From: Aeromicrobium duanguangcaii
GTDB lineage: Bacteria; Actinomycetota; Actinomycetes; Propionibacteriales; Nocardioidaceae
Length of the DNA stretch: 64,000 bases
Assembly (NCBI RefSeq): GCF_024508295.1
Contig: NZ_CP101990.1
Span: forward strand, 930,001-994,000
Reading direction: 5' to 3'
The position numbers were made by a program, and so were the translations under genes. Positions 1 to 64,000 of this stretch are shown here, in pieces. Under the pieces are notes generated by a model that did not search any database, was not told where the DNA came from, and saw only the letters and a program-made list of their open reading frames with translations. Positions within the stretch are counted from its first letter, which is position 1. Every line of letters begins with the position of its first letter.

Positions 1-2784
<2,784 letters not shown>

Positions 2785-2854
2785 CACGACAGGCTATCTG
2801 CCGCGATGTCGGATGAGTGAATCCGGCTGTCGTATCGGCGTGCTGAACCGGGGA

Positions 2855-4621
2855 TCAGCGGTACATCGCCCGCTCGGCCTCCGAGCGGGCCACGAACGCC
2901 GTGACCGCCTCGCGGAAGGCCTCGAGCGTGCGCTGCTCGGGCGGGCCGAGCAGGTAGCTCGCCAGCTTCGAGCGGTACTCGGCCAGCTGGTCGGGAGCGC
3001 GGCCGGTGACCACGTCGATGAGCTCGTCGACGCCGTGGGCCTCGCGGTCGAGGAGCGTCGCGGCGGCGCTGGACGGGAACTGCTCGCGGAACTGCTTGGT
3101 CGACATGCCCGTGTGGTTGAAGACCGCGTAGGGCTTCTCGCCCGCGAGCCAGTCCGAGAGGACGCTGGAGATGTCGCTGATCAGGGCGGTCGACTGGTTC
3201 ATCCAGTCGGTCAGGGATCCGCGCGACACGACGCGGTGGTCGATGCCGGTGCTCAGCTTCGCCTCGTTGAGCCGGCGGACGATCGCCACGTGGGCCGTGC
3301 GGTACTTGGCGTCGCGCTGGCCCGTGAACGGGTGCGGCTTGTAGACGACGCGCACCGAGCCGTCGGCCAGCAGCGCGTCGATCAGCTGGACGCCGATCGC
3401 GCGCAGGGACGAGTACTCCTGCAGCTGGTTCACGCCCTCCCACGTCGGCGCGTAGAGCACCGTGGGGATCTCGGCGTCGCCGACGCGCGGCGTGGGGAGA
3501 ATGGCGTGGACCTGGGGCCGGCCGACGAAGCGGAACTGGTCCTCGGGGATGTGCATGCCCGAGCGGCGGTACCGGTCGGCGCCGGCCTCACCCGCGACCC
3601 AGAGCTCGTCGTAGACGCGTGAGAACGGGTTGTTCGAGGCGCTCTTGTCGCTGTCGCCGTGTCCGATGAAGGCGCTCATCATGGTCGGCAGCCGCAGCAG
3701 GTGGATGTTGTTTCCGGTGTTGCTCGGGTACAGGGCGACCCGGGCTGACGAGAAGTCGAGCATGAGCAGCTCGCTCGGCGCCGGCAGCGACAGGGTCGGC
3801 AGCGACGAGGGCGCCATCTTCTCGAAGAGGGGGTGGTCGCGCAAGATGACGAAGACGCGCTGGTCGAGGCTCTCGAGCGCCTCGATCCAGGTGTTGATCT
3901 GGTAGGCCGCGGTGTCGGGACCGGAGAGATGGACGATCACCTCGGGCTGGTACTCGTCGATGAACTCCTGCACGGCCGACAGCTGCGGCGTGAAGCCCGT
4001 CGCGCGCTTGGCCGCGCGCATCTGCCAGCTGGTGCGGAACTCCGGAACGGTCCCGGCCATCAGGGCGCCGAACGCGACCGCGCCGACCAGCAGGACGTCG
4101 TACCAGGCGGCGCCGAAGACGGCCGGCATGACGGCGGCGAGCTCGACCGTGGCCACCAGCACGGGACGGCTCGTCGGCTCCTCGTCGATGCGCGTGGCGC
4201 CGGGGATGTGCCGGGTGCGCATGGGCTTCAGCGGGCCGATGCGGCGGTACTCGGCGTGCAGGGCGCGGGCGCACAGGCCGGTGACGATGACGAGCGCGAC
4301 GGCCACGAACGAGTACAGGGCCGCCCGGTCGTCGAAGCGCGAGGACGCCGCGACGGCCACGAGGGCGCGCAGGGCGAATCGCAGCGGGGGACCGGCCGAG
4401 GCCTGGCGCAGCAGCATCGAGGTCGTCGGCGAGCGCCGCTCGAGCCACCACTCCGAGACGATCGAGACCAGCAGCGTGATGACGGCCGCGAGGTCCTGGT
4501 CGAGGACCACGAGCAGCAGCGCCAGGATGATCGTGCCGTTGACCAGCAGCAGGCCCGGAAGCTCCGAGCTCCGGCCCAGTCTGGCCACGAGCGCACGCAG
4601 GAAACTCGCCGGGGAAGCCAT
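2855..4621 (-). CDS. Membrane-anchored CDP-glycerol glycerophosphotransferase-family protein
   Basis: A 588-residue protein with a hydrophobic N-terminal region (about residues 20-115, several membrane helices) followed by a cytoplasmic TagF/TagB-like catalytic domain. GHGDSDK lies near residue 319 and YAPTWEG near 388, the same signature as the truncated gene at the window start. The family transfers polyol-phosphate units from CDP-activated donors to wall teichoic acid-like polymers. A TAGATT -10 box (complement of 4628-4633) sits 6 bases before the ATG, so the transcript is probably leaderless. It is divergent from the potassium transporter, with start codons only 50 bases apart. It is separated from the GT2 gene by 70 bases, so it may be transcribed separately. 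Confidence 0.82.
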   Translation of the reverse strand: MASPASFLRALVARLGRSSELPGLLLVNGTIILALLLVVLDQDLAAVITLLVSIVSEWWLERRSPTTSMLLRQASAGPPLRFALRALVAVAASSRFDDRAALYSFVAVALVIVTGLCARALHAEYRRIGPLKPMRTRHIPGATRIDEEPTSRPVLVATVELAAVMPAVFGAAWYDVLLVGAVAFGALMAGTVPEFRTSWQMRAAKRATGFTPQLSAVQEFIDEYQPEVIVHLSGPDTAAYQINTWIEALESLDQRVFVILRDHPLFEKMAPSSLPTLSLPAPSELLMLDFSSARVALYPSNTGNNIHLLRLPTMMSAFIGHGDSDKSASNNPFSRVYDELWVAGEAGADRYRRSGMHIPEDQFRFVGRPQVHAILPTPRVGDAEIPTVLYAPTWEGVNQLQEYSSLRAIGVQLIDALLADGSVRVVYKPHPFTGQRDAKYRTAHVAIVRRLNEAKLSTGIDHRVVSRGSLTDWMNQSTALISDISSVLSDWLAGEKPYAVFNHTGMSTKQFREQFPSSAAATLLDREAHGVDELIDVVTGRAPDQLAEYRSKLASYLLGPPEQRTLEAFREAVTAFVARSEAERAMYR

Positions 4622-4670
4622 GGCGGCAATCTACCGGGTCGCCGAGGCGGGACCGGTGTACCGTCGGTTC

Positions 4671-6026
4671 GTGCCCTGGCGCCGCCGTTACCGCCTGCCG
4701 GCGTCGATCGCTCATCCCGTGCGGTTGCTGCCGCTGGCCTTCCTGACCCTCATCGTGGTCGGCACGTTGCTGCTCTTGATGCCGTTCGCACGCGCGGGCG
4801 AGCACGATCCCTCGTTCATGGACGCGCTCTTCACGTCCGCCTCAGCCGTCACGGTCACGGGCCTGGCCACGGTCGACACGGGCAGCTACTGGTCGCCGAT
4901 CGGGCAGGCGATCATCGTCGTGCTGGTCGAGATCGGCGGTATCGGCATCATCGCGATGACGACCATCCTGGGCCTGTTCGTCGGCGGGCGGCTGGGGCTG
5001 CGCACGCGGCTGGCCGCGCAGACCGACATGCACGTCGTGAGCCTGGGCGACGTCGGCCCGCTGTTCCGCCGCGTGGCCGTCACGATGTTGCTGTTCCAGG
5101 GACTCACCGCCGTCGTGCTGACCCTGCGCTACTACCTGCACTACTTCGACTCGTTCGGCTACTCGCTGTGGCACGGCGTGTTCGACGCCGTCATGGCCTT
5201 CAACAACGCGGGCTTCTCGCTGCACGCCGACAGCCTCACCGGCTACGCCGGCGACTACGCCGTGATCCTGCCGATCTCGGTCGCGGTGTTCGCCGGCGGC
5301 GTGGGCTTCCCCGTCCTGGCCGAGCTCTACAAGGAGTGGCGCTCGCCCTCGACGTGGACGATCCACACTCGCCTGACCGTGTGGGGCTCGCTGTTCCTGC
5401 TGGTCGTCGCCTCGACGCTGTTCATCGCGGCCGAGTGGGACAACGCGGCGACGATCGGCACCCTGAGCCCGCTGGACAAGCTCATCACCGGCATCGAGGG
5501 CGGCATCATGCCCCGCTCCGGCGGCTTCAACAGCTTCGACTGGGGCAGCGTCGAGCCCGTCACGCTCAACACCGCGATCATCATGATGTTCATCGGCGGC
5601 GGCAGCGCCTCGACGGCCGGCGGCATCAAGGTGACGACGTTCCTGCTGCTGGGCTACGTGATCCTGGCCGAGGTCCGCGGCGAGGAGCAGGTGCGCATCG
5701 GCTCGCGTGCGATCAGCCCGCGCACCATCCGCACGGCACTGAGCATCGCCCTGATCGCCGTGGGCCTCGTGGCCGTGGGATCGATGCTGTTGATGATCTT
5801 CTCGGGCGTCTCGTTCGCCGAGGGACTGTTCGAGGCGACCTCGGCGTTCGGCACCGTGGGACTCTCGACCGGACTCACGCCGTTGCTCAACGTGCCGGGC
5901 CAGCTGACCTTGATCTTCTTGATGTTCATCGGCCGAGTGGGCACGATTACGGCAGCATCTGCCTTCGTGCTCCGCCGCCGCCAATCCAGGTATCACCTTC
6001 CCGAGGAGCAACCGATCATTGGCTAA
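4671..6026 (+). CDS. TrkH/KtrB-type potassium uptake membrane subunit
   Basis: A 451-residue channel-like K+ transporter subunit of the plasma membrane. The four pore-loop filters of the superfamily are visible: TVTGL (about residue 60), NNAGF (177), RSGGFNS (281) and FGTVGLSTG (393), each flanked by hydrophobic helices. The reading frame is open far upstream. I placed the start at GTG 4671 because a TACCGT -10 box at 4659-4664 stands 6 bases before it, and the first residues then resemble a short basic cytoplasmic leader. An ATG at 4620 is the alternative but would overlap the divergent gene. The stop overlaps the start of the NAD-binding regulatory subunit gene, giving a two-gene operon. 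Confidence 0.92.
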   Translation: MPWRRRYRLPASIAHPVRLLPLAFLTLIVVGTLLLLMPFARAGEHDPSFMDALFTSASAVTVTGLATVDTGSYWSPIGQAIIVVLVEIGGIGIIAMTTILGLFVGGRLGLRTRLAAQTDMHVVSLGDVGPLFRRVAVTMLLFQGLTAVVLTLRYYLHYFDSFGYSLWHGVFDAVMAFNNAGFSLHADSLTGYAGDYAVILPISVAVFAGGVGFPVLAELYKEWRSPSTWTIHTRLTVWGSLFLLVVASTLFIAAEWDNAATIGTLSPLDKLITGIEGGIMPRSGGFNSFDWGSVEPVTLNTAIIMMFIGGGSASTAGGIKVTTFLLLGYVILAEVRGEEQVRIGSRAISPRTIRTALSIALIAVGLVAVGSMLLMIFSGVSFAEGLFEATSAFGTVGLSTGLTPLLNVPGQLTLIFLMFIGRVGTITAASAFVLRRRQSRYHLPEEQPIIG

Positions 6027-6693
6027 CAACGACCCCCTCAGCGCACCCGTCCTCGTCGTGGGACTGGGCCGGTTCGGTTCCGCCGTCGCGCGTTCGCTGG
6101 TCCGGCTGGGTCACGACGTGCTCGGCGTGGACGAGGACCCCAACCTGGTGCAGCGCTTCGCGAGCGAGTTCACCCACGTCGTTGCGGCCGACACCACCGA
6201 CAGCGAGGCGCTCAAGCAGATCGGCGCCGATCAGTTCGACCGCGCCGTCGTGGGCATCGGCACCGACATCGAGGCCAGTGTCCTGACCGTGCTGAGCCTC
6301 GTCGAGCTCGGGGTCTCCGAGGTGTGGGCGAAGGCGATCAACACCAAGCACGCCCGCATCCTCGAGCGCGTCGGAGCCACGCACGTCGTGCGACCGGAGT
6401 CGGCCATGGGCGAGCGGGTGGCCCACATGGTCACCGGCGCCATGATCGACTACATCGAGTTCGACGACGGCTTCTCGATCGCACGCACCCGCGCGCCCAA
6501 GCTCGCCGCCGGGCGCACCCTGCTCGAGTCGCAGCTGCGCGCCCGCTTCGGCGTCACGGTGGTCGGGGTGAAGCGCCGCGGCGAGGACTTCACGTACGCC
6601 CGGCCCGAGACCTCGATCGAGACCTCGGACGAGCTGATCGTCTCCGGACCCACGAAGAAGGTCGAGAGCTTCTGCGCCCTGAGCTACACGTAG
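6019..6693 (+). CDS. TrkA/KtrA-type potassium channel regulatory subunit
   Basis: A 224-residue cytoplasmic gating subunit. An RCK/TrkA-N Rossmann domain at the N-terminus (GLGRFGSA glycine motif, then VDEDP and AADTTD) is followed from about residue 140 by a TrkA-C ligand domain ending in SGPTKKVESF. It binds nucleotide and gates the membrane partner encoded just upstream. The start is a TTG overlapping the upstream stop by 8 bases, with a GAGGAG ribosome-binding site in front, so expression is coupled. Length and domain order are normal for KtrA. Confidence 0.93.
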   Translation: MANNDPLSAPVLVVGLGRFGSAVARSLVRLGHDVLGVDEDPNLVQRFASEFTHVVAADTTDSEALKQIGADQFDRAVVGIGTDIEASVLTVLSLVELGVSEVWAKAINTKHARILERVGATHVVRPESAMGERVAHMVTGAMIDYIEFDDGFSIARTRAPKLAAGRTLLESQLRARFGVTVVGVKRRGEDFTYARPETSIETSDELIVSGPTKKVESFCALSYT

Positions 6694-6733
6694 CGCGCGC
6701 GGGGCGGTGACGGCCTGCGGATAACCTTGACCG

Positions 6734-9547
6734 GTGAGCAACCAGGACCCCCAGGAGAGTGCGGCACCCGACGGTGCAGCGCACCGGTACACCAGTGACT
6801 TCGCCGGCCGGATCGAGACGGCGTGGCAGGACCGCTGGGAGACCGAGGGCACCTTCGAGGCGCCCAACCCGGTCGGCGATCTCGCGCTGCCCGACTCCGC
6901 TCACAACGCGCACGGGCCCAAGTTCTTCGTGATGGACATGTTCCCGTACCCGTCGGGCGCGGGCCTGCACGTCGGCCACCCGCTGGGCTACATCGCCACC
7001 GACGTCATCGGGCGCTTCCGCCGGATGAAGGGCGACAACGTCCTGCACGCGCTGGGCTACGACGCCTTCGGCCTGCCCGCCGAGATCTACGCCGTCCAGA
7101 CCGGCCGCCACCCGCGCGAGACGACGCTGGAGAACATCGCCAACATGCGCCGGCAGCTGCGCCGGCTGGGCCTGGCGCACGACAACCGCCGCTCGTTCGC
7201 CACGATCGAGCCGGAGTTCGTCCGGTGGACGCAGTGGATCTTCCTGCAGATCTTCAACTCCTGGTACGACGCCGAGCAGCGCCGCGCCCGGCCCATCGCC
7301 GAGCTGATCGAGGAGTTGGGCACCGACGACCCCGCGGTCATCGACCAGTACCGGCTGGCCTACATCGACGAGTCGCCGGTCAACTGGTGCCCGGGCCTGG
7401 GCACGGTGCTCGCGAACGAGGAGGTCACGGCCGACGGACGCAGTGAGCGGGGCAACTTCCCGGTCTTCAAGCGCAACCTGCGCCAGTGGAAGATGCGGAT
7501 CACGGCGTATGCCGACCGGCTGATCGACGACCTCGAGCGCGTCGACTGGCCCGAGCCGGTCAAGCTCATGCAGCGCAACTGGATCGGCCGCTCGCACGGC
7601 GCGAAGGTGCGCTTCGAGTCCGCCGCCGGTCCGATCGAGGTCTTCACGACCCGTCCCGACACGCTGTTCGGCGCCACCTACATGGTGCTGGCGCCCGAGC
7701 ACCCGATGGTCGACCAGCTGGCCGCCGAGACCTGGCCCGAGGCCGTCGACGAGCGCTGGACCGGCGGAGCCGACGACCCGATCACGGCGATCGAGCAGTA
7801 CCGCCGCACGGCCGCCGCGAAGTCCGACGTCGAGCGCCAGGAGAACAAGGAGAAGACCGGTGTCTTCATCGGCTCCTTCGCCACGAACCCGGTCAACGGC
7901 GAGGCCGTGCCGGTGTTCATCGCCGACTACGTCCTGATGGGCTACGGCACGGGCGCGATCATGGCCGTCCCCGGCCACGACGAGCGCGACTTCGAGTTCG
8001 CCACCGAGCTGAGCCTGCGCATCACCCCCGTGGTCCAGTCGCCTGAGGACGCGGTGCTGCCGTGGACCGGCGACGGCGTCGCGATCAACTCCGACAACCA
8101 CGACATCTTCGGTGACGAGGGCGTCAGCCTGGACGGCATGGCCGTCGACGAGGCGAAGCGCGCGATCATCGCGTGGCTGGAGGAGCGCGGGGTCGGCGAG
8201 GGCACCACCACCTACCGGCTGCGCGACTGGCTGTTCAGCCGCCAGCGCTACTGGGGCGAGCCCTTCCCGATCGTCTACGACGAGGACGGCCGCGCCATCG
8301 CGCTGCCCGAGTCGATGCTGCCGGTCGACCTGCCCGAGGTGCCGGACTACTCGCCCAAGACGTTCGAGCCCGACGATGTCACGAGCATGCCCGAGCCCCC
8401 GCTGGCGCGGGTGCCCGAGTGGGTCGAGGTCGAGCTCGACCTGGGTGACGGCCCGAAGCGCTACCGGCGCGAGACCAACACGATGCCCAACTGGGCCGGC
8501 TCCAGCTGGTACGAGCTGCGCTACACCGATCCGACCAACTCCGACGTCCTGGCCGACCCGAGGAACGAGAGCTACTGGCTCGGCCCGAAGGCGCCCGGCG
8601 AGGCCGGCGGCGTCGACTTGTACGTCGGCGGTGTCGAGCACGCGGTGCTGCACCTGCTGTACGCGCGCTTCTGGCACAAGGTGCTGTTCGATCTCGGCCA
8701 CGTCAGCGGCGAGGAGCCCTTCCAGCGACTGGTGAACCAGGGCTACATCCAGGCCTACGCGTACACCGACGAGCGTGGCGTCTACGTGCCCGCCGAGCAG
8801 GTCGAGGAGCGCGACGGCGAGTTCTTCTTCGAGGGCAAGCCCGTCAACCGCGAGTACGGGAAGATGGGCAAGAGCCTCAAGAACTCCGTCACGCCCGACG
8901 AGATGTACGAGGCGTACGGCGCCGACACCCTGCGCGTCTACGAGATGTCGATGGGTCCGCTGGAGCAATCGCGCCCCTGGGAGACCCGGGCCGTCGTCGG
9001 CTCGCAGCGCTTCCTGCAGCGGGTCTGGCGCCTGATCGTCGACGAGGAGACCGGTGAGGTCGTCGTCGACGACAGCGAGCCCGACACCGCCACGCTGCGT
9101 GCCCTGCACCAGACGATCGCCGGCGTCACCGAGGACATGGCCGAGCTGCGGTTCAACACCGCGATCGCCAAGCTGATCGAGCTGACGAACCACCTGACGA
9201 AGGAGTCCGTGCGCTCGCGCACGGTGATCGAGTCGCTCGTGCTCATGCTGGCGCCGTTCGCCCCGCACGTGGCTGAGGAGGCGTGGTCGCGACTGGGCCA
9301 CGACCAGACGCTGACGTACGAGTCCTGGCCCGCCGCCGACGAGCAGTACCTCGTCGAGGACCTGGTCACGTGCGTCGTGCAGATCCAGGGCAAGGTCCGC
9401 GGCAAGCTGGAGGTCCCCGCCGACATCAGCGACGAGGAGCTCACCGCCCTGGCGCTGGCCGAGCCGAACGTCGTCCGCACGATCGACGGCCGCGAGATCC
9501 GCAAGGTGATCGTGCGCGCGCCGAAGCTCGTCAGCGTCGTCGTCTGA
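6734..9547 (+). CDS. leuS: Leucyl-tRNA synthetase
   Basis: A 937-residue class I aminoacyl-tRNA synthetase charging tRNA-Leu in the cytoplasm. The HVGH form of the HIGH signature lies near residues 79-82 (after YPSGAGL), and KMGKS, the KMSKS loop, near 709-713. Between them sits the CP1 editing domain ([13 protein letters not shown] and [17 protein letters not shown]). The start is GTG 6734, 6 bases after a TAACCT -10 box, so a leaderless mRNA is likely. The length fits the actinobacterial form of the enzyme. Confidence 0.98.
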
Positions 9548-9608
9548 TCGCTCGGACGCGGCTCCGTCGCGCGCCTCACGAGACCCGCCACCCAGTAGGG
9601 TTTCGGCC

Positions 9609-10451
9609 ATGACCGTGGCCGTGGTGACCGACTCGACCGCGTCGCTCGACCCCGACGACGCCGCCCGCGAGGGCATCAGCGTCGTCCCGACGACCGTCAT
9701 CATCGGCGCCCGGGTGTACACCGAGGGCGTCGACGTGACCTCGCAGATGATCGCGGACGCACTGGCGCAGAACGTGCCGGTCAGCACGTCGCGCCCGTCG
9801 CCCGAGACGTTCCAGGCGGTGTACCGCGCGCTGGCCTCCACCGGGGTCGACGCGATCGTCTCGGTCCACATCAGCTCCAAGGTCTCCGGCACCGTCGACG
9901 CGGCGAGGCTGGCGGCCGACCGGGTCGACATCCCGGTCCACGTCGTCGACACGCTGCAGGTCGGCCTCGCCACCGGGTTCGCCGCCGGCGAGGCCGCCCG
10001 CGCGAGCGCCGCCGGGGCCACGGCCGAGGAGGTGGCCGCGGCCGCGCTGGAGTCGGCGCGGACCTCCCGCGTGCTGCTCTACGTCGACACCCTCGAGTAC
10101 CTGCGCCGCGGTGGCCGGATCGGGAGGGCCGCGGCCCTCATCGGCTCGGCGCTGGCGGTCAAGCCGATCCTCACGATCGAGGACGGGGTCGTCACGCCGC
10201 TGGAGAAGGTGCGCACCTCGTCGAAGGCGCTCGCGCGGCTCGTCGCCCTGGGGGTCGAGACCGCCCGCTCCCATCCGGACGGCTACGACATCGGCATCCT
10301 GCACCTGGCCAGTGAGCCGGTGGCCGTCTCCGTCGCGGAGTCGCTGGCGCAGGAGCTCGACCGTCCCGCGATCGCGATCGACGAGGTCGGTGCCGACATC
10401 GGCGCCCACGTCGGTCCGGGGATGATCGCGGTCACCGTCAGCGCCCGCTGA
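9609..10451 (+). CDS. DegV family fatty-acid-binding protein
   Basis: A 280-residue DegV-fold protein: VVTDSTASL at the N-terminus, a central ISSKVSGT segment, and VDTLEYLRRGGRIGRAAA and KPILTIEDG in the middle. In Gram-positives, DegV proteins (FakB) present fatty acids to a kinase, FakA; no fakA homologue is in this window. TAGGGT at 9596-9601 precedes the ATG by 7 bases. Its place just before comEA/comEC and holA is the usual actinobacterial order. Function beyond lipid binding is not deducible here. Confidence 0.93.
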   Translation: MTVAVVTDSTASLDPDDAAREGISVVPTTVIIGARVYTEGVDVTSQMIADALAQNVPVSTSRPSPETFQAVYRALASTGVDAIVSVHISSKVSGTVDAARLAADRVDIPVHVVDTLQVGLATGFAAGEAARASAAGATAEEVAAAALESARTSRVLLYVDTLEYLRRGGRIGRAAALIGSALAVKPILTIEDGVVTPLEKVRTSSKALARLVALGVETARSHPDGYDIGILHLASEPVAVSVAESLAQELDRPAIAIDEVGADIGAHVGPGMIAVTVSAR

Positions 10452-10540
10452 CGGTCCACATCCCGCGTCCGAGGCGCAGGCTGTCCACAGCCGAGCCGCG
10501 GGCGGTTCCGTCGGGGACGCGGTCTTCCTAGGGTCGCGGC

Positions 10541-11284
10541 ATGGTCCCCGTCCCGCCCGAGACCCGCGCCCAGGTCGCCCGGCAGCGGCTCGCCGAGCTC
10601 GCAGCGACGTTCGACGCCTCCCTGCCCGAAGAACCGGACGAGCCGGGGGCAGGGCGGCGCCGCAAGCCCGAGCCCGTCCGTCGCCGCCTGCGTCCGGTGC
10701 ACGTGCGCTTCGCGGGCGTCACCGCCGGGCTCGCGGCCGTCCTCATCGTGTGGTGGCTGCTGGCCGGTCGTCCGCAGGAGGTGGCGGTGCCGCCCGCGTC
10801 GACCGTCGACGTCGCGGGCGCCGCGGCGTCGGCGACCGTCTCGGACGAACTGGTCGTCGACGTGGCGGGCAAGGTCCGTCGGCCCGGCATCGTCACGCTG
10901 CCGCCCGGCTCGCGGGTGCACGAGGCGATCGCGGCGGCCGGGGGGTTGCGGGGCCGCGTGGACACCACCGCCCTCAACCTGGCGCGGGTCCTCAACGACG
11001 GCGAGCAGGTCGTGGTCGGAGCGGCGCCGGCTCCGGCCGCAGGCGCGCCGGGAACTGGCTCGGGATCCTCGCCCGCGCCCGGTGGCCCGGCGGGGCAGGT
11101 CAATCTCAACACCGCCGATCTGGTGGCCCTCGACACCCTGCCCGGAGTGGGGCCGGTGACGGCGGAGGCCATCGTCGCGTGGCGCGACGAGAACGGCCCC
11201 TTCCGCTCGGTCGATGACCTGCTGGACGTCAAGGGGATCGGCGAGGCCACGCTGGCCGAGTTGCGTGACCGCGTCACGGTCTGA
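10541..11284 (+). CDS. comEA: ComEA-like DNA-binding competence protein
   Basis: A 247-residue membrane-anchored DNA receptor. After a basic cytoplasmic stretch there is one hydrophobic anchor (about residues 65-85, GLAAVLIVWWLLAG). A SLBB-like domain follows (VDVAGKVRRPGIVTLPPG, about 106-125), then a Pro/Gly/Ser linker and a tandem helix-hairpin-helix domain at the C-terminus (LPGVGPVTAEAIV and VKGIGEATLAEL, about 187-247). It should bind incoming double-stranded DNA at the outer face of the membrane and pass it to ComEC, whose gene overlaps its 3' end. A TAGGGT box 6 bases upstream of the ATG indicates a leaderless transcript. Confidence 0.92.
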   Translation: MVPVPPETRAQVARQRLAELAATFDASLPEEPDEPGAGRRRKPEPVRRRLRPVHVRFAGVTAGLAAVLIVWWLLAGRPQEVAVPPASTVDVAGAAASATVSDELVVDVAGKVRRPGIVTLPPGSRVHEAIAAAGGLRGRVDTTALNLARVLNDGEQVVVGAAPAPAAGAPGTGSGSSPAPGGPAGQVNLNTADLVALDTLPGVGPVTAEAIVAWRDENGPFRSVDDLLDVKGIGEATLAELRDRVTV

Positions 11285-13484
11285 CCTGCGGGTCGTCCCG
11301 GCCGCGGTCGCGGTGTGGGCGTTCGCCGCGGCCCTGTCCCACGTCCGTCCCGGGTGGGCGTTCGGCGTGGTGGTCGCCGCCGCACTGGTCGGGGCTGTGG
11401 GCTGGCGACGGCCCGCCGTGGCGTTCCCCGCCGTGTGTCTCGCACTGGTGGCGGCGTGCTGCGGCTGGCGCGCGACGGCGGTCGAGGCCTCTCCCGTCGC
11501 GCAGCTGGCCGAGCGCAGCACGATCGTCCGCGCCGAGGTCGTCGTGCGCGAGGACGGTCGGGCCTACGACGGTCGCGCGGGTCCGGGCGTCGTCGTGCCC
11601 CTGACCGTGCGGGTCGTCGAGTCGGGGGAGCGGACGTGGCGGGTCCGGGTGCGGGTGACGGCCTTCGCCGACGGCTCGGCCGATGCCTTCGTCACGGGCA
11701 CGCGACTGGCCGTCCGGGCCGACCTGGAGCCGGCGGACGGAACGGACGAGGCTGCCGTCCTGCGCCTCCTGGACTGGCGCGTCCTGGGGAACGGACCGTG
11801 GTGGTGGCGCTGGTCCGAGGTGGTTCGTGAGGGCATCCGCGGCGGGGTCGACCACCGCGACGACCAGCCCGCCGCGCTCGTGCCCGCGCTGGTGGCCGGG
11901 GACGACGCGCGCCTCTCGGAGCAGACCCGGCAGGAGTTCACCCGGACCGGGCTGACCCACCTGCTGGCGGTGTCGGGCGCCAATCTGACCATCGTGCTGG
12001 GCGTCGTGCTCCTGGGCCTGCGCTCGGCCGGCGCCTCACGCCGGATGCTGCTGCTGGCTGGGGCGCTCACGGTCGTGGCGTTCGTCCTCGTGGCGCGTCC
12101 CGAGCCGAGCGTGCAGCGTGCCGCGGTGATGGGCTCGGTGGCGTTGGCGGGCCTGCTGGTCGGCCGGACCGGCGCGGGCCTGCGGGCCCTGGCCTGGGCG
12201 GTGATCGTCCTGCTCGTGCTGGACCCGTGGCTGGCGACTCGTCCCGGGTTCGTCCTGTCGGTCTGCGCGACGGCGGGGATCATCGTCCTGGCCGCCCCGT
12301 TGGCCCGCCGACTGGCCTGGCTGCCCGAGCCCGTCGCGCAGGCCGTCGCCGTGCCGATCGCGGCGCACCTGGCCTGCCTGCCCGTCGTGGCCTCTCTCAG
12401 TGGCGAGGTGTCGCTGGTGGCGGTGTTCGCGAACGTGGCCGCGGCACCGGTCGTGGCCCCGGCGACCGTCGCCGGGCTGGCCGCCGGTCTGGTGGACCTC
12501 GTCGTCCCCGTCGTCGCCGTGGTGCCCGGAACCGTCGCCTGGGCGTCGGCGTGGGTCATCGTGGAGGTCGCCCGGATCGGGGCCGCCGCTCCCGGCGCCG
12601 CGATCGCGTGGCCGTGGCCGCCGTGGACGCTCGTGCCGGTCGCCCTCCTGGTCGGAACCGGGCTGTGGCGGCTGGCGCGACGGCCCGCCCTCGCTGTCGG
12701 AGTGACCCTCGGTCTGCTGGTCGCCGTGCTGCGCCCGCCCACGCCGGGGTGGCCGCCGGAGGAGGTCGTGGTCGTCGCGTGCGACGTGGGTCAGGGCGAC
12801 GGCTTCGTCGTGCCCACGGCGCCGGGTGAGGCGATCGTGATCGACGTCGGTGAGGAGCCGGCCCCGATCGACCGGTGCCTGACCGAGTTGGGCATCGACC
12901 GGATCGCCCTGTTGCTGTTCACCCACGGCGACGCGGACCACGTCGACGGCTGGCGCGGCGCCGTGCGGGGCCGCCGGGTGGACGTGCTGGCCGACGGGCC
13001 CTCGGGCGGGCCCGACGTGCCGGCCGGCCGTCGCGTGCGGCTGGTGTCGGGGGACCGGGTCACCGTCGGCGCGGTCGGGCTCGAGGTGCTCTGGCCGCGC
13101 AGCGAAGTCGACCGGGTGCCGGCCGCGGCCCGCAACGACGCCAGCGTCGTCGTCCGGGCCACGGTGCGGGGACACCGCGTGCTGTTCACGGCAGACCTGG
13201 GGGAGGAGGCCCAGCGCGGACTCGCCCGGCTGCACCCCGACCTGTCGGCCGATGTCCTCAAGGTGGCCCACCACGGCAGCGCCGACCACTGGCCCGGGCT
13301 GGTCGAGCGGGTCGGGCCGTCCGTCGCCCTGATCGGCGTGGGAGCCGACAACCCGCACGGCCACCCGGCCCCGCCGGCGCTGTCGACCCTCTCGGACGCG
13401 GGTGTCGCCGTCTGGCGGACGGACCGATCGGGCACCGTCGCGGTGGTCGAACGCGACGGGGCCCTCGCCGTGTCGGTGCGGTGA
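11265..13484 (+). CDS. comEC: ComEC/Rec2-type DNA uptake channel with metallo-beta-lactamase domain
   Basis: A 739-residue polytopic membrane protein. The N-terminal half has two or three helices plus an OB-like DUF4131 region, then the competence domain (HLLAVSGANL motif) with about eight helices. The C-terminal third is a metallo-beta-lactamase-like domain with CDVGQGDG, FTHGDADHVDGW and VAHHGS metal motifs, which may degrade the non-transported strand. The frame is open from 11214; I chose GTG 11265, overlapping comEA by 20 bases, because it leaves a normal basic N-terminus before the first helix. Together with comEA it points to capacity for DNA import; pilus genes are not in this window. 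Confidence 0.9.
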   Translation: MTASRSDLRVVPAAVAVWAFAAALSHVRPGWAFGVVVAAALVGAVGWRRPAVAFPAVCLALVAACCGWRATAVEASPVAQLAERSTIVRAEVVVREDGRAYDGRAGPGVVVPLTVRVVESGERTWRVRVRVTAFADGSADAFVTGTRLAVRADLEPADGTDEAAVLRLLDWRVLGNGPWWWRWSEVVREGIRGGVDHRDDQPAALVPALVAGDDARLSEQTRQEFTRTGLTHLLAVSGANLTIVLGVVLLGLRSAGASRRMLLLAGALTVVAFVLVARPEPSVQRAAVMGSVALAGLLVGRTGAGLRALAWAVIVLLVLDPWLATRPGFVLSVCATAGIIVLAAPLARRLAWLPEPVAQAVAVPIAAHLACLPVVASLSGEVSLVAVFANVAAAPVVAPATVAGLAAGLVDLVVPVVAVVPGTVAWASAWVIVEVARIGAAAPGAAIAWPWPPWTLVPVALLVGTGLWRLARRPALAVGVTLGLLVAVLRPPTPGWPPEEVVVVACDVGQGDGFVVPTAPGEAIVIDVGEEPAPIDRCLTELGIDRIALLLFTHGDADHVDGWRGAVRGRRVDVLADGPSGGPDVPAGRRVRLVSGDRVTVGAVGLEVLWPRSEVDRVPAAARNDASVVVRATVRGHRVLFTADLGEEAQRGLARLHPDLSADVLKVAHHGSADHWPGLVERVGPSVALIGVGADNPHGHPAPPALSTLSDAGVAVWRTDRSGTVAVVERDGALAVSVR

Positions 13485-13498
13485 CCTATTCTCGGGAC

Positions 13499-14473
13499 GT
13501 GGCGAATCCGTTCGGCAAGGTCTGGCTGATCACCGGCAACTCCGAGTTCCTGTCCGACCGGGCCCGGCGCCAGGCCGTCGACCAGATCAAGGCCGCGGCG
13601 CCCGAGGCCGAGGTCGCCCAGGCCACGGCGTCGTCCCTCGCGCCGGGCGAGTTCACCGCCCTCACCAGCGCCTCGCTGTTCAGCACGGCCGCGGCCGTGG
13701 TGCTCACCGACCTGCAGGACCTCGGCGAACAGGTGGCCTCCGAGCTGCTGCAGTACGCGGCCGCCCCGTCCGACGACGCGGCCGTCGTCCTGATCCACGG
13801 CGGCGGGGCCAAGGGCAAGGGCGTGCTCGACAAGCTGCGCAAGCTGCCGTCCGTCACCGAGGTCTCGCAGCAGGCGCCGAAGTACGAGCGCGATCTCGTT
13901 GCGTGGGTCCGCCAGGAGTCCCGGACGCTCGGCCGGTCCATCGACGAGGAGGGCGCCGCCGTGCTCGTCTCGGCGGTGGGCTCGGACCTGCGGTCGCTGG
14001 CCGCCGCGGTCGACCAGCTCGTCACGACGCTGGCCGAGGGCGAGAGCCTCGACGCCACGGTCGTCCGGCGCTACTTCGGCGGCCGCGCCGAGGTCCGCGG
14101 GTACGAGATCGCCGACGCCGCCCTCGACGGCCGTCTCGACCTGGCTCTCGAGCGGGCTCGGTGGGCCGAGGCGGCCCGCGTGGCCCCGCTGCTGATCACC
14201 GCCGCGCTCGCGTCGGGCCTCCGACAGCTGGCGCGCGTCGTCACGGCCCCTCCGGGCCTGCGCGACGCCGACCTCGCGCGCGAGATCGGCGCGCCGCCGT
14301 TCAAGATCCGGGCCCTGCGCCAGAGTGCGCGCGGCTGGAACGAGACGTCCCTGCGTCACGCGTTGGACGCGGTCGCCAAGGCCGACCTGCGGGTCAAGGG
14401 CGGCTCGGCCGAGCCGGCTCACGCCGTCGAGCAGATGATCATCGACGTCGCGGTGGCCCGCTCGCGCAGCTGA
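13499..14473 (+). CDS. holA: DNA polymerase III delta subunit
   Basis: A 324-residue clamp-loader wrench subunit that opens the beta sliding clamp within the delta-tau-delta' complex. The N-terminal domain has the WLITGNSEFLSDRARR start typical of actinobacterial HolA. The C-terminal part contains the helical collar (SAVGSDLRSLAAAVDQL and the PPFKIRALRQSARGW segment). The open frame extends far upstream into comEC; GTG 13499 is preferred because a TATTCT -10 box lies 6 bases before it and the homologous N-terminus begins there. Its position between comEC and rpsT is conserved in Actinomycetota. Confidence 0.94.
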   Translation: MANPFGKVWLITGNSEFLSDRARRQAVDQIKAAAPEAEVAQATASSLAPGEFTALTSASLFSTAAAVVLTDLQDLGEQVASELLQYAAAPSDDAAVVLIHGGGAKGKGVLDKLRKLPSVTEVSQQAPKYERDLVAWVRQESRTLGRSIDEEGAAVLVSAVGSDLRSLAAAVDQLVTTLAEGESLDATVVRRYFGGRAEVRGYEIADAALDGRLDLALERARWAEAARVAPLLITAALASGLRQLARVVTAPPGLRDADLAREIGAPPFKIRALRQSARGWNETSLRHALDAVAKADLRVKGGSAEPAHAVEQMIIDVAVARSRS

Positions 14474-14496
14474 GCGTCCTGCGTCAGGGCACGCGA

Positions 14497-14529
14497 AAAG
14501 GCCCCGCGCCCATCGGGTGCGGGGCCTTT
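14497..14529. terminator. Bidirectional intrinsic terminator between holA and rpsT
   Basis: An 11-base stem (AAAGGCCCCGC paired with GCGGGGCCTTT) closes a short loop. It has A residues on one side and T residues on the other, so it can terminate both converging genes, holA and rpsT. Confidence 0.88.
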
Positions 14530-14538
14530 GTCAGCGGC

Positions 14539-14799
14539 TCAGAGAGCGGCGGCCTTCTTGGCGATCGCGGACTTGCGGTTCGCGGCCTGGTTCTTGTGGA
14601 TGACGCCCTTGGACGCGGCCTTGTCGAGCTTCTTTGCGGTGTCGGCGGCGAGGGTCTTGGCCTCGTCGCTCTTGCCGGCCTCGACGGCCTCCTGGAAGCG
14701 GCGAACCGAGGTCTTCAGTGCCGAGCGCACGGACTTGTTGCGCTCACGAGCGGCCTCGCTCTGCCGGTTGCGCTTGATCTGCGACTTGATGTTCGCCAC
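14539..14799 (-). CDS. rpsT: 30S ribosomal protein S20
   Basis: An 86-residue, very basic protein ([15 protein letters not shown]..., ending [11 protein letters not shown]) that binds 16S rRNA early in small-subunit assembly. The open frame runs upstream to 14877, but the family N-terminus (M/V-A-N-I-K) fixes the start at GTG 14799. The upstream sequence contains an AGAACAGG-like ribosome-binding site. It converges on holA with a shared terminator. Confidence 0.97.
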
Positions 14800-14945
14800 G
14801 GCAAACCTGTTCTTTCGTCGTTCCGGTGATGAGAAGTCTTGGTCGTATCCGAGCCCGTCGTACGTTGGGCTGGACACGCAAGGAACAACTCTACCAGCGC
14901 ATGGCCGTGCGCCTCAAATCGCAGTCCCCGGATAAGGTTCTGCTC

Positions 14946-15281
14946 GTGGAAACCTTGTACACCGTCATCGTCGGCCTGCACATCCTCTCGTGGCTCGGAG
15001 CGCTCGCGCTCATCGATCCGCGCGGCGGCGTGATCCGCAAGGGAGCCGCCCACGCCATCGCCACGGCGCTGGTCACCGGCATCATCCTGGTCGGCCTCGG
15101 GGAGTCCGTCGCCTCGCTCGACAAGGACTACAACCACATGAAGATCGGCATCAAGCTGCTGGTCGCGGCCGTGGCGACGGTCTACGCGTTCGTGCAGACC
15201 AACAAGCCGACGCCGAACAAGGCCGCCGGCATCCTGTTCGGGCTCGTGGGCCTGAACATCCTGCTCGCCATCCTCTGGTGA
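14946..15281 (+). CDS. Small integral membrane protein of unknown function
   Basis: A 111-residue protein with about four hydrophobic segments (residues 3-22, 31-52, 66-83, 91-111) separated by short polar loops, and a charged LDKDYNHMK loop before the third. It has no recognisable catalytic motif. The frame is open upstream, but GTG 14946 follows a TAAGGT -10 box by 7 bases and starts directly at the first helix. Similar small proteins beside lepA and rpsT occur in actinomycetes; a role is not known to me. It reads in the same direction as lepA with a 51-base gap. Confidence 0.8.
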   Translation: METLYTVIVGLHILSWLGALALIDPRGGVIRKGAAHAIATALVTGIILVGLGESVASLDKDYNHMKIGIKLLVAAVATVYAFVQTNKPTPNKAAGILFGLVGLNILLAILW

Positions 15282-15332
15282 CCCGTTGGCGATGACCGCA
15301 CCCGGTCTCACGGGTGCGAGAATGGACGCATC

Positions 15333-17192
<1,860 letters not shown>

Positions 17193-17229
17193 GGCCCGCG
17201 CGCCTCGGCCCGGGCCCGCCACCTCCCTC

Positions 17230-17292
17230 CCACTTTTGGAAGGGGATCCACGCAAGTTCGGTCGGAAAAGGTGGATCCGGTTCCAAAAGTGG
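17230..17292. repeat. Long imperfect hairpin A, downstream of lepA and the DUF559 gene
   Basis: Two 22-base arms (17230-17251 and 17271-17292) pair with 20 of 22 matches around a 19-base loop; each arm contains GGATCC next to TTTTGG/CCAAAA. The right part (17259-17292) matches hairpin B (18376-18409) at 30 of 34 positions in the same orientation. The element lies 16 bases from the stop of the DUF559 gene. It may terminate transcription, but there is no T run, and its near-copy on the other side of the gene suggests a repeat element rather than a plain terminator. Confidence 0.85.
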
Positions 17293-17307
17293 TCCCGTGG
17301 GCGCCCG

Positions 17308-18243
17308 CTAGCCCTTCGGGTTGCGGCTGAGCTCCTCGAGCGCCCACGGGACGAAGCGTGGCGGTGGACCGCTGTGGCCGCGTGAGACCAAAGCGCGCCA
17401 GACTCGACCGATCAGGCCGGCCGGGTGGTCCAGGTCGCCGGAGACGACCACGATCACGAGCCATCCGTCGGCCTCCAGCCCCTCCCGGCGCGCGATGTCC
17501 TTGCGCCGCTGCGCGGCCGTCCGCTCGTGGTACCAGCCGTCGTACTCGAGCACGATGCGGTGCCGCGGAAGCACGAGGTCGCCGCACCCGAGGTGTGCTC
17601 CGCGTGCATCGAAGATGTCGAGGTTGACCTCGAACTCCGGCAGGCCTGCGATCACGAGAAGCAGGCGCAGGTCGGTCTCGCGGAACGAGCGCACGCGGTC
17701 GCGCAGTAGTGCGAGGTTGGCACGAGATCGCCGGACGCCGTGGAGGTGTCGGGTCCACGCGTAGTGCGCGAAGCTCTCGGCAGTCATCTGTTCGGCGGCG
17801 ATCAGGGCATCTGCGTACCGCACGATGTCGCGGTGGCTGAGCATGATGGCCGCGTCCACGAGGCAGCGATGTGCCGGCAGGACGGGGACGCCGTCGATGT
17901 CCACGGGACGCAACGGCGCCTGACGGCGGTGCAGCGTGACCGAGCCCAGGCCGCGGCGGTTCGGCGTGTTCGTCGACCAGTGCCGCAGGCTCGTGTCGAC
18001 GTCGAGCCCGTGGAGCTGCAGCCCCGTCACGTGACTCACCGCGGCATCGCGGGGCAGGACCAGGAGGTCGGCCCGGAGCAGGAAGCGCAAGTCGCGGGAT
18101 TCCTGCGCCACCGCCCACACGCCGCGACCCGGGTGGATCGCCTCGAAGCGGCGTCCGTCGAGCATCCGTCGGGTCACACCGAGCGCGGCGGCCTCGCCGG
18201 TCGTGAACGGCCGCCCACGCAAGGACTCGGGGATCGGCCGCAC
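17308..18243 (-). CDS. DUF559 endonuclease-domain protein with AbiEi-like N-terminal helix-turn-helix
   Basis: A 311-residue protein. The first 60 residues (RPFTTGEAAALGVTRRML... and HPGRGVWAV) look like the winged helix at the N-terminus of AbiEi-type antitoxins. The middle has AVSHVTGLQLHGL. The C-terminal 100 residues carry the DUF559/Vsr-like nuclease core: LEYDGWYHERTAAQRRKD with its acidic D and following E, then LEADGWLVIVV. GTG 18243 is chosen because a GGAGGT ribosome-binding site lies 13-18 bases upstream and the conserved region begins there; the frame is open to 18465. It is flanked by related hairpins A and B and stands alone against the strand of its neighbours. No toxin partner is seen. 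Its role, in defence or as a mobile-element nuclease, is unproven. Confidence 0.8.
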   Translation of the reverse strand: MRPIPESLRGRPFTTGEAAALGVTRRMLDGRRFEAIHPGRGVWAVAQESRDLRFLLRADLLVLPRDAAVSHVTGLQLHGLDVDTSLRHWSTNTPNRRGLGSVTLHRRQAPLRPVDIDGVPVLPAHRCLVDAAIMLSHRDIVRYADALIAAEQMTAESFAHYAWTRHLHGVRRSRANLALLRDRVRSFRETDLRLLLVIAGLPEFEVNLDIFDARGAHLGCGDLVLPRHRIVLEYDGWYHERTAAQRRKDIARREGLEADGWLVIVVVSGDLDHPAGLIGRVWRALVSRGHSGPPPRFVPWALEELSRNPKG

Positions 18244-18345
18244 GAACCGAGCCTCGACCTCCGACGACGGGCGAACCAGCCCGCGCCCTGAGGCTGTGGA
18301 CAGCCAGCCCGCCCCCGCCGCGGGCGGGGAAGAGCCGCCAGCATT

Positions 18346-18410
18346 CCCACTTTTGGACCTCGTTTCACCTTTTCCCGGACGGAAAACGTGGATCGGCTTC
18401 CAAAAGTGGG
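18346..18410. repeat. Long imperfect hairpin B, upstream of the DUF559 gene
   Basis: Outer arms of 12 bases pair perfectly (18346-18357 with 18399-18410), and an inner TTTTCC/GGAAAA stem sits around CGGAC. It shares CCCACTTTTGGA at its left end and a 34-base right part (30 of 34 identical) with hairpin A. It lies 103 bases upstream of the DUF559 start, so it overlaps the region where that gene's promoter should be. Confidence 0.82.
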
Positions 18411-18516
18411 CAGGGGGCTGCGGAGCGCGGGCGCAGGCGCGGGCGGTGGGCGAGCGTTCACGCACGCTTCACCTGGATCTTGTTCCACGGTTCGCCGGGT
18501 CCGATTGCCTCGGACC

Positions 18517-20751
18517 ATGACTCACATCGGGGGACGAGCAGCCCGCAGCCTGCTCGCACTGACCACGACCGGTGCGCTCCTGGCCGGTACCGCCGCCGCG
18601 GCCCACGCCACACCGGAGCCGCGGCCGACGCAGCGCACGACCACCGTTCCCACGCTGGTCGCCCGCGCGACGCTGTCGGCCGACCACCTGGCTCCCGGCC
18701 CGCCGTCGGGAGCCAAGGCCACGGCGGCCAACGGCCGCACCGGACCGTTCGGTGGCCAGGTCGTCCCGGGTTTCTCGGCGATGATCGAGAACCGCGACGG
18801 CACGTTCTGGGCGTTGCCGGACAACGGCTTCGGGTCGAAGGCGAACTCGGCGGACTTCCTGCTGCGGATCTACCGGATCACGCCGCAGTGGGAGACCGCC
18901 CGCGGTGGGCCGGGACGGATCCGGCTCGACCGGTTCGTGTCCCTGCGTGACCCGCACCGCCGGGCGGGCTTCCCGATCGTCAACGAGGACACGAGGGAGC
19001 GCCTGCTGACGGGTGCGGACTTCGACGTCGAGTCGATCGTCCGGGCGAAGGACGGCAGTTTCTGGATCGGGGAGGAGTTCGGTCCGTTCCTGCTGCACGT
19101 CGACGCGAGCGGCGTGCTGCTCGAGGCTCCGGTGCCGCTGCCGGGCGTGCAGTCCCCGTCCCACCCGACTCCCGCCGGCACCGCGAACCTGCCGAACAGC
19201 AAGGGATTCGAGGCGATGGCCGCCAGCGCCGACGGCCGCTACCTGTACCCGATCCTCGAGGGGGCCCGGACCGACGACGCGCAGCCCAGGCGGCGCTGGA
19301 TCCACGAGTTCGACACCCGCGCGAAGCGTTACACCCCGCGTCGGTGGGCCTACGAGTCCGACACGGACGCCTCCCTGGTCGCGGACGCCTTCACGGTCGG
19401 CCGTCACGAGCTGCTGGTCGCGGAGCGTGACGACTTCGAGGGGGAGCAGGCGGTCGTCAAGCGGGTGTACCGGGTCGACCTGGACCGCCGCGACCGCGAC
19501 GGCTTCGTCCAGAAGGAGGTCGTGCTCGACGCGCTCAAGATCGCCAACCCCGCGCGGATCGGCGCCGGTGACGGATACGGCACGGGCGATCCGTTCTCGC
19601 TGCCGGTGCAGTCCTTCGAGACGATCGTGCAGCTGCGCGACGGGCGGCTGCTGATCGCCAACGACAACAACTTCCCCGGCAACGACGCCCGGGTCCCGGG
19701 CACGCCGGACGACACCGAGATCGCCGTCGTCGAGCTGCGGCGCCAGCACGTGCGCGGGAACGACGCGCTCGTGGTCGGGCACCGCGGGGCGTCCGGACAC
19801 CGGCCTGAGCACACGCTGGCCTCCTACGCCGAGGCGATCCGCCAGTGCGCGGACTACATCGAGCCCGACCTGGTCTCGACGAAGGACGGCGTCCTCGTGG
19901 CGCGGCACGAGAACGAGATCGGCGGCACCACGGACGTCGCCGGGCGGCCCGAGTTCGCCGGCCGGCGCACGACCCGGACGATCGACGGCCGCGCGGTCAC
20001 CGGCTGGTTCACCGAGGACTTCACCCTGGCCGAGCTGCGGACGCTGCGCGCGAAGGAGCGCATCCCGGCCCTGCGCCCCGCCAACACGGCCTTCGACGGG
20101 CTGTACCCGGTGCCGACGCTCGACGAGGTGCTCGACCTGGCCCGTCGCTCGCGTACCTGCGACGGCCGGCCGGTGGGGGTCTACCCCGAGACGAAGCACC
20201 CGACGTACTTCGACTCGATCGACCTCTCGCTCGAGGAGCCGCTGGTCGAGGGGCTGCGCCGCGCCGGGCTGGACCGGCCCGGCGCGCGGGTCGTGCTGCA
20301 GAGCTTCGAGACGCAGAACCTGCGCGAGCTCGACCGGCGGAGCGGGGCCCGCATCGTCCAGCTCGTCGACTGCACGGGCGCGCCGTACGACCTCGTGGCC
20401 ACCGGGGACCCGCGCACCTATGCCGACCTCGTCAGCCAGAAGGGCCTGCGGGCGATCAGCCGGTACGCCGACGGCGTCGGGCTGTGCAAGGACCGGATGA
20501 TCCCGCGCACCGCCGACGGGCGGCTGGGCCGACCGACGCGGGCAATCGCCGATGCGCACGCGGCGGGGCTGACGGTGCACGGATGGACGTTCCGCCGGGA
20601 GAACCAGTTCCTGCCCGTGGAGTTCCGCCGTGGTGCCGATCCGGCCGGGATCGGTGATCTGGCGGGGGAGATCCGGGCCTTCCTCGCGGTGGGGATGGAC
20701 GGGTTCTTCACCGACAACCCGGGGGCGGGGGCCGCGGCCGTCGGGCGCTGA
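18517..20751 (+). CDS. Secreted phytase-like esterase / glycerophosphodiester phosphodiesterase fusion
   Basis: A 744-residue exported protein. An N-terminal signal peptide (basic residues, then LLALTTTGALLAGTAAAAHA, likely cleaved after AHA near residue 34) is followed by an 'esterase-like activity of phytase' beta-propeller domain to about residue 415. A GDPD TIM-barrel domain follows, beginning VVGHRGASGHRPEHT, with IEPDLVSTKDGVLVARHE supplying the metal and catalytic acid/histidine residues. It should release phosphate or glycerol phosphate from phospholipid headgroups outside the cell. ATG 18517 is chosen because the signal peptide starts there; the longer frame runs into hairpin B. No phosphate-control box was recognised. 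Confidence 0.9.
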   Translation: MTHIGGRAARSLLALTTTGALLAGTAAAAHATPEPRPTQRTTTVPTLVARATLSADHLAPGPPSGAKATAANGRTGPFGGQVVPGFSAMIENRDGTFWALPDNGFGSKANSADFLLRIYRITPQWETARGGPGRIRLDRFVSLRDPHRRAGFPIVNEDTRERLLTGADFDVESIVRAKDGSFWIGEEFGPFLLHVDASGVLLEAPVPLPGVQSPSHPTPAGTANLPNSKGFEAMAASADGRYLYPILEGARTDDAQPRRRWIHEFDTRAKRYTPRRWAYESDTDASLVADAFTVGRHELLVAERDDFEGEQAVVKRVYRVDLDRRDRDGFVQKEVVLDALKIANPARIGAGDGYGTGDPFSLPVQSFETIVQLRDGRLLIANDNNFPGNDARVPGTPDDTEIAVVELRRQHVRGNDALVVGHRGASGHRPEHTLASYAEAIRQCADYIEPDLVSTKDGVLVARHENEIGGTTDVAGRPEFAGRRTTRTIDGRAVTGWFTEDFTLAELRTLRAKERIPALRPANTAFDGLYPVPTLDEVLDLARRSRTCDGRPVGVYPETKHPTYFDSIDLSLEEPLVEGLRRAGLDRPGARVVLQSFETQNLRELDRRSGARIVQLVDCTGAPYDLVATGDPRTYADLVSQKGLRAISRYADGVGLCKDRMIPRTADGRLGRPTRAIADAHAAGLTVHGWTFRRENQFLPVEFRRGADPAGIGDLAGEIRAFLAVGMDGFFTDNPGAGAAAVGR

Positions 20752-20850
20752 TTGCTACATCGAAAGGCTCAAGTCCTCGTCTGGAGGCCTCGGGGACGCT
20801 AGGGTGATGGAGATCACACCCCCTCGTCCCACCGTCCCCGGGAGAACTTC

Positions 20851-22686
20851 ATGGCAGTGTCCACCGCCGACCAGCTCGCGATCGTCGAGAACCGCGCCCG
20901 CAATGTGGGGGAGCTCTTCTACGGGCGGGTCGAGGCGTCCGGGCCGCGTGAGGCGTTCCGGTACCCCGACGCGAACGAGAACTGGATCTCGATGACGTGG
21001 AACGAGACGGGGGAGAAGGTCTCCAAGATCGCCGCCGGGCTCGTGGCCCTGGGCGTCGAGCCCGAACAGCGCGTCGCGATCGCCGCGGGCACCCGCATCG
21101 AGTGGATCCTCTCGGACCTCGCGGTGAACGTGGCCGGCGCGGCGACGACCACCGTCTACCCGACGTCGAGCACCGACGACGTCGCCTACATCCTGTCCGA
21201 CTCCGACAGCCGCATCGTGTTCGCCGAGGACGACGAGCAGGTCGCGAAGCTGCGCGAGAAGCGCTCCGAGCTGCCCAGCGTCTCGCGTGTCGTCATCTAC
21301 GAGGGCGAGGCCGACGGCGACTGGGTGATCTCGCTCGACGACCTGATCGCGCTCGGCGAGAAGTACCTGCTCGACCACCCCGACATCCTGCGCGAGCGCG
21401 TCGCGGGCACCGAGCCGGAGTCGCTCGCCACCTTGATCTACACGTCGGGCACCACCGGCCGCCCCAAGGGCGTGCGCCTGGTCCACGACTGCTGGACGTT
21501 CGAGGGCGCCGCCGTCGCCGCCCCGGGCTCGCTGTCCGAGAGCGACCTCGAGTACCGCTGGCTCCCGATGGCGCACTCCTTCGGCAAGGTGCTGCTGACC
21601 GCCCAGCTGACGATCGGCTACCCGTGCGCCGTCGACGGCCGCGTGCCCAAGATCGTCGACAACCTCGCCGTCGTCCGCCCCACGTTCATGGGCGCGGCCC
21701 CGCGCATCTTCGAGAAGGCCTACGGCCGCGTCGTCGGCATGATGGTCGAGGAGGGCGGCGCGAAGCTCAAGCTGTTCCGCTGGGCCGAGAAGGTCGGTCT
21801 GCAGGTCTCGCGCCTCCAGCGCGCCGGCAAGCCGATCCCGGTCGGGCTCAAGATTCAGCACCGCATCGCCGACAAGCTGGTCTTCAGCAAGATCCGCGAT
21901 CGCTTCGGCGGGCGCGTGCGCTTCTTCATCTCCGGCGCCGCGGCGCTGTCGACCGAGATCGCCGAGTGGTTCCACGCCGCCGGCGTGCTCGTCATGGAGG
22001 GCTACGGCCTGACCGAGACGTCGGCCGGCGCGTTCGTGAACGACCCCGACGACTTCAAGATCGGCACGGTCGGCCGGGCGTTCCCGGGCACCGAGGCCAA
22101 GATCGCCGCCGACGGCGAGGTCATGATCAAGGGCCCCAACGTCATGCGCGGCTACCACAACCTCGAGGGTGAGTCGGCCTCCGCGCTGACCGAGGACGGC
22201 TGGCTCGCCACCGGTGACATCGGCGAGTTCGACGCCGACGGCTTCCTGCGCATCACCGACCGCAAGAAGGACCTGTTCAAGACCTCCGGCGGCAAGTACG
22301 TGGCCCCCTCGCACGTCGAGGGCACGTTCAAGGCCGTCTGCCCGCTGGCCAGCCAGATGGTCGTCCACGGCAACGACCGCAACTTCTGCTCGGCCCTGAT
22401 CACGCTCGACCCGGACGCGGCCGAGGCCTGGGCCGAGAGCCACGGCATGGCCGGTGCGACCTACGCCGAGATCGCCGCGTCGGACCAGATGCTGGCCGAG
22501 ATGGCCGGGTACATCGACGAGCTCAACTCGCGGCTCAACCGCTGGGAGACGATCAAGAAGTGGGCCCTGCTCGACCACGACCTGTCCATCGAGTCCGGTG
22601 AGATCACCCCGAGCATGAAGGTCAAGCGCCGCGTCGTCGAGGAGCGCAACGCCGACCTGCTCAACAGCTTCTACGTCGAGGCCTGA
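20851..22686 (+). CDS. Long-chain fatty-acid--CoA ligase (FadD15-like)
   Basis: A 611-residue ANL-superfamily enzyme making acyl-CoA from fatty acid, ATP and CoA. The P-loop YTSGTTGRPKGVRL lies near residue 196, the adenylate motif MEGYGLTETSAG mid-protein, and the hinge TGDIGEFDADGFLRITDRKKD and SGGKYVAP segment before the C-terminal lid. The protein is of the long-chain type and similar in length to mycobacterial FadD15. A TAGGGT -10 box at 20800-20805 gives a leader of about 40 bases with a GGGAGAA ribosome-binding site. Substrate chain length is inferred from family only. Confidence 0.94.
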   Translation: MAVSTADQLAIVENRARNVGELFYGRVEASGPREAFRYPDANENWISMTWNETGEKVSKIAAGLVALGVEPEQRVAIAAGTRIEWILSDLAVNVAGAATTTVYPTSSTDDVAYILSDSDSRIVFAEDDEQVAKLREKRSELPSVSRVVIYEGEADGDWVISLDDLIALGEKYLLDHPDILRERVAGTEPESLATLIYTSGTTGRPKGVRLVHDCWTFEGAAVAAPGSLSESDLEYRWLPMAHSFGKVLLTAQLTIGYPCAVDGRVPKIVDNLAVVRPTFMGAAPRIFEKAYGRVVGMMVEEGGAKLKLFRWAEKVGLQVSRLQRAGKPIPVGLKIQHRIADKLVFSKIRDRFGGRVRFFISGAAALSTEIAEWFHAAGVLVMEGYGLTETSAGAFVNDPDDFKIGTVGRAFPGTEAKIAADGEVMIKGPNVMRGYHNLEGESASALTEDGWLATGDIGEFDADGFLRITDRKKDLFKTSGGKYVAPSHVEGTFKAVCPLASQMVVHGNDRNFCSALITLDPDAAEAWAESHGMAGATYAEIAASDQMLAEMAGYIDELNSRLNRWETIKKWALLDHDLSIESGEITPSMKVKRRVVEERNADLLNSFYVEA

Positions 22687-22710
22687 TTCGGGGCCGCGTA
22701 CTCTGGGAGC

Positions 22711-23829
22711 GTGGCGTTCGGCATCTATCTGCACGTGCCGTTCTGCTCCGTGCGGTGCGGCTACTGCGACTTCAACACGTACACCGCCGACGAGCTCGGC
22801 GGACCCGACGTGATCGGCGCGTCCAGGGCCACCTACATCGAGGCGGCCCTGGCCGAGCTGTCGCTCGTCCCCGAGCGCACGGTCGACACCGTGTTCGTCG
22901 GGGGCGGCACGCCGTCGCAGGTGCCGGCGGGCGACCTCGTGCGGTTCCTGCGCGCGGTCGACCACCGGTTGGGCCTCGCACCCGGCGCCGAGGTCACGAC
23001 CGAGGCCAACCCCGACAGCGTCTCGCCGCAGTCGCTGGCCGAGCTGCGCGAGGGCGGGTTCACCCGGATCTCGTTCGGCATGCAGTCGGCGGTGCCCCAC
23101 GTCCTGTCGGTGCTCGAGCGCACCCACGATCCCGAGCGCGTCCCGCAGGCCGTCGCCTGGGCGCGCGAGGCCGGATTCGAGCAGGTCAGCCTCGACCTCA
23201 TCTACGGCACGCCGACCGAGTCGATGGACGACTGGCGGCACTCCGTGGAGTCCGCGCTGGCCATGGAACCGAACCACATCAGCGCCTACGCCCTGATCGT
23301 CGAGCAAGGCACGGCGTTCGCGCGCAAGGTCCGCCGCGGCGAGGTCGTCATGCCCGACGACGACGAGACCGCGGACAAGTACCTGCTCGCCGACGACCTG
23401 ATGGCGGCCGCCGGACTGCACTGGTACGAGCTGTCCAACTGGGCCCGGGACGAGGCCGCGCAGTGCCGTCACAACATCGGCTACTGGAACGGCGGCCAGT
23501 GGTGGGGCGTCGGGCCCGGCGCGCACTCCTTCGTCGGCGGTGAGCGCTGGTGGAACGTCAAGCACCCGGCGGCCTACGCCCAGCGGCTGACCGCGGGCGA
23601 GTCGCCGCGCGCCGACGGCGAGCGACCCGATGCGGACGCGCGGCACCTCGAGGACGTCATGCTGCGGATCCGTCTCGCCGAGGGCATCGAGACCGCGTTG
23701 CTGGGCGACGCCGATCGCCTCGTCGACGCCGGCTGGCTGACGCCCGTCGGGGACCGCATGGTGCTCACCCGCACCGGGCGCCTCATGGCGGACCGGGTCG
23801 TGCTCGAGGCGGTCGAGGCGCTCGATTGA
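22711..23829 (+). CDS. hemW: Radical SAM heme chaperone HemW
   Basis: A 372-residue radical SAM protein with the cluster motif C12-x3-C16-x2-C19 (HVPFCSVRCGYCDF). HemW-specific features follow: FVGGGTPS, EANPDS, SFGMQS and DLIYGTP. It transfers heme to haemoproteins rather than oxidising coproporphyrinogen like the related HemN. GTG 22711 follows a TACTCT -10 box by 6 bases. The lepA...hemW...hrcA order is conserved in actinomycetes. Confidence 0.95.
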   Translation: MAFGIYLHVPFCSVRCGYCDFNTYTADELGGPDVIGASRATYIEAALAELSLVPERTVDTVFVGGGTPSQVPAGDLVRFLRAVDHRLGLAPGAEVTTEANPDSVSPQSLAELREGGFTRISFGMQSAVPHVLSVLERTHDPERVPQAVAWAREAGFEQVSLDLIYGTPTESMDDWRHSVESALAMEPNHISAYALIVEQGTAFARKVRRGEVVMPDDDETADKYLLADDLMAAAGLHWYELSNWARDEAAQCRHNIGYWNGGQWWGVGPGAHSFVGGERWWNVKHPAAYAQRLTAGESPRADGERPDADARHLEDVMLRIRLAEGIETALLGDADRLVDAGWLTPVGDRMVLTRTGRLMADRVVLEAVEALD

Positions 23830-23864
23830 GCGCGGACCCGCCCCGGTTCGGCTACGTTCACCCC

Positions 23865-25310
23865 ATGGGCGAGGCGGGCATGACGACGCATCACTCCACG
23901 GTCACCAAGGTCGGCCGCCCGGTCCTGACCGCGATGGTGATCGGCTCGATGGTCGGCGGCGGGGTCTTCTCGCTGCCGGGCGGCTTCGCGACGACCACCG
24001 GCGTGGCCGGCGCGCTCATCGCGTGGACGCTGGCCGGCACGGGCATGCTCATGCTCGCGCTGTGCTTCCAGAACCTGGCCCTGCGCCGACCCGAGCTCGA
24101 CGCCGGCGTCTTCATCTACGCCAAGGCCGGCTTCGGCGACTACGTCGGCTTCAACTCCGCGATCGGCTACTGGGCCAGCGGCGTGGCCGGCAACGCCTTC
24201 TACTGGGTGTTCATCACCGCGACGATCGGTGCGTTCCTGCCGGGGTTCGGCAGCGGCGGCACGCTGCTGGCGGTCGCCGTCTCGACGGTCGGGGTGTGGG
24301 TGTTCCACTTCCTCATCGCCCGCGGCGTGCGGGACGCGGCGGTCGTCAACCGGATCGTCACGATCTGCAAGCTGGTGCCGATCCTGGTGTTCGTGGTTGT
24401 GCTGGCCACGCAGTTCGACCCGGAGGTGTTCCGCGCCAACTTCCTCGCCCGGGACGAACTCGGCTCGCTGACCGACCAGGTCAGGAACACGATGATCATC
24501 ACGACGTTCGTGTTCATCGGGGTCGAGGGCGCCAGCGTCTACTCGCGCCACGCCCAGCGCCGTGAGGACGTGGGCACAGCCACCGTGCTGGGCTTCCTGA
24601 GCGTCCTGGCGCTGTTCGCCCTGGTGACGATGGTCTCCTACGGGGCGTTCGACCGGTCCCGGATCGCCCAGACGCGAGAGCCGTCGATGGTCGGCCTGTT
24701 CGAGGGCGTCGTCGGGCCGTGGGGCGAGTGGTTCGTCAGCGCCGGCGTCGTGGTGTCCGTGCTCGGCGCCTACCTGGCGTGGACGCTGATGGCGGCCGAG
24801 GTCATGCACGCTCCCGCCCGCGCGGAGGACATGCCGGCCGCGCTGGGGCGCGAGAACGACCACGGCACGCCGATCGGCGCGCTGCTGGCGACCACCGTGG
24901 GCGCCCAGGTGCTGCTGGGCCTCACGCTGCTGATCAGCGACTCGCTGAACTTCATGCTGGCGCTGAGCACGTGCATGGTGCTGGTGCCGTACCTGCTGGC
25001 CGCCGCCTACGCGCTCAAGCTCGCCGTCACGGGCGAGACCTACGAGCACGACGCACGCCACCGGCGACGGCACGCCGTCATCGCCGTGCTGGCCGTGGCC
25101 TACGCGATCTTCCTCTTCGTGGCGGCCGGACCGCCCTTCCTGCTCCTGTCGTGCTTGGTCTACGCGCCGGCAGCGCTGCTGTACGTACGGGCGCGCACCG
25201 AGCGTGGCCGACGGATCTTCACCCGGGCCGAGCTCGTGCTCTTCCTGATCATCTGCGTCGGCGCGATCGCCGGCGTCTACACGCTCTCGACCGGCGGGAT
25301 CGACGTGTGA
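23865..25310 (+). CDS. APC-family basic amino acid antiporter (arginine/ornithine type)
   Basis: A 481-residue polytopic membrane protein with about twelve helices. The first helix has the APC signature [17 protein letters not shown], and a later [19 protein letters not shown] matches the basic amino acid/polyamine antiporter (APA, ArcD-like) group. It probably exchanges arginine for ornithine, citrulline or another basic amino acid. ATG 23865 is placed 6 bases after a TACGTT box; ATG 23880 is an alternative. Arginine deiminase starts 25 bases downstream, so both form an arginine-use operon. Confidence 0.88.
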
Positions 25311-25335
25311 CCCGCCACCACCGGAAGGACCTCCG

Positions 25336-26583
25336 ATGACCCAGCCGTCCGACGCCTACGGCGTCCACTCCGAGGTGGGCCGCCTCCGCAAGGTCCTGGT
25401 CTGCGAGCCGGGGCTGGCCCACGAGCGGCTCACGCCGTCCAACTGCAAGGACCTGCTGTTCGACGACGTGCTGTGGGTCGAGCACGCCCAGCGCGACCAC
25501 GCGGACTTCGTGGCGATGATGCGAGCGCGCGACATCGAGGTGGTCGAGCTGCACGACGTGCTCGCCCAGACGATGGCCGACCCCGCCGCGCGCACCTGGC
25601 TGCTGGACCGCAAGATCGTCCCGAACGAGGTCGGCATCGGGCTCGTGGAGGAGACCCGGGCGTACCTCGACGGCCTCGCGGCGGCCGACCTCGCCCGCTA
25701 CCTCATCGGCGGCCTGTCGACCCGCGAGCTGCCCAGCGAGCTCTCCGCGGGGTACCGCGCCCTCGTCCGCCAGGCGCACGGCGGCCACGAGTACCTGATG
25801 CCGCCGCTGCCCAACACCCTCTACACCCGCGACACGACCTGCTGGGTGCACGGCGGGGTGACGCTGAACCCGCTCTACTGGGCGGCCCGCAAGGACGAGA
25901 CGCTCCTGATGAAGGCGATCTACGAGTTCCACCCGGAGTTCGTGGGGTCGACCGTGTGGTGGGGCGACCCGGAGGTCAACTGGGGCACCGCCACCGTGGA
26001 GGGCGGCGACGTGATGGTGCCCGGCGGGGGCGTCGTGCTGATCGGGATGAGCGAGCGCTCCTCGCGGCAGGGCATCACCCAGCTGGCCAAGGCCTTGTTC
26101 GAGCAGGGCGCGGCGGAGCGGGTCATCGTCGCGGGGATGCCGAAGCTGCGCGCGGCGATGCACCTGGACACGGTCTTCACGTTCGCCGACCGTGACGTCG
26201 TGACCGTCTATCCCGAGATCGTGAACACGATCCATGCCTTCACGATCGTGCCCTCGGACGTCGCACCCGGCATCGAGGTGATCGATCACGACGACACCCC
26301 GTTCCTCGAGGTGGTGGCGAAGGCCATGGGTGTGGGGAAGTTCCAGGTCGTCGAGACCGGCGGCAGCGAGTACGACATCCAGCGCCAGCAGTGGGACAGC
26401 GGGAACAACCTCGTCGCGCTCGAGCCGGGCGTCGTGGTGGCCTACGACCGCAACACCCACACCAACTCGCTGCTGCGCCAGGCCGGGCTCGAGGTCATCG
26501 AGATCGTCGGCGCCGAGCTGGGGCGCGGCCGCGGTGGTGGCCACTGCATGACGGGCCCGCTGATCCGCGACGCGGTGGACTGA
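25336..26583 (+). CDS. arcA: Arginine deiminase
   Basis: A 415-residue hydrolase converting arginine to citrulline and ammonia. The family landmarks are present: [15 protein letters not shown] at the N-terminus, the substrate-binding [17 protein letters not shown] segment in the middle, EGGD, and the catalytic cysteine C404 in [13 protein letters not shown] near the C-terminus. A GGAAGGAC ribosome-binding site precedes the ATG. It follows the antiporter gene, but neither ornithine transcarbamylase nor carbamate kinase is adjacent, so ATP yield through the full pathway cannot be assumed. Ammonia production for acid resistance is one alternative. Confidence 0.97.
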
Positions 26584-26586
26584 GTC

Positions 26587-27423
26587 CTACGCCGGCTGGG
26601 TGACGAAGTCGATGAGCTCCTCGACCCGGCCGAGGAAGGCGGGCTCGAGGTCGGTCCAGGAGTCGACCCGTCCGAGCATGGCCTTCCAGGCGCGCGCGAT
26701 GTCGGCCTGGTTCTCGTGCGGCCAGCCCAGATGGGCGCAGATGCCCTTCTTCCACTCCACGTTGCGCGGGATCGTGGGCCACGCGTCCATGCCGAGGCGC
26801 TGCGGCTTGATCGACTGCCACACGTCGACGTAGGGGTGGCCGACGACCAGCAGGTGGGGGACGTGCTTGACCTCGTCGGCCAGCCGCTGCTCCTTCGAGC
26901 CCTTCACGAGATGGTCGACCAGGACGCCGAGGCGACGCTTCGCGGTGGGCTTGAAGTCCCGCACGATCGCGGCCAGGTCGTCGATGCCGCCGAGGTACTC
27001 GACCGCCACGCCCTCGGCGCGCAGGTCGTCGCCCCACACCTTCTCGACCAGCTCGGCGTCGTGGCGACCCTCGACGTAGATCCGGCTGGGCAGCGCCACC
27101 CTGGCGCGCGTGTCGGCCGCCAGGCGTGATCCCGAGGCGGTGCGGGTGGGCGCGGCCGCGGTCTTCGGGGTCGGTGCGACCAGGACGACCGGCTTGCCCT
27201 CCATCAGGAAGCCCGGTCCCAGCGGGAAGACCTTGCGGCGCAGCCGGCGGTCCTCCAGCTCGACGGTGCCGAGATCGCGCTCGACGCGCATGATCTCGCC
27301 GACGAAGCCGCTGGAGGCCTCCTCGACGACGAGGCCGAGGTCGGCGGCCAGCTCGGTCGAGCGGCCGCGCTTGGGCTTGCGCCAGTCACCGGACAGGACG
27401 TCCTGGCCGTACCGGTCAGCCAT
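26587..27423 (-). CDS. DUF3097 family protein
   Basis: A 278-residue protein of a family known mainly from Actinomycetota. Landmarks are the DRYGQDVL start, a small beta domain (GFVGEIMRVERDLGTVELEDR), and a TOPRIM-like part with IYVEGRHDAELVEKVWG and LGVLVDHLVKGSKE, followed by VGHPYVDVWQSIKP. The VEGRHDAE and DHLVKG acidic motifs suggest metal-dependent nucleic-acid chemistry, but that is inference; no function is established to my knowledge. Its ATG overlaps the upstream gene's stop by 8 bases. It converges on arcA with only 3 bases between the stops. Confidence 0.88.
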   Translation of the reverse strand: MADRYGQDVLSGDWRKPKRGRSTELAADLGLVVEEASSGFVGEIMRVERDLGTVELEDRRLRRKVFPLGPGFLMEGKPVVLVAPTPKTAAAPTRTASGSRLAADTRARVALPSRIYVEGRHDAELVEKVWGDDLRAEGVAVEYLGGIDDLAAIVRDFKPTAKRRLGVLVDHLVKGSKEQRLADEVKHVPHLLVVGHPYVDVWQSIKPQRLGMDAWPTIPRNVEWKKGICAHLGWPHENQADIARAWKAMLGRVDSWTDLEPAFLGRVEELIDFVTQPA

Positions 27424-27844
27424 GCCCGAACCACACGCCGAGCAACCGCTGGTGGAACGCCTCGATGTCGTCCTTCGAGCCGCTGTCGAGGGTGTCGTCC
27501 ACGATCAGGCCGATCGCCAGGTCGACCGCGGCCGGCCACGAGTCGGGGACGGTGTCGGGGACGTCATCGGTGACCAGGGCGCCGAGCGCGACGTCGGGGG
27601 AGTGCCCCGGTCGCGTCACCACCATCACGAGCTCGCCGCCCTCGGGGCCGTGGCCCAGGTGGGAGATCTCGACGAACGTCTCGCCCACGGCGGTGGCCCA
27701 CACCGCGGCCATCTGGCCGCCGCGGGACTCGTGCTGGACGGTCGTTCCGTCGGGCGCCGTGACGGCATAGGGCGTGTAGACCAGGACCTCATCGCCGTCG
27801 ACGACCTGGATCGAACCGTCGTCGCGCACGGACACGTCACTCAC
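27416..27844 (-). CDS. Conserved hypothetical protein upstream of the DUF3097 gene
   Basis: A 142-residue soluble protein without a signal peptide (SDVSVRDDGSIQVVDGDEVLVYTPYAV...). It is acidic, with predicted beta strands at the N-terminus and a helical C-terminus (IEAFHQRLLGVWFGHG). I do not recognise a domain. GTG 27844 is chosen because a CAATCT box lies 6 bases upstream and the longer frame overlaps the hrcA promoter. It is co-transcribed with the DUF3097 gene (8-base overlap) and divergent from hrcA. Confidence 0.7.
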   Translation of the reverse strand: MSDVSVRDDGSIQVVDGDEVLVYTPYAVTAPDGTTVQHESRGGQMAAVWATAVGETFVEISHLGHGPEGGELVMVVTRPGHSPDVALGALVTDDVPDTVPDSWPAAVDLAIGLIVDDTLDSGSKDDIEAFHQRLLGVWFGHG

Positions 27845-27909
27845 CCCGACAGATTGCCATGCTGGCGAGGGGTTCGTGCAGGCGCACCGCCGTGTGACTC
27901 GCCGGTAGA

Positions 27910-27936
27910 CTGGCACTGGACCGGGTCGAGTGCCAG
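27910..27936 (+). promoter_or_regulatory. CIRCE operator for HrcA
   Basis: CTGGCACTG, 9 bases, GAGTGCCAG: a 9-9-9 inverted repeat with 8 of 9 pairs, matching the CIRCE consensus (TTAGCACTC-N9-GAGTGCTAA) in its GCACT/AGTGC core. A TAGACT -10 box overlaps its left edge at 27906-27911, so HrcA bound here would block the hrcA-dnaJ promoter. Confidence 0.88.
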
Positions 27937-27954
27937 CAGCGTGGAGGTGACAGC

Positions 27955-28971
27955 GTGATCGAGGACCGCCGTCTCAACGTCCTGCGCGCGATCGTCGAGG
28001 ACTACGTCGCGACGCAGGAGCCGGTCGGGTCGAAGGCCCTGGTCGAGCGCCACCGGCTGGGCGTCTCGTCGGCCACGATCCGCAACGACATGGCCGCCCT
28101 GGAGGACGAGGGCTACCTGACCGCCCCGCACACCAGCGCCGGCCGCATCCCGACCGACAAGGGCTACCGGATGTTCGTCGACCGGCTGGCCGAGGTGAAG
28201 GCGCTCTCCGTCGCCGAGCGGCGCGCGATCGAGACCTTCCTGTCGGGCGCCATCGACGTCGACGACATCGTCATGCGCAGCGTCAAGATCCTCGCCCAGC
28301 TGACCAACCAGGTCGCGATCGTGCAGTACCCGTCGCTGACCCGCTCGACCGTGCGCCACGTCGAGCTCGTGGCCCTCGAGGGCTCGCGCGTGCTCATCGT
28401 CGTCATCACCAGCAGCGGCCGCGTCGAACAGCGCATCGTCGAGCTGGCCCAGACCCCCGGCGACCAGCTGCTCGCCGACCTGAAGTCGCGCATCGTGCGC
28501 GCCACCTTGGGCGAGCGACTCCCGCAGGCCTCGCTGCAGCTGGCCGACCTCATCGACACGTTCGACATCGAGGACCGCCCGGTCGTCTCCTCGATCGTCA
28601 CGACGCTGGCCAACACCTTCTCCAACGAGCGGTCCGACGAGCGCGTCGCCGTCGGCGGCACCGCCAACCTCGCCCGCTTCGGCGCCGACTTCGACACCGC
28701 CATCCGGCCCGTGCTCGAGGCCATGGAGGAGCAGGTCGTCCTGCTGCGCCTGCTCGGCGAGGCCACCGCCGGACCCCACGTGCGCATCGGTCGCGAGACC
28801 GGCCGCGACGACCTCTCCGGAACCGCCGTCGTCGCCAGCACGTACGGCCCCGATGGCGAGTCCTACGCCCAGTTGGGCACGATGGGACCGACCCGCATGG
28901 ACTATCCCGCCACGATGGCCGCCGTCGGCGCCGTCGCCCGCTACGTCGGCCGCATCCTCGCCGACGGCTGA
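27955..28971 (+). CDS. hrcA: Heat-inducible transcription repressor HrcA
   Basis: A 338-residue repressor. The N-terminal winged helix ([25 protein letters not shown] and [18 protein letters not shown]) recognises CIRCE; the GAF-like middle and C-terminal dimerisation region end with [27 protein letters not shown] ribosome-binding site precedes GTG 27955. Together with the CIRCE element 18 bases upstream this is an autoregulated heat-shock operon that includes dnaJ. Confidence 0.97.
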
Positions 28972-29010
28972 GCGCCCCACCTCGCGACTGACTGCGAAAG
29001 AGAAGAGATC

Positions 29011-30153
29011 TTGGACTACTACGAACTGCTCGGCGTCTCCCGCGAGGCCACTCCCGAGGAGTTGAAGAAGGCGTACCGCCGGCTGGCCCGCCAGCTGCAC
29101 CCCGACGTCAACGACGCTCCGGACGCCTCCGAGCGATTCAAGGAGGTCACGACGGCCTACGAGGTGCTGTCGGACCCGCAGAAGCGGTCGGTCTACGACC
29201 GTGGCGGTGACCCGCTGTCCGGTGGCGGCATGGGCGGCGGCTTCGGCCAGGGCTTCAGCTTCGACGACATCATGGACGCGTTCTTCGGCCAGACGTCGTC
29301 GCGCGGTCCCCGGTCCCGGGTCCAGCGCGGTCAGGACGCCCTGCTGCGCCTGTCGGTCAGCCTCGCGGAGGCGGCGTTCGGCGTCACCCGCGACATCAAG
29401 GTCGACACGGCCGTCACGTGCGAGGTCTGCGACGGCTCCGGCGCGAACGAGGGCTCCGAGCCCGTCGCCTGCGGCACGTGCCACGGGCACGGCAGCGTCC
29501 ATCACGTGCAGCGCTCGCTGCTCGGTGACATCCGCACGTCGCGTCCGTGCCCCACGTGCCACGGCTACGGCACGGTCATCCCCGACCCGTGCCGCGAGTG
29601 CGCCGGCGAGGGCCGCGTCCGCTCGCGTCGCAGCCTGCAGGTCAACGTGCCCGCCGGCGTCGACGACGGCAACCGGATCCAGCTCGCCGGCGAGGGCGAG
29701 GTCGGCGCGGGCGGCGGACCGGCCGGCGACCTCTACATCGAGATCAAGGTCGCGCGTCACCCCGTCTTCACCCGTCAGGGCGACGCGCTGGTCTGCCAGG
29801 TCACCGTCCCGATGACCGCGGCCGCGCTGGGCACCCGGATCGACCTGCCGACGCTCGACGCCGAGCGCGAGGACCTCCCGGACCTCGAGAAGTCCGTCGC
29901 GATCGACGTGCCGTCGGGCACCCAGTCCGGCGAGACGATCGTCGCTCGCGGCTTCGGCGTCCCGCGCCTGCGCGGCTCGGGTCGCGGCGACCTCACGGTG
30001 CAGGTCGTCGTCGAGACGCCGCGCGATCTCGACGCCGCGCAGCGCGAGCTGCTCGAGCAGCTCGCGGCCGCTCGCGACGAGGAGCACGTCGACCCGGTCG
30101 TCAGCCACAGCTCGCGGGGCGTCTTCGGCCGCCTGCGCGACGCCTTCAAGTGA
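29011..30153 (+). CDS. dnaJ: Chaperone DnaJ (type I, second actinobacterial copy)
   Basis: A 380-residue Hsp40. The J domain has HPD at residues 30-32, then a short Gly/Phe region ([14 protein letters not shown]). Four CxxCxGxG zinc repeats follow: CEVCDGSG (137), CGTCHGHG (154), CPTCHGYG (180) and CRECAGEG (194), then the C-terminal substrate domains. The start is TTG 29011 with a GAGAAGAG ribosome-binding site. Lying behind hrcA rather than dnaK, it matches the actinobacterial DnaJ2 copy. It stimulates DnaK ATPase activity and delivers unfolded clients. Confidence 0.96.
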
Positions 30154-30160
30154 TCTCCCG

Positions 30161-30233
30161 CCTCCCGAGATCTGCTCCCCATCTGACCTTTGAGTCGGTC
30201 TCAAAGGTTCATTGAGGAGCAAATCTCGGGAGG
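30161..30233. repeat. Nested long hairpin C between dnaJ and the HIT gene
   Basis: Outer arms of 18 bases (30161-30178 and 30216-30233) pair with one mismatch; inside them a second perfect stem, ACCTTTGAG/CTCAAAGGT (30186-30194 and 30200-30208), closes a TCGGT loop. It is AT-richer than its surroundings and has no T tract. The two-tier architecture goes beyond a normal terminator and overlaps the -10 region of the next gene. Confidence 0.85.
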
Positions 30234-30249
30234 TCGCTAGAGTCGGCGC

Positions 30250-30594
30250 ATGGCTGCTGACTGCATCTTCTGCAAGATCGTCGCGGGCGAGATCCCGGCC
30301 GACGTCGTCGCCGAGAGCGAGCACACGCTGGCGTTCCGGGACATCAACCCCAAGGCGCCCGTGCACGTGCTCGTGGTGCCGAAGGTCCACGCCCGCGACG
30401 CCGCCGAGCTCGCACAGGCCGAGCCGGCGATCGCCGCCGAGCTGCTGGCCCAGACGCGCGTCATCGCGGCGCAGGAGGGGTACGAGGACTACAACCTGGT
30501 CTTCAACACCGGGGCGAACGCGGGCCAGACCGTCTTCCACGCCCATGCCCACGTGCTGGCCGGGGTCGACGTCTCGAAGCTGTTCCTGGCCTGA
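30250..30594 (+). CDS. HIT family nucleotide hydrolase/transferase
   Basis: A 114-residue histidine-triad protein of the HINT type (purine nucleoside phosphoramidase-like). CIFCKIVAGEIPA at the N-terminus and the catalytic triad HAHAHVLAG near residues 97-105 are clear; NTGANAGQTVFHAH is the typical HINT segment. ATG 30250 follows TAGAGT by 6 bases. It is normally found between dnaJ2 and phoH in actinomycetes. The physiological substrate is not defined by sequence. Confidence 0.94.
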   Translation: MAADCIFCKIVAGEIPADVVAESEHTLAFRDINPKAPVHVLVVPKVHARDAAELAQAEPAIAAELLAQTRVIAAQEGYEDYNLVFNTGANAGQTVFHAHAHVLAGVDVSKLFLA

Positions 30595-30641
30595 GCCGAC
30601 GTGGCTGCGTGGACTGTGACCGAGCCGTAGACTGGAGGGGT

Positions 30642-31641
<1,000 letters not shown>

Positions 31642-31664
<23 letters not shown>

Positions 31665-32109
31665 GTCCGGCGTCGAGGTCGACGTCGCAGGTCTGACGTC
31701 GTTGTGCCGGTTCGTCATGCGCCGCATGCGCCTGCACCCGCAGACCGAGATGACGTTGCGCCTCGTCGACACCGACACCATCGCCGTCCTCAACGAGCAG
31801 TGGATGGGCAAGAAGGGTCCCACCGACGTCCTGTCGTTCCCGATGGACGAGCTGACCCCCGGTGACGACGACGAGGACCGCGGCGAGGCGGGCTACCTCG
31901 GCGACATCGCCCTGTGCCCGCAGATCGCCGAGCAGCAGGCCCCGGCCGCGGGTCACGAGCGCGACGACGAGATGGCGCTGCTGACCGTCCACGGCATGCT
32001 GCACCTGCTCGGGTACGACCACGCCGAGCCGGAGGAGCACGCCGAGATGTTCGGCATCCAGGGCCGGCTGCTGCTGGAGTGGGCCGACCCGGCCCTGCGG
32101 GAGCCGTGA
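31642..32109 (+). CDS. ybeY: Endoribonuclease YbeY
   Basis: A 155-residue single-strand endoribonuclease acting in 16S rRNA 3'-end maturation and ribosome quality control. The zinc-binding HGMLHLLGYDH motif (H117, H121, H127) and the preceding PTDVLSFPMDE are complete. ATG 31642 lies inside the end of phoH with a GGGGGAG ribosome-binding site; the frame is open to 31588 but the conserved N-terminus starts here. Operon phoH-ybeY-corC-cdd-like-era. Confidence 0.96.
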
Positions 32110-32113
32110 GTCG

Positions 32114-33397
32114 ATGACCGGCACCGGCGCCCTGCTGCTGGCCGTCGTCCTCGTCCTGCTCGCCGGTCTGCTCGTGGCGGTCGAGGCGGCGATCTCGACC
32201 TTCTCTCGCGCCCGCGCCGACGAGCTCACCGAGGAGGGCGTCTCCGGCGCCAAGCGCCTCGGCCGCATCCTCGAGGACCCGGCCCCCTTCCTGAACTCGG
32301 TGCTGCTGCTGCGCATCGTCTCCGAGACGGCCGGCATCGTCCTGGTGGCCGCGGTCGTGGCCGACCGGGTCGCGGGCTACTGGCCCAACGTCCTGATCGC
32401 CGGCGGCACCATGTCCGTGGTCTCGTTCGTCGCGATCGGTGTCGGGCCGCGCACCCTGGGCCGCCAGCACTCCGAGAAGATCGCCGTCGCATCGGCCGGG
32501 CCGGTCATCTGGCTGACGGCTCTGCTGGGTCCGGTGCCGCGGCTGCTGATCCTCATCGGCAACGCGCTGACCCCCGGCCGTGGCTTCGCCGAGGGACCGT
32601 TCGCCTCCGAGGTCGAGGTCCGTGAGCTGGTCGACCTGGCCGCGGCCTCGTCGGTCATCGAGTCGGGCGAGTCCAAGATGATCCAGTCGGTCTTCGAGCT
32701 GGGCGACACGATCGTGCGCGAGGTGATGGTCCCGCGCACCGACCTGGTCTACATCGAGAGCCACAAGACCCTGCGCCAGGCGATGTCGCTGGGGCTGCGC
32801 AGCGGCTTCTCGCGCATCCCGGTCACGGGCGAGAACCTCGACGACGTCATCGGCATGGCCTACCTCAAGGACATCACCAAGCGCGTCTTCGACAACCACG
32901 CCGCCGAGACGACCGAGAAGGTCGACTCGATCTGCCGGCCGGTGGTCTTCGTGCCCGACACCAAGCACGCCGACGACCTGCTGCGCGAGATGCAGGCCCA
33001 GCGCACCCACGTGGCCATCGTCATCGACGAGTTCGGCGGCACCGCGGGACTCGTCACGATCGAGGACATCCTCGAGGAGATCGTCGGCGAGATCACCGAC
33101 GAGTACGACGACGAGCCGGACGAGCGCGAGCAGCTGGCCGACGGCGCTTGGCGGGTCAGCGCGCGCTTCGACGTGGACGACCTCGAGGAGCTCTTCGGCA
33201 TCCCCGTGCGCGACGAGGACGTCGACTCGGTGGGCGGCCTGATGGCCAAGCACCTGGGCACGGTGCCCATCCCCGGAGCGGTCGTCGAGGTCGACGGGCT
33301 GCGTCTCGAGGCGCAGGCCCCGGTCGGCCGACGCAACCGGATCGGGCGCGTCGTCGTGTCCCGCGTCGAGCCGCTCGACGTGACCGCCGACGCCTGA
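32114..33397 (+). CDS. CNNM/CorC-HlyC family membrane protein (hemolysin-like transporter)
   Basis: A 427-residue protein. A DUF21 (CNNM) membrane domain with about four helices occupies residues 1-150. A tandem CBS domain pair (REVMVPRTDLVYIES ... GMAYLKDIT ... VFVPDTKHADDLL ... IEDILEEIVGEI) follows, then a CorC_HlyC C-terminal domain from about residue 345. The family handles divalent cations such as Mg2+ or Co2+, with nucleotide sensed by the CBS pair. It sits between ybeY and era, as in Mycobacterium. Confidence 0.92.
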   Translation: MTGTGALLLAVVLVLLAGLLVAVEAAISTFSRARADELTEEGVSGAKRLGRILEDPAPFLNSVLLLRIVSETAGIVLVAAVVADRVAGYWPNVLIAGGTMSVVSFVAIGVGPRTLGRQHSEKIAVASAGPVIWLTALLGPVPRLLILIGNALTPGRGFAEGPFASEVEVRELVDLAAASSVIESGESKMIQSVFELGDTIVREVMVPRTDLVYIESHKTLRQAMSLGLRSGFSRIPVTGENLDDVIGMAYLKDITKRVFDNHAAETTEKVDSICRPVVFVPDTKHADDLLREMQAQRTHVAIVIDEFGGTAGLVTIEDILEEIVGEITDEYDDEPDEREQLADGAWRVSARFDVDDLEELFGIPVRDEDVDSVGGLMAKHLGTVPIPGAVVEVDGLRLEAQAPVGRRNRIGRVVVSRVEPLDVTADA

Positions 33398-33426
33398 GGG
33401 TGAGTCCCGGGCGGTACATTCGAGGC

Positions 33427-33759
33427 ATGGATCTTCCCCCAGAGGACGCGAAGCTCGTGACGCTCGCCCGGACCTCGCGAGCCCGCCTCGACGTCGCGCA
33501 GGGGGCCGCCGTCCGTGACCTCGACGGCCGCACCTACGCCGCCGCGACCGTCAACCTCGACACCCTGACGATCTCGGCCGTCGACCTCGCGGTCGCCATG
33601 GCCGTCTCCTCGGGCGCCAAGGGCCTCGAGGCCGTCGCCCTGGTGACCGAGGGCGACGTGCCCGTCGGACTGGACGCGGTGATCGAGTTCGGCGGCGTCG
33701 GCGTGACCGTCGTGGTCGCCGATCCGAAGGGCACGGTCGACACGGTGCTGACCACATGA
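33427..33759 (+). CDS. Cytidine deaminase-fold protein lacking the zinc site
   Basis: A 110-residue protein (AVRDLDGRTYAAATVNLDTLTISAVDLAVAMAVSSGAKG...) with the helix-strand pattern of cytidine deaminases. The catalytic H/C-A-E motif is replaced by TISAVDL and the PCxxC motif is absent, so deaminase activity is unlikely. The same degenerate protein lies between corC and era in Mycobacterium (the Rv2365c position). ATG 33427 follows TACATT by 6 bases. It overlaps era by 4 bases. Confidence 0.78.
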   Translation: MDLPPEDAKLVTLARTSRARLDVAQGAAVRDLDGRTYAAATVNLDTLTISAVDLAVAMAVSSGAKGLEAVALVTEGDVPVGLDAVIEFGGVGVTVVVADPKGTVDTVLTT

Positions 33760-34682
33760 GCACGCCCGAGGGATTCCGCTCCGGCTTCGCCTGCTTCGTC
33801 GGGCGGCCGAACGCGGGCAAGTCGACCCTGACGAACGCCCTGGTCGGCGGCAAGATCGCCATCACGTCGTCGCGCCCGCAGACCACACGCCACGCCATCC
33901 GCGGGCTGGTCAACCGCGAGAACGCGCAGCTCGTCCTCGTGGACACCCCCGGCCTGCACAAGCCGCGCACCCTGCTGGGCCAGCGGCTCAACGACCTGGT
34001 CCGCACCACGTGGGCCGAGGTCGACACCGTCGGCATGTGCCTGCCCGCCAACGAGAAGATCGGCCCGGGCGACCGCTACCTGATCAAGGAGATCGCCGCG
34101 CTGCGCCGCAAGCCGGTGTTCGCGATCGCGACCAAGACCGACCTGGTGTCGCCGGAGCGGCTGATCCAGCACCTGTCCGACATCGCCGCGGCCGGCGAGG
34201 AGGCCGGACTGACGTGGCGCGAGGTCGTGCCGGTGTCCGCCGTCTCCGGCGAGCAGGTCGACCTGCTCGCCTCGCTGCTGATCGACACCCTGCCGCAGGG
34301 CCCGCCGCTGTACCCCGAGGGCCAGCTGACCGACGAGCCCGAGGCCACGCTGATCGCCGAGATCATCCGCGAGGCCGCCCTCGAGGACGTCCGCGAGGAG
34401 CTGCCGCACTCGCTGGCCGTCGTCGTCGAGGAGGTCGTCCCGCGTGAGGACCGCCCCGCCGATCGCCCGCTGCTCGACGTGCGCGCCAACGTCTACGTCG
34501 AGCGTGACAGCCAGAAGGGCATCATCATCGGCAAGAAGGGCGCCCGGCTCAAGCAGATCGGGATCGACTCCCGCGGCCAGATCGAGCGCCTGCTCGGCAC
34601 TCCGGTGCACCTGGACCTGCACGTCAAGGTGGCGAAGGACTGGCAGCGCGATCCCAAGCAGCTGCGCAAGCTCGGCTTCTGA
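33756..34682 (+). CDS. era: GTPase Era
   Basis: A 308-residue GTPase binding 16S rRNA near its 3' end during 30S assembly. Motifs: G1 GRPNAGKST, G3 DTPGLHKP, G4 in the TKTD form usual in actinobacteria, and a C-terminal KH domain with GIIIGKKGARLKQIG. The ATG overlaps the previous stop (ATGA). Together with ybeY and the PhoH protein it makes this a ribosome-maturation operon. Confidence 0.97.
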   Translation: MSTPEGFRSGFACFVGRPNAGKSTLTNALVGGKIAITSSRPQTTRHAIRGLVNRENAQLVLVDTPGLHKPRTLLGQRLNDLVRTTWAEVDTVGMCLPANEKIGPGDRYLIKEIAALRRKPVFAIATKTDLVSPERLIQHLSDIAAAGEEAGLTWREVVPVSAVSGEQVDLLASLLIDTLPQGPPLYPEGQLTDEPEATLIAEIIREAALEDVREELPHSLAVVVEEVVPREDRPADRPLLDVRANVYVERDSQKGIIIGKKGARLKQIGIDSRGQIERLLGTPVHLDLHVKVAKDWQRDPKQLRKLGF

Positions 34683-34694
34683 CGCGAGCCGGAC

Positions 34695-35537
34695 TCAGCG
34701 CGGCGCGTGCGCCAGCAGGCGCTCGCTGAGCCGGTCGAGCAGCGGGGAGTCCAGCTTCCAGCGCTGCCAGTACAGCGCGACCCGCGTGGCCGATCGTCCC
34801 AGCCGGGCCAGGGCTCCGGCCTCGATCCCGGCGGCCGCCTGGTCCCGGGGCAGCAGACCCCAGCCCAGCCCGGCCTCGATCGCTGCCCGGAAGTCGTCCG
34901 ACGACGGCACCTCGTGCACGACGCGGGGCTCGGCATCGGTGTGGTGGTGCAGCTCCTCGTGCTGCAGGCGGTCCTTGGCGTTGAACACCACCATCGGCAT
35001 AGCCGCCCAGTCGGGGCGCCCGCCGAACCGGTCCAGCAGGCCCGGGTGGGCGACGGGCAGGTAGTGCATCGTGCCCAGCGGCGTCACCGAGCAGCCCTGG
35101 ACGGGTGCCGGGTCGCTCGTGATCGCACCCACGACCTCGCCACGGCGCAGCAGGTCGTGGCTGTGCCCCTCGTCCTCGACCCGCAGCCTGAGCGCGACCT
35201 CGTCCCACGCGGCGACCTCGGCGAGGACGGGGCGGAACCACGTCGCGAGCGAGTCGGCGTTGACCGCCAGGGCCAGATCGGTCGGACCGTCGTCGGCCAG
35301 CGCCTCGGCGTAGACCAGCTCGAGCTGGCGACCGAGCCGCACCAGTGCGGTGCCGGCCTCGGTGGGGGTGCAGGGCGAGCCGCGCCCCACGAGCACTCGA
35401 CCGACGGCGTTCTCGAGTGCTCGGATGCGCTGGCTCACGGCGCTCGGCGTGATGTGCAGGCGCTGCGCCGCGGCCTCGAAGGAGCCGTGGTCGGCGATCG
35501 CGACGAGGGTGGCCAGCTGGGCGGGGGAGAGGTCCAC
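34695..35537 (-). CDS. LysR-family regulator, ArgP/LysG type
   Basis: A 280-residue LysR regulator. The N-terminal helix-turn-helix (LATLVAIADHGSFEAAAQRLHITPSAVSQRIRALE) is followed by an effector domain with the ArgP-type QGCSVTPLG and GLGWGLLP segments. ArgP/LysG proteins sense lysine or arginine and activate the divergent exporter. GTG 35537 is chosen at the start of the helix-turn-helix; a TTAACT box lies 6 bases upstream. Only 79 bases separate it from the divergent lysE start, so the operator must lie there. Confidence 0.9.
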   Translation of the reverse strand: MDLSPAQLATLVAIADHGSFEAAAQRLHITPSAVSQRIRALENAVGRVLVGRGSPCTPTEAGTALVRLGRQLELVYAEALADDGPTDLALAVNADSLATWFRPVLAEVAAWDEVALRLRVEDEGHSHDLLRRGEVVGAITSDPAPVQGCSVTPLGTMHYLPVAHPGLLDRFGGRPDWAAMPMVVFNAKDRLQHEELHHHTDAEPRVVHEVPSSDDFRAAIEAGLGWGLLPRDQAAAGIEAGALARLGRSATRVALYWQRWKLDSPLLDRLSERLLAHAPR

Positions 35538-35616
35538 CCGGCCAGTTAAGCAGTCCTTCACCAAGTACAGAATGATTCGTTGGACTTCACCTGCGCCGGG
35601 GCCTAGTTTCGGGGAT

Positions 35617-36216
35617 GTGCTGCACGCCCTCGTGACCGGAATGCTGACCGGCCTGTCCCTCATCGTCGTCATCGGCGCCCAGAACGCCTTCGTCCTGCGG
35701 CAGGGGATCCGGCGAGTCCACGTCGTCCTCGTCGTCGCGATCTGCGCGGCCTCGGACGTCGCCCTGATCCTGGCCGGGGTCGTCGGCATCGGGGCGATCG
35801 TCGACCGCGCGGGGTGGGTCATCGACGTCGTCACGTGGCTCGGCGTCGCCTTCCTGGTCGGGTACGGCATCGCGTCGATCCGCCGGGCCCGCCACCCGGA
35901 GCGGCTGGAGACCGCCGGGCGGACGGTCGGCCTGCGCCGGGCCGTCGCGCTGCAGGCCCTGGCGCTGACGTGGCTCAACCCGCACGTCTACCTCGACACC
36001 GTCGTCCTGCTCGGCTCGATCGCCCAGACCCACGGGTCCGTGGACCGTTGGTGGTTCGCGGCGGGTGCGTGCCTGGGCAGCGTGCTGTGGTTCTCGAGCC
36101 TGGGACTGGGCGCCACGAGACTGGCCCCGCTGCTGGCCCGTCCGCGCGCATGGCAGGTGCTCGACCTGCTCATCGGCATCGTGATGTTCGTGATCGCCGC
36201 GACCCTGATCTGGTGA
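35617..36216 (+). CDS. LysE/ArgO family amino acid exporter
   Basis: A 199-residue inner membrane protein with about six helices. The LysE signature GLSLIVVIGAQNAFVLRQGI opens the first loop and LALTWLNPHVYLDT lies mid-protein. It exports excess lysine and arginine under control of the divergent ArgP-like regulator. GTG 35617 follows a TAGTTT box by 7 bases. Length is slightly short but complete, ending with a helix (LLIGIVMFVIAATLIW). Confidence 0.92.
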   Translation: MLHALVTGMLTGLSLIVVIGAQNAFVLRQGIRRVHVVLVVAICAASDVALILAGVVGIGAIVDRAGWVIDVVTWLGVAFLVGYGIASIRRARHPERLETAGRTVGLRRAVALQALALTWLNPHVYLDTVVLLGSIAQTHGSVDRWWFAAGACLGSVLWFSSLGLGATRLAPLLARPRAWQVLDLLIGIVMFVIAATLIW

Positions 36217-36245
36217 GACCGGCCCGGTTCTTGCACGATGGGTTC

Positions 36246-37265
36246 GTGGATCCCGTCGAAGCACTGCGTGAGACCGCGTTCTGGCTCGAGCGAGAGCGCG
36301 CCTCCACCTATCGGGTCGAGGCCTTCCGCAAGGCCGCGGCCGCGTTGGCCGACCTGCCGGCCGACGAGATCGCCGAGCGGGCCCACACCGGTGCGCTGGG
36401 CCGGATGAAGGGCCTCGGCCCCCGCACCACGACGGTCGTCGAGCAGGCGCTCGACGGTAAGGTGCCGGCCTACCTGGTCGACCTGCGTGAGCGGAACATC
36501 GAGCCGCTGGCCAGCGGCGGCGCCGAGCTGCGCGCGCTGCTGCGCGGCGACCTGCACAGCCACTCCGACTGGTCCGACGGCGGCAGCCCGATCGAGGAGA
36601 TGGCCGCCGCGGCGGCCTGGCGCGGCCGCGAGTACCAGGCGATCACCGATCACTCGCCGCGGCTGACCATCGCCAACGGCCTCAGCCGCGAGCGGTTGGA
36701 GGTGCAGCTCGAGGTCATCGCCGACCTCGACACCCGCCTCGACGGCCTCACCCTGCTGACGGGGATCGAGGTCGACATCCACCTCGACGGCTCCCTCGAC
36801 CAGGACGACGACCTGTTGGACCGGCTCGACGTCGTGGTGGCCAGCGTCCACTCCAAGCTCGCGATGGACGCGCCGTCGATGACGCGGCGCATGGTGGCCG
36901 CCGTCTCGAACCCGCACACGGACGTGCTCGGGCACTGCACCGGTCGCCTCGTCGAGGGTGGCCGGGGCCAGCGCCGTCAGTCGCAGTTCGACGCCGAGGA
37001 GGTCTTTCGCGCCTGTGCCGATCACGGCGTCGCGGTCGAGATCAACTCGCGACCCGAGCGCCAGGACCCGCCGGACGAGCTCATCGACCTCGCGAACGAG
37101 CTGGGCTGCCTGTTCTCGATCGACACGGACGCGCACGCGCCGGGCCAGCTGGACTTCCTCGACCTCGGCGCCGCCCGGGCCGCCGAGCGCGGCATCGACC
37201 CCGACCGCATCGTGACGACGTGGCCGCTCGACCGGCTGCGGACCTGGCTCGTCCGCTCGCGGTGA
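36246..37265 (+). CDS. PHP-domain phosphoesterase with N-terminal helix-hairpin-helix region
   Basis: A 339-residue protein resembling the C-terminal half of family X DNA polymerases without the polymerase domain. A helical region with a helix-hairpin-helix (MKGLGPRTTTVVEQAL) precedes the PHP domain, whose metal ligands are visible in GDLHSHSDWSDGG (about residue 100), ITDHS, VHSKL, LGHCTG, EINSRPER and DTDAHAPGQL. It may be a 3'-5' exonuclease or phosphatase in DNA repair. GTG 36246 has a CACGAT box 6 bases upstream. Confidence 0.85.
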   Translation: MDPVEALRETAFWLERERASTYRVEAFRKAAAALADLPADEIAERAHTGALGRMKGLGPRTTTVVEQALDGKVPAYLVDLRERNIEPLASGGAELRALLRGDLHSHSDWSDGGSPIEEMAAAAAWRGREYQAITDHSPRLTIANGLSRERLEVQLEVIADLDTRLDGLTLLTGIEVDIHLDGSLDQDDDLLDRLDVVVASVHSKLAMDAPSMTRRMVAAVSNPHTDVLGHCTGRLVEGGRGQRRQSQFDAEEVFRACADHGVAVEINSRPERQDPPDELIDLANELGCLFSIDTDAHAPGQLDFLDLGAARAAERGIDPDRIVTTWPLDRLRTWLVRSR

Positions 37266-37268
37266 GCG

Positions 37269-37718
37269 TCAGTCCATGAGCAGGGCGGCCAGCGTGCCGC
37301 CCAGCTCGGTCGCCGCGTCCAGGTGCGCCTCCACGTCCCCGGTGAAGACCAGGGGAGTGGCCGCCAGCGACCACTGCAGTCCCGTGGTGATCGACTCCAT
37401 CGCGCGCTCGGCGCCGGTGGTGTCGTAGCCGCCCCGGATCCAGTACGAGAACGGCCGCTTGGCGGTGGGCTCGCGCACGTCGTTGTAGACGGTGTCGAAG
37501 AAGTGCTTGAGCGCACCGGAGAGATAGCCCAGGTTCGCGCTCGTGCCCAGCAGATAGCCGTCGGCGGCGAGCACGTCCTCGACCGTCGCCTCGAGCGCGG
37601 GCCGCACGACGACCTCGACTCCCGCGATGGAGCTGTCTCGGGCGCCGGCGAGGACCGCGTCGCCGATCTGCGTCAGGCGCGGGGTCGGGCAGTGCTGGAC
37701 GACGAGGAGGCGGGCCAT
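37269..37718 (-). CDS. Flavodoxin-fold NAD(P)H/FMN protein
   Basis: A 149-residue flavodoxin-like protein (MARLLVVQHCPTPRLTQIGDAVLAG) with the FMN-contacting DGYLLGTSANLGYLSGALKHFFDTVY region, like WrbA and related NADPH-dependent FMN proteins. ATG 37718 follows TACGGT by 6 bases. It stands divergent from the MoxR gene with 69 bases between starts and converges with the PHP gene. The redox partner is unknown. Confidence 0.85.
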   Translation of the reverse strand: MARLLVVQHCPTPRLTQIGDAVLAGARDSSIAGVEVVVRPALEATVEDVLAADGYLLGTSANLGYLSGALKHFFDTVYNDVREPTAKRPFSYWIRGGYDTTGAERAMESITTGLQWSLAATPLVFTGDVEAHLDAATELGGTLAALLMD

Positions 37719-37787
37719 GGCGCCACCGTATCGCCGGACTTTCTCGACGACGTGCCCGACATTGCTCGGTGTGCCTACGATCAGCGC

Positions 37788-38702
37788 ATGGACTTCGCCG
37801 CAGCAGCACAGTCCGTTCTCGACAACGTCGCCACGGTCATCGATGGCAAGCAGCACGCCATCGAGACAGCCCTCGTCGTGATGCTGGCCGAGGGACACCT
37901 GCTGATCGAGGACGTCCCCGGGGTGGGCAAGACGGCTCTCGCGCGCGCCCTGGCCCGCTCGGTCGACTGCTCCGTGCGGCGGATCCAGTTCACTCCCGAC
38001 CTGCTGCCCTCGGACGTCACCGGCGTCTCGGTCTTCAACCAGGCGCTGTCGGAGTTCGAGTTCAAGCCCGGCGCCGTCTTCGCGAACATCGTCATCGGTG
38101 ACGAGATCAACCGCGCGTCCCCCAAGACCCAGTCCGCGCTGCTCGAGGCGATGGAGGAGCGTCAGGTGTCGGTCGACGGCACGACGTATCCGCTGCCGGG
38201 GCCGTTCATGGTCGTGGCCACCCAGAACCCGTTCGAGATGGAGGGCACGTACCTGCTGCCCGAGGCCCAGCGCGACCGGTTCATGGCTCGCATCTCGCTG
38301 GGCTACCCCGACGCCGACGCCGAGCTGGCGATGCTGCGGGACCGGGACCTGCGCGATCCGGCCACCCTGCTCGAGCCCGTCGTCATGGCGGACGACCTGC
38401 AGCAGATGATCACCCACGTGCGCTCGATCCACGTGGCCGAGTCGGTCGAGCGCTACGTCGTCGCCCTCGCCCGGGCCACCCGCGAGTCCGGCGACCTGCG
38501 GCTGGGCGCCAGCCCGCGCGCGACGCTGCAGCTGGTCCGCGCGGCCAAGGCGCTCGCCGCCCTGCGCGACCGTGAGTTCGTGCTGCCCGACGACGTCGCC
38601 GAGCTGGCCCCGCTCGTGCTGACGCACCGTCTCGTTCCCCTGCGCGGAGGTGGCTCCGCCGACGAGGTCGTCGCCGACGTCCTGCGCCGGGTACCGGTCT
38701 GA
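37788..38702 (+). CDS. MoxR-type AAA+ ATPase
   Basis: A 304-residue MoxR ATPase. Walker A lies in EDVPGVGKTALARALAR, Walker B in IVIGDEINRASPKTQSALLEAMEE, then sensor 1 TQNPFEMEGTYLLPEAQRDRF. MoxR proteins act as chaperone-like ATPases for the DUF58 (VWA-like) partner encoded next. ATG 37788 follows TACGAT by 6 bases. It is first in a three-gene operon, MoxR-DUF58-transglutaminase. Confidence 0.94.
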   Translation: MDFAAAAQSVLDNVATVIDGKQHAIETALVVMLAEGHLLIEDVPGVGKTALARALARSVDCSVRRIQFTPDLLPSDVTGVSVFNQALSEFEFKPGAVFANIVIGDEINRASPKTQSALLEAMEERQVSVDGTTYPLPGPFMVVATQNPFEMEGTYLLPEAQRDRFMARISLGYPDADAELAMLRDRDLRDPATLLEPVVMADDLQQMITHVRSIHVAESVERYVVALARATRESGDLRLGASPRATLQLVRAAKALAALRDREFVLPDDVAELAPLVLTHRLVPLRGGGSADEVVADVLRRVPV

Positions 38703-38704
38703 CG

Positions 38705-39844
38705 ATGTGGCTCACCGGCCGGTCCGTCGCCCTCATCGCCACCGCGGCGCTGAGTCTGTCGCTCGCGCTCCTGGCCGGGATCCCCGCGTTGCTCTACGTG
38801 ACCGGCCTGAGTGCCGGGCTGGTGGCGGTGGCACTGCTGCTGGCGGTGCTGGCCCGCCCCCGGCTCGAGTTGCGGCGCACGATCGAGCCCGCGATCGTCG
38901 AGCCCGACGAGCCGGTCGAGGTCGTGCTGGACCTGGCGGTTCGGTCGGGGGTCCCCGTCGTGACCGGCCGGTGGCGCGACCGCGTGCCGAGTGCCGTCCT
39001 GGGCACGGCCACCGGGACCGTCCCGGTCGCGGAGTCGTCCCGGGTCCGGTTCGCGTACGAGGTGCGCGGCCGGCGCCGGGGCAGCCACGAGATCGGCCCG
39101 TTCTCGGTCGTGGTCGGTGACGCCTTCGGTCTGGTCGAGCGCTCCCTGAGCGCCGGTGGGCGAGACCGCTTCGTCGTCCTGCCGAGGCGTCAGGCGCTGG
39201 GTGTCCGGGTCGGGCCGGCCGGCGCCATGGAGGGGACGACGCGCCTCCGCGCCGCCTCCGGCCTGGGCCAGGACGACGTCATCGCGCGGCCCTACCTGCC
39301 GGGCGACGCGCTCAAGCGCTGGCACTGGAAGGCCACGGCGCACCACGGCGAGCCGATGGTCCGCCAGGAGGAGTCGCAGGTGCGGCCCACCATGCTGGTC
39401 GTCCTCGACGCCGATCCGCGGGTGCACGACCACGCGGGCTTCGAGTGGAGCGTCTCGGCGGCAGCCTCGATCGTGGCGCACTACGGAGAGCGCGGCTTCG
39501 ACGTCGACCTGGCCAGCGGGCCGTCCCTGGTCTCGCTGGAGTCCGGTCACGGGGTGCAGGACGCCCTCGTGACGCTGGCCCTGGCCGAGCCCGACGCGTC
39601 GCCCCCGGTGGTCCCGAGCCGCGAGCGCACCACCATCGTCCTGACCGGCGCGCTCGACAGCGCCGCCGCCGACCGCCTCGTCGCCGAGGTCCCGTCGCGC
39701 GACACGATCGCCTTCGTCGCCCGCTCCACCACCGAGGCGGCCCGGTCGGTGCTGGTGGGCGCCGGCTGGCACGTCGTCGTCCGGGACCCGAACGACGACC
39801 TCGCCACGATCTGGGAGGACACGATGGCGGTGATCGCGCGATGA
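38705..39844 (+). CDS. DUF58 domain membrane protein
   Basis: A 379-residue protein with two N-terminal membrane helices (about residues 7-55), a beta-rich middle and the DUF58 region. That region carries the family signature YLPGDALKRWHWKATAHHGEPMVRQEE, then a VWA-like fold (VVLDADPRVHD). It is the usual partner of MoxR. The ATG is 2 bases after the MoxR stop, and its stop overlaps the next start (ATGA). Confidence 0.9.
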   Translation: MWLTGRSVALIATAALSLSLALLAGIPALLYVTGLSAGLVAVALLLAVLARPRLELRRTIEPAIVEPDEPVEVVLDLAVRSGVPVVTGRWRDRVPSAVLGTATGTVPVAESSRVRFAYEVRGRRRGSHEIGPFSVVVGDAFGLVERSLSAGGRDRFVVLPRRQALGVRVGPAGAMEGTTRLRAASGLGQDDVIARPYLPGDALKRWHWKATAHHGEPMVRQEESQVRPTMLVVLDADPRVHDHAGFEWSVSAAASIVAHYGERGFDVDLASGPSLVSLESGHGVQDALVTLALAEPDASPPVVPSRERTTIVLTGALDSAAADRLVAEVPSRDTIAFVARSTTEAARSVLVGAGWHVVVRDPNDDLATIWEDTMAVIAR

Positions 39845-41967
39845 GCCGGTCACGGGTGGACGAGTTCGGCGACACCCTCGTCGTCCTCGTCGCCTCGGCC
39901 GTCCTCCTGGCCGGATTCGCGCCGCTGCTGGACGGCTACCGCTGGGCGCTCACGGTGCTCGCGGTGCTGGTTCCGGTCGCGGCCGTCACGGCGGTCGTCC
40001 GGCTCCGCGCCCCCGCGTGGGGGACACCGGTGGCGGCCCTGACCGGTGTGCTGATGCTCGTCTGGGTGTTCGTCCCGGGCGCCACCGTCCTCGGGCTGCC
40101 GACGCCGCGGTCGCTCACCGCGTTGGGTGATCTGCTCGGCCGGTCACGCTCGGTGATCCTCGAGGAGGTCGCGCCCATCACGCCGCCGGACTCGATCGTG
40201 CTGCTGATCGCCGTGACCTTCCTCGTCACGTTCGTCCTGGCCGACGCCGTCGCGCGTCAGACCTGGCGGGTGCCGCTGCTGGGCCTGCTGTGGGCCACGA
40301 TGCTGGTCGTCCCGAGCGTCATCTCGATGCAGATGCCGAGCTGGCCAGTGTTCCTGGGCGCCGCGGCGGCGTGGCTGTGGCTGTGGTGGTCCGAGTCGCC
40401 GCACGTGGGTCACCTGCCCACGCGAGCCGCCGGCCTGACGGGCGCCGGCGCCCTCGTCGTCGCGCTGGCCCTGCCCGTGCTCGGTCCCGACATCGACCCC
40501 ACCTCGAGCGACTTCGGGGTGAGCGAGAGCGAGGTCTTCGGCGCGGGCATCAACCCGATGATCGAGCTGGGCCAGAACCTGCGCCAGTCCACGCCGCGCC
40601 GGGTGCTCACCTACACCTCCGACGCCGGCGAGGGCCAGTACCTCAAGGTCGCGACCCTGCGCCAGTTCACCGGACGCACGTGGGGGCCCAGCCCTGTGCT
40701 GGGCGATGCCGACATCGAGGGGATCGACGACCTCGACGACGGCATCGAGACGCGAGACATCTCGACACGGGTCCGCATCGACAGCCTGCGCTCGAACCTT
40801 CTGCCCGTGCCGTACCCGGCGACCCGGGTGCGCGGACTGGAGGGGCAGTGGCGCTGGCTCCGCGACGGCAGCACCGTCCGCGGCGAAGACCGCACGACCA
40901 CCGAGGACCAGCGGTACACGGTCACCAGCGTCGACCGGCAGCCCACGGCCGAGCAGATCCGCGCGGCGGCTGCGGCCGGGCCCGGGCTGGACGTCTATCG
41001 GACCCTTCCCCGCGCGGTCCCGGACCTGGTCAACCGTCTGGCCCGGACGAAGTCCGCGGGCGCGCGCACCGACTACGACCGCATGGTCGCCCTGCAGGAC
41101 TGGCTCCGCGACGACTTCTCGTACTCCGTGGAGGCGCCCGTCGAGGACGGGTACGACGGCAACGGTCTGGACGTCATGGAGGAGTTCCTGCGCAAGAAGT
41201 CGGGATACTGCGTCCACTTCGCCTCCACCCTCGCCGTCATGGGGCGGATCGTCGGCGTGCCGACGCGGGTCGCGGTCGGCTACGCCCCCGGCGACAACCT
41301 GCTGAGCCGCACGACCGAGGGGACCACCTACGGCGTCGACTCCGACGACCTGCACGCCTGGACCGAGGCGTACTTCCCGGGCATCGGCTGGATCGGCTTC
41401 GACGCGACGCCGGGCGTCGGCGAGGCCACCGAGTTCGCCGAGGAGGCCCAGCCCCAGGACCTGCCGGGGACGGATGCCGAGGTGCCCGAGGCCGGCGGTG
41501 GCTCGGAACGGGGCCTCGACCCCGGCGACGACCAGGCCGGCGAGCAGGCCGAGGAGGCGCCGACCGCGACGTGGCGTCCGGCGCTCGTGGCGGTCGTGGT
41601 GCTGGCCGTCCTGGGCGCCGTGCCTGCCGTGGTCCGGCAATTGCGCCGCCGCCGGCGCTGGACCGCCGGGCAGTCGGCCAGCGAGCCGCTGTGGACCGAG
41701 ATCGCCGACACGGCGCGCGACCTCGGCATCGAGCCGGACCCCAGCGAGACACCGCGCGGATTCGCCCGCCGGCTGAGCACGTACGGAGTGGACGCGGCCG
41801 CGATGGACCGGGTCGTCGGTGCGGTCGAGCAGGACCGCTACGCCGGCAGCGTCGCGACGCGGTCGCACGTGGGTGAGGCGCAGCAGGTCGTCGAGTCGCT
41901 GCAGGCGTCCCGCGGGCGGCGGGCCAGGTGGCTGGCCCGCATCGCCCCGCGATCGCTGCTGCGCTGA
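39841..41967 (+). CDS. TgpA-type membrane transglutaminase-like protein
   Basis: A 708-residue membrane protein. About six helices occupy residues 15-215. The extracytoplasmic transglutaminase core has its Cys-His-Asp triad in KSGYCVHFAST (about 455), DLHAWTEAYFPGIGW (about 503) and GFDATPG (about 519), followed by an acidic linker, one more helix (about 580-600) and a cytoplasmic DUF4129-like tail. In other bacteria such MoxR-DUF58-TgpA clusters affect envelope integrity; the cross-linked or cleaved substrate is unknown. Confidence 0.9.
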   Translation: MSRSRVDEFGDTLVVLVASAVLLAGFAPLLDGYRWALTVLAVLVPVAAVTAVVRLRAPAWGTPVAALTGVLMLVWVFVPGATVLGLPTPRSLTALGDLLGRSRSVILEEVAPITPPDSIVLLIAVTFLVTFVLADAVARQTWRVPLLGLLWATMLVVPSVISMQMPSWPVFLGAAAAWLWLWWSESPHVGHLPTRAAGLTGAGALVVALALPVLGPDIDPTSSDFGVSESEVFGAGINPMIELGQNLRQSTPRRVLTYTSDAGEGQYLKVATLRQFTGRTWGPSPVLGDADIEGIDDLDDGIETRDISTRVRIDSLRSNLLPVPYPATRVRGLEGQWRWLRDGSTVRGEDRTTTEDQRYTVTSVDRQPTAEQIRAAAAAGPGLDVYRTLPRAVPDLVNRLARTKSAGARTDYDRMVALQDWLRDDFSYSVEAPVEDGYDGNGLDVMEEFLRKKSGYCVHFASTLAVMGRIVGVPTRVAVGYAPGDNLLSRTTEGTTYGVDSDDLHAWTEAYFPGIGWIGFDATPGVGEATEFAEEAQPQDLPGTDAEVPEAGGGSERGLDPGDDQAGEQAEEAPTATWRPALVAVVVLAVLGAVPAVVRQLRRRRRWTAGQSASEPLWTEIADTARDLGIEPDPSETPRGFARRLSTYGVDAAAMDRVVGAVEQDRYAGSVATRSHVGEAQQVVESLQASRGRRARWLARIAPRSLLR

Positions 41968-41968
41968 G

Positions 41969-42949
41969 TCAGTCCCAGACGGACAGATCGGGGCCGCGCG
42001 GCACGATCTGCGTGGGGTTGATGTCGGTCTGCACGACGTAGTAGTGCTGCTTGATCTGCTCGAAGTCGGTGTTCTGGCCGAACGCCGGCTGGTGGTAGAG
42101 GTCCCGCGCGTAACGCCACAGGTTCGGCATGTCGATCAGCTGGTTGCGGTTGCACTTGAAGTGACCGTGGTAGACCGCGTCGAAGCGCGCGAGGGTCGTG
42201 AAGAGGCGGACGTCGGCCTCGGTGATCTGCTCGCCCATCAGGTAGCGGCGATCGGCCAGCCGCTCCTCGAGCCAGTCCATCGCGGTCCACAGCCGCTCGT
42301 AGGCGGAGTCGTAGGCCTCCTGCGAGCCGGCGAAGCCACAGCGATAGACGCCGTTGTTGACCTCGGTGAAGACGCGCAGCATCACGTCCTCCATCTCGTC
42401 GCGGACCTCGGCGGGCCACAGGTCAGGCGCGTCGGGGGAGTGGAAGTCGCTCCATTCGAAGAACAGGTCGTGGGTGATCCACGGGAAGTCGTTGGTGACG
42501 ACGGCGCCGGTGGCGACCTCGACGATCGCCGGGACCGTGATGCCACGCGGGTAGTCGGGGTACCGCGCGAAGTACGCGTCCTGCAGCCGCTCGATGCCCA
42601 GCACGGGATCGACACCGCCGGGGTCGAGGTCGAACGTCCAGCTGCGGGCATCGTGCGTGGGGCCCGGCAGGCCGACGCCGATGACGTACTGCAGGCCCAG
42701 CAGGTCGCGCACGATGAGCGCGCGGGTCGCCCACGGGCACGCCTTGGCGGCGATGAGCCGGTAGCGGCCGGGCTCGACGGGCCAGGTGGGTGCGTCCGCC
42801 ACGGGCGGCTTGCCGGTTCCGGCGCGGTCGTCGACCGGCGCTCCGCCGGTGCGGGTGATCCGGTCGGGGATGTAGTTCATGTCGCGATCGAAGGCCGCGC
42901 CGGCCTTGACGTACGAACCGGACGTGGTGAGGGGGGAGTCGTCGGCCAT
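41969..42949 (-). CDS. Glutathionyl-hydroquinone reductase-like GST (Xi class)
   Basis: A 326-residue thioredoxin-fold transferase. The catalytic Cys is C71 in AKACPWATRALIVRDLLGL, and the VPAIVEVATGAVVTNDFPWI and LYHQPAF segments are typical of the YqjG/EcM4 family. These enzymes reduce glutathionylated hydroquinones; actinomycetes normally use mycothiol, so the thiol used here is uncertain. TAGGGT stands 6 bases before the ATG (42949). It converges on the transglutaminase gene and is divergent from leuA. Confidence 0.9.
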   Translation of the reverse strand: MADDSPLTTSGSYVKAGAAFDRDMNYIPDRITRTGGAPVDDRAGTGKPPVADAPTWPVEPGRYRLIAAKACPWATRALIVRDLLGLQYVIGVGLPGPTHDARSWTFDLDPGGVDPVLGIERLQDAYFARYPDYPRGITVPAIVEVATGAVVTNDFPWITHDLFFEWSDFHSPDAPDLWPAEVRDEMEDVMLRVFTEVNNGVYRCGFAGSQEAYDSAYERLWTAMDWLEERLADRRYLMGEQITEADVRLFTTLARFDAVYHGHFKCNRNQLIDMPNLWRYARDLYHQPAFGQNTDFEQIKQHYYVVQTDINPTQIVPRGPDLSVWD

Positions 42950-42997
42950 GCTTCGACCCTAGCCACCGAGTCCGGAACGTGCCCCGAACGCCGGTGA

Positions 42998-43003
42998 TAC
43001 GCT
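42998..43003 (+). promoter_or_regulatory. -10 box of the leuA leader transcript
   Basis: TACGCT lies 9 bases before the leader-peptide ATG. Transcription should begin only a few bases upstream of the leader peptide. Confidence 0.6.
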
Positions 43004-43012
43004 GACCGCATC

Positions 43013-43084
43013 ATGCGGATCGCGAATCTTCTCGAGTCGAGCCTGCTCCGCGGGCTCCTTCGTCGCCGCGCCGAGGTCCACTGA
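43013..43084 (+). CDS. Leucine-rich leader peptide of leuA
   Basis: A 23-residue peptide, MRIANLLESSLLRGLLRRR then AEVH, with three Leu-Leu pairs among its first 16 residues. It ends 83 bases before leuA. Its stop codon lies within the loop of a 9-bp GC-rich stem. This is the layout of ribosome-mediated attenuation: slow leucine incorporation stalls the ribosome and alters RNA folding downstream. Leucine-rich leaders before leuA are known in actinomycetes. It is too short for routine gene calling. Confidence 0.82.
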   Translation: MRIANLLESSLLRGLLRRRAEVH

Positions 43085-43103
43085 AGGTCGGACCCCTCGG
43101 CGC
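43068..43103 (+). promoter_or_regulatory. Attenuator stem overlapping the leuA leader peptide stop
   Basis: GCGCCGAGG (43068-43076) pairs perfectly with CCTCGGCGC (43095-43103). The loop contains the leader stop codon and an AGGTC/GGACC pairing option. A ribosome stalled at the Leu codons would leave this stem free to form; a ribosome at the stop codon would cover its left arm. Confidence 0.65.
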
Positions 43104-43128
43104 GGAGTTCGGCACATCCGACCGCTGA

Positions 43129-44901
<1,773 letters not shown>

Positions 44902-44917
44902 GCGTCCGTGGGACATG

Positions 44918-44966
44918 ACGACTCGGGGCGTTGACACACCTGTGGTGTGTCAACGCCCCGAGTCGT
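44918..44966. repeat. Perfect 23-bp inverted repeat (hairpin D) downstream of leuA
   Basis: Arms 44918-44940 and 44944-44966 are perfect reverse complements with a three-base TGT loop. The stem is exceptionally long and lacks a T tract. It may end leuA transcription, but its length and perfection are more typical of a cruciform-forming repeat. The inner TTGACACACC/GGTGTGTCAA half is AT-richer than the outer half. Confidence 0.88.
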
Positions 44967-45029
44967 TGGACCGTCCGCCCCGAGACGGCGGACCGTCCCT
45001 AGCGCCGCGACGTCCTCACGGACGTCTGA

Positions 45030-45083
45030 CCCGACACGACGACGCCCCGCCACCCCCCGTTGGCGGGACGTCACCGTGTCGGG
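45030..45083 (-). terminator. Probable terminator of the DUF4352-like lipoprotein gene
   Basis: Outer arms CCCGACACG (45030-45038) and CGTGTCGGG (45075-45083), with an inner CCCGCCA/TGGCGGG stem, form a two-part hairpin 7 bases beyond the lipoprotein stop. No T run follows. Confidence 0.6.
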
Positions 45084-45089
45084 GCTGGG

Positions 45090-45803
45090 TCACTTGATGG
45101 TGCCGGTGCCCTGGCCCTCGATGCGCTGGTCGTGCAGCAGCTCGCCCTCGGCGTCGACCGGAACGATGGTCGCCTCGAAGGTGATCTTGGAGCCCGCCTG
45201 CTGGTGGAAGTTCTCGCCGTAGGAGTACTGCTGGCCGGCGCCGAGTGTGTAGACGTTCGACTCCTGGTAGCCGCCCGGCTTGACGGCCGAGGTGTTGACG
45301 CCCTGGGCCTCGAAGAGGGCGTTGTCGGTGATCCCGCCCATGCCCTGCGCGTACTGCCAGTCGTCGTACCGCGGCGAGATGTTGACCAGCGAGGAGCCGA
45401 GGTCGATCGAGTCGCCGTTGTTGGTGACGACGTAGTTGACGAACACCAGCGGGTCGCCCTTGGCGATCAGCGGCTTGTTCGTCTTGGGGTCGACCCAGTT
45501 GCCCTGCTTGGGCGCGGGCGCGGTGCCCACCTGGTAGACGTCGACGTTGACGTCGCCGACCTTGAAGCTCGTGATCTTGTCGCCCTTCGTGGTCACCGGG
45601 CCCGCCCAGGCGGGCTGGTCGCCGGAGGCGGCAGCGGCCTCGTCGGCGGCGGGCTCGGACTCGGGCGCCTCGGAGGCCTCGGACTGGACCTCGCTGGTCT
45701 CGTCCTTGTCGGAGTCCCCGTCCGAGCCGCACGCGCTCAGCGTGAGCAGTGCGGTGGTGGCGACGGCGGTGACGGCGGCCTTGATCGGTCGAGCAGTGCG
45801 CAA
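45090..45803 (-). CDS. Secreted lipoprotein, DUF4352-like
   Basis: A 237-residue exported lipoprotein. The signal peptide (MRTARPIKAAVTAVATTALL) ends in the lipobox LSAC with lipidated Cys at residue 25. An acidic, low-complexity linker of Asp, Glu, Ser and Ala follows (about residues 26-60). The rest is a beta-sandwich-like domain with FVNYVVTNNGDSIDLGSS, resembling DUF4352 immunoglobulin-like proteins. Function is unknown. It is flanked by convergent leuA and by a LysR gene on the same strand 112 bases upstream. Confidence 0.85.
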   Translation of the reverse strand: MRTARPIKAAVTAVATTALLTLSACGSDGDSDKDETSEVQSEASEAPESEPAADEAAAASGDQPAWAGPVTTKGDKITSFKVGDVNVDVYQVGTAPAPKQGNWVDPKTNKPLIAKGDPLVFVNYVVTNNGDSIDLGSSLVNISPRYDDWQYAQGMGGITDNALFEAQGVNTSAVKPGGYQESNVYTLGAGQQYSYGENFHQQAGSKITFEATIVPVDAEGELLHDQRIEGQGTGTIK

Positions 45804-45885
45804 GATGATTCCCTCAGATGGTGGTCGTGGCAGCGTGGGTCAGGTGACCCGCACCGACTTTTCCACGAATCGCGCACCGTGTGAT

Positions 45886-45901
45886 CCCCCGGAATCGGGG
45901 G
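45886..45901 (-). terminator. Weak hairpin after the LysR gene
   Basis: A 6-bp G/C stem with a four-base loop lies 15 bases beyond the LysR stop. It is short and lacks a T run, so it is only a possible terminator. Confidence 0.35.
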
Positions 45902-45915
45902 GTACCGCCCGCGGC

Positions 45916-46824
45916 TCAGCCCCGCGGCAGCGCGTCGGTGACGGCGTGCAGGAGCGGTCGCTCCCGCTCGCCTGAGCGCACGACCGCACGGATCTCACGA
46001 CCCAGCTCGGCACACGTGGGCACCGCGGTGTGCAGGCCCGGACGGTCCACGTCGATGGCCAGGCGGGGCAGCAGCGCGACGCCCTGACCGGCGGCGACCG
46101 CCTGCGAGAGCAACTGCATGTCGTCGGTCTCCCAGCGCACCTGCGGCTCGAACCCCGCCTGGCGGCACGCATAGCGCGTGGCCTGGCCGCACGCCGCGTC
46201 CGCGGGCGGCATGACCCAGCGCTCGTCGGCGAGGTCGGCCAGCGTGGTCCCCGGCGCGAACGGCTCACGCCCGATCAGCACCAGCGGCTCGCGGTGGACG
46301 GTGGTCGCGGTGACGCGCGGCGGGATCGCCATCGGCGCGTGCTCGTAGACGTCGACGAGAGCCAGGTCGATGCGGCCCTCGTGCAGGGCGGCCAGGCTGG
46401 ACTGGGGCTCGGCGACCGTCACGGTCGCGTCGATGCCCGGATGCTCCCTGCCGAGCCGGGCGAGTGCGGGCAGGATCAGTGCCTGCGCCGCCGAGGCGAT
46501 CGTCCCGATGCGCACCCGGCCGACGAGCAGGTCGTCGAAGCCGTCGATGTCGCCGCGCGCGGCCTCCAGCAGGCGGACCAGGGCACGGCCGCGCTCGGCC
46601 AGGACCTCGCCGGCGGCGGTCAGGGCGACGCCGCGGGGGAGTCGCTCGAGCAGCGGCACGCCGCACTCGCGCTCCAGCGTCGTGAGCTGCTGCGAGACGG
46701 CCGAGGCGGTGATCGCGTTCGACCTCGCGGCGCCGGCGATGGACCCGTGGTGGGCCACGTCGACCAGCAATCGCAGGCGAGTCGGATCGGGCAGGTCCTT
46801 CACGGGCGAGGCCTCCTGAGGCAT
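45916..46824 (-). CDS. LysR-family regulator of the lysine catabolic genes
   Basis: A 302-residue LysR regulator: the N-terminal helix-turn-helix (LRLLVDVAHHGSIAGAARS... SAVSQQLTTLE) is followed by a periplasmic-binding-like effector domain (VRIGTIASAAQALILPAL onward). ATG 46824 follows a TAAGTT box by 6 bases; GTG 46803, with an AGGAGG ribosome-binding site 9 bases upstream, is a real alternative. It is divergent from the lysine dehydrogenase gene, and a perfect 17-base palindrome covers its promoter, so it probably autoregulates and controls that operon. The inducer (lysine or a product) is inferred. Confidence 0.88.
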   Translation of the reverse strand: MPQEASPVKDLPDPTRLRLLVDVAHHGSIAGAARSNAITASAVSQQLTTLERECGVPLLERLPRGVALTAAGEVLAERGRALVRLLEAARGDIDGFDDLLVGRVRIGTIASAAQALILPALARLGREHPGIDATVTVAEPQSSLAALHEGRIDLALVDVYEHAPMAIPPRVTATTVHREPLVLIGREPFAPGTTLADLADERWVMPPADAACGQATRYACRQAGFEPQVRWETDDMQLLSQAVAAGQGVALLPRLAIDVDRPGLHTAVPTCAELGREIRAVVRSGERERPLLHAVTDALPRG

Positions 46825-46838
46825 AAGCACAACTTATG
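46822..46838. promoter_or_regulatory. Putative LysR operator palindrome
   Basis: CATAAG-CACAA-CTTATG is a perfect 6-bp inverted repeat with a 5-base centre, including a T-N11-A LysR box. It overlaps the LysR gene's TAAGTT -10 element and lies 40 bases before the divergent dehydrogenase start. Confidence 0.68.
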
Positions 46839-46878
46839 GTGGACAGTGTGCCCCATCAGGCAGGACGATGGGAACGTG

Positions 46879-47958
46879 ATGATCGAGAGCGTCGCCGTGT
46901 TCGGCCTGGGCAAGGTGGGAGAGCTGGTCGCGCACCTGCTCGCCCGCGCGGGTTTCGAGGTCGTGGGATTCGACTCCCGCGAACGGGAGATCCCGTCGTT
47001 GAAGACCAGGGTGCTGGACGTGAGCGACGCGGACGCCCTGCGCGCGTCCCTCGCCGGGGTCGACGCCGTCGTCTCGTGCCTGCCGTATCACCTGAACATC
47101 GCCGTGGCCGAGGCCGCGCACGACACGGGCGCGCACTACTTCGACCTCACCGAGGACGTCCCGACCACGAACCGGGTCATCGAGCTGGCCAAGGCCGACG
47201 CCAAGAGCGCCTTCGTGCCGCAGTGCGGGCTGGCGCCCGGTCTCGTCGGCATCGTCGGGGCGAGCCTGGCTGCCTCGTTCGACTCGATCCGCAGCATCGA
47301 GCTCAAGGTGGGCGCGCTGCCGCAGAACCCGACCGGCCTGCTGGGCTACGCCTTCAACTGGTCCGCCGAGGGCGTCGTCAACGAGTACCTCAACGACTGC
47401 GAGGTCGTGCGCGCCGGTGAGCGACGCATGGTGCCGGCCATGACCGAGACCGAGCGCGTCCTCATCGGCGGCGTCGAGCTCGAGGCGGCGCTGACGTCCG
47501 GCGGCCTGGGCACGATGTGCCAGACCTACGAGGGCCGCGTCCAGCGGCTCGACTACAAGACGATGCGGTACCCGGGCCACTTCCGCCAGATGCACTTCCT
47601 GTTCGAGGAGCTGAACCTGCGCGACGAGCGCGAGCTGGTCGGCCGGATCCTGGTCGAGGCGAAGCCGCCGGTCAACGACGACGTCGTCTACCTGCACGCC
47701 TCGGTCGAGGGCATCTTCGAGGGCCAGCCGTACCGCCGCAACCATGTCCGGGCGTACCACCCCATCGACATCGACGGCCAGACCTGGCGCGCGATCAGCT
47801 GGACGACCGCGGCCAGCGCCGTGGCCGTCGTCGAGCTCGTGGCGGGCGGCCGGCTCCCCGCGAGCGGCTTCGTCCGCCAGGAGGACATCTCCCTGGACGA
47901 CCTGCTGGGCACGCACTCCGGCCGACTCTTCGAGACCCATGGAAAGGTCGATGCATGA
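46879..47958 (+). CDS. Saccharopine dehydrogenase-fold protein, probable lysine 6-dehydrogenase
   Basis: A 359-residue oxidoreductase with an N-terminal Rossmann fold (VAVFGLGKVGELVAHLL). The saccharopine dehydrogenase C-terminal domain has VPQCGLAPGLVGIVG and FNWSAEGVVNEYLNDCEVVR. Its size fits single-domain lysine 6-dehydrogenases, which turn lysine into 2-aminoadipate semialdehyde, better than bifunctional LKR/SDH. The next gene encodes the aldehyde dehydrogenase that would use that product, overlapping by 4 bases. GTG 46876 directly before the ATG is an alternative start. Lysine is the likely but unproven substrate. Confidence 0.83.
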   Translation: MIESVAVFGLGKVGELVAHLLARAGFEVVGFDSREREIPSLKTRVLDVSDADALRASLAGVDAVVSCLPYHLNIAVAEAAHDTGAHYFDLTEDVPTTNRVIELAKADAKSAFVPQCGLAPGLVGIVGASLAASFDSIRSIELKVGALPQNPTGLLGYAFNWSAEGVVNEYLNDCEVVRAGERRMVPAMTETERVLIGGVELEAALTSGGLGTMCQTYEGRVQRLDYKTMRYPGHFRQMHFLFEELNLRDERELVGRILVEAKPPVNDDVVYLHASVEGIFEGQPYRRNHVRAYHPIDIDGQTWRAISWTTAASAVAVVELVAGGRLPASGFVRQEDISLDDLLGTHSGRLFETHGKVDA

Positions 47959-49457
47959 GCATCACTGAGCACGTCACCGAGATCTTCGAGCGGATCGGCG
48001 CGCCGGTCGCGTTCAGCGCCGACGGCGAGATCGTCTGCCGCACCCCGATCGACGGCTCCGAGCTGGGCCGCCTGACCGCCGACACCGCCGCCTCCGTCGC
48101 CGACAAGGTGGGCGAGGCGCACGCCGCCTTCGAGCAGTGGCGCACGGTGCCCGCGCCGGCACGCGGCGCGTTCGTCCGTGAGCTCGGCGAGCTGCTGCGC
48201 GAGCACAAGGACGATCTCGGCGCCCTCGTCACGATCGAGGCGGGCAAGATCGTCTCCGAGGGCCAGGGCGAGGTGCAGGAGATGATCGACATCTGCGACC
48301 TCGCGGTCGGTCTGTCGCGCCAGCTGCACGGCCTGACGATCGCCAGCGAGCGTCCCGGCCACCGGATGATGGAGCAGTGGCACCCGCTGGGCGTCGTGGG
48401 CGTCATCAGCGCGTTCAACTTCCCGGTCGCCGTGTGGTCCTGGAACGCGGCGCTGGCGTTCGTCTGCGGCGACAGCGTCGTGTGGAAGCCGTCGGAGAAG
48501 ACGGTGCTGACCGCGCTGGCGTGCCGGGCGATCGCCGCCGAGGCGGCCCGCCGCACGGGTGCGCCCGAGGGCCTGCTGCAGGTCGTCGTGGGCGCCCGCG
48601 AGGTCGGCGAGGCCCTGGTCGACGACCCGCGCGTGCCGCTGGTCTCGGCGACCGGCTCGACGCGCATGGGCAAGGAGGTGGCCCCGCGGGTCGCCGCCCG
48701 GCTCGGCCGGACCCTCCTCGAGCTCGGCGGGAACAACGCGGCGATCATCGCGCCGAGCGCCGACCTGGACCTTGCGGTCCGCGGCATCGTGTTCTCGGCC
48801 GTCGGCACCGCCGGCCAGCGCTGCACCTCGCTGCGCCGCGTCATCGTCCACGAGTCGATCAAGGACGAGCTCGTCTCGCGGCTCGTGGCGGCCTACGAGA
48901 CGCTGCCGATCGGCTCGCCGCTGGACGGCGGCACGCTCGTCGGCCCGCTGATCGACGCCTCGGCGGCCCAGGGCTTCGAGAAGGCCATCGACCAGGCCCG
49001 CTCCGACGGCGGCACCGTCCTGACCGGCGGAACCACGGCCGAGGGGATCGAGGGCGGCCACTACGTGCACCCGGCGATCGTCGACATGCCCGCGCAGACC
49101 GAGATCGTGAAGGCCGAGACCTTCGCGCCCCTGCTCTACGTGCTGACGTACCGCGACCTCGACGAGGCCATCGCCCTGCACAACGGCGTGGCCCAGGGCC
49201 TGTCCAGCGCGATCTTCACGATGGACGTCCGCGAGGCCGAGCTGTTCGTCTCCGCGACCGGCTCGGACTGCGGCATCGCGAACGTCAACATCGGCACCTC
49301 GGGCGCCGAGATCGGCGGCGCGTTCGGCGGCGAGAAGGAGACCGGAGGCGGGCGCGAGTCCGGCTCGGACGCGTGGCGCAACTACATGCGCCGGGCGACC
49401 AACACGATCAACTACTCGACCGAGCTGCCGCTGGCCCAGGGCGTCGACTTCGGCTGA
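47955..49457 (+). CDS. 2-aminoadipate-semialdehyde (piperideine-6-carboxylate) dehydrogenase
   Basis: A 500-residue aldehyde dehydrogenase of the ALDH7/AmaB type. Landmarks: GVVGVISAFNFPVAVWSWN, ELGGNNAAII with the general base region, and the catalytic Cys near residue 291 in GTAGQRCTSLRR. ALDH7 signatures also appear near the C-terminus (NVNIGTSGAEIGGAFGGEKETGGGRESGSDAW). It should oxidise the semialdehyde from the preceding enzyme to 2-aminoadipate with NAD+. The ATG overlaps the upstream stop (ATGA), so the two steps are coupled. Confidence 0.92.
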   Translation: MSITEHVTEIFERIGAPVAFSADGEIVCRTPIDGSELGRLTADTAASVADKVGEAHAAFEQWRTVPAPARGAFVRELGELLREHKDDLGALVTIEAGKIVSEGQGEVQEMIDICDLAVGLSRQLHGLTIASERPGHRMMEQWHPLGVVGVISAFNFPVAVWSWNAALAFVCGDSVVWKPSEKTVLTALACRAIAAEAARRTGAPEGLLQVVVGAREVGEALVDDPRVPLVSATGSTRMGKEVAPRVAARLGRTLLELGGNNAAIIAPSADLDLAVRGIVFSAVGTAGQRCTSLRRVIVHESIKDELVSRLVAAYETLPIGSPLDGGTLVGPLIDASAAQGFEKAIDQARSDGGTVLTGGTTAEGIEGGHYVHPAIVDMPAQTEIVKAETFAPLLYVLTYRDLDEAIALHNGVAQGLSSAIFTMDVREAELFVSATGSDCGIANVNIGTSGAEIGGAFGGEKETGGGRESGSDAWRNYMRRATNTINYSTELPLAQGVDFG

Positions 49458-49466
49458 CGGATCCCG

Positions 49467-50399
49467 TCAGCCCAGCGCGGAGCGGTAGGCGAACAGGGAG
49501 GGGCCGCCGCCGGTGTGCAGGAACACCGTGCGGCGGCGCAGCTCCGGATCGCCGGGCAGCGCCGCGTAGGCCTTGGCCGTGTAGACCGGGTCCAGCGTGA
49601 TCCCGGCGGTCGTGGCGACCCGGTGGATCTCGTTCAGGCCCGCCTCGGTCGGGATCCCGTACCCGTCACCGAACTGCGTGTCGTCGAGGATCCATCGGTC
49701 GTCGTCGGGCACCGGCACGCCCAGCTCGTCACTGGTCTGCATCAGCAGGTCGCGCAGCGCGGCCTCGGTCTGCTCCCGCGAGTGGTAGACGCACACTCCG
49801 CGCACCACCGTGTCGACCTCGGCGGCGGCCAGTCCGATCACCAGGCCCGCCATCGTGCCGCACGTGGAGGCGGCGACCACGACCTCGTGCGGGTCGAACT
49901 CCAACTGGCTGTAGAGCTCGAGCGCGGTGTCCACGTGGCCGAGCGCGCCGATCCGGTCCGACCCGCCGGGCAGGATCACCGCGAGGTCGTCGCCGTGCTC
50001 GGCCATCAGCTGGAGCGCCAGCGCTCCCGCGGCGTCGTCGTCGGGCACGACGTGCCGGGTCGCGCCGAAGAGCTCGGTGAGGAAGGCGTTCCCCGAGGCG
50101 GTGTAGTCCACGTCGGTGCGCCGGACGGCCTCGACCGCGATGGCGTCCAGGCGCAGGCCCAGCCGGGCGCAGGCGGCGGCGGTCGCGCGCACATGGTTCG
50201 ACTGCAGCGCCCCGAACGTGACGACGCGGCTCTGGCCCCGGGCGAGCGCCGCGCCCAGCAGGAACTCGAGCTTGCGCACCTTGTTGCCGCCGAAGCCGAA
50301 GCCGCTCAGGTCCTCGCGCTTCATCCAGAGCCCGTCGACGTCCTGCAGGGGAGTGGGCCACAGACCCAGGTGGGCGCGCGGCCGATCGCTCAGGTCCAT
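49467..50399 (-). CDS. ACC deaminase / D-cysteine desulfhydrase family PLP enzyme
   Basis: A 310-residue fold-type II PLP enzyme. The PLP lysine is K40 in GFGFGGNKVRKLEFLLG, followed by the substrate-binding TFGALQSNHVRATA segment and the ASTCGTMAGLVIG phosphate cup. It may cleave 1-aminocyclopropane-1-carboxylate to ammonia and 2-oxobutyrate, or D-cysteine to pyruvate, ammonia and sulphide; sequence alone does not settle this. The tail-to-tail gap with the aldehyde dehydrogenase is 9 bases. A CACGCT box lies 7 bases before ATG 50399. Confidence 0.87.
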   Translation of the reverse strand: MDLSDRPRAHLGLWPTPLQDVDGLWMKREDLSGFGFGGNKVRKLEFLLGAALARGQSRVVTFGALQSNHVRATAAACARLGLRLDAIAVEAVRRTDVDYTASGNAFLTELFGATRHVVPDDDAAGALALQLMAEHGDDLAVILPGGSDRIGALGHVDTALELYSQLEFDPHEVVVAASTCGTMAGLVIGLAAAEVDTVVRGVCVYHSREQTEAALRDLLMQTSDELGVPVPDDDRWILDDTQFGDGYGIPTEAGLNEIHRVATTAGITLDPVYTAKAYAALPGDPELRRRTVFLHTGGGPSLFAYRSALG

Positions 50400-50452
50400 G
50401 GCTCCGAGCGTGCCACACCGAAGAGCGACCGTGGCTGGGGCAGAATGGGGCG

Positions 50453-51181
50453 GTGGGCACCTATCGCGACACCGGTGTCGTCCTGCGCACCCAGAAGCTG
50501 GGCGAGGCCGACCGCATCGTCACGATGCTCACGCGCGGTCGCGGAGTCGTGCGGGCCGTCGGCCGCGGTGTCCGCAAGACGTCCAGCCGCTTCGGCGGCC
50601 GGCTCGAGCCCTTCATGCACGTCGACGTCCAGTTCGCCGAGGGGCGCACCCTCGACATCGTCGCCCAGGTCGTCACGATCGATCCCTTCGCCTCGCACCT
50701 CGGTGAGGACTACGGCGCCTACACGGCCGGCACGGCGATGCTCGAGACGGCCGAGCGGCTCGTGTCCGACACGGCCGAGCCGTCGGTGCCCCAGTACCAG
50801 CTGCTCGTCGGCGCCCTGCGCGCCCTGACCGAGCACCGCCAGCCGCCGGGTGTCCTGCTGGACTCCTTCCAGCTGCGATCGCTGGCGATCGCCGGCTACG
50901 CCCCCTCGTTCGACGGGTGCGCGCGATGCGGGCTGGAGGGTCCGCACCGCCACTTCCACGCCGGCTCGGGCGGGATGCTGTGCGACACCTGCCGCGTCCC
51001 CGGCTCCTCCGTCCCGGCGGCCACCACGGTGGCCCTGCTGGCGGCCCTGCTCGTGGGCGACTGGAACTCCGTCGCCCTGGCCGACGACCGCACCCGGCGC
51101 GAGGCCGGCGGCATCGTCGCCAACTACCTGTCCTGGCACCTCGAGCGCGGACTGCGCTCTCTCGCACACGTGGATCGCTGA
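50453..51181 (+). CDS. recO: DNA repair protein RecO
   Basis: A 242-residue mediator that loads RecA with RecR and anneals SSB-coated DNA. The N-terminal OB fold begins [24 protein letters not shown], the middle is helical, and a zinc-binding CARCGLEG ... CDTC pair is present. GTG 50453 is preceded by CAGAAT 6 bases upstream. The stop overlaps the uppS start (TGATG). The recO-uppS order is conserved in actinomycetes. Confidence 0.95.
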
Positions 51182-51936
51182 TGCCCCGAAAGCCCACCCC
51201 GCACCCCTCGGGTGCGACCGCCCCGCGCCTTGCCCCCGAGCAGGTGCCCCAGCACGTCGCGATCGTCATGGACGGCAACGGCCGCTGGGCGAAGGAGCGC
51301 GGGCTGCCGCGCACCGAGGGCCACAAGGCCGGCGAGGCCGCGCTCTTCGACGTCGTCGAGGGCGCGATCGAGGTGGGCGTCAAGGCCGTCAGCGCCTACG
51401 CCTTCAGCACCGAGAACTGGAAGCGCTCGCCCGAAGAGGTGAAGTTCCTCATGGGCTTCAACCGCGACGTCATCCGCCGCCGCCGCGACGAGATGCACGA
51501 GCTGGGCGTCCGGGTCCGCTGGGCCGGCCGTCGTCCGCGGCTGTGGCGCAGCGTCATCCGCGAGCTCGAGACGGCCGAGGAGCTCACGAAGGACAACACC
51601 GTCTGCACCCTGACGATGTGCGTCAACTACGGCGGCCGCGCCGAGATCGCGGACGCGGCGGCCGCCCTGGCCCGCGACGTGAAGGCTGGCCGGGTCAACC
51701 CGGACAAGATCACCGAGGCCACGTTCGCCCGGTACCTCGACGAGCCGTGGATGCCCGACGTCGACCTGTTCTGGCGCACCTCGGGTGAGCAGCGCACCAG
51801 CAACTTCCTGCCGTGGCAGTCGGCCTACGCCGAGCTGGTGTTCAGCGACATCGCCTGGCCCGACGTCGACCGCCGCGCCCTCTGGGCGGCCGTCGAGGAG
51901 TACGCGACCCGGCAGCGTCGCTACGGCTCCGCCTAA
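51181..51936 (+). CDS. uppS: Isoprenyl (decaprenyl/undecaprenyl) diphosphate synthase
   Basis: A 251-residue cis-prenyltransferase making the polyprenyl lipid carrier for wall synthesis. The signature [18 protein letters not shown] gives the catalytic D31; FSTENWKRS and the C-terminal [21 protein letters not shown] are complete. It is translationally coupled to recO. Chain length (decaprenyl as in mycobacteria, or undecaprenyl) cannot be decided. Its product serves the wall-glycan genes at the start of this window. Confidence 0.96.
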
Positions 51937-51966
51937 CCTCACGCCGCCGTCGTCAGGGCTCCGCCC

Positions 51967-52043
51967 CGCGAGATGTGTAGCGTTAGCCACCCGTTCTTGG
52001 CCGTTTCGGCCCATTTCCGGTGGACACCGCTACACATCTCGCG
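51967..52043. repeat. Long hairpin E between uppS and the first FAD reductase
   Basis: Perfect 16-base arms (51967-51982 and 52028-52043, CGCGAGATGTGTAGCG) enclose a 45-base interior, which has a CCAC/GTGG pair and a second small GGCCG/CGGCC stem. It lies in a 234-base intergenic region with no gene. Its nested architecture resembles hairpins B and C elsewhere in the window. Confidence 0.85.
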
Positions 52044-52170
52044 TGCCGTGAGGCGCGCACCGCCCAGGCCGCGGCCTTCGGTGAGCAGTGCCACACGTCC
52101 CGTGTCGCCGAGGTGGTGTCGGATTCGCCGTCGCGGGTACCTCTGGTCACACGAACGAGAGGGAGACCAG

Positions 52171-53043
52171 ATGTACGACGCACTCGTGATCGGCGGTGGA
52201 CCCGCGGGCCTGCAGGCGGCGCTCACGCTCGGCCGCATGCACCGCACGGTGCTGCTGATCGACTCGGGCCAGTACCGCAACGACCCGGTCGCGCACGCGC
52301 ACAACTTCGTTACGCACGACGGCCGCGCCCCCGCCGAGCTGCGGCGACTGGCGCGCGAGGACCTCGAGCACTACGCGACGGTCGAGATGCGCGAGGGCAC
52401 GGTCGAGCGCGTCCGCGAGACGGGGGACGGGTTCGTGGCCGAGACGGACGGCGAGCCGGTCGAGGCGCGCACGCTCGTGCTGGCCACCGGGATGCGCGAC
52501 GAGCTGCCGGACGTGCCGGGCCTGGCCGACGCGTGGGGCGCCGAGGTGGCCAACTGCCCTTTCTGTCACGGCCATGAGTTCGCTGACCGCCCCATCGGCC
52601 TGCTCGGCGACGGGCCCAGCATCGGGGAGCTCGAGTCCATGCTGGCTCCCATCGGGTCCGAGGTCATCACCTTCGGTCGCGACGACCTCACGAAGGTGGA
52701 GCGCACCGACGACGGCCTGCTCGCCCATCGACCGGACGGCGACCCGGTCGAGCTGGCCGGGCTGTTCCTGCACCCGAGCACCTCCCAGGCCGCGCCGTTC
52801 GCCGAGGACCTGGGGCTGGACATCCTGTCGTCGGGCTGCGTCCGTGTCGACGCACTCTGCCGCACGAGTCATCCACGGGTCTTCGCGGCGGGAGACCTCG
52901 CGCACGTCGAGGAGTTGCCTGTGCCGATGCCGTCGATCCTCGCGGCACTCGCGGCGGGTCAGGCGGCGGGCGCCAGCGCGGTGCGGTTCCTCGCGAACCC
53001 AAAGTCCGAGAACGAGGGCAACCCGTTCACCGACGCGGACTGA
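52171..53043 (+). CDS. Thioredoxin reductase-like FAD/NAD(P) oxidoreductase (copy 1)
   Basis: A 290-residue flavoprotein of the low-molecular-weight thioredoxin reductase fold. The FAD motif is [13 protein letters not shown] (residues 6-18), and the redox pair is C129-P-F-C132 followed by HGHE. The C-terminal FAD motif is VFAAGDLAHVEELP. The CPFCHGHE active site and short length match the CxxC reductase subgroup seen with regulators rather than housekeeping TrxB (CATCDG). A GAGAGGGAG ribosome-binding site precedes the ATG. A near-twin lies 490 bases downstream beyond a MerR gene. The protein partner is unknown. Confidence 0.88.
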   Translation: MYDALVIGGGPAGLQAALTLGRMHRTVLLIDSGQYRNDPVAHAHNFVTHDGRAPAELRRLAREDLEHYATVEMREGTVERVRETGDGFVAETDGEPVEARTLVLATGMRDELPDVPGLADAWGAEVANCPFCHGHEFADRPIGLLGDGPSIGELESMLAPIGSEVITFGRDDLTKVERTDDGLLAHRPDGDPVELAGLFLHPSTSQAAPFAEDLGLDILSSGCVRVDALCRTSHPRVFAAGDLAHVEELPVPMPSILAALAAGQAAGASAVRFLANPKSENEGNPFTDAD

Positions 53044-53053
53044 CCACGCAGGA

Positions 53054-53479
53054 TCAGGCCGTGACGGGCCCGTCGACCGACCAGTGCGCCGTACCCGCCA
53101 GGACGTCGGCCACGAACCCGCGGAACCGTGGGCACTGCGTGATGTCGTGGGATCGGCAGCGCAGGGCGTGTTCGGTCATCGCGCGGGACCGTTCCATCTC
53201 GCTCATCCGACGGTCGAGGTCGGCGATGTGGGACTCGAGCACCTCGTGTCGTGACGGCGCCTCCTCGTCGAGCAGCACCGCGATCTGGTCGAGCGACATT
53301 CCCGCCGCCTTGCTGCGAAGGATCACCGCGATGCGCACCAGGTCGTCGTCGCCGTACCGGCGCCGGTCGGCTCCGTCCCTCGCGGGCCGCAACAGGCCGA
53401 CGTCCTCCCAATGCCGCAGCACATGGGTCTCGATCCCGAACCGCGCGGCGACGTCGCCGATCGACTGACTTGACTTCAT
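53054..53479 (-). CDS. MerR-family regulator between the two FAD reductases
   Basis: A 141-residue MerR protein. The N-terminal winged helix (SIGDVAARFGIETHVLRHWEDVGLLRPARD, then RRRYGDDDLVRIAVI) and a dimerisation coiled coil (about residues 75-115) are clear. Two cysteines near the C-terminus (RCRSHDITQCPRF) could sense metal or redox state. ATG 53479 lies inside a 22-base palindrome that also forms the divergent gene's -35 region, so it should control itself and the second reductase. The two stops of this gene and copy 1 converge 10 bases apart. Confidence 0.9.
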   Translation of the reverse strand: MKSSQSIGDVAARFGIETHVLRHWEDVGLLRPARDGADRRRYGDDDLVRIAVILRSKAAGMSLDQIAVLLDEEAPSRHEVLESHIADLDRRMSEMERSRAMTEHALRCRSHDITQCPRFRGFVADVLAGTAHWSVDGPVTA

Positions 53480-53493
53480 GTCAACCTGAAGTC
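53472..53493. promoter_or_regulatory. Putative MerR operator
   Basis: GACTTCA-N8-TGAAGTC, a perfect 7-bp inverted repeat, overlaps the MerR start codon and the TTGACT -35-like element (53470-53475) of the divergent reductase gene. MerR regulators bind such repeats within elongated promoter spacers. Confidence 0.68.
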
Positions 53494-53533
53494 GCACGCT
53501 CGTCTCGATATTCCATATCGAGAGGGGAACACC

Positions 53534-54400
53534 ATGTACGACGCACTCGTGATCGGCGGCGGACCGGCCGGATTGCAGGCCGCACTCACGCTCGGCCGCA
53601 TGCACCGGACGGTGGTGCTGGCCGACTCCGGTCACTACCGCAACGACGCCGTGGAGCACGCCCACAACTTCCTGACCCACGACGGACGGGCGCCCGCGGA
53701 GATCCGGCGCCTGGCTCGCGAGGACCTCGTCGCCTACGAGACGGTGGAGGTGCGCGAGACGACGGTCCAGCGCGTCCGTGAGGTCGAGGACGGCTTCGTC
53801 GCCGAGACCGATGAGGAAGCGATCGAGGCCCGCACCCTCGTCCTGGCGACCGGCCTGCGGGACGACCTGCAGGCCATCGCGGGGCTCGAGGAGGCGTGGG
53901 GCCTCGAGGTCGCCACGTGCCCGTTCTGCCACGGTCACGAGCTCGCGGGCCGGGTGATCGGTCTCGTCGGCGATGGACCCCACATCCCGATGATGGTGGC
54001 GATGCTCGACCCGATCGGCTCGGAGGTCGTGCGCTTCGGTGACGGTGAGGTGACCAAGATCGAGCGGACCGCCGACGGCGTCCTCGTGCACCGCGAGGCC
54101 GCCGCGCCGGTGGCGGTGGCGGGCCTCTTCCTGCATCCGGGCTTCACGCAGTCCTCGCCCTTCGCCGAGCAGGTGGGGCTGGAGATGCTGGCCTCGGGCT
54201 GCATCCGGATCGACGTCCTCGGCCAGACCAGTCACCCGCGCGTGTTCGCCGGCGGTGACCTGGCGCACGTGCCCGAGTTGCCCATGCCGATGGCCTCGGT
54301 GCTGCTGGCCGCGGCCGCCGGGCAGGTTGCTGCGTCCAGTGTCGTGCGGTTCCTGGCGGCGCAGGCGGTCGAGTCGGCCGAGGGGAGCGACGCTCGGTAG
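53534..54400 (+). CDS. Thioredoxin reductase-like FAD/NAD(P) oxidoreductase (copy 2)
   Basis: A 288-residue paralogue of the gene at 52171-53043. The opening [20 protein letters not shown] is identical, the CPFC pair falls at the same position (C129/C132), and HGHE and the closing [13 protein letters not shown] are retained. A GAGAGGGGAAC ribosome-binding site precedes the ATG. It is divergent from the MerR gene. The tandem arrangement points to local duplication; copy 2 is the one with the obvious MerR promoter. Confidence 0.88.
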
Positions 54401-54410
54401 TCTGGAGCCC

Positions 54411-55190
54411 ATGCGCGTGGCCCGATTCGCCGGCGACGACGACCCCCGTTACGGGGTCGTCGGAACCGATGGCGACACACCGATCATCGCTCCTCTCAAG
54501 GGAGACCCCCTCTACGCTCCACTGGAGCTGACCGGCGAGAAGCTGCCGTTGGAGGACGTGCGCCTGCTGGCGCCCGTCATCCCGCGCAGCAAGGTCGTCT
54601 GCGTCGGCAAGAACTACGTGGCGCACGCCGCCGAGATGGGTGGTGAGGTGCCACAGGAGCCGTTGATCTTCCTGAAGCCCAACACCTCCGTCATCGGCCC
54701 CGGCGAGCCGATCTTCTACCCGAAGCAGACGCAGGACCTGCACTTCGAGGGCGAGCTGGCCATCGTGATCGGCCGGATCTGCCGCAACCTCACGCTCGAG
54801 GACGCCCCCAAGGTGATCTACGGCTACACGGTCGCCAACGACGTCACGGCCCGCGACCTGCAGTCCAAGGACGGGCAGTGGGCCCGCGCCAAGGGCTTCG
54901 ACACCTTCTGCCCGTTGGGCCCGTGGATCGAGACCGACTTCGATCCGTCGAACGTGCGCGTGCGCACGACGCTCAACGGCGAGATCAAGCAGGACGGGAA
55001 CACGTCGGACATGGTCTTCGACGTCCCCTCGATCCTGCAGTACGTGACCAGCTTCATGACCCTGTTGCCCGGCGACGTCGTCCTCACCGGCACCCCCGAG
55101 GGAGTTGGCCCCATGCAGGCCGGCGACCACGTGGCCGTGACGATCGACGGCTTGGGCACCCTGACCAACCCGGTGGTGGCCGATGACTGA
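54411..55190 (+). CDS. Fumarylacetoacetate hydrolase family protein
   Basis: A 259-residue FAH-fold protein. The conserved core [18 protein letters not shown], the metal-ligand segment [13 protein letters not shown] and [13 protein letters not shown] are present, ending [11 protein letters not shown]. Family members are hydrolases, decarboxylases or isomerases of 2-oxo-dioic acids. ATG 54411 follows TAGTCT by 7 bases. It overlaps gltX by 8 bases, a pairing common in actinomycetes that does not reveal its substrate. Confidence 0.92.
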
Positions 55191-56652
55191 GACCCGATGG
55201 ACAACCGCGACGGGCAGCGACGTGGTCGCACGCTTCTGCCCGTCCCCGACCGGCAACCCGCACGTGGGCATGGCGCGCACGGCGCTGTTCAGCTGGGCGT
55301 TCGCTCGGCACAACGGCGGCCGCTTCGTGTTCCGCATCGAGGACACCGACGCCAGCCGTGACTCGCAGGAGTCCTACGACCTGCTGCTCGACGTCATGCG
55401 GTGGCTGGGCCTGGACTGGGACGAGGGCGTCGAGGTGGGCGGCCCGAACGGTCCGTACCGCCAGAGCCAGCGCATGGACGTCTACGCCGACGTCGCGCAG
55501 CGCCTGCTGGACGCCGGGTTCGCCTACAAGGCCTACGACACCGCCGAGGAGCTGGAGGAGCGCCGCAACGCGGCTCGCGCCGCCGGCAAGCCCAGCGGCT
55601 ACGACGGACTGCACCGCGACCTCACGCCCGAGCAGCAGGCGGCGTACGAGGCCGAGGGCCGCCAGCCGGTCATCCGGTTCAAGATGCCCGAGCGCGACTG
55701 GACCTTCGACGACCTCGTCCGTGGCGAGATCACGTTCGGCGCCGAGAACGTCCAGGACTTCGTCATCGTCCGCGCCAACGGTCAGCCGCTGTACACGCTG
55801 ACGAACCCGGTCGACGACGCCCTGATGGGCATCACGCACGTGCTGCGCGGCGAGGACATCCTCTCGTCCACGCCGCGTCAGATGGCGTTGTACGAGGCGT
55901 TCGCCGAGATCGGTGTGGGCAGTGGCTTCACGCCGCGGTTCGGCCACCTGCCGTACGTCATGGGCTCGGGCAACAAGAAGCTGTCCAAGCGCGACCCCGA
56001 GTCGAACCTGCTGGGCTACCGCGACCAGGGCTTCCTGCCCGAGGGCCTGCTGAACTACCTGGCGCTGCTGGGCTGGTCGATCGCCGAGGACCGCGACATC
56101 TTCTCGCTCGACGAGATGGTGGCCGCCTTCGAGATCGAGCGGGTCAACCCGAACCCGGCGCGCTTCGACCTCAAGAAGTGCGAGGCGATCAACGGCGACC
56201 ACGTGCGCATGCTGTCGCCCGAGGAGTTCGTGAAGCGGCTGCTGCCGTACCTGCCCGAGGGCGTGGATGTCGATCTCGTGACCGCCGCCGCGCCGCTGGT
56301 CCAGGAGCGCAGCAACCTGCTGACCGAGGCCGCCGACATGCTGGCCTTCCTGTTCGCCGGCGACGACTTCACCGTCGACCCCGACGATGCGGCCAAGCAG
56401 CTCAACGAGGACGGCCTCGAGGTCGCCAAGGCGGCCCGTGAGGCGCTCGCGGGCGTGGGTGAGTGGAACACCGAGTCGATCGAGGCGGCGCTGCGTCAGG
56501 CGCTGGTCGAGGAGCGCGGCCTCAAGCCGCGTCTCGCGTTCGGTCCGGTGCGCGTCGCCGTGACGGGCAAGCGCATCTCGCCGCCGCTGTTCGAGTCCAT
56601 GGAATTGCTGGGACGCGAGGCTTCTCTGGCCCGTCTCGACGCGGTCCTGTGA
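55183..56652 (+). CDS. gltX: Glutamyl-tRNA synthetase
   Basis: A 489-residue class I synthetase. The HIGH motif is in [20 protein letters not shown] and the KMSKS loop is [10 protein letters not shown]. The length and the C-terminal helical anticodon-binding domain are normal. In actinomycetes it usually charges both tRNA-Glu and tRNA-Gln, the latter for amidotransferase correction; both a tRNA-Gln and a tRNA-Glu gene follow directly downstream. Confidence 0.97.
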
Positions 56653-56656
56653 CCGA

Positions 56657-56683
56657 TGCGCGGGCCCGGTTTGGGCCCGCGCA
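56657..56683 (+). terminator. GC-rich hairpin after gltX
   Basis: A perfect 11-bp stem (TGCGCGGGCCC with GGGCCCGCGCA) lies 4 bases past the gltX stop. No T run follows, but the stem is strong. Its right arm overlaps the -35 region of the tRNA promoter. Confidence 0.6.
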
Positions 56684-56700
56684 AGGGTGTCCGGTAAAGT
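56671..56700 (+). promoter_or_regulatory. Probable tRNA promoter
   Basis: TTGGGC (56671-56676) and TAAAGT (56695-56700) with an 18-base spacer fit a housekeeping promoter 50 bases before tRNA-Gln. Confidence 0.62.
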
Positions 56701-56749
56701 GATCTCTTGGTTCGGAGAGGTACCGAGAGGCACTGATCTGATACCCCCA

Positions 56750-56821
56750 TGGGGTATGGTGTAATTGGCAACACAGCGGTTTCTGGTACCGCCATTCTAG
56801 GTTCGAGTCCTAGTACCCCAG
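56750..56821 (+). tRNA. tRNA-Gln (CTG anticodon)
   Basis: The acceptor stem TGGGGTA/TACCCCA, an anticodon arm GCGGT-TTCTGGT-ACCGC with anticodon CTG, and the T arm CTAGG-TTCGAGT-CCTAG fold into a standard cloverleaf of 72 bases. No CCA is encoded. Confidence 0.96.
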
Positions 56822-56863
56822 CGAGAACGCTCGCAGAGCAATCTGATAGCGTTACTCACTGCT

Positions 56864-56939
56864 GGCCCCGTTGTGTAGCGGCCTAGCACGTCGCCCTCTC
56901 AAGGCGGTAGCGCGGGTTCGAATCCCGTCGGGGCTACCA
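56864..56939 (+). tRNA. tRNA-Glu (CTC anticodon)
   Basis: GGCCCCG pairs with CGGGGCT, the anticodon loop CTCTCAA carries anticodon CTC, and the T arm is CGGG-TTCGAAT-CCCG. CCA is encoded, giving 76 bases. The last 44 bases (from the anticodon loop on) are repeated exactly about 1 kb downstream. Confidence 0.96.
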
Positions 56940-56941
56940 GC
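56896..56941 (+). repeat. Left attachment-site copy (tRNA-Glu 3' half)
   Basis: A 46-base segment from the anticodon loop to 2 bases past the encoded CCA is identical to 57892-57937. A direct repeat starting in a tRNA anticodon loop is the classic footprint of tyrosine-integrase integration. Confidence 0.85.
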
Positions 56942-56944
56942 ATG

Positions 56945-56987
56945 AACGGCCCGTGGTTCCAAGGTTTACCTGGAACCACGGGCCGTT
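56945..56987 (+). terminator. Intrinsic terminator after tRNA-Glu, inside the island
   Basis: A perfect 16-bp stem (AACGGCCCGTGGTTCC with its complement) and 11-base loop is followed by TTTCTCATTT. It lies just inside the left boundary of the inserted segment. Confidence 0.88.
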
Positions 56988-57125
56988 TCTCATTTCCCGT
57001 CGAAGGCGCTGGGGCCACATCGGAGATTGCGTCTGGGTCGCACACGTCTCCTGGCCCTTTTGAGTCGAGACGTGTCTCGCTCGTAAATGCCACCTTTGGG
57101 TCGTGTCCGGACATACTCAGCTGTG

Positions 57126-57338
57126 ATGGACGAAACGGACGAAGCTGTATGGGGGCGCGTTCTCGAGGGAGACGCTTCGTCGTTCGTGCTGATCTGGGAC
57201 CGGCATCGAGACCGCGTCTTCGCCCACGTGCTGCGCAGGGGTGCCTCGCGTCACGATGCCGAGGATGTCGCGGCGATGGCGTTTCTCGAGTTGTGGCGCG
57301 GCGGTCCCACGTGCGTGAGGCATCCCAAGCGAGTGTGA
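57126..57338 (+). pseudogene. Truncated ECF sigma factor (region 2 only)
   Basis: A 70-codon open frame encodes MDETDEAVWGRVLEGDASSFV then LIWDRHRDRVFAHVLRRG and DAEDVAAMAFLELWR. This matches sigma region 2 of extracytoplasmic-function sigma factors, with the DAED and FLELWR core. After LELWR the sequence becomes unrelated (GGPTCVRHPKRV) and stops; the region 2-4 linker and region 4, needed for -35 recognition, are missing. It is probably non-functional as a sigma factor and forms part of the tRNA-Glu island. Confidence 0.72.
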
Positions 57339-57355
57339 AGTGATCTAGGAGAGTC

Positions 57356-57729
57356 ATGATGTTTTTGGGTTCGGCCGAAGGCGACAGCCACGGGAATTCG
57401 TTGTGCCACCCGACCTTGCCGTGTTCGAGGGCGGGCTCGCCGTCCTTACGCGCGACGGGGAGTTCGTCGGCCACATTGCGAGCGAGGTCTGGTCCTTCGT
57501 CACGCCATTTGCGCCGAGGACCAAGCAACCATGGGTGTGGTTCGTGATTGTCTGGCGATCTGGGGAGAAGGAGACGCGAATCGAGGACTATCCGCCGTGG
57601 ACATATGTGGCGGAGATGCTGGATGGCTTCATCGAGCTCCACGGCGATCGGTATGGCATCGATTGGGTAGCCTCGGAGCTCGTCTCCTCTGAGAGAGAGC
57701 GGATTGGCATTCGCCCGGAGGACTTCTGA
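57356..57729 (+). pseudogene. Hypothetical island protein, apparent one-base frameshift near its start
   Basis: A clear coding frame runs from GTG 57403 to 57729 (108 residues, soluble: PPDLAVFEGGLAVLTRDGEFVGH..., VWFVIVWRSGEKETRIEDYPPWTYV). In the same frame, plausible coding continues upstream (FGFGRRRQPREFVVPPD) but has no start. An ATG ATG with an AGGAGAG ribosome-binding site sits at 57356 one base out of frame. One extra T in the TTTTT run (57362-57366) would join them. So this is either a frameshifted gene, a homopolymer sequencing error, or a gene starting at GTG 57403. No known domain is recognised. Confidence 0.6.
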
Positions 57730-57891
57730 GCGACCGATCCGAAACAGGACGGCGAAGATCGCTGGGGCCACACTGGGGCCACGCGGGGCCACGAAATCGC
57801 TCGATTCCGTCAACGATGCCCGACCATCCAAAGTGCCTCTGACCTGCGCAAAGGTCACTTTCCAACGTTGTTCTTACACTCCTTGAACGAA

Positions 57892-57937
57892 CTCTCAAGG
57901 CGGTAGCGCGGGTTCGAATCCCGTCGGGGCTACCAGC
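57892..57937 (+). repeat. Right attachment-site copy (tRNA-Glu 3' half)
   Basis: An exact 46-base copy of 56896-56941. The bases upstream (TTGAACGAA) do not match the tRNA 5' half, so this is not a working tRNA gene. Confidence 0.85.
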
Positions 57938-57938
57938 G

Positions 57939-57975
57939 AAAAGGCCCCCGATCCTCACGGATCGGGGCCTTTCTC
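57939..57975 (+). terminator. Terminator beyond the right attachment site
   Basis: AAAAGGCCCCCGATCC and GGATCGGGGCCTTT form a long stem with one bulged C and a TCAC loop, followed by TTTCTCAT. It is probably the original tRNA-Glu terminator displaced by the insertion. Confidence 0.82.
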
Positions 57976-58308
57976 ATGTCTGGGGATGCCGGCAGTTCAG
58001 GCTGGAGGGATTCACGCCGCGCAGCGATGCCGTTCTCGGGGGATCGTGCTTCACCTCGGTGATCGAACGCTGGAGTCACCACAGTTGCCCGATGGCGTAC
58101 CAACCCGCGACTGTGGCGACGGCAGCTCCACGCCACGAGTCTTCGCCACGGAGCCGGTCGCCGACCCGATTGTCGAGAGAAACTCTGACGCGATCGAGAG
58201 CCTTCATCGCTCACTCGCGGCAGCGTTCCCGCCAGCCTGAGTTGATCGGCTGTCCGCCCGCCCAAGCGGCGCTTGACGGGTATCTTGATGGTCGTCAAAG
58301 GGGGTGTC
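57976..58308. other. Stretch without a recognised gene
   Basis: I see no convincing complete gene here. A plus-strand tail of about 30 codons ending at 58240 (FATEPVADPIVERNSDAIE then SLHRSLAAAFPPA) reads like the C-terminus of a protein whose beginning is lost. A TATCTT box at 58281-58286 may be the promoter of the next small lipoprotein gene. Confidence 0.5.
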
Positions 58309-58674
58309 GTGGGGAAGCGCAAGGTCGTGTTCGCAGCAATCCTGCTCGGCTCGACGTACGGGTGTTCGGCCGAGTCTGAACCAGCGCAAGAGCGGGCGAC
58401 TCAATCGGCCGCTCGAACGGTCGCCTACCCGACCGACGCTCAGCAGGCGGTCCTGGCTGACGAGGTCCAAGCCGTCGTTCCCCGCATCGAGGTGGAGCCG
58501 GATCGCGTGGCGGAGGCGATGCGCTCGACGTGTGTTGCCATGCTCGATGACGTGCCGAACGTCGAGCGGATGGCCGCTACGTACCTGACCGGAGGCCTCA
58601 AGACCGATCTCAGCGAACCGAAGATCACCGAGCTGATGAAGATCGCCCGTGCGCAGGAGTGGTGTGAGCGCTGA
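58309..58674 (+). CDS. Small secreted lipoprotein-like hypothetical protein
   Basis: A 121-residue protein. A basic N-terminus and hydrophobic stretch (MGKRKVVFAAILLGSTYGC) end in a non-standard lipobox TYGC with Cys at residue 19, followed by an acidic linker and a helical C-terminal region with two further cysteines (STCVAML and QEWCER). GTG 58309 is chosen for its AAAGGGGGT ribosome-binding site and signal-like start; the frame is open to 58273. It lies just outside the right att copy, in less GC-rich surroundings, so it could belong to an older inserted segment. No domain is recognised. Confidence 0.65.
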   Translation: MGKRKVVFAAILLGSTYGCSAESEPAQERATQSAARTVAYPTDAQQAVLADEVQAVVPRIEVEPDRVAEAMRSTCVAMLDDVPNVERMAATYLTGGLKTDLSEPKITELMKIARAQEWCER

Positions 58675-58944
58675 AGGCGTGGATCGCAAGCTCCGGACGG
58701 TGACGTCCCAGGGGATCGCTCGACGTGAACGGCTGGTCAGTTCAGCGCAACGGATCTGAATGCGATGAGAAGTCTTCGCGTGCCACTCTTGCGTCGTGTT
58801 CGCCGATGAGAGGTCTCCTGAGGGATTCGGCTGGGCGCGCGTCTGCTTCGCTCGTGCGGTTCTGGGCTCGACGTCGAGCGTCTCTTCGCGACCTCTCTGT
58901 GGCCTGCGCACCCCTGACGGTCCAGCGACCGGGGAGCACCGACC

Positions 58945-59472
58945 TCAGCAGTCGGTGATCTCCCGGCAGGTCGCGCTTTCGGGGTCCAGCGCGGCGGCGG
59001 TGATCGCTCGCGCGGCCTCGGCGAGGGCGGCGAACTGCTCGGGAGTGAGCACGTCGACGACGAGCCGACGAGCCTCGCGGACGTGGCCGGGGGCGATCGC
59101 CTCGAGTTCGGCCATGCCGACGTCGGTGAGTCGCGCGCGCATCCGTCGCGCGCCCGATTCGCTCGCACTGAATCGCTCGACCCAGCCGTCCCTCTCGAGC
59201 CGCGTGAGCGCGTGGGAGAGCCGCGAGAGCGAGCAGCGGGCGTGGGTGGCCAGGTCGGAGAGCCCGAGCGTGCGGTCGGGCCCCGCGGACAGCGCGGCCA
59301 GCACCTGGTACTCGTACTGGTTCACTCCGGCGTCGCGCTTGAGCTGGGCGTCCATCGCCGGGGGGAGGACCGCCAGCAGGTCGACCAGGGCGCGCCAGTG
59401 GTCCTGCTGTTCCTCCGACAGCCAGGGAACGACCTCGTCGGCCGTCGGATTGTCCGGAATCTCAGTGGTCAC
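58945..59472 (-). CDS. MarR-family regulator
   Basis: A 175-residue MarR protein: a helical dimerisation start (WLSEEQQDHWRALVDLLAVLPPAMDAQL), winged helix YEYQVLAALSAGPDRTLGLSDLA, recognition helix SLSRLSHALTRLERDGWVER and wing. The open frame extends to 60003, but a TAGTAT -10 box 7 bases before GTG 59472 marks a leaderless start. Two TTGAA-NN-TTCAA palindromes in the divergent region are the likely operators. By analogy with MarR proteins next to azoreductases it may respond to quinones or other electrophiles; this is inference. Confidence 0.92.
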   Translation of the reverse strand: MTTEIPDNPTADEVVPWLSEEQQDHWRALVDLLAVLPPAMDAQLKRDAGVNQYEYQVLAALSAGPDRTLGLSDLATHARCSLSRLSHALTRLERDGWVERFSASESGARRMRARLTDVGMAELEAIAPGHVREARRLVVDVLTPEQFAALAEAARAITAAALDPESATCREITDC

Positions 59473-59492
59473 GATCTCGATACTACCCGCAC

Positions 59493-59504
59493 TTGAATGT
59501 TCAA
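59493..59504. promoter_or_regulatory. MarR operator copy 1
   Basis: TTGAA-TG-TTCAA lies just upstream of the -10 box of the MarR gene (complement of 59480-59485). Its centre is 33 bases, about three helical turns, from copy 2. Confidence 0.72.
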
Positions 59505-59525
59505 CCCAAACGTCGTAGGCTCCAC

Positions 59526-59537
59526 TTGAACATTCAA
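59526..59537. promoter_or_regulatory. MarR operator copy 2
   Basis: TTGAA-CA-TTCAA overlaps the expected transcription start of the azoreductase operon, just after a TAGGCT -10-like box at 59516-59521. Confidence 0.72.
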
Positions 59538-59556
59538 ACAACATCGGGAGATCCGC

Positions 59557-60198
59557 ATGACCCTGCTCCGTGTCGACGCCAGCATCCAGGGCGAGATGTC
59601 CGCCAGCGGCGCGCTGGCCGATCTCGTCGTCGACGAATTCGTCGCCAGCCATCCGGGCGTGCCGATCGTGCGGCGCCACCTGGGACAACACCCGCTGCCC
59701 GCCGACGTCTGGGCCACGGCTCACGCCGCCGGGTTCACGCCCGAGGACGAGCGCAGCGAGCACCAGCGCGAGGCCCTGGCGATCGCCGAGGAGGTCGCGG
59801 GGGAGCTGCGCCAGGCCACGGCCGTCGTCCTCGCGCTGCCGCTGTACAACTTCGGCATCTCCCAGCACGCCAAGACGTGGATCGACGTCGCCCTCGCGGG
59901 CGGCCCTCAAGGCACGCGACTGCTCGAGGGCAAGCCCACGGTCCTGGTGACCACGCGCGGCGGCGCCTACGGCCCGGGGACCCCGCGCGAGGGGTGGGAC
60001 CACAACACCGACTTCCTCCGGCAGATCCTCGTGGACATCTGGGGCGCGGACCTGACCGTGGTCGAGCGCGAGTTCACGCTCGTGGGCGTCAACCCGGCGC
60101 TGGACGAGTTCACCGAGATGGCGACCCAGATGCGCAAGAGCGCCGAGGAGGCGGCGGTCGAGGCCGGCGCCGCTCTCGCCGCCCGCCGCGCGGCCTGA
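59557..60198 (+). CDS. FMN-dependent NADH-azoreductase / quinone reductase (AzoR family)
   Basis: A 213-residue flavodoxin-fold enzyme. The start TLLRVDASIQGEMSASGALAD binds FMN phosphate; ALPLYNFGISQHAKTWIDVALAGG and TTRGGAYGPGTPREGWDH are the AzoR-type loops. Such enzymes carry out two-electron reduction of quinones and azo compounds. A GGGAGATCCGC ribosome-binding site precedes ATG 59557. It is first in an operon with two luciferase-like flavoenzymes, controlled by the divergent MarR. Confidence 0.9.
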   Translation: MTLLRVDASIQGEMSASGALADLVVDEFVASHPGVPIVRRHLGQHPLPADVWATAHAAGFTPEDERSEHQREALAIAEEVAGELRQATAVVLALPLYNFGISQHAKTWIDVALAGGPQGTRLLEGKPTVLVTTRGGAYGPGTPREGWDHNTDFLRQILVDIWGADLTVVEREFTLVGVNPALDEFTEMATQMRKSAEEAAVEAGAALAARRAA

Positions 60199-60215
60199 CC
60201 GAACGGAGATCCGAC

Positions 60216-62396
60216 ATGGTGCACGAACGCCTGATCCGCCTCGGCGTCGAGCTCGACGGGCGGGGCGATCCCGCCGAGGCCGTCGAACTGGCCGCCACCG
60301 CCGAGCGCGTGGGCTACGACCTCGTCGTCGCCGCCGACGCAGGCGAGGGGTTCGGTGATGCGTGGACGACGTTGAGTTGGGTCGCGGGCCGGACCGAGCG
60401 CATCGCCCTGGCCGCCCTGACCGACGACGCCACGCGGCCGTCGACGGTGCTGGCCAGGTCGACCGCGGGTCTCGACCTGCTGTCGGGCGGGCGAGTGACC
60501 CTCGGGTTGTCGGGCGACGACCCGGCGGCGGTGGCCGACGCGGTCGCCGTCGTGCGTCGCATGTGGGACCCGCTCGCGCCGGCGGTCCATCGCGAGGGCC
60601 ACCATCGCGTGCGCGGGGCCGAGCCCGGTCCCGCGCCGGCGCACGAGGTCCCGGTGTGGGTGAGCGGGGATGACCCCGGCCTGGTCGAGGTCGCCGGTGG
60701 TGTGGGCGACGGGTGGGTCGGACGCCTCGGCCCGGAGGAGGGCACCGAGCCGCTGCTCGAACGGCTCGACGCCCTGCGTCGGCACGCCGACGAGGCCGGC
60801 CGGGACGTCCGCGAGCTCCGTCGCGTCGTCAGGGCGTTCGACCGGGAGTCGTTCACCGCTCAGCAGTGGGTCGAGTGCCTGCGGCCGCTCGCCGAGCACG
60901 GGGTCACGACCTTCGTGCTGCGCGTGGGCGAGTGGGCGCCGGTCGAGCGACTCGAGTGGTTCGCGGACGAGGTCGCGCCCGCCCTGGAGGAGTCGGCTCG
61001 CCGAGCGGTCGAGGCGGGGCTCGTGGCCGATCGTCCCCTCCGTCGGTCCGTCGTTCGTGCCCAGCGCCGTCCCGGCATCGACTACGACGGGCTGCCCGAC
61101 TCCCTGGTCGGAACGGCCGTGGAGCCCGGCGACCTCGGCTACTCGGGCGTGCGCTCGACGTACCTGCGTGGTGGTCGGCCGGGCCTCGTGCTGCGTCCGC
61201 AGACCGTGGCCGAGGTCGTCGACGCCGTGGCCTTCGCCCGGCGCCACCGCGACGTGCCCCTGGGCGTCCGCAGCGGCGGACACGGGATCAGCGGGCGGTC
61301 GACCAACGACGGGGGTCTGGTGATCGACGTCGGCGCCCTGAACCGGATCGAGGTCATCGACGAGGCCAGGCGTCTCGTCCGGATCGGGCCGGGCGCGCGG
61401 TGGAAGCAGGTCGCGCGGGCGCTACAGCCGCACGGCTGGGCGCTGAGCTCGGGCGACTACGGGGGCGTCGGTGTGGGCGGCCTGGCCACGGCCGGGGGCA
61501 TCGGCTTCCTCGGGCGCAAGCACGGTCTGACGATCGATCACCTGCGTGCGGTCGAGATGGTGCTCGCGGACGGCTCCGTCGTGCGCGCCACCGAGCAGGA
61601 GAACGCCGAGCTGTTCTGGGCCGCCCGCGGCGCCGGGGCCAACTTCGGCATCGCCACGGCGTTCGAGTTCGTCGTCGACGAGGTCCCCGCGGTCGGCTGG
61701 GCCCAGCTGGGATTCGACGTCGCCGACCCGGCGGCGTTCCTGGCCGACTTCGGTCGCGTGACGACCGCGGCGCCACGCGAGACGACGCCGTTCCTGGTCT
61801 TCGGCAGGTCCGGGATGGCGCACGTGATGGCGATGGTGGACTCCGACGATCCCGACGTCATCTGGTCGCAGCTGCAGCCGTTCGCGCAGATCGCGCCGAT
61901 GGTCCAGCAGCAGGTCGTGATCGCCCCGTACGCCGACGTGATGGACATGTACCCCGACGCGCCGCACCAGGCCGCGGGCGAGCCGATCGCGCGGTCGGGA
62001 CTCGTCGACGACCTCACGCCCGAGGTCGCGGCCGCGAGCGCGCGGCTGATGAACACCGGCGCCGTCCACTTCTTCCAGATCCGCAGCATCGGCGGTGCGG
62101 TGTCCGACGTCGCCCCCGACGCGACGGCCTTCGCCCACCGCCGGGCACGGTTCCAGATCACGGCCATGGGCGCCGACGACGCGTCGCTCGATCGCGCCTG
62201 GAACCACCTGAGCCCGTACCTGAACGGGACCTATCTCAGCTTCGACACCCGCACCGGACCCGAACAGGTCGCCGAGGCGTTCCCTGCGGCGACCCTCGAC
62301 CGGCTGCGATCCTTGAACCGCGAACTCGACCCCACCACCCTGTTCCGCGACAACTTCAACGTCGCGGCACCCCTCACCGCCGGGAGCGCCACATGA
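60216..62396 (+). CDS. Luciferase-like monooxygenase fused to a berberine-bridge-type FAD oxidase
   Basis: A 726-residue two-domain flavoprotein. Residues 1-265 form a luciferase-like (LLM) barrel: AVELAATAERVGYDLVV, LARSTAGLDLLSGGRVTLGL and EVPVWVSGDDPG. A short linker leads to a PCMH FAD domain from about 290: RPQTVAEVVDAVAFAR, RSGGHGISGRSTNDGG (about 351, with H355 as likely histidyl-FAD site), GGVGVGGLATAGGIGFL and a BBE C-terminus DPTTLFRDNFNV. The cysteine that gives bicovalent FAD in plant-type enzymes is replaced (GDYGG), so FAD is probably singly linked. A GGAGAT ribosome-binding site precedes ATG 60216. The substrate is unknown; the MarR/azoreductase context suggests aromatic or quinone-like compounds. 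Confidence 0.88.
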   Translation: MVHERLIRLGVELDGRGDPAEAVELAATAERVGYDLVVAADAGEGFGDAWTTLSWVAGRTERIALAALTDDATRPSTVLARSTAGLDLLSGGRVTLGLSGDDPAAVADAVAVVRRMWDPLAPAVHREGHHRVRGAEPGPAPAHEVPVWVSGDDPGLVEVAGGVGDGWVGRLGPEEGTEPLLERLDALRRHADEAGRDVRELRRVVRAFDRESFTAQQWVECLRPLAEHGVTTFVLRVGEWAPVERLEWFADEVAPALEESARRAVEAGLVADRPLRRSVVRAQRRPGIDYDGLPDSLVGTAVEPGDLGYSGVRSTYLRGGRPGLVLRPQTVAEVVDAVAFARRHRDVPLGVRSGGHGISGRSTNDGGLVIDVGALNRIEVIDEARRLVRIGPGARWKQVARALQPHGWALSSGDYGGVGVGGLATAGGIGFLGRKHGLTIDHLRAVEMVLADGSVVRATEQENAELFWAARGAGANFGIATAFEFVVDEVPAVGWAQLGFDVADPAAFLADFGRVTTAAPRETTPFLVFGRSGMAHVMAMVDSDDPDVIWSQLQPFAQIAPMVQQQVVIAPYADVMDMYPDAPHQAAGEPIARSGLVDDLTPEVAAASARLMNTGAVHFFQIRSIGGAVSDVAPDATAFAHRRARFQITAMGADDASLDRAWNHLSPYLNGTYLSFDTRTGPEQVAEAFPAATLDRLRSLNRELDPTTLFRDNFNVAAPLTAGSAT

Positions 62397-63319
62397 CCGA
62401 CTACGGACACGAGCTGCTGTTCGGCACGTTCGTCACACCGACCAATCACCCACCGCACCAGGCCGTCGAGCAGGCGGTGGTGGCCGATCGCGCGGGACTC
62501 GATCTGGTGACCTTCCAGGACCATCCGTACGTCGCGCGGTTCCACGACACGTGGACGCTGATCGCCTACGCCGCCGCCCGCACCGAGCGCATCCACCTGA
62601 CGGCCAACGTCACCAACCTGCCGTTGCGTCCGCCGGCGGTCCTGGCCCGCAGCGTCGCGACGGCGGACCTGTTGTCCGGTGGGCGGATCGAGCTGGGTCT
62701 CGGCGCCGGCGGCTTCTGGGACCCGGTCGAGGCCATGGGCGGCCCGCGGCGCACCCCCGGCGAGTCGATCGTCGCGTTGGGGGAGGCCATCGAGATCATC
62801 CGCGGGATCTGGGACACCGAGACGCGCGGGGGCCTGAGCTACGAGGGGAAGCACTACGTCCTCACGGGCGCCAAGCGCGGCCCTGCGCCGGCGCACCAGC
62901 CCGGCATCTGGCTCGGCGCCTACAAGCCGCGCATCCTGCGGCTGACCGGCCGGCTCGCCGACGGGTGGCTGCCGTCGCTGGCGTACCTCCCCGGCGGCGT
63001 CGCCGACCTCGCCGAGATGAACGAGCGCATCGACGGCGCGGCCGAGGGCGCGGGCCGGAGCCCACGCGACGTGCGGCGGATGCTCAACATCGTGGGACGC
63101 TTCAGCACGACCAGCAGCGGGTTCCTCGAGGGACCGCCCGACCAGTGGGTCGAGGAGCTCGTCGACACCACGCTGACCTACGGGACGACCGGGTTCATCC
63201 TGGCCTCGGACGACACGGCCACCACCGAGCTGTTCGCCCACGAGGTGGCTCCGGCCGTCCGCGAGGAGGTCCGCAAGGCGCGGGCTAGCTCGGGTCGCAC
63301 GTCTCCAGCATCTCGCTGA
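62393..63319 (+). CDS. LLM-class flavin-dependent oxidoreductase
   Basis: A 308-residue stand-alone luciferase-like protein (FGTFVTPTNHPPHQAVEQAVVADRAGLD..., LARSVATADLLSGGRIELGLGAG, IWLGAYKPRILRLTGRLADGW) that may use FMN or coenzyme F420. It overlaps the fusion gene by 4 bases, so the three flavoenzymes are co-translated. Its sequence differs clearly from the N-terminal barrel of the fusion, so the pair is not a simple recent duplication. Its last 35 bases overlap the convergent HNH gene. Confidence 0.9.
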   Translation: MTDYGHELLFGTFVTPTNHPPHQAVEQAVVADRAGLDLVTFQDHPYVARFHDTWTLIAYAAARTERIHLTANVTNLPLRPPAVLARSVATADLLSGGRIELGLGAGGFWDPVEAMGGPRRTPGESIVALGEAIEIIRGIWDTETRGGLSYEGKHYVLTGAKRGPAPAHQPGIWLGAYKPRILRLTGRLADGWLPSLAYLPGGVADLAEMNERIDGAAEGAGRSPRDVRRMLNIVGRFSTTSSGFLEGPPDQWVEELVDTTLTYGTTGFILASDDTATTELFAHEVAPAVREEVRKARASSGRTSPASR

Positions 63320-63998
63320 GGGCGCGCGCCTCGCTGCGGTCGACCGCCAGCTCCCAGCGGTGCTTCACGTCGATCCAGTGGGTCGCGTAGGAGCACTGGA
63401 ACGGCGCCTTGGGCCGCCACGCCGCGGGGTCGCTGGACCCCTTCGAGGCGTTGGTCGGGCCATCGGACGCGAGCAGGACCTCGAGGTCGTTGGCGAACCG
63501 CACGCGGCGCTCGGCCGACCACGCGTGAGCACCGGAGACCCAGGCCTCGGCGAGGGGGACCACGTGATCGATCTGGATCGCCTGGGCCTGCCGCTGGTCC
63601 TTGAGGTCGGTGAAGGTGAGGTGCTTGCCGCTGTAGGGGTCGACCCACGTGCCCGCCAGCACGTCGTGCGGGCAGGAGCGCTGGACCTGGACCACGGTCG
63701 TGCCGGGTACGGCGTCGCGCAGCAGCACGTCGTCGCGCTGGTTGCAGCCGTTGCCGTCGACGTCCTTCCACGCGGTGCCGAACTCGCGCCGAGAGTAGTC
63801 CGGAACGTCGGCGGGACGCCGCTCCGCGACCCGCAGCGTCGGCAGCTGCTCGCGCGCGGTCGTGGGCGAGTACGACGGGGCCGGCGCCACCGCGGCGGCA
63901 TCGTCGAAGGGGTCACTCGCCTGCTCGAGCAGCTCGCAGCCGGAGAGCGGCACGAACAGCAGGGCGAGGATCGCAGCTCGGATTCTCACGGGAGTCAC
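63285..63998 (-). CDS. Exported lipoprotein with HNH (DUF1524) nuclease domain
   Basis: A 237-residue protein. A signal peptide (AAILALLFVPLSGC) has lipobox LSGC with lipidated Cys near residue 21. The mature part ends in the DUF1524/GmrSD C-terminal HNH fold: QAIQIDHVVPLAEAWVSGA gives the metal-binding DH, and RVRFANDLEVLLASDGPTNASKG the asparagine and second site. Similar secreted proteins are common in actinomycetes. They may degrade extracellular DNA, for instance for nutrient use or during uptake by the ComEA/ComEC system. GTG 63998 or GTG 63989 may be the start; the window ends 2 bases beyond. Confidence 0.87.
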   Translation of the reverse strand: MTPVRIRAAILALLFVPLSGCELLEQASDPFDDAAAVAPAPSYSPTTAREQLPTLRVAERRPADVPDYSRREFGTAWKDVDGNGCNQRDDVLLRDAVPGTTVVQVQRSCPHDVLAGTWVDPYSGKHLTFTDLKDQRQAQAIQIDHVVPLAEAWVSGAHAWSAERRVRFANDLEVLLASDGPTNASKGSSDPAAWRPKAPFQCSYATHWIDVKHRWELAVDRSEARALSEMLETCDPS

Positions 63999-64000
63999 CC

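Follow-up and report, generated by a model that had tools for sequence, protein, structure and literature searches.

A DUF559 nuclease-like gene and its dispersed palindromes in Aeromicrobium: a candidate REP-like system with a non-HUH nuclease

The locus described here raises the question of whether two related long hairpins, found on either side of a lone DUF559 nuclease-like gene of Aeromicrobium duanguangcaii, are partners of that gene, and if so in what kind of system. The window in which they lie is a 64,000-nt stretch of contig NZ_CP101990.1, for which the original prediction, made from its letters alone, had proposed a hairpin-associated mobile or selfish unit or a defence cassette. 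We consider it rather probable that gene and palindromes belong together as a single system, similar to a REPtron or a homing unit but with a nuclease that is not of the HUH type. In the open-access literature searched, no publication connects a DUF559 gene with palindromes.

The lepA locus and its DUF559 protein

The locus comprises the following features (window coordinates).

15333–17192, plus strand: lepA, the left neighbour, whose stop codon bounds the variable site on the left.
17230–17292, no strand: hairpin A, a 63-bp palindrome with 24-bp arms and a 15-nt spacer, on the 3' side of the DUF559 gene.
17308–18243, minus strand: the DUF559 gene (~311 aa), an AbiEi-like DNA-binding module with an EDxHD/Vsr-fold nuclease domain; inferred start, GTG at 18243.
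18347–18409, no strand: hairpin B, a 63-bp palindrome of hairpin A's family, on the 5' side of the DUF559 gene.
18517–20751, plus strand: a phytase-like and glycerophosphodiester phosphodiesterase (GDPD) gene, the right neighbour, absent from the locus in genome G003.
20851–22686, plus strand: a predicted acyl-CoA synthetase, named from sequence, which adjoins lepA directly in relatives lacking the cassette.

Both hairpins are real, with exactly 63 nt, 24-bp arms and a 15-nt spacer each, and as originally described they have TCCCACTTTTGGA and a 34-nt stretch with 30 identical positions in common, the minus-strand gene standing alone between them. The coordinates first given for A hold, whereas those for B (18346–18410) were one base too wide on each side. 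Over the full 63 nt, 46 positions match between A and B, and the window holds 4 occurrences of the arm TTCCAAAAGTGG at ≤1 mismatch, against 0.01 expected. Hairpin A begins 37 bp from the lepA stop codon and lies just past the stop of the DUF559 gene, while hairpin B lies ~103 bp upstream of its likely start; the long open reading frame at 17308–18465 extends through hairpin B, the likely start being instead the GTG at 18243. Beside hairpin A, a second inverted repeat (window 17292–17352; arms of 16 nt, 94%) reaches into the 3' end of the gene.

The encoded protein appears to join a DNA-binding module of AbiEi type to an EDxHD (I-Bth0305I/Vsr-fold) nuclease. Its DUF559 Pfam match is marginal (20.9 bits, cut-off 20.6), and both halves of the earlier assignment, an AbiEi-like N-terminus and a Vsr-like C-terminus, have support: PADLOC returns AbiEi with E 2.1e-8 across 150 residues, and the C-terminal domain matches I-Bth0305I (3r3p) in Foldseek with E 0.16, probability 0.99 and a TM score of 0.78 by target length, a weak match being found at sequence level too. 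AlphaFold2 models the whole protein with a pLDDT of 94. The AbiEi Pfam models match just 3–5 of 63 relatives of the window protein, and Foldseek with its N-terminal part did not retrieve AbiEi. Across 63 proteins the catalytic-type residues D226, E237 and H243 are invariant, while D239 and D253 are almost invariant. The paired inverted repeats bound by AbiEi and Rv2827c are 23 bp long, lie 3 or 13 bp apart and adjoin their own gene (PMC7319586), which makes 49 or 59 bp in total, and I-Bth0305I forms a dimer on nearly 60 bp of target DNA (PMC3943268). Relatives of both modules thus act on paired or dimeric sites of ~50–60 bp, and by analogy a dimer bound to the 24-15-24 palindrome as double-stranded DNA would fit. 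A phage origin of the protein was rejected, with no match to it among 50,697 phage records and one weak locus in viral contigs.

A dispersed palindrome family and its association with DUF559 genes

Hairpins A and B are members of a dispersed palindrome family, R1. An 11-base arm is present at 21 places in the 3.13-Mb genome (reversed control: none), and an R1 covariance model finds 14 copies in this genome (G000). Since A and B are 2 of these 14, most of their 34-nt match consists of the arm common to the family. The remaining 12 are solo, at the 3' ends of genes and in one case in frame within an open reading frame, which corrects the original prediction. The R1 consensus reads CCACTTTTGGAAACGGATCCACGT, 15 bases, ACGTGGATCCGTTTCCAAAAGTGG; its ends, as read off individual copies, are CCACTTTTGG and CCAAAAGTGG, beyond which the flanks vary. 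A reading in terms of RNA structure was set aside as unsupported, pairing in the first 12 copies being not above that of shuffles. R1 matches, as a rule two per copy, one on either strand, occur in 8 of 49 Aeromicrobium genomes (G003, ~28 copies; G008, 24; G045, 23–24; G016, 13–14; G013, 12; G019 and G022, few and weaker) and, family-wide, in 8 of 342 genomes, one of them from another genus. G013 and G045 retain their 12 and ~24 copies without a cognate gene, so that upkeep of R1 needs no continuous presence of that gene. The in-frame copy (L036:6590–6652, that is G000:C1:2934910–2934972) adds ~21 residues to a 585-aa open reading frame on the minus strand (L036:6238–7995), and a palindrome copy likewise lies inside the G016 orthologue of this frame and inside one in G008 (L211). 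One exact partial-arm match was seen in a Verrucomicrobia MAG (L046, VHCG01000031.1), with ~0.5 expected by chance by our estimate for the size of the collection.

Of 49 Aeromicrobium genomes 46 contain DUF559 relatives, in many cases several of them, and 47 of 70 such loci have a strong palindrome beside the gene. In the 5' flank, where the copy stands roughly 60–130 bp ahead of the gene start, palindromes accompany 36 of 72 DUF559 genes against 2 of 137 control genes; in the 3' flank the corresponding counts, 19 of 71 and 18 of 137, do not place DUF559 genes clearly above the controls. Because the control genes came from fewer genomes than the DUF559 loci, a second control was placed inside the loci themselves: strong palindromes number 1.61 per kb in the 5' flank and 1.53 in the 3' flank, against 0.045 in the rest of the loci and 0.22 in other intergenic DNA. 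Where a gene has palindromes on both sides their arms match in 12 of 12 cases (permutation p 2e-4), and a wider test finds a family-matched 3' copy for 16 of 45 genes, with a null of 1%. Protein identity correlates with arm similarity (Mantel r 0.35, p 5e-4), a correlation inflated by the inclusion of genes from one orthologous locus. Ten DUF559 loci from different genomes (L093, L094, L096, L097, L103, L104, L240, L246, L249 and L251) and the flank of L291 have common flanking sequence and different palindromes; the ten are probably a single old locus at which gene and palindrome co-diverge. Elsewhere in the genome of the window (L037, G000:C1 near 1007286 and 1010466–1010530) a strong palindrome stands 5' of the DUF559 gene at 1009535, and a second, related palindrome (GAGATTTGCTC..) lies ~2.2 kb from that gene.

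Two further families repeat the arrangement. R2, modelled on one solo copy together with the palindromes of two DUF559 genes, picks out a gene flanked by its copies on both sides in G022, G009 and G033, and R3, modelled on the palindrome pairs of two DUF559 genes, does likewise in G022 and G019. Both families have solo copies besides. Two R3-type palindromes surround a truncated DUF559 remnant at G046:C5:98928–99625 (L312, L321). Weak R3 matches in the genome of the window (L313 and L329, at G000:C1:434744 and 2233138, and L038) look like members of a third family (GAGATCTGTAGCG..CGCTACACATCTC) and are similar to the palindrome located 3' of that genome's own DUF559 gene at 2419841. Palindromes also flank each of the three plasmid-borne relatives in Arthrobacter, which belongs to the order Micrococcales, with a match between the two sides in two cases, and two Arthrobacter palindromes searched against 72,556 plasmid records match only replicons of the same strain, at 11 and 8 places. 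The association of hairpin and nuclease first proposed for a single locus is strongly supported across the genus and in another order, and the partnership of gene and palindrome is well supported.

Solo copies, filled sites and empty sites

Solo copies mostly lie within ~45 bp past stop codons. Among 91 R1 copies, 41 have convergent and 42 have tandem neighbours, 7 fall within called genes, 1 is at an edge and none lies between divergent genes, whereas 13 of 65 background gaps are divergent. The gene caller missed the DUF559 gene in three genomes, and the lepA copies form an exception to the pattern, because hairpin B there truly sits between divergent genes. In the R2/R3 set 31 solo copies are convergent, 12 tandem and none divergent.

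The R1 sites are old and inherited, with losses. A blastn test yields 24 groups of sites orthologous across species (the lepA group merging A and B), and between the two closest genomes orthologous copies differ at 2 of 288 positions in the outer arms (0.7%), 13 of 288 in the inner arms (4.5%) and 20 of 180 in the spacers (11%); the palindrome arms are under constraint. Inner arms at different sites of one genome are slightly more alike than copies across genomes (0.738 against 0.695; with G016 left out the difference is 0.046, p 5e-4), which is a sign of concerted evolution, the similarity among other species' orthologues (0.730) being about equal to the within-genome value. An apparent recent gain of solo hairpins was rejected: two copies that the sister genome G016 lacks exist in G045 and G008, and G016 has therefore most likely lost them.

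Empty lepA sites, for which the original prediction proposed a search in sister strains, do exist in relatives. G000, G016, G008 and G003 carry the hairpin-DUF559-hairpin block, while G013, G045 and G004 have neither block nor hairpin; on the tree ((((G013,G003),G045),G008),(G004,(G016,G000))) this is compatible with a single gain and three losses, or with several gains. With the cassette in four species and lacking in three close relatives, recent mobility at lepA is unproven. At a homologous intergenic site, the same convergent gene pair encloses a solo hairpin in G022 and a hairpin-DUF559-hairpin unit of another family in G041, with breakpoints near the stop codons. A further pair contrasts ~80 bp with a solo hairpin in G019 with a nearly closed gap in G024; both comparisons are unpolarised in direction. 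No clear target-site duplication was seen at the filled and empty sites compared, and in several comparisons the difference exceeds the hairpin alone.

Competing explanations and known systems

The palindrome might be mainly an operator at which an AbiEi-like autorepressor controls its own gene, the solo copies being terminators or minor sites. Known AbiEi proteins do autoregulate through their paired 23-bp repeats (PMC7319586), and the positions of the 5' copy ahead of the gene and of the solo copies past stop codons agree with this; we nevertheless judge it unlikely, given that divergent, promoter-bearing regions hold 0 of 83 (R1) and 0 of 43 (R2/R3 set) classified solo copies, that a gene-matched 3' copy is common, that the nuclease residues are invariant and that gene and palindromes were exchanged as a block at the G022/G041 site. 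Gene-specific matching arms on both sides already contradict a chance framing of the gene by ordinary bidirectional terminators, and with the 5' flank excess, the co-divergence of protein and arm and the strain-restricted families this reading becomes very hard to credit, even though solo copies sit at 3' ends and control genes often have 3' palindromes.

If the palindromes were non-autonomous elements moved by another enzyme and sharing with DUF559 genes a preference for intergenic sites, one would understand why G013 and G045 keep solo copies without a cognate gene and why neither target-site duplication nor a clear transposition product was seen. One family per DUF559 lineage and the matched pairs would be left unexplained, however, and a search of the genome of the window for the HUH Y1 transposase (Y1_Tnp, PF01797) gave 0 matches, so that we hold this to be improbable. 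We give as little credence to a defence nuclease for which the palindromes in the host genome would serve docking, inhibition or self-marking: the PADLOC match to AbiEi and the occurrence of Vsr-type nuclease domains in conflict-system proteins (PMC3710099) speak for it, but no toxin, methyltransferase or other defence gene lies directly beside the gene, and the phage records hold no match to the protein. Nothing specific came to light in favour of the defence cassette originally offered as an alternative.

Our preferred reading remains that of one system of DUF559 gene and palindromes. In the scheme of binding, cutting and copying or transfer that we infer, two copies of the protein, each with a two-part AbiEi-like module, would occupy the two 24-bp arms of the double-stranded 63-bp palindrome, with their EDxHD (I-Bth0305I-like) nuclease domains working in or near the 15-bp spacer. 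Every DUF559 lineage carries a distinct arm sequence. The gene usually lies beside, and often between, its own palindrome copies, the others persisting solo in intergenic 3'-end positions like REPs around RAYT. Repair of a broken or nicked palindrome from another copy may homogenise the arms, and the same repair could bring a hairpin-gene-hairpin unit into a site or shrink such a unit to a solo copy. Against this reading count the R1 copies that G013 and G045 keep in the absence of the cognate gene, the missing target-site duplication, the filled and empty sites that differ by more than a hairpin, the two possible histories of the lepA cassette, the failure of Foldseek to retrieve AbiEi, the 3' flanks that taken alone do not clearly surpass control flanks, and the orthologous locus included in the co-divergence test. 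Tentatively, actinobacterial DUF559/AbiEi genes could make up a large group of REP-like systems, selfish or domesticated, that has so far gone unrecognised and in which a dimeric endonuclease would recognise its own ~60-bp dispersed double-stranded palindrome and spread or homogenise it by cutting and repair. The pairing with palindromes gives the numerous, little-studied DUF559 genes a candidate substrate, suggests an independent origin of REP-like systems from a non-HUH nuclease, and provides many natural protein/target pairs of differing specificity for studying the recognition of long palindromic sites.

Rickettsia palindromic elements likewise occur in frame inside coding genes, as does the copy in L036, but this holds for just 1 of 14 copies in the genome of the window, and we know of no partner nuclease gene for the Rickettsia elements. 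In comparison with a classical insertion sequence, genomes do hold several DUF559 genes, which are mutually divergent rather than identical copies, and no clear target-site duplication was seen. AbiEi/Rv2827c antitoxins are similar in sequence over the DNA-binding part and have paired 23-bp inverted repeats beside their own gene (PMC7319586); the DUF559 protein differs in its extra nuclease domain and in the dispersal of its sites at 3' ends, and no AbiEii-type nucleotidyltransferase toxin lies beside the window gene, whose neighbours are lepA and the phytase/GDPD gene. I-Bth0305I, the closest solved fold of the C-terminal domain and a dimer on nearly 60 bp (PMC3943268), is encoded by a phage intron-type gene, whereas DUF559 genes adjoin an intact site or lie between two of them, and many further sites stand solo in the genome. 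The window gene stands between two intact intergenic palindromes, neither interrupting its own target nor residing in an intron. The DNA-binding part of I-Bth0305I is not known to be AbiEi-like.

RAYT genes are flanked by REPs, and solo REPs lie near 3' ends (PMC3733652, PMC8266576). REPtrons (RAYT/TnpA-REP with REP/REPIN) thus have in common with the DUF559 system a single-copy nuclease gene, palindromic flanks, gene-specific families and solo intergenic copies near 3' ends (PMC3733652, PMC8266576, PMC3116915). Of the REP/RAYT analogy drawn at the outset the logic stands and the HUH partner does not: with Y1_Tnp unmatched in the genome, a RAYT partner was rejected, and no GTAG or CGTC tag was found at the hairpin base in the R1 copies examined. 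The DUF559 nuclease is of the EDxHD/Vsr fold rather than HUH, and its palindromes measure ~50–75 bp, usually 57–66, with a spacer of ~15 nt, against 20–40 bp for REPs; they number ~5–28 copies where counted and are likely double-stranded dimer sites. The DUF559 system is REPtron-like in its working, yet it is no REPtron.
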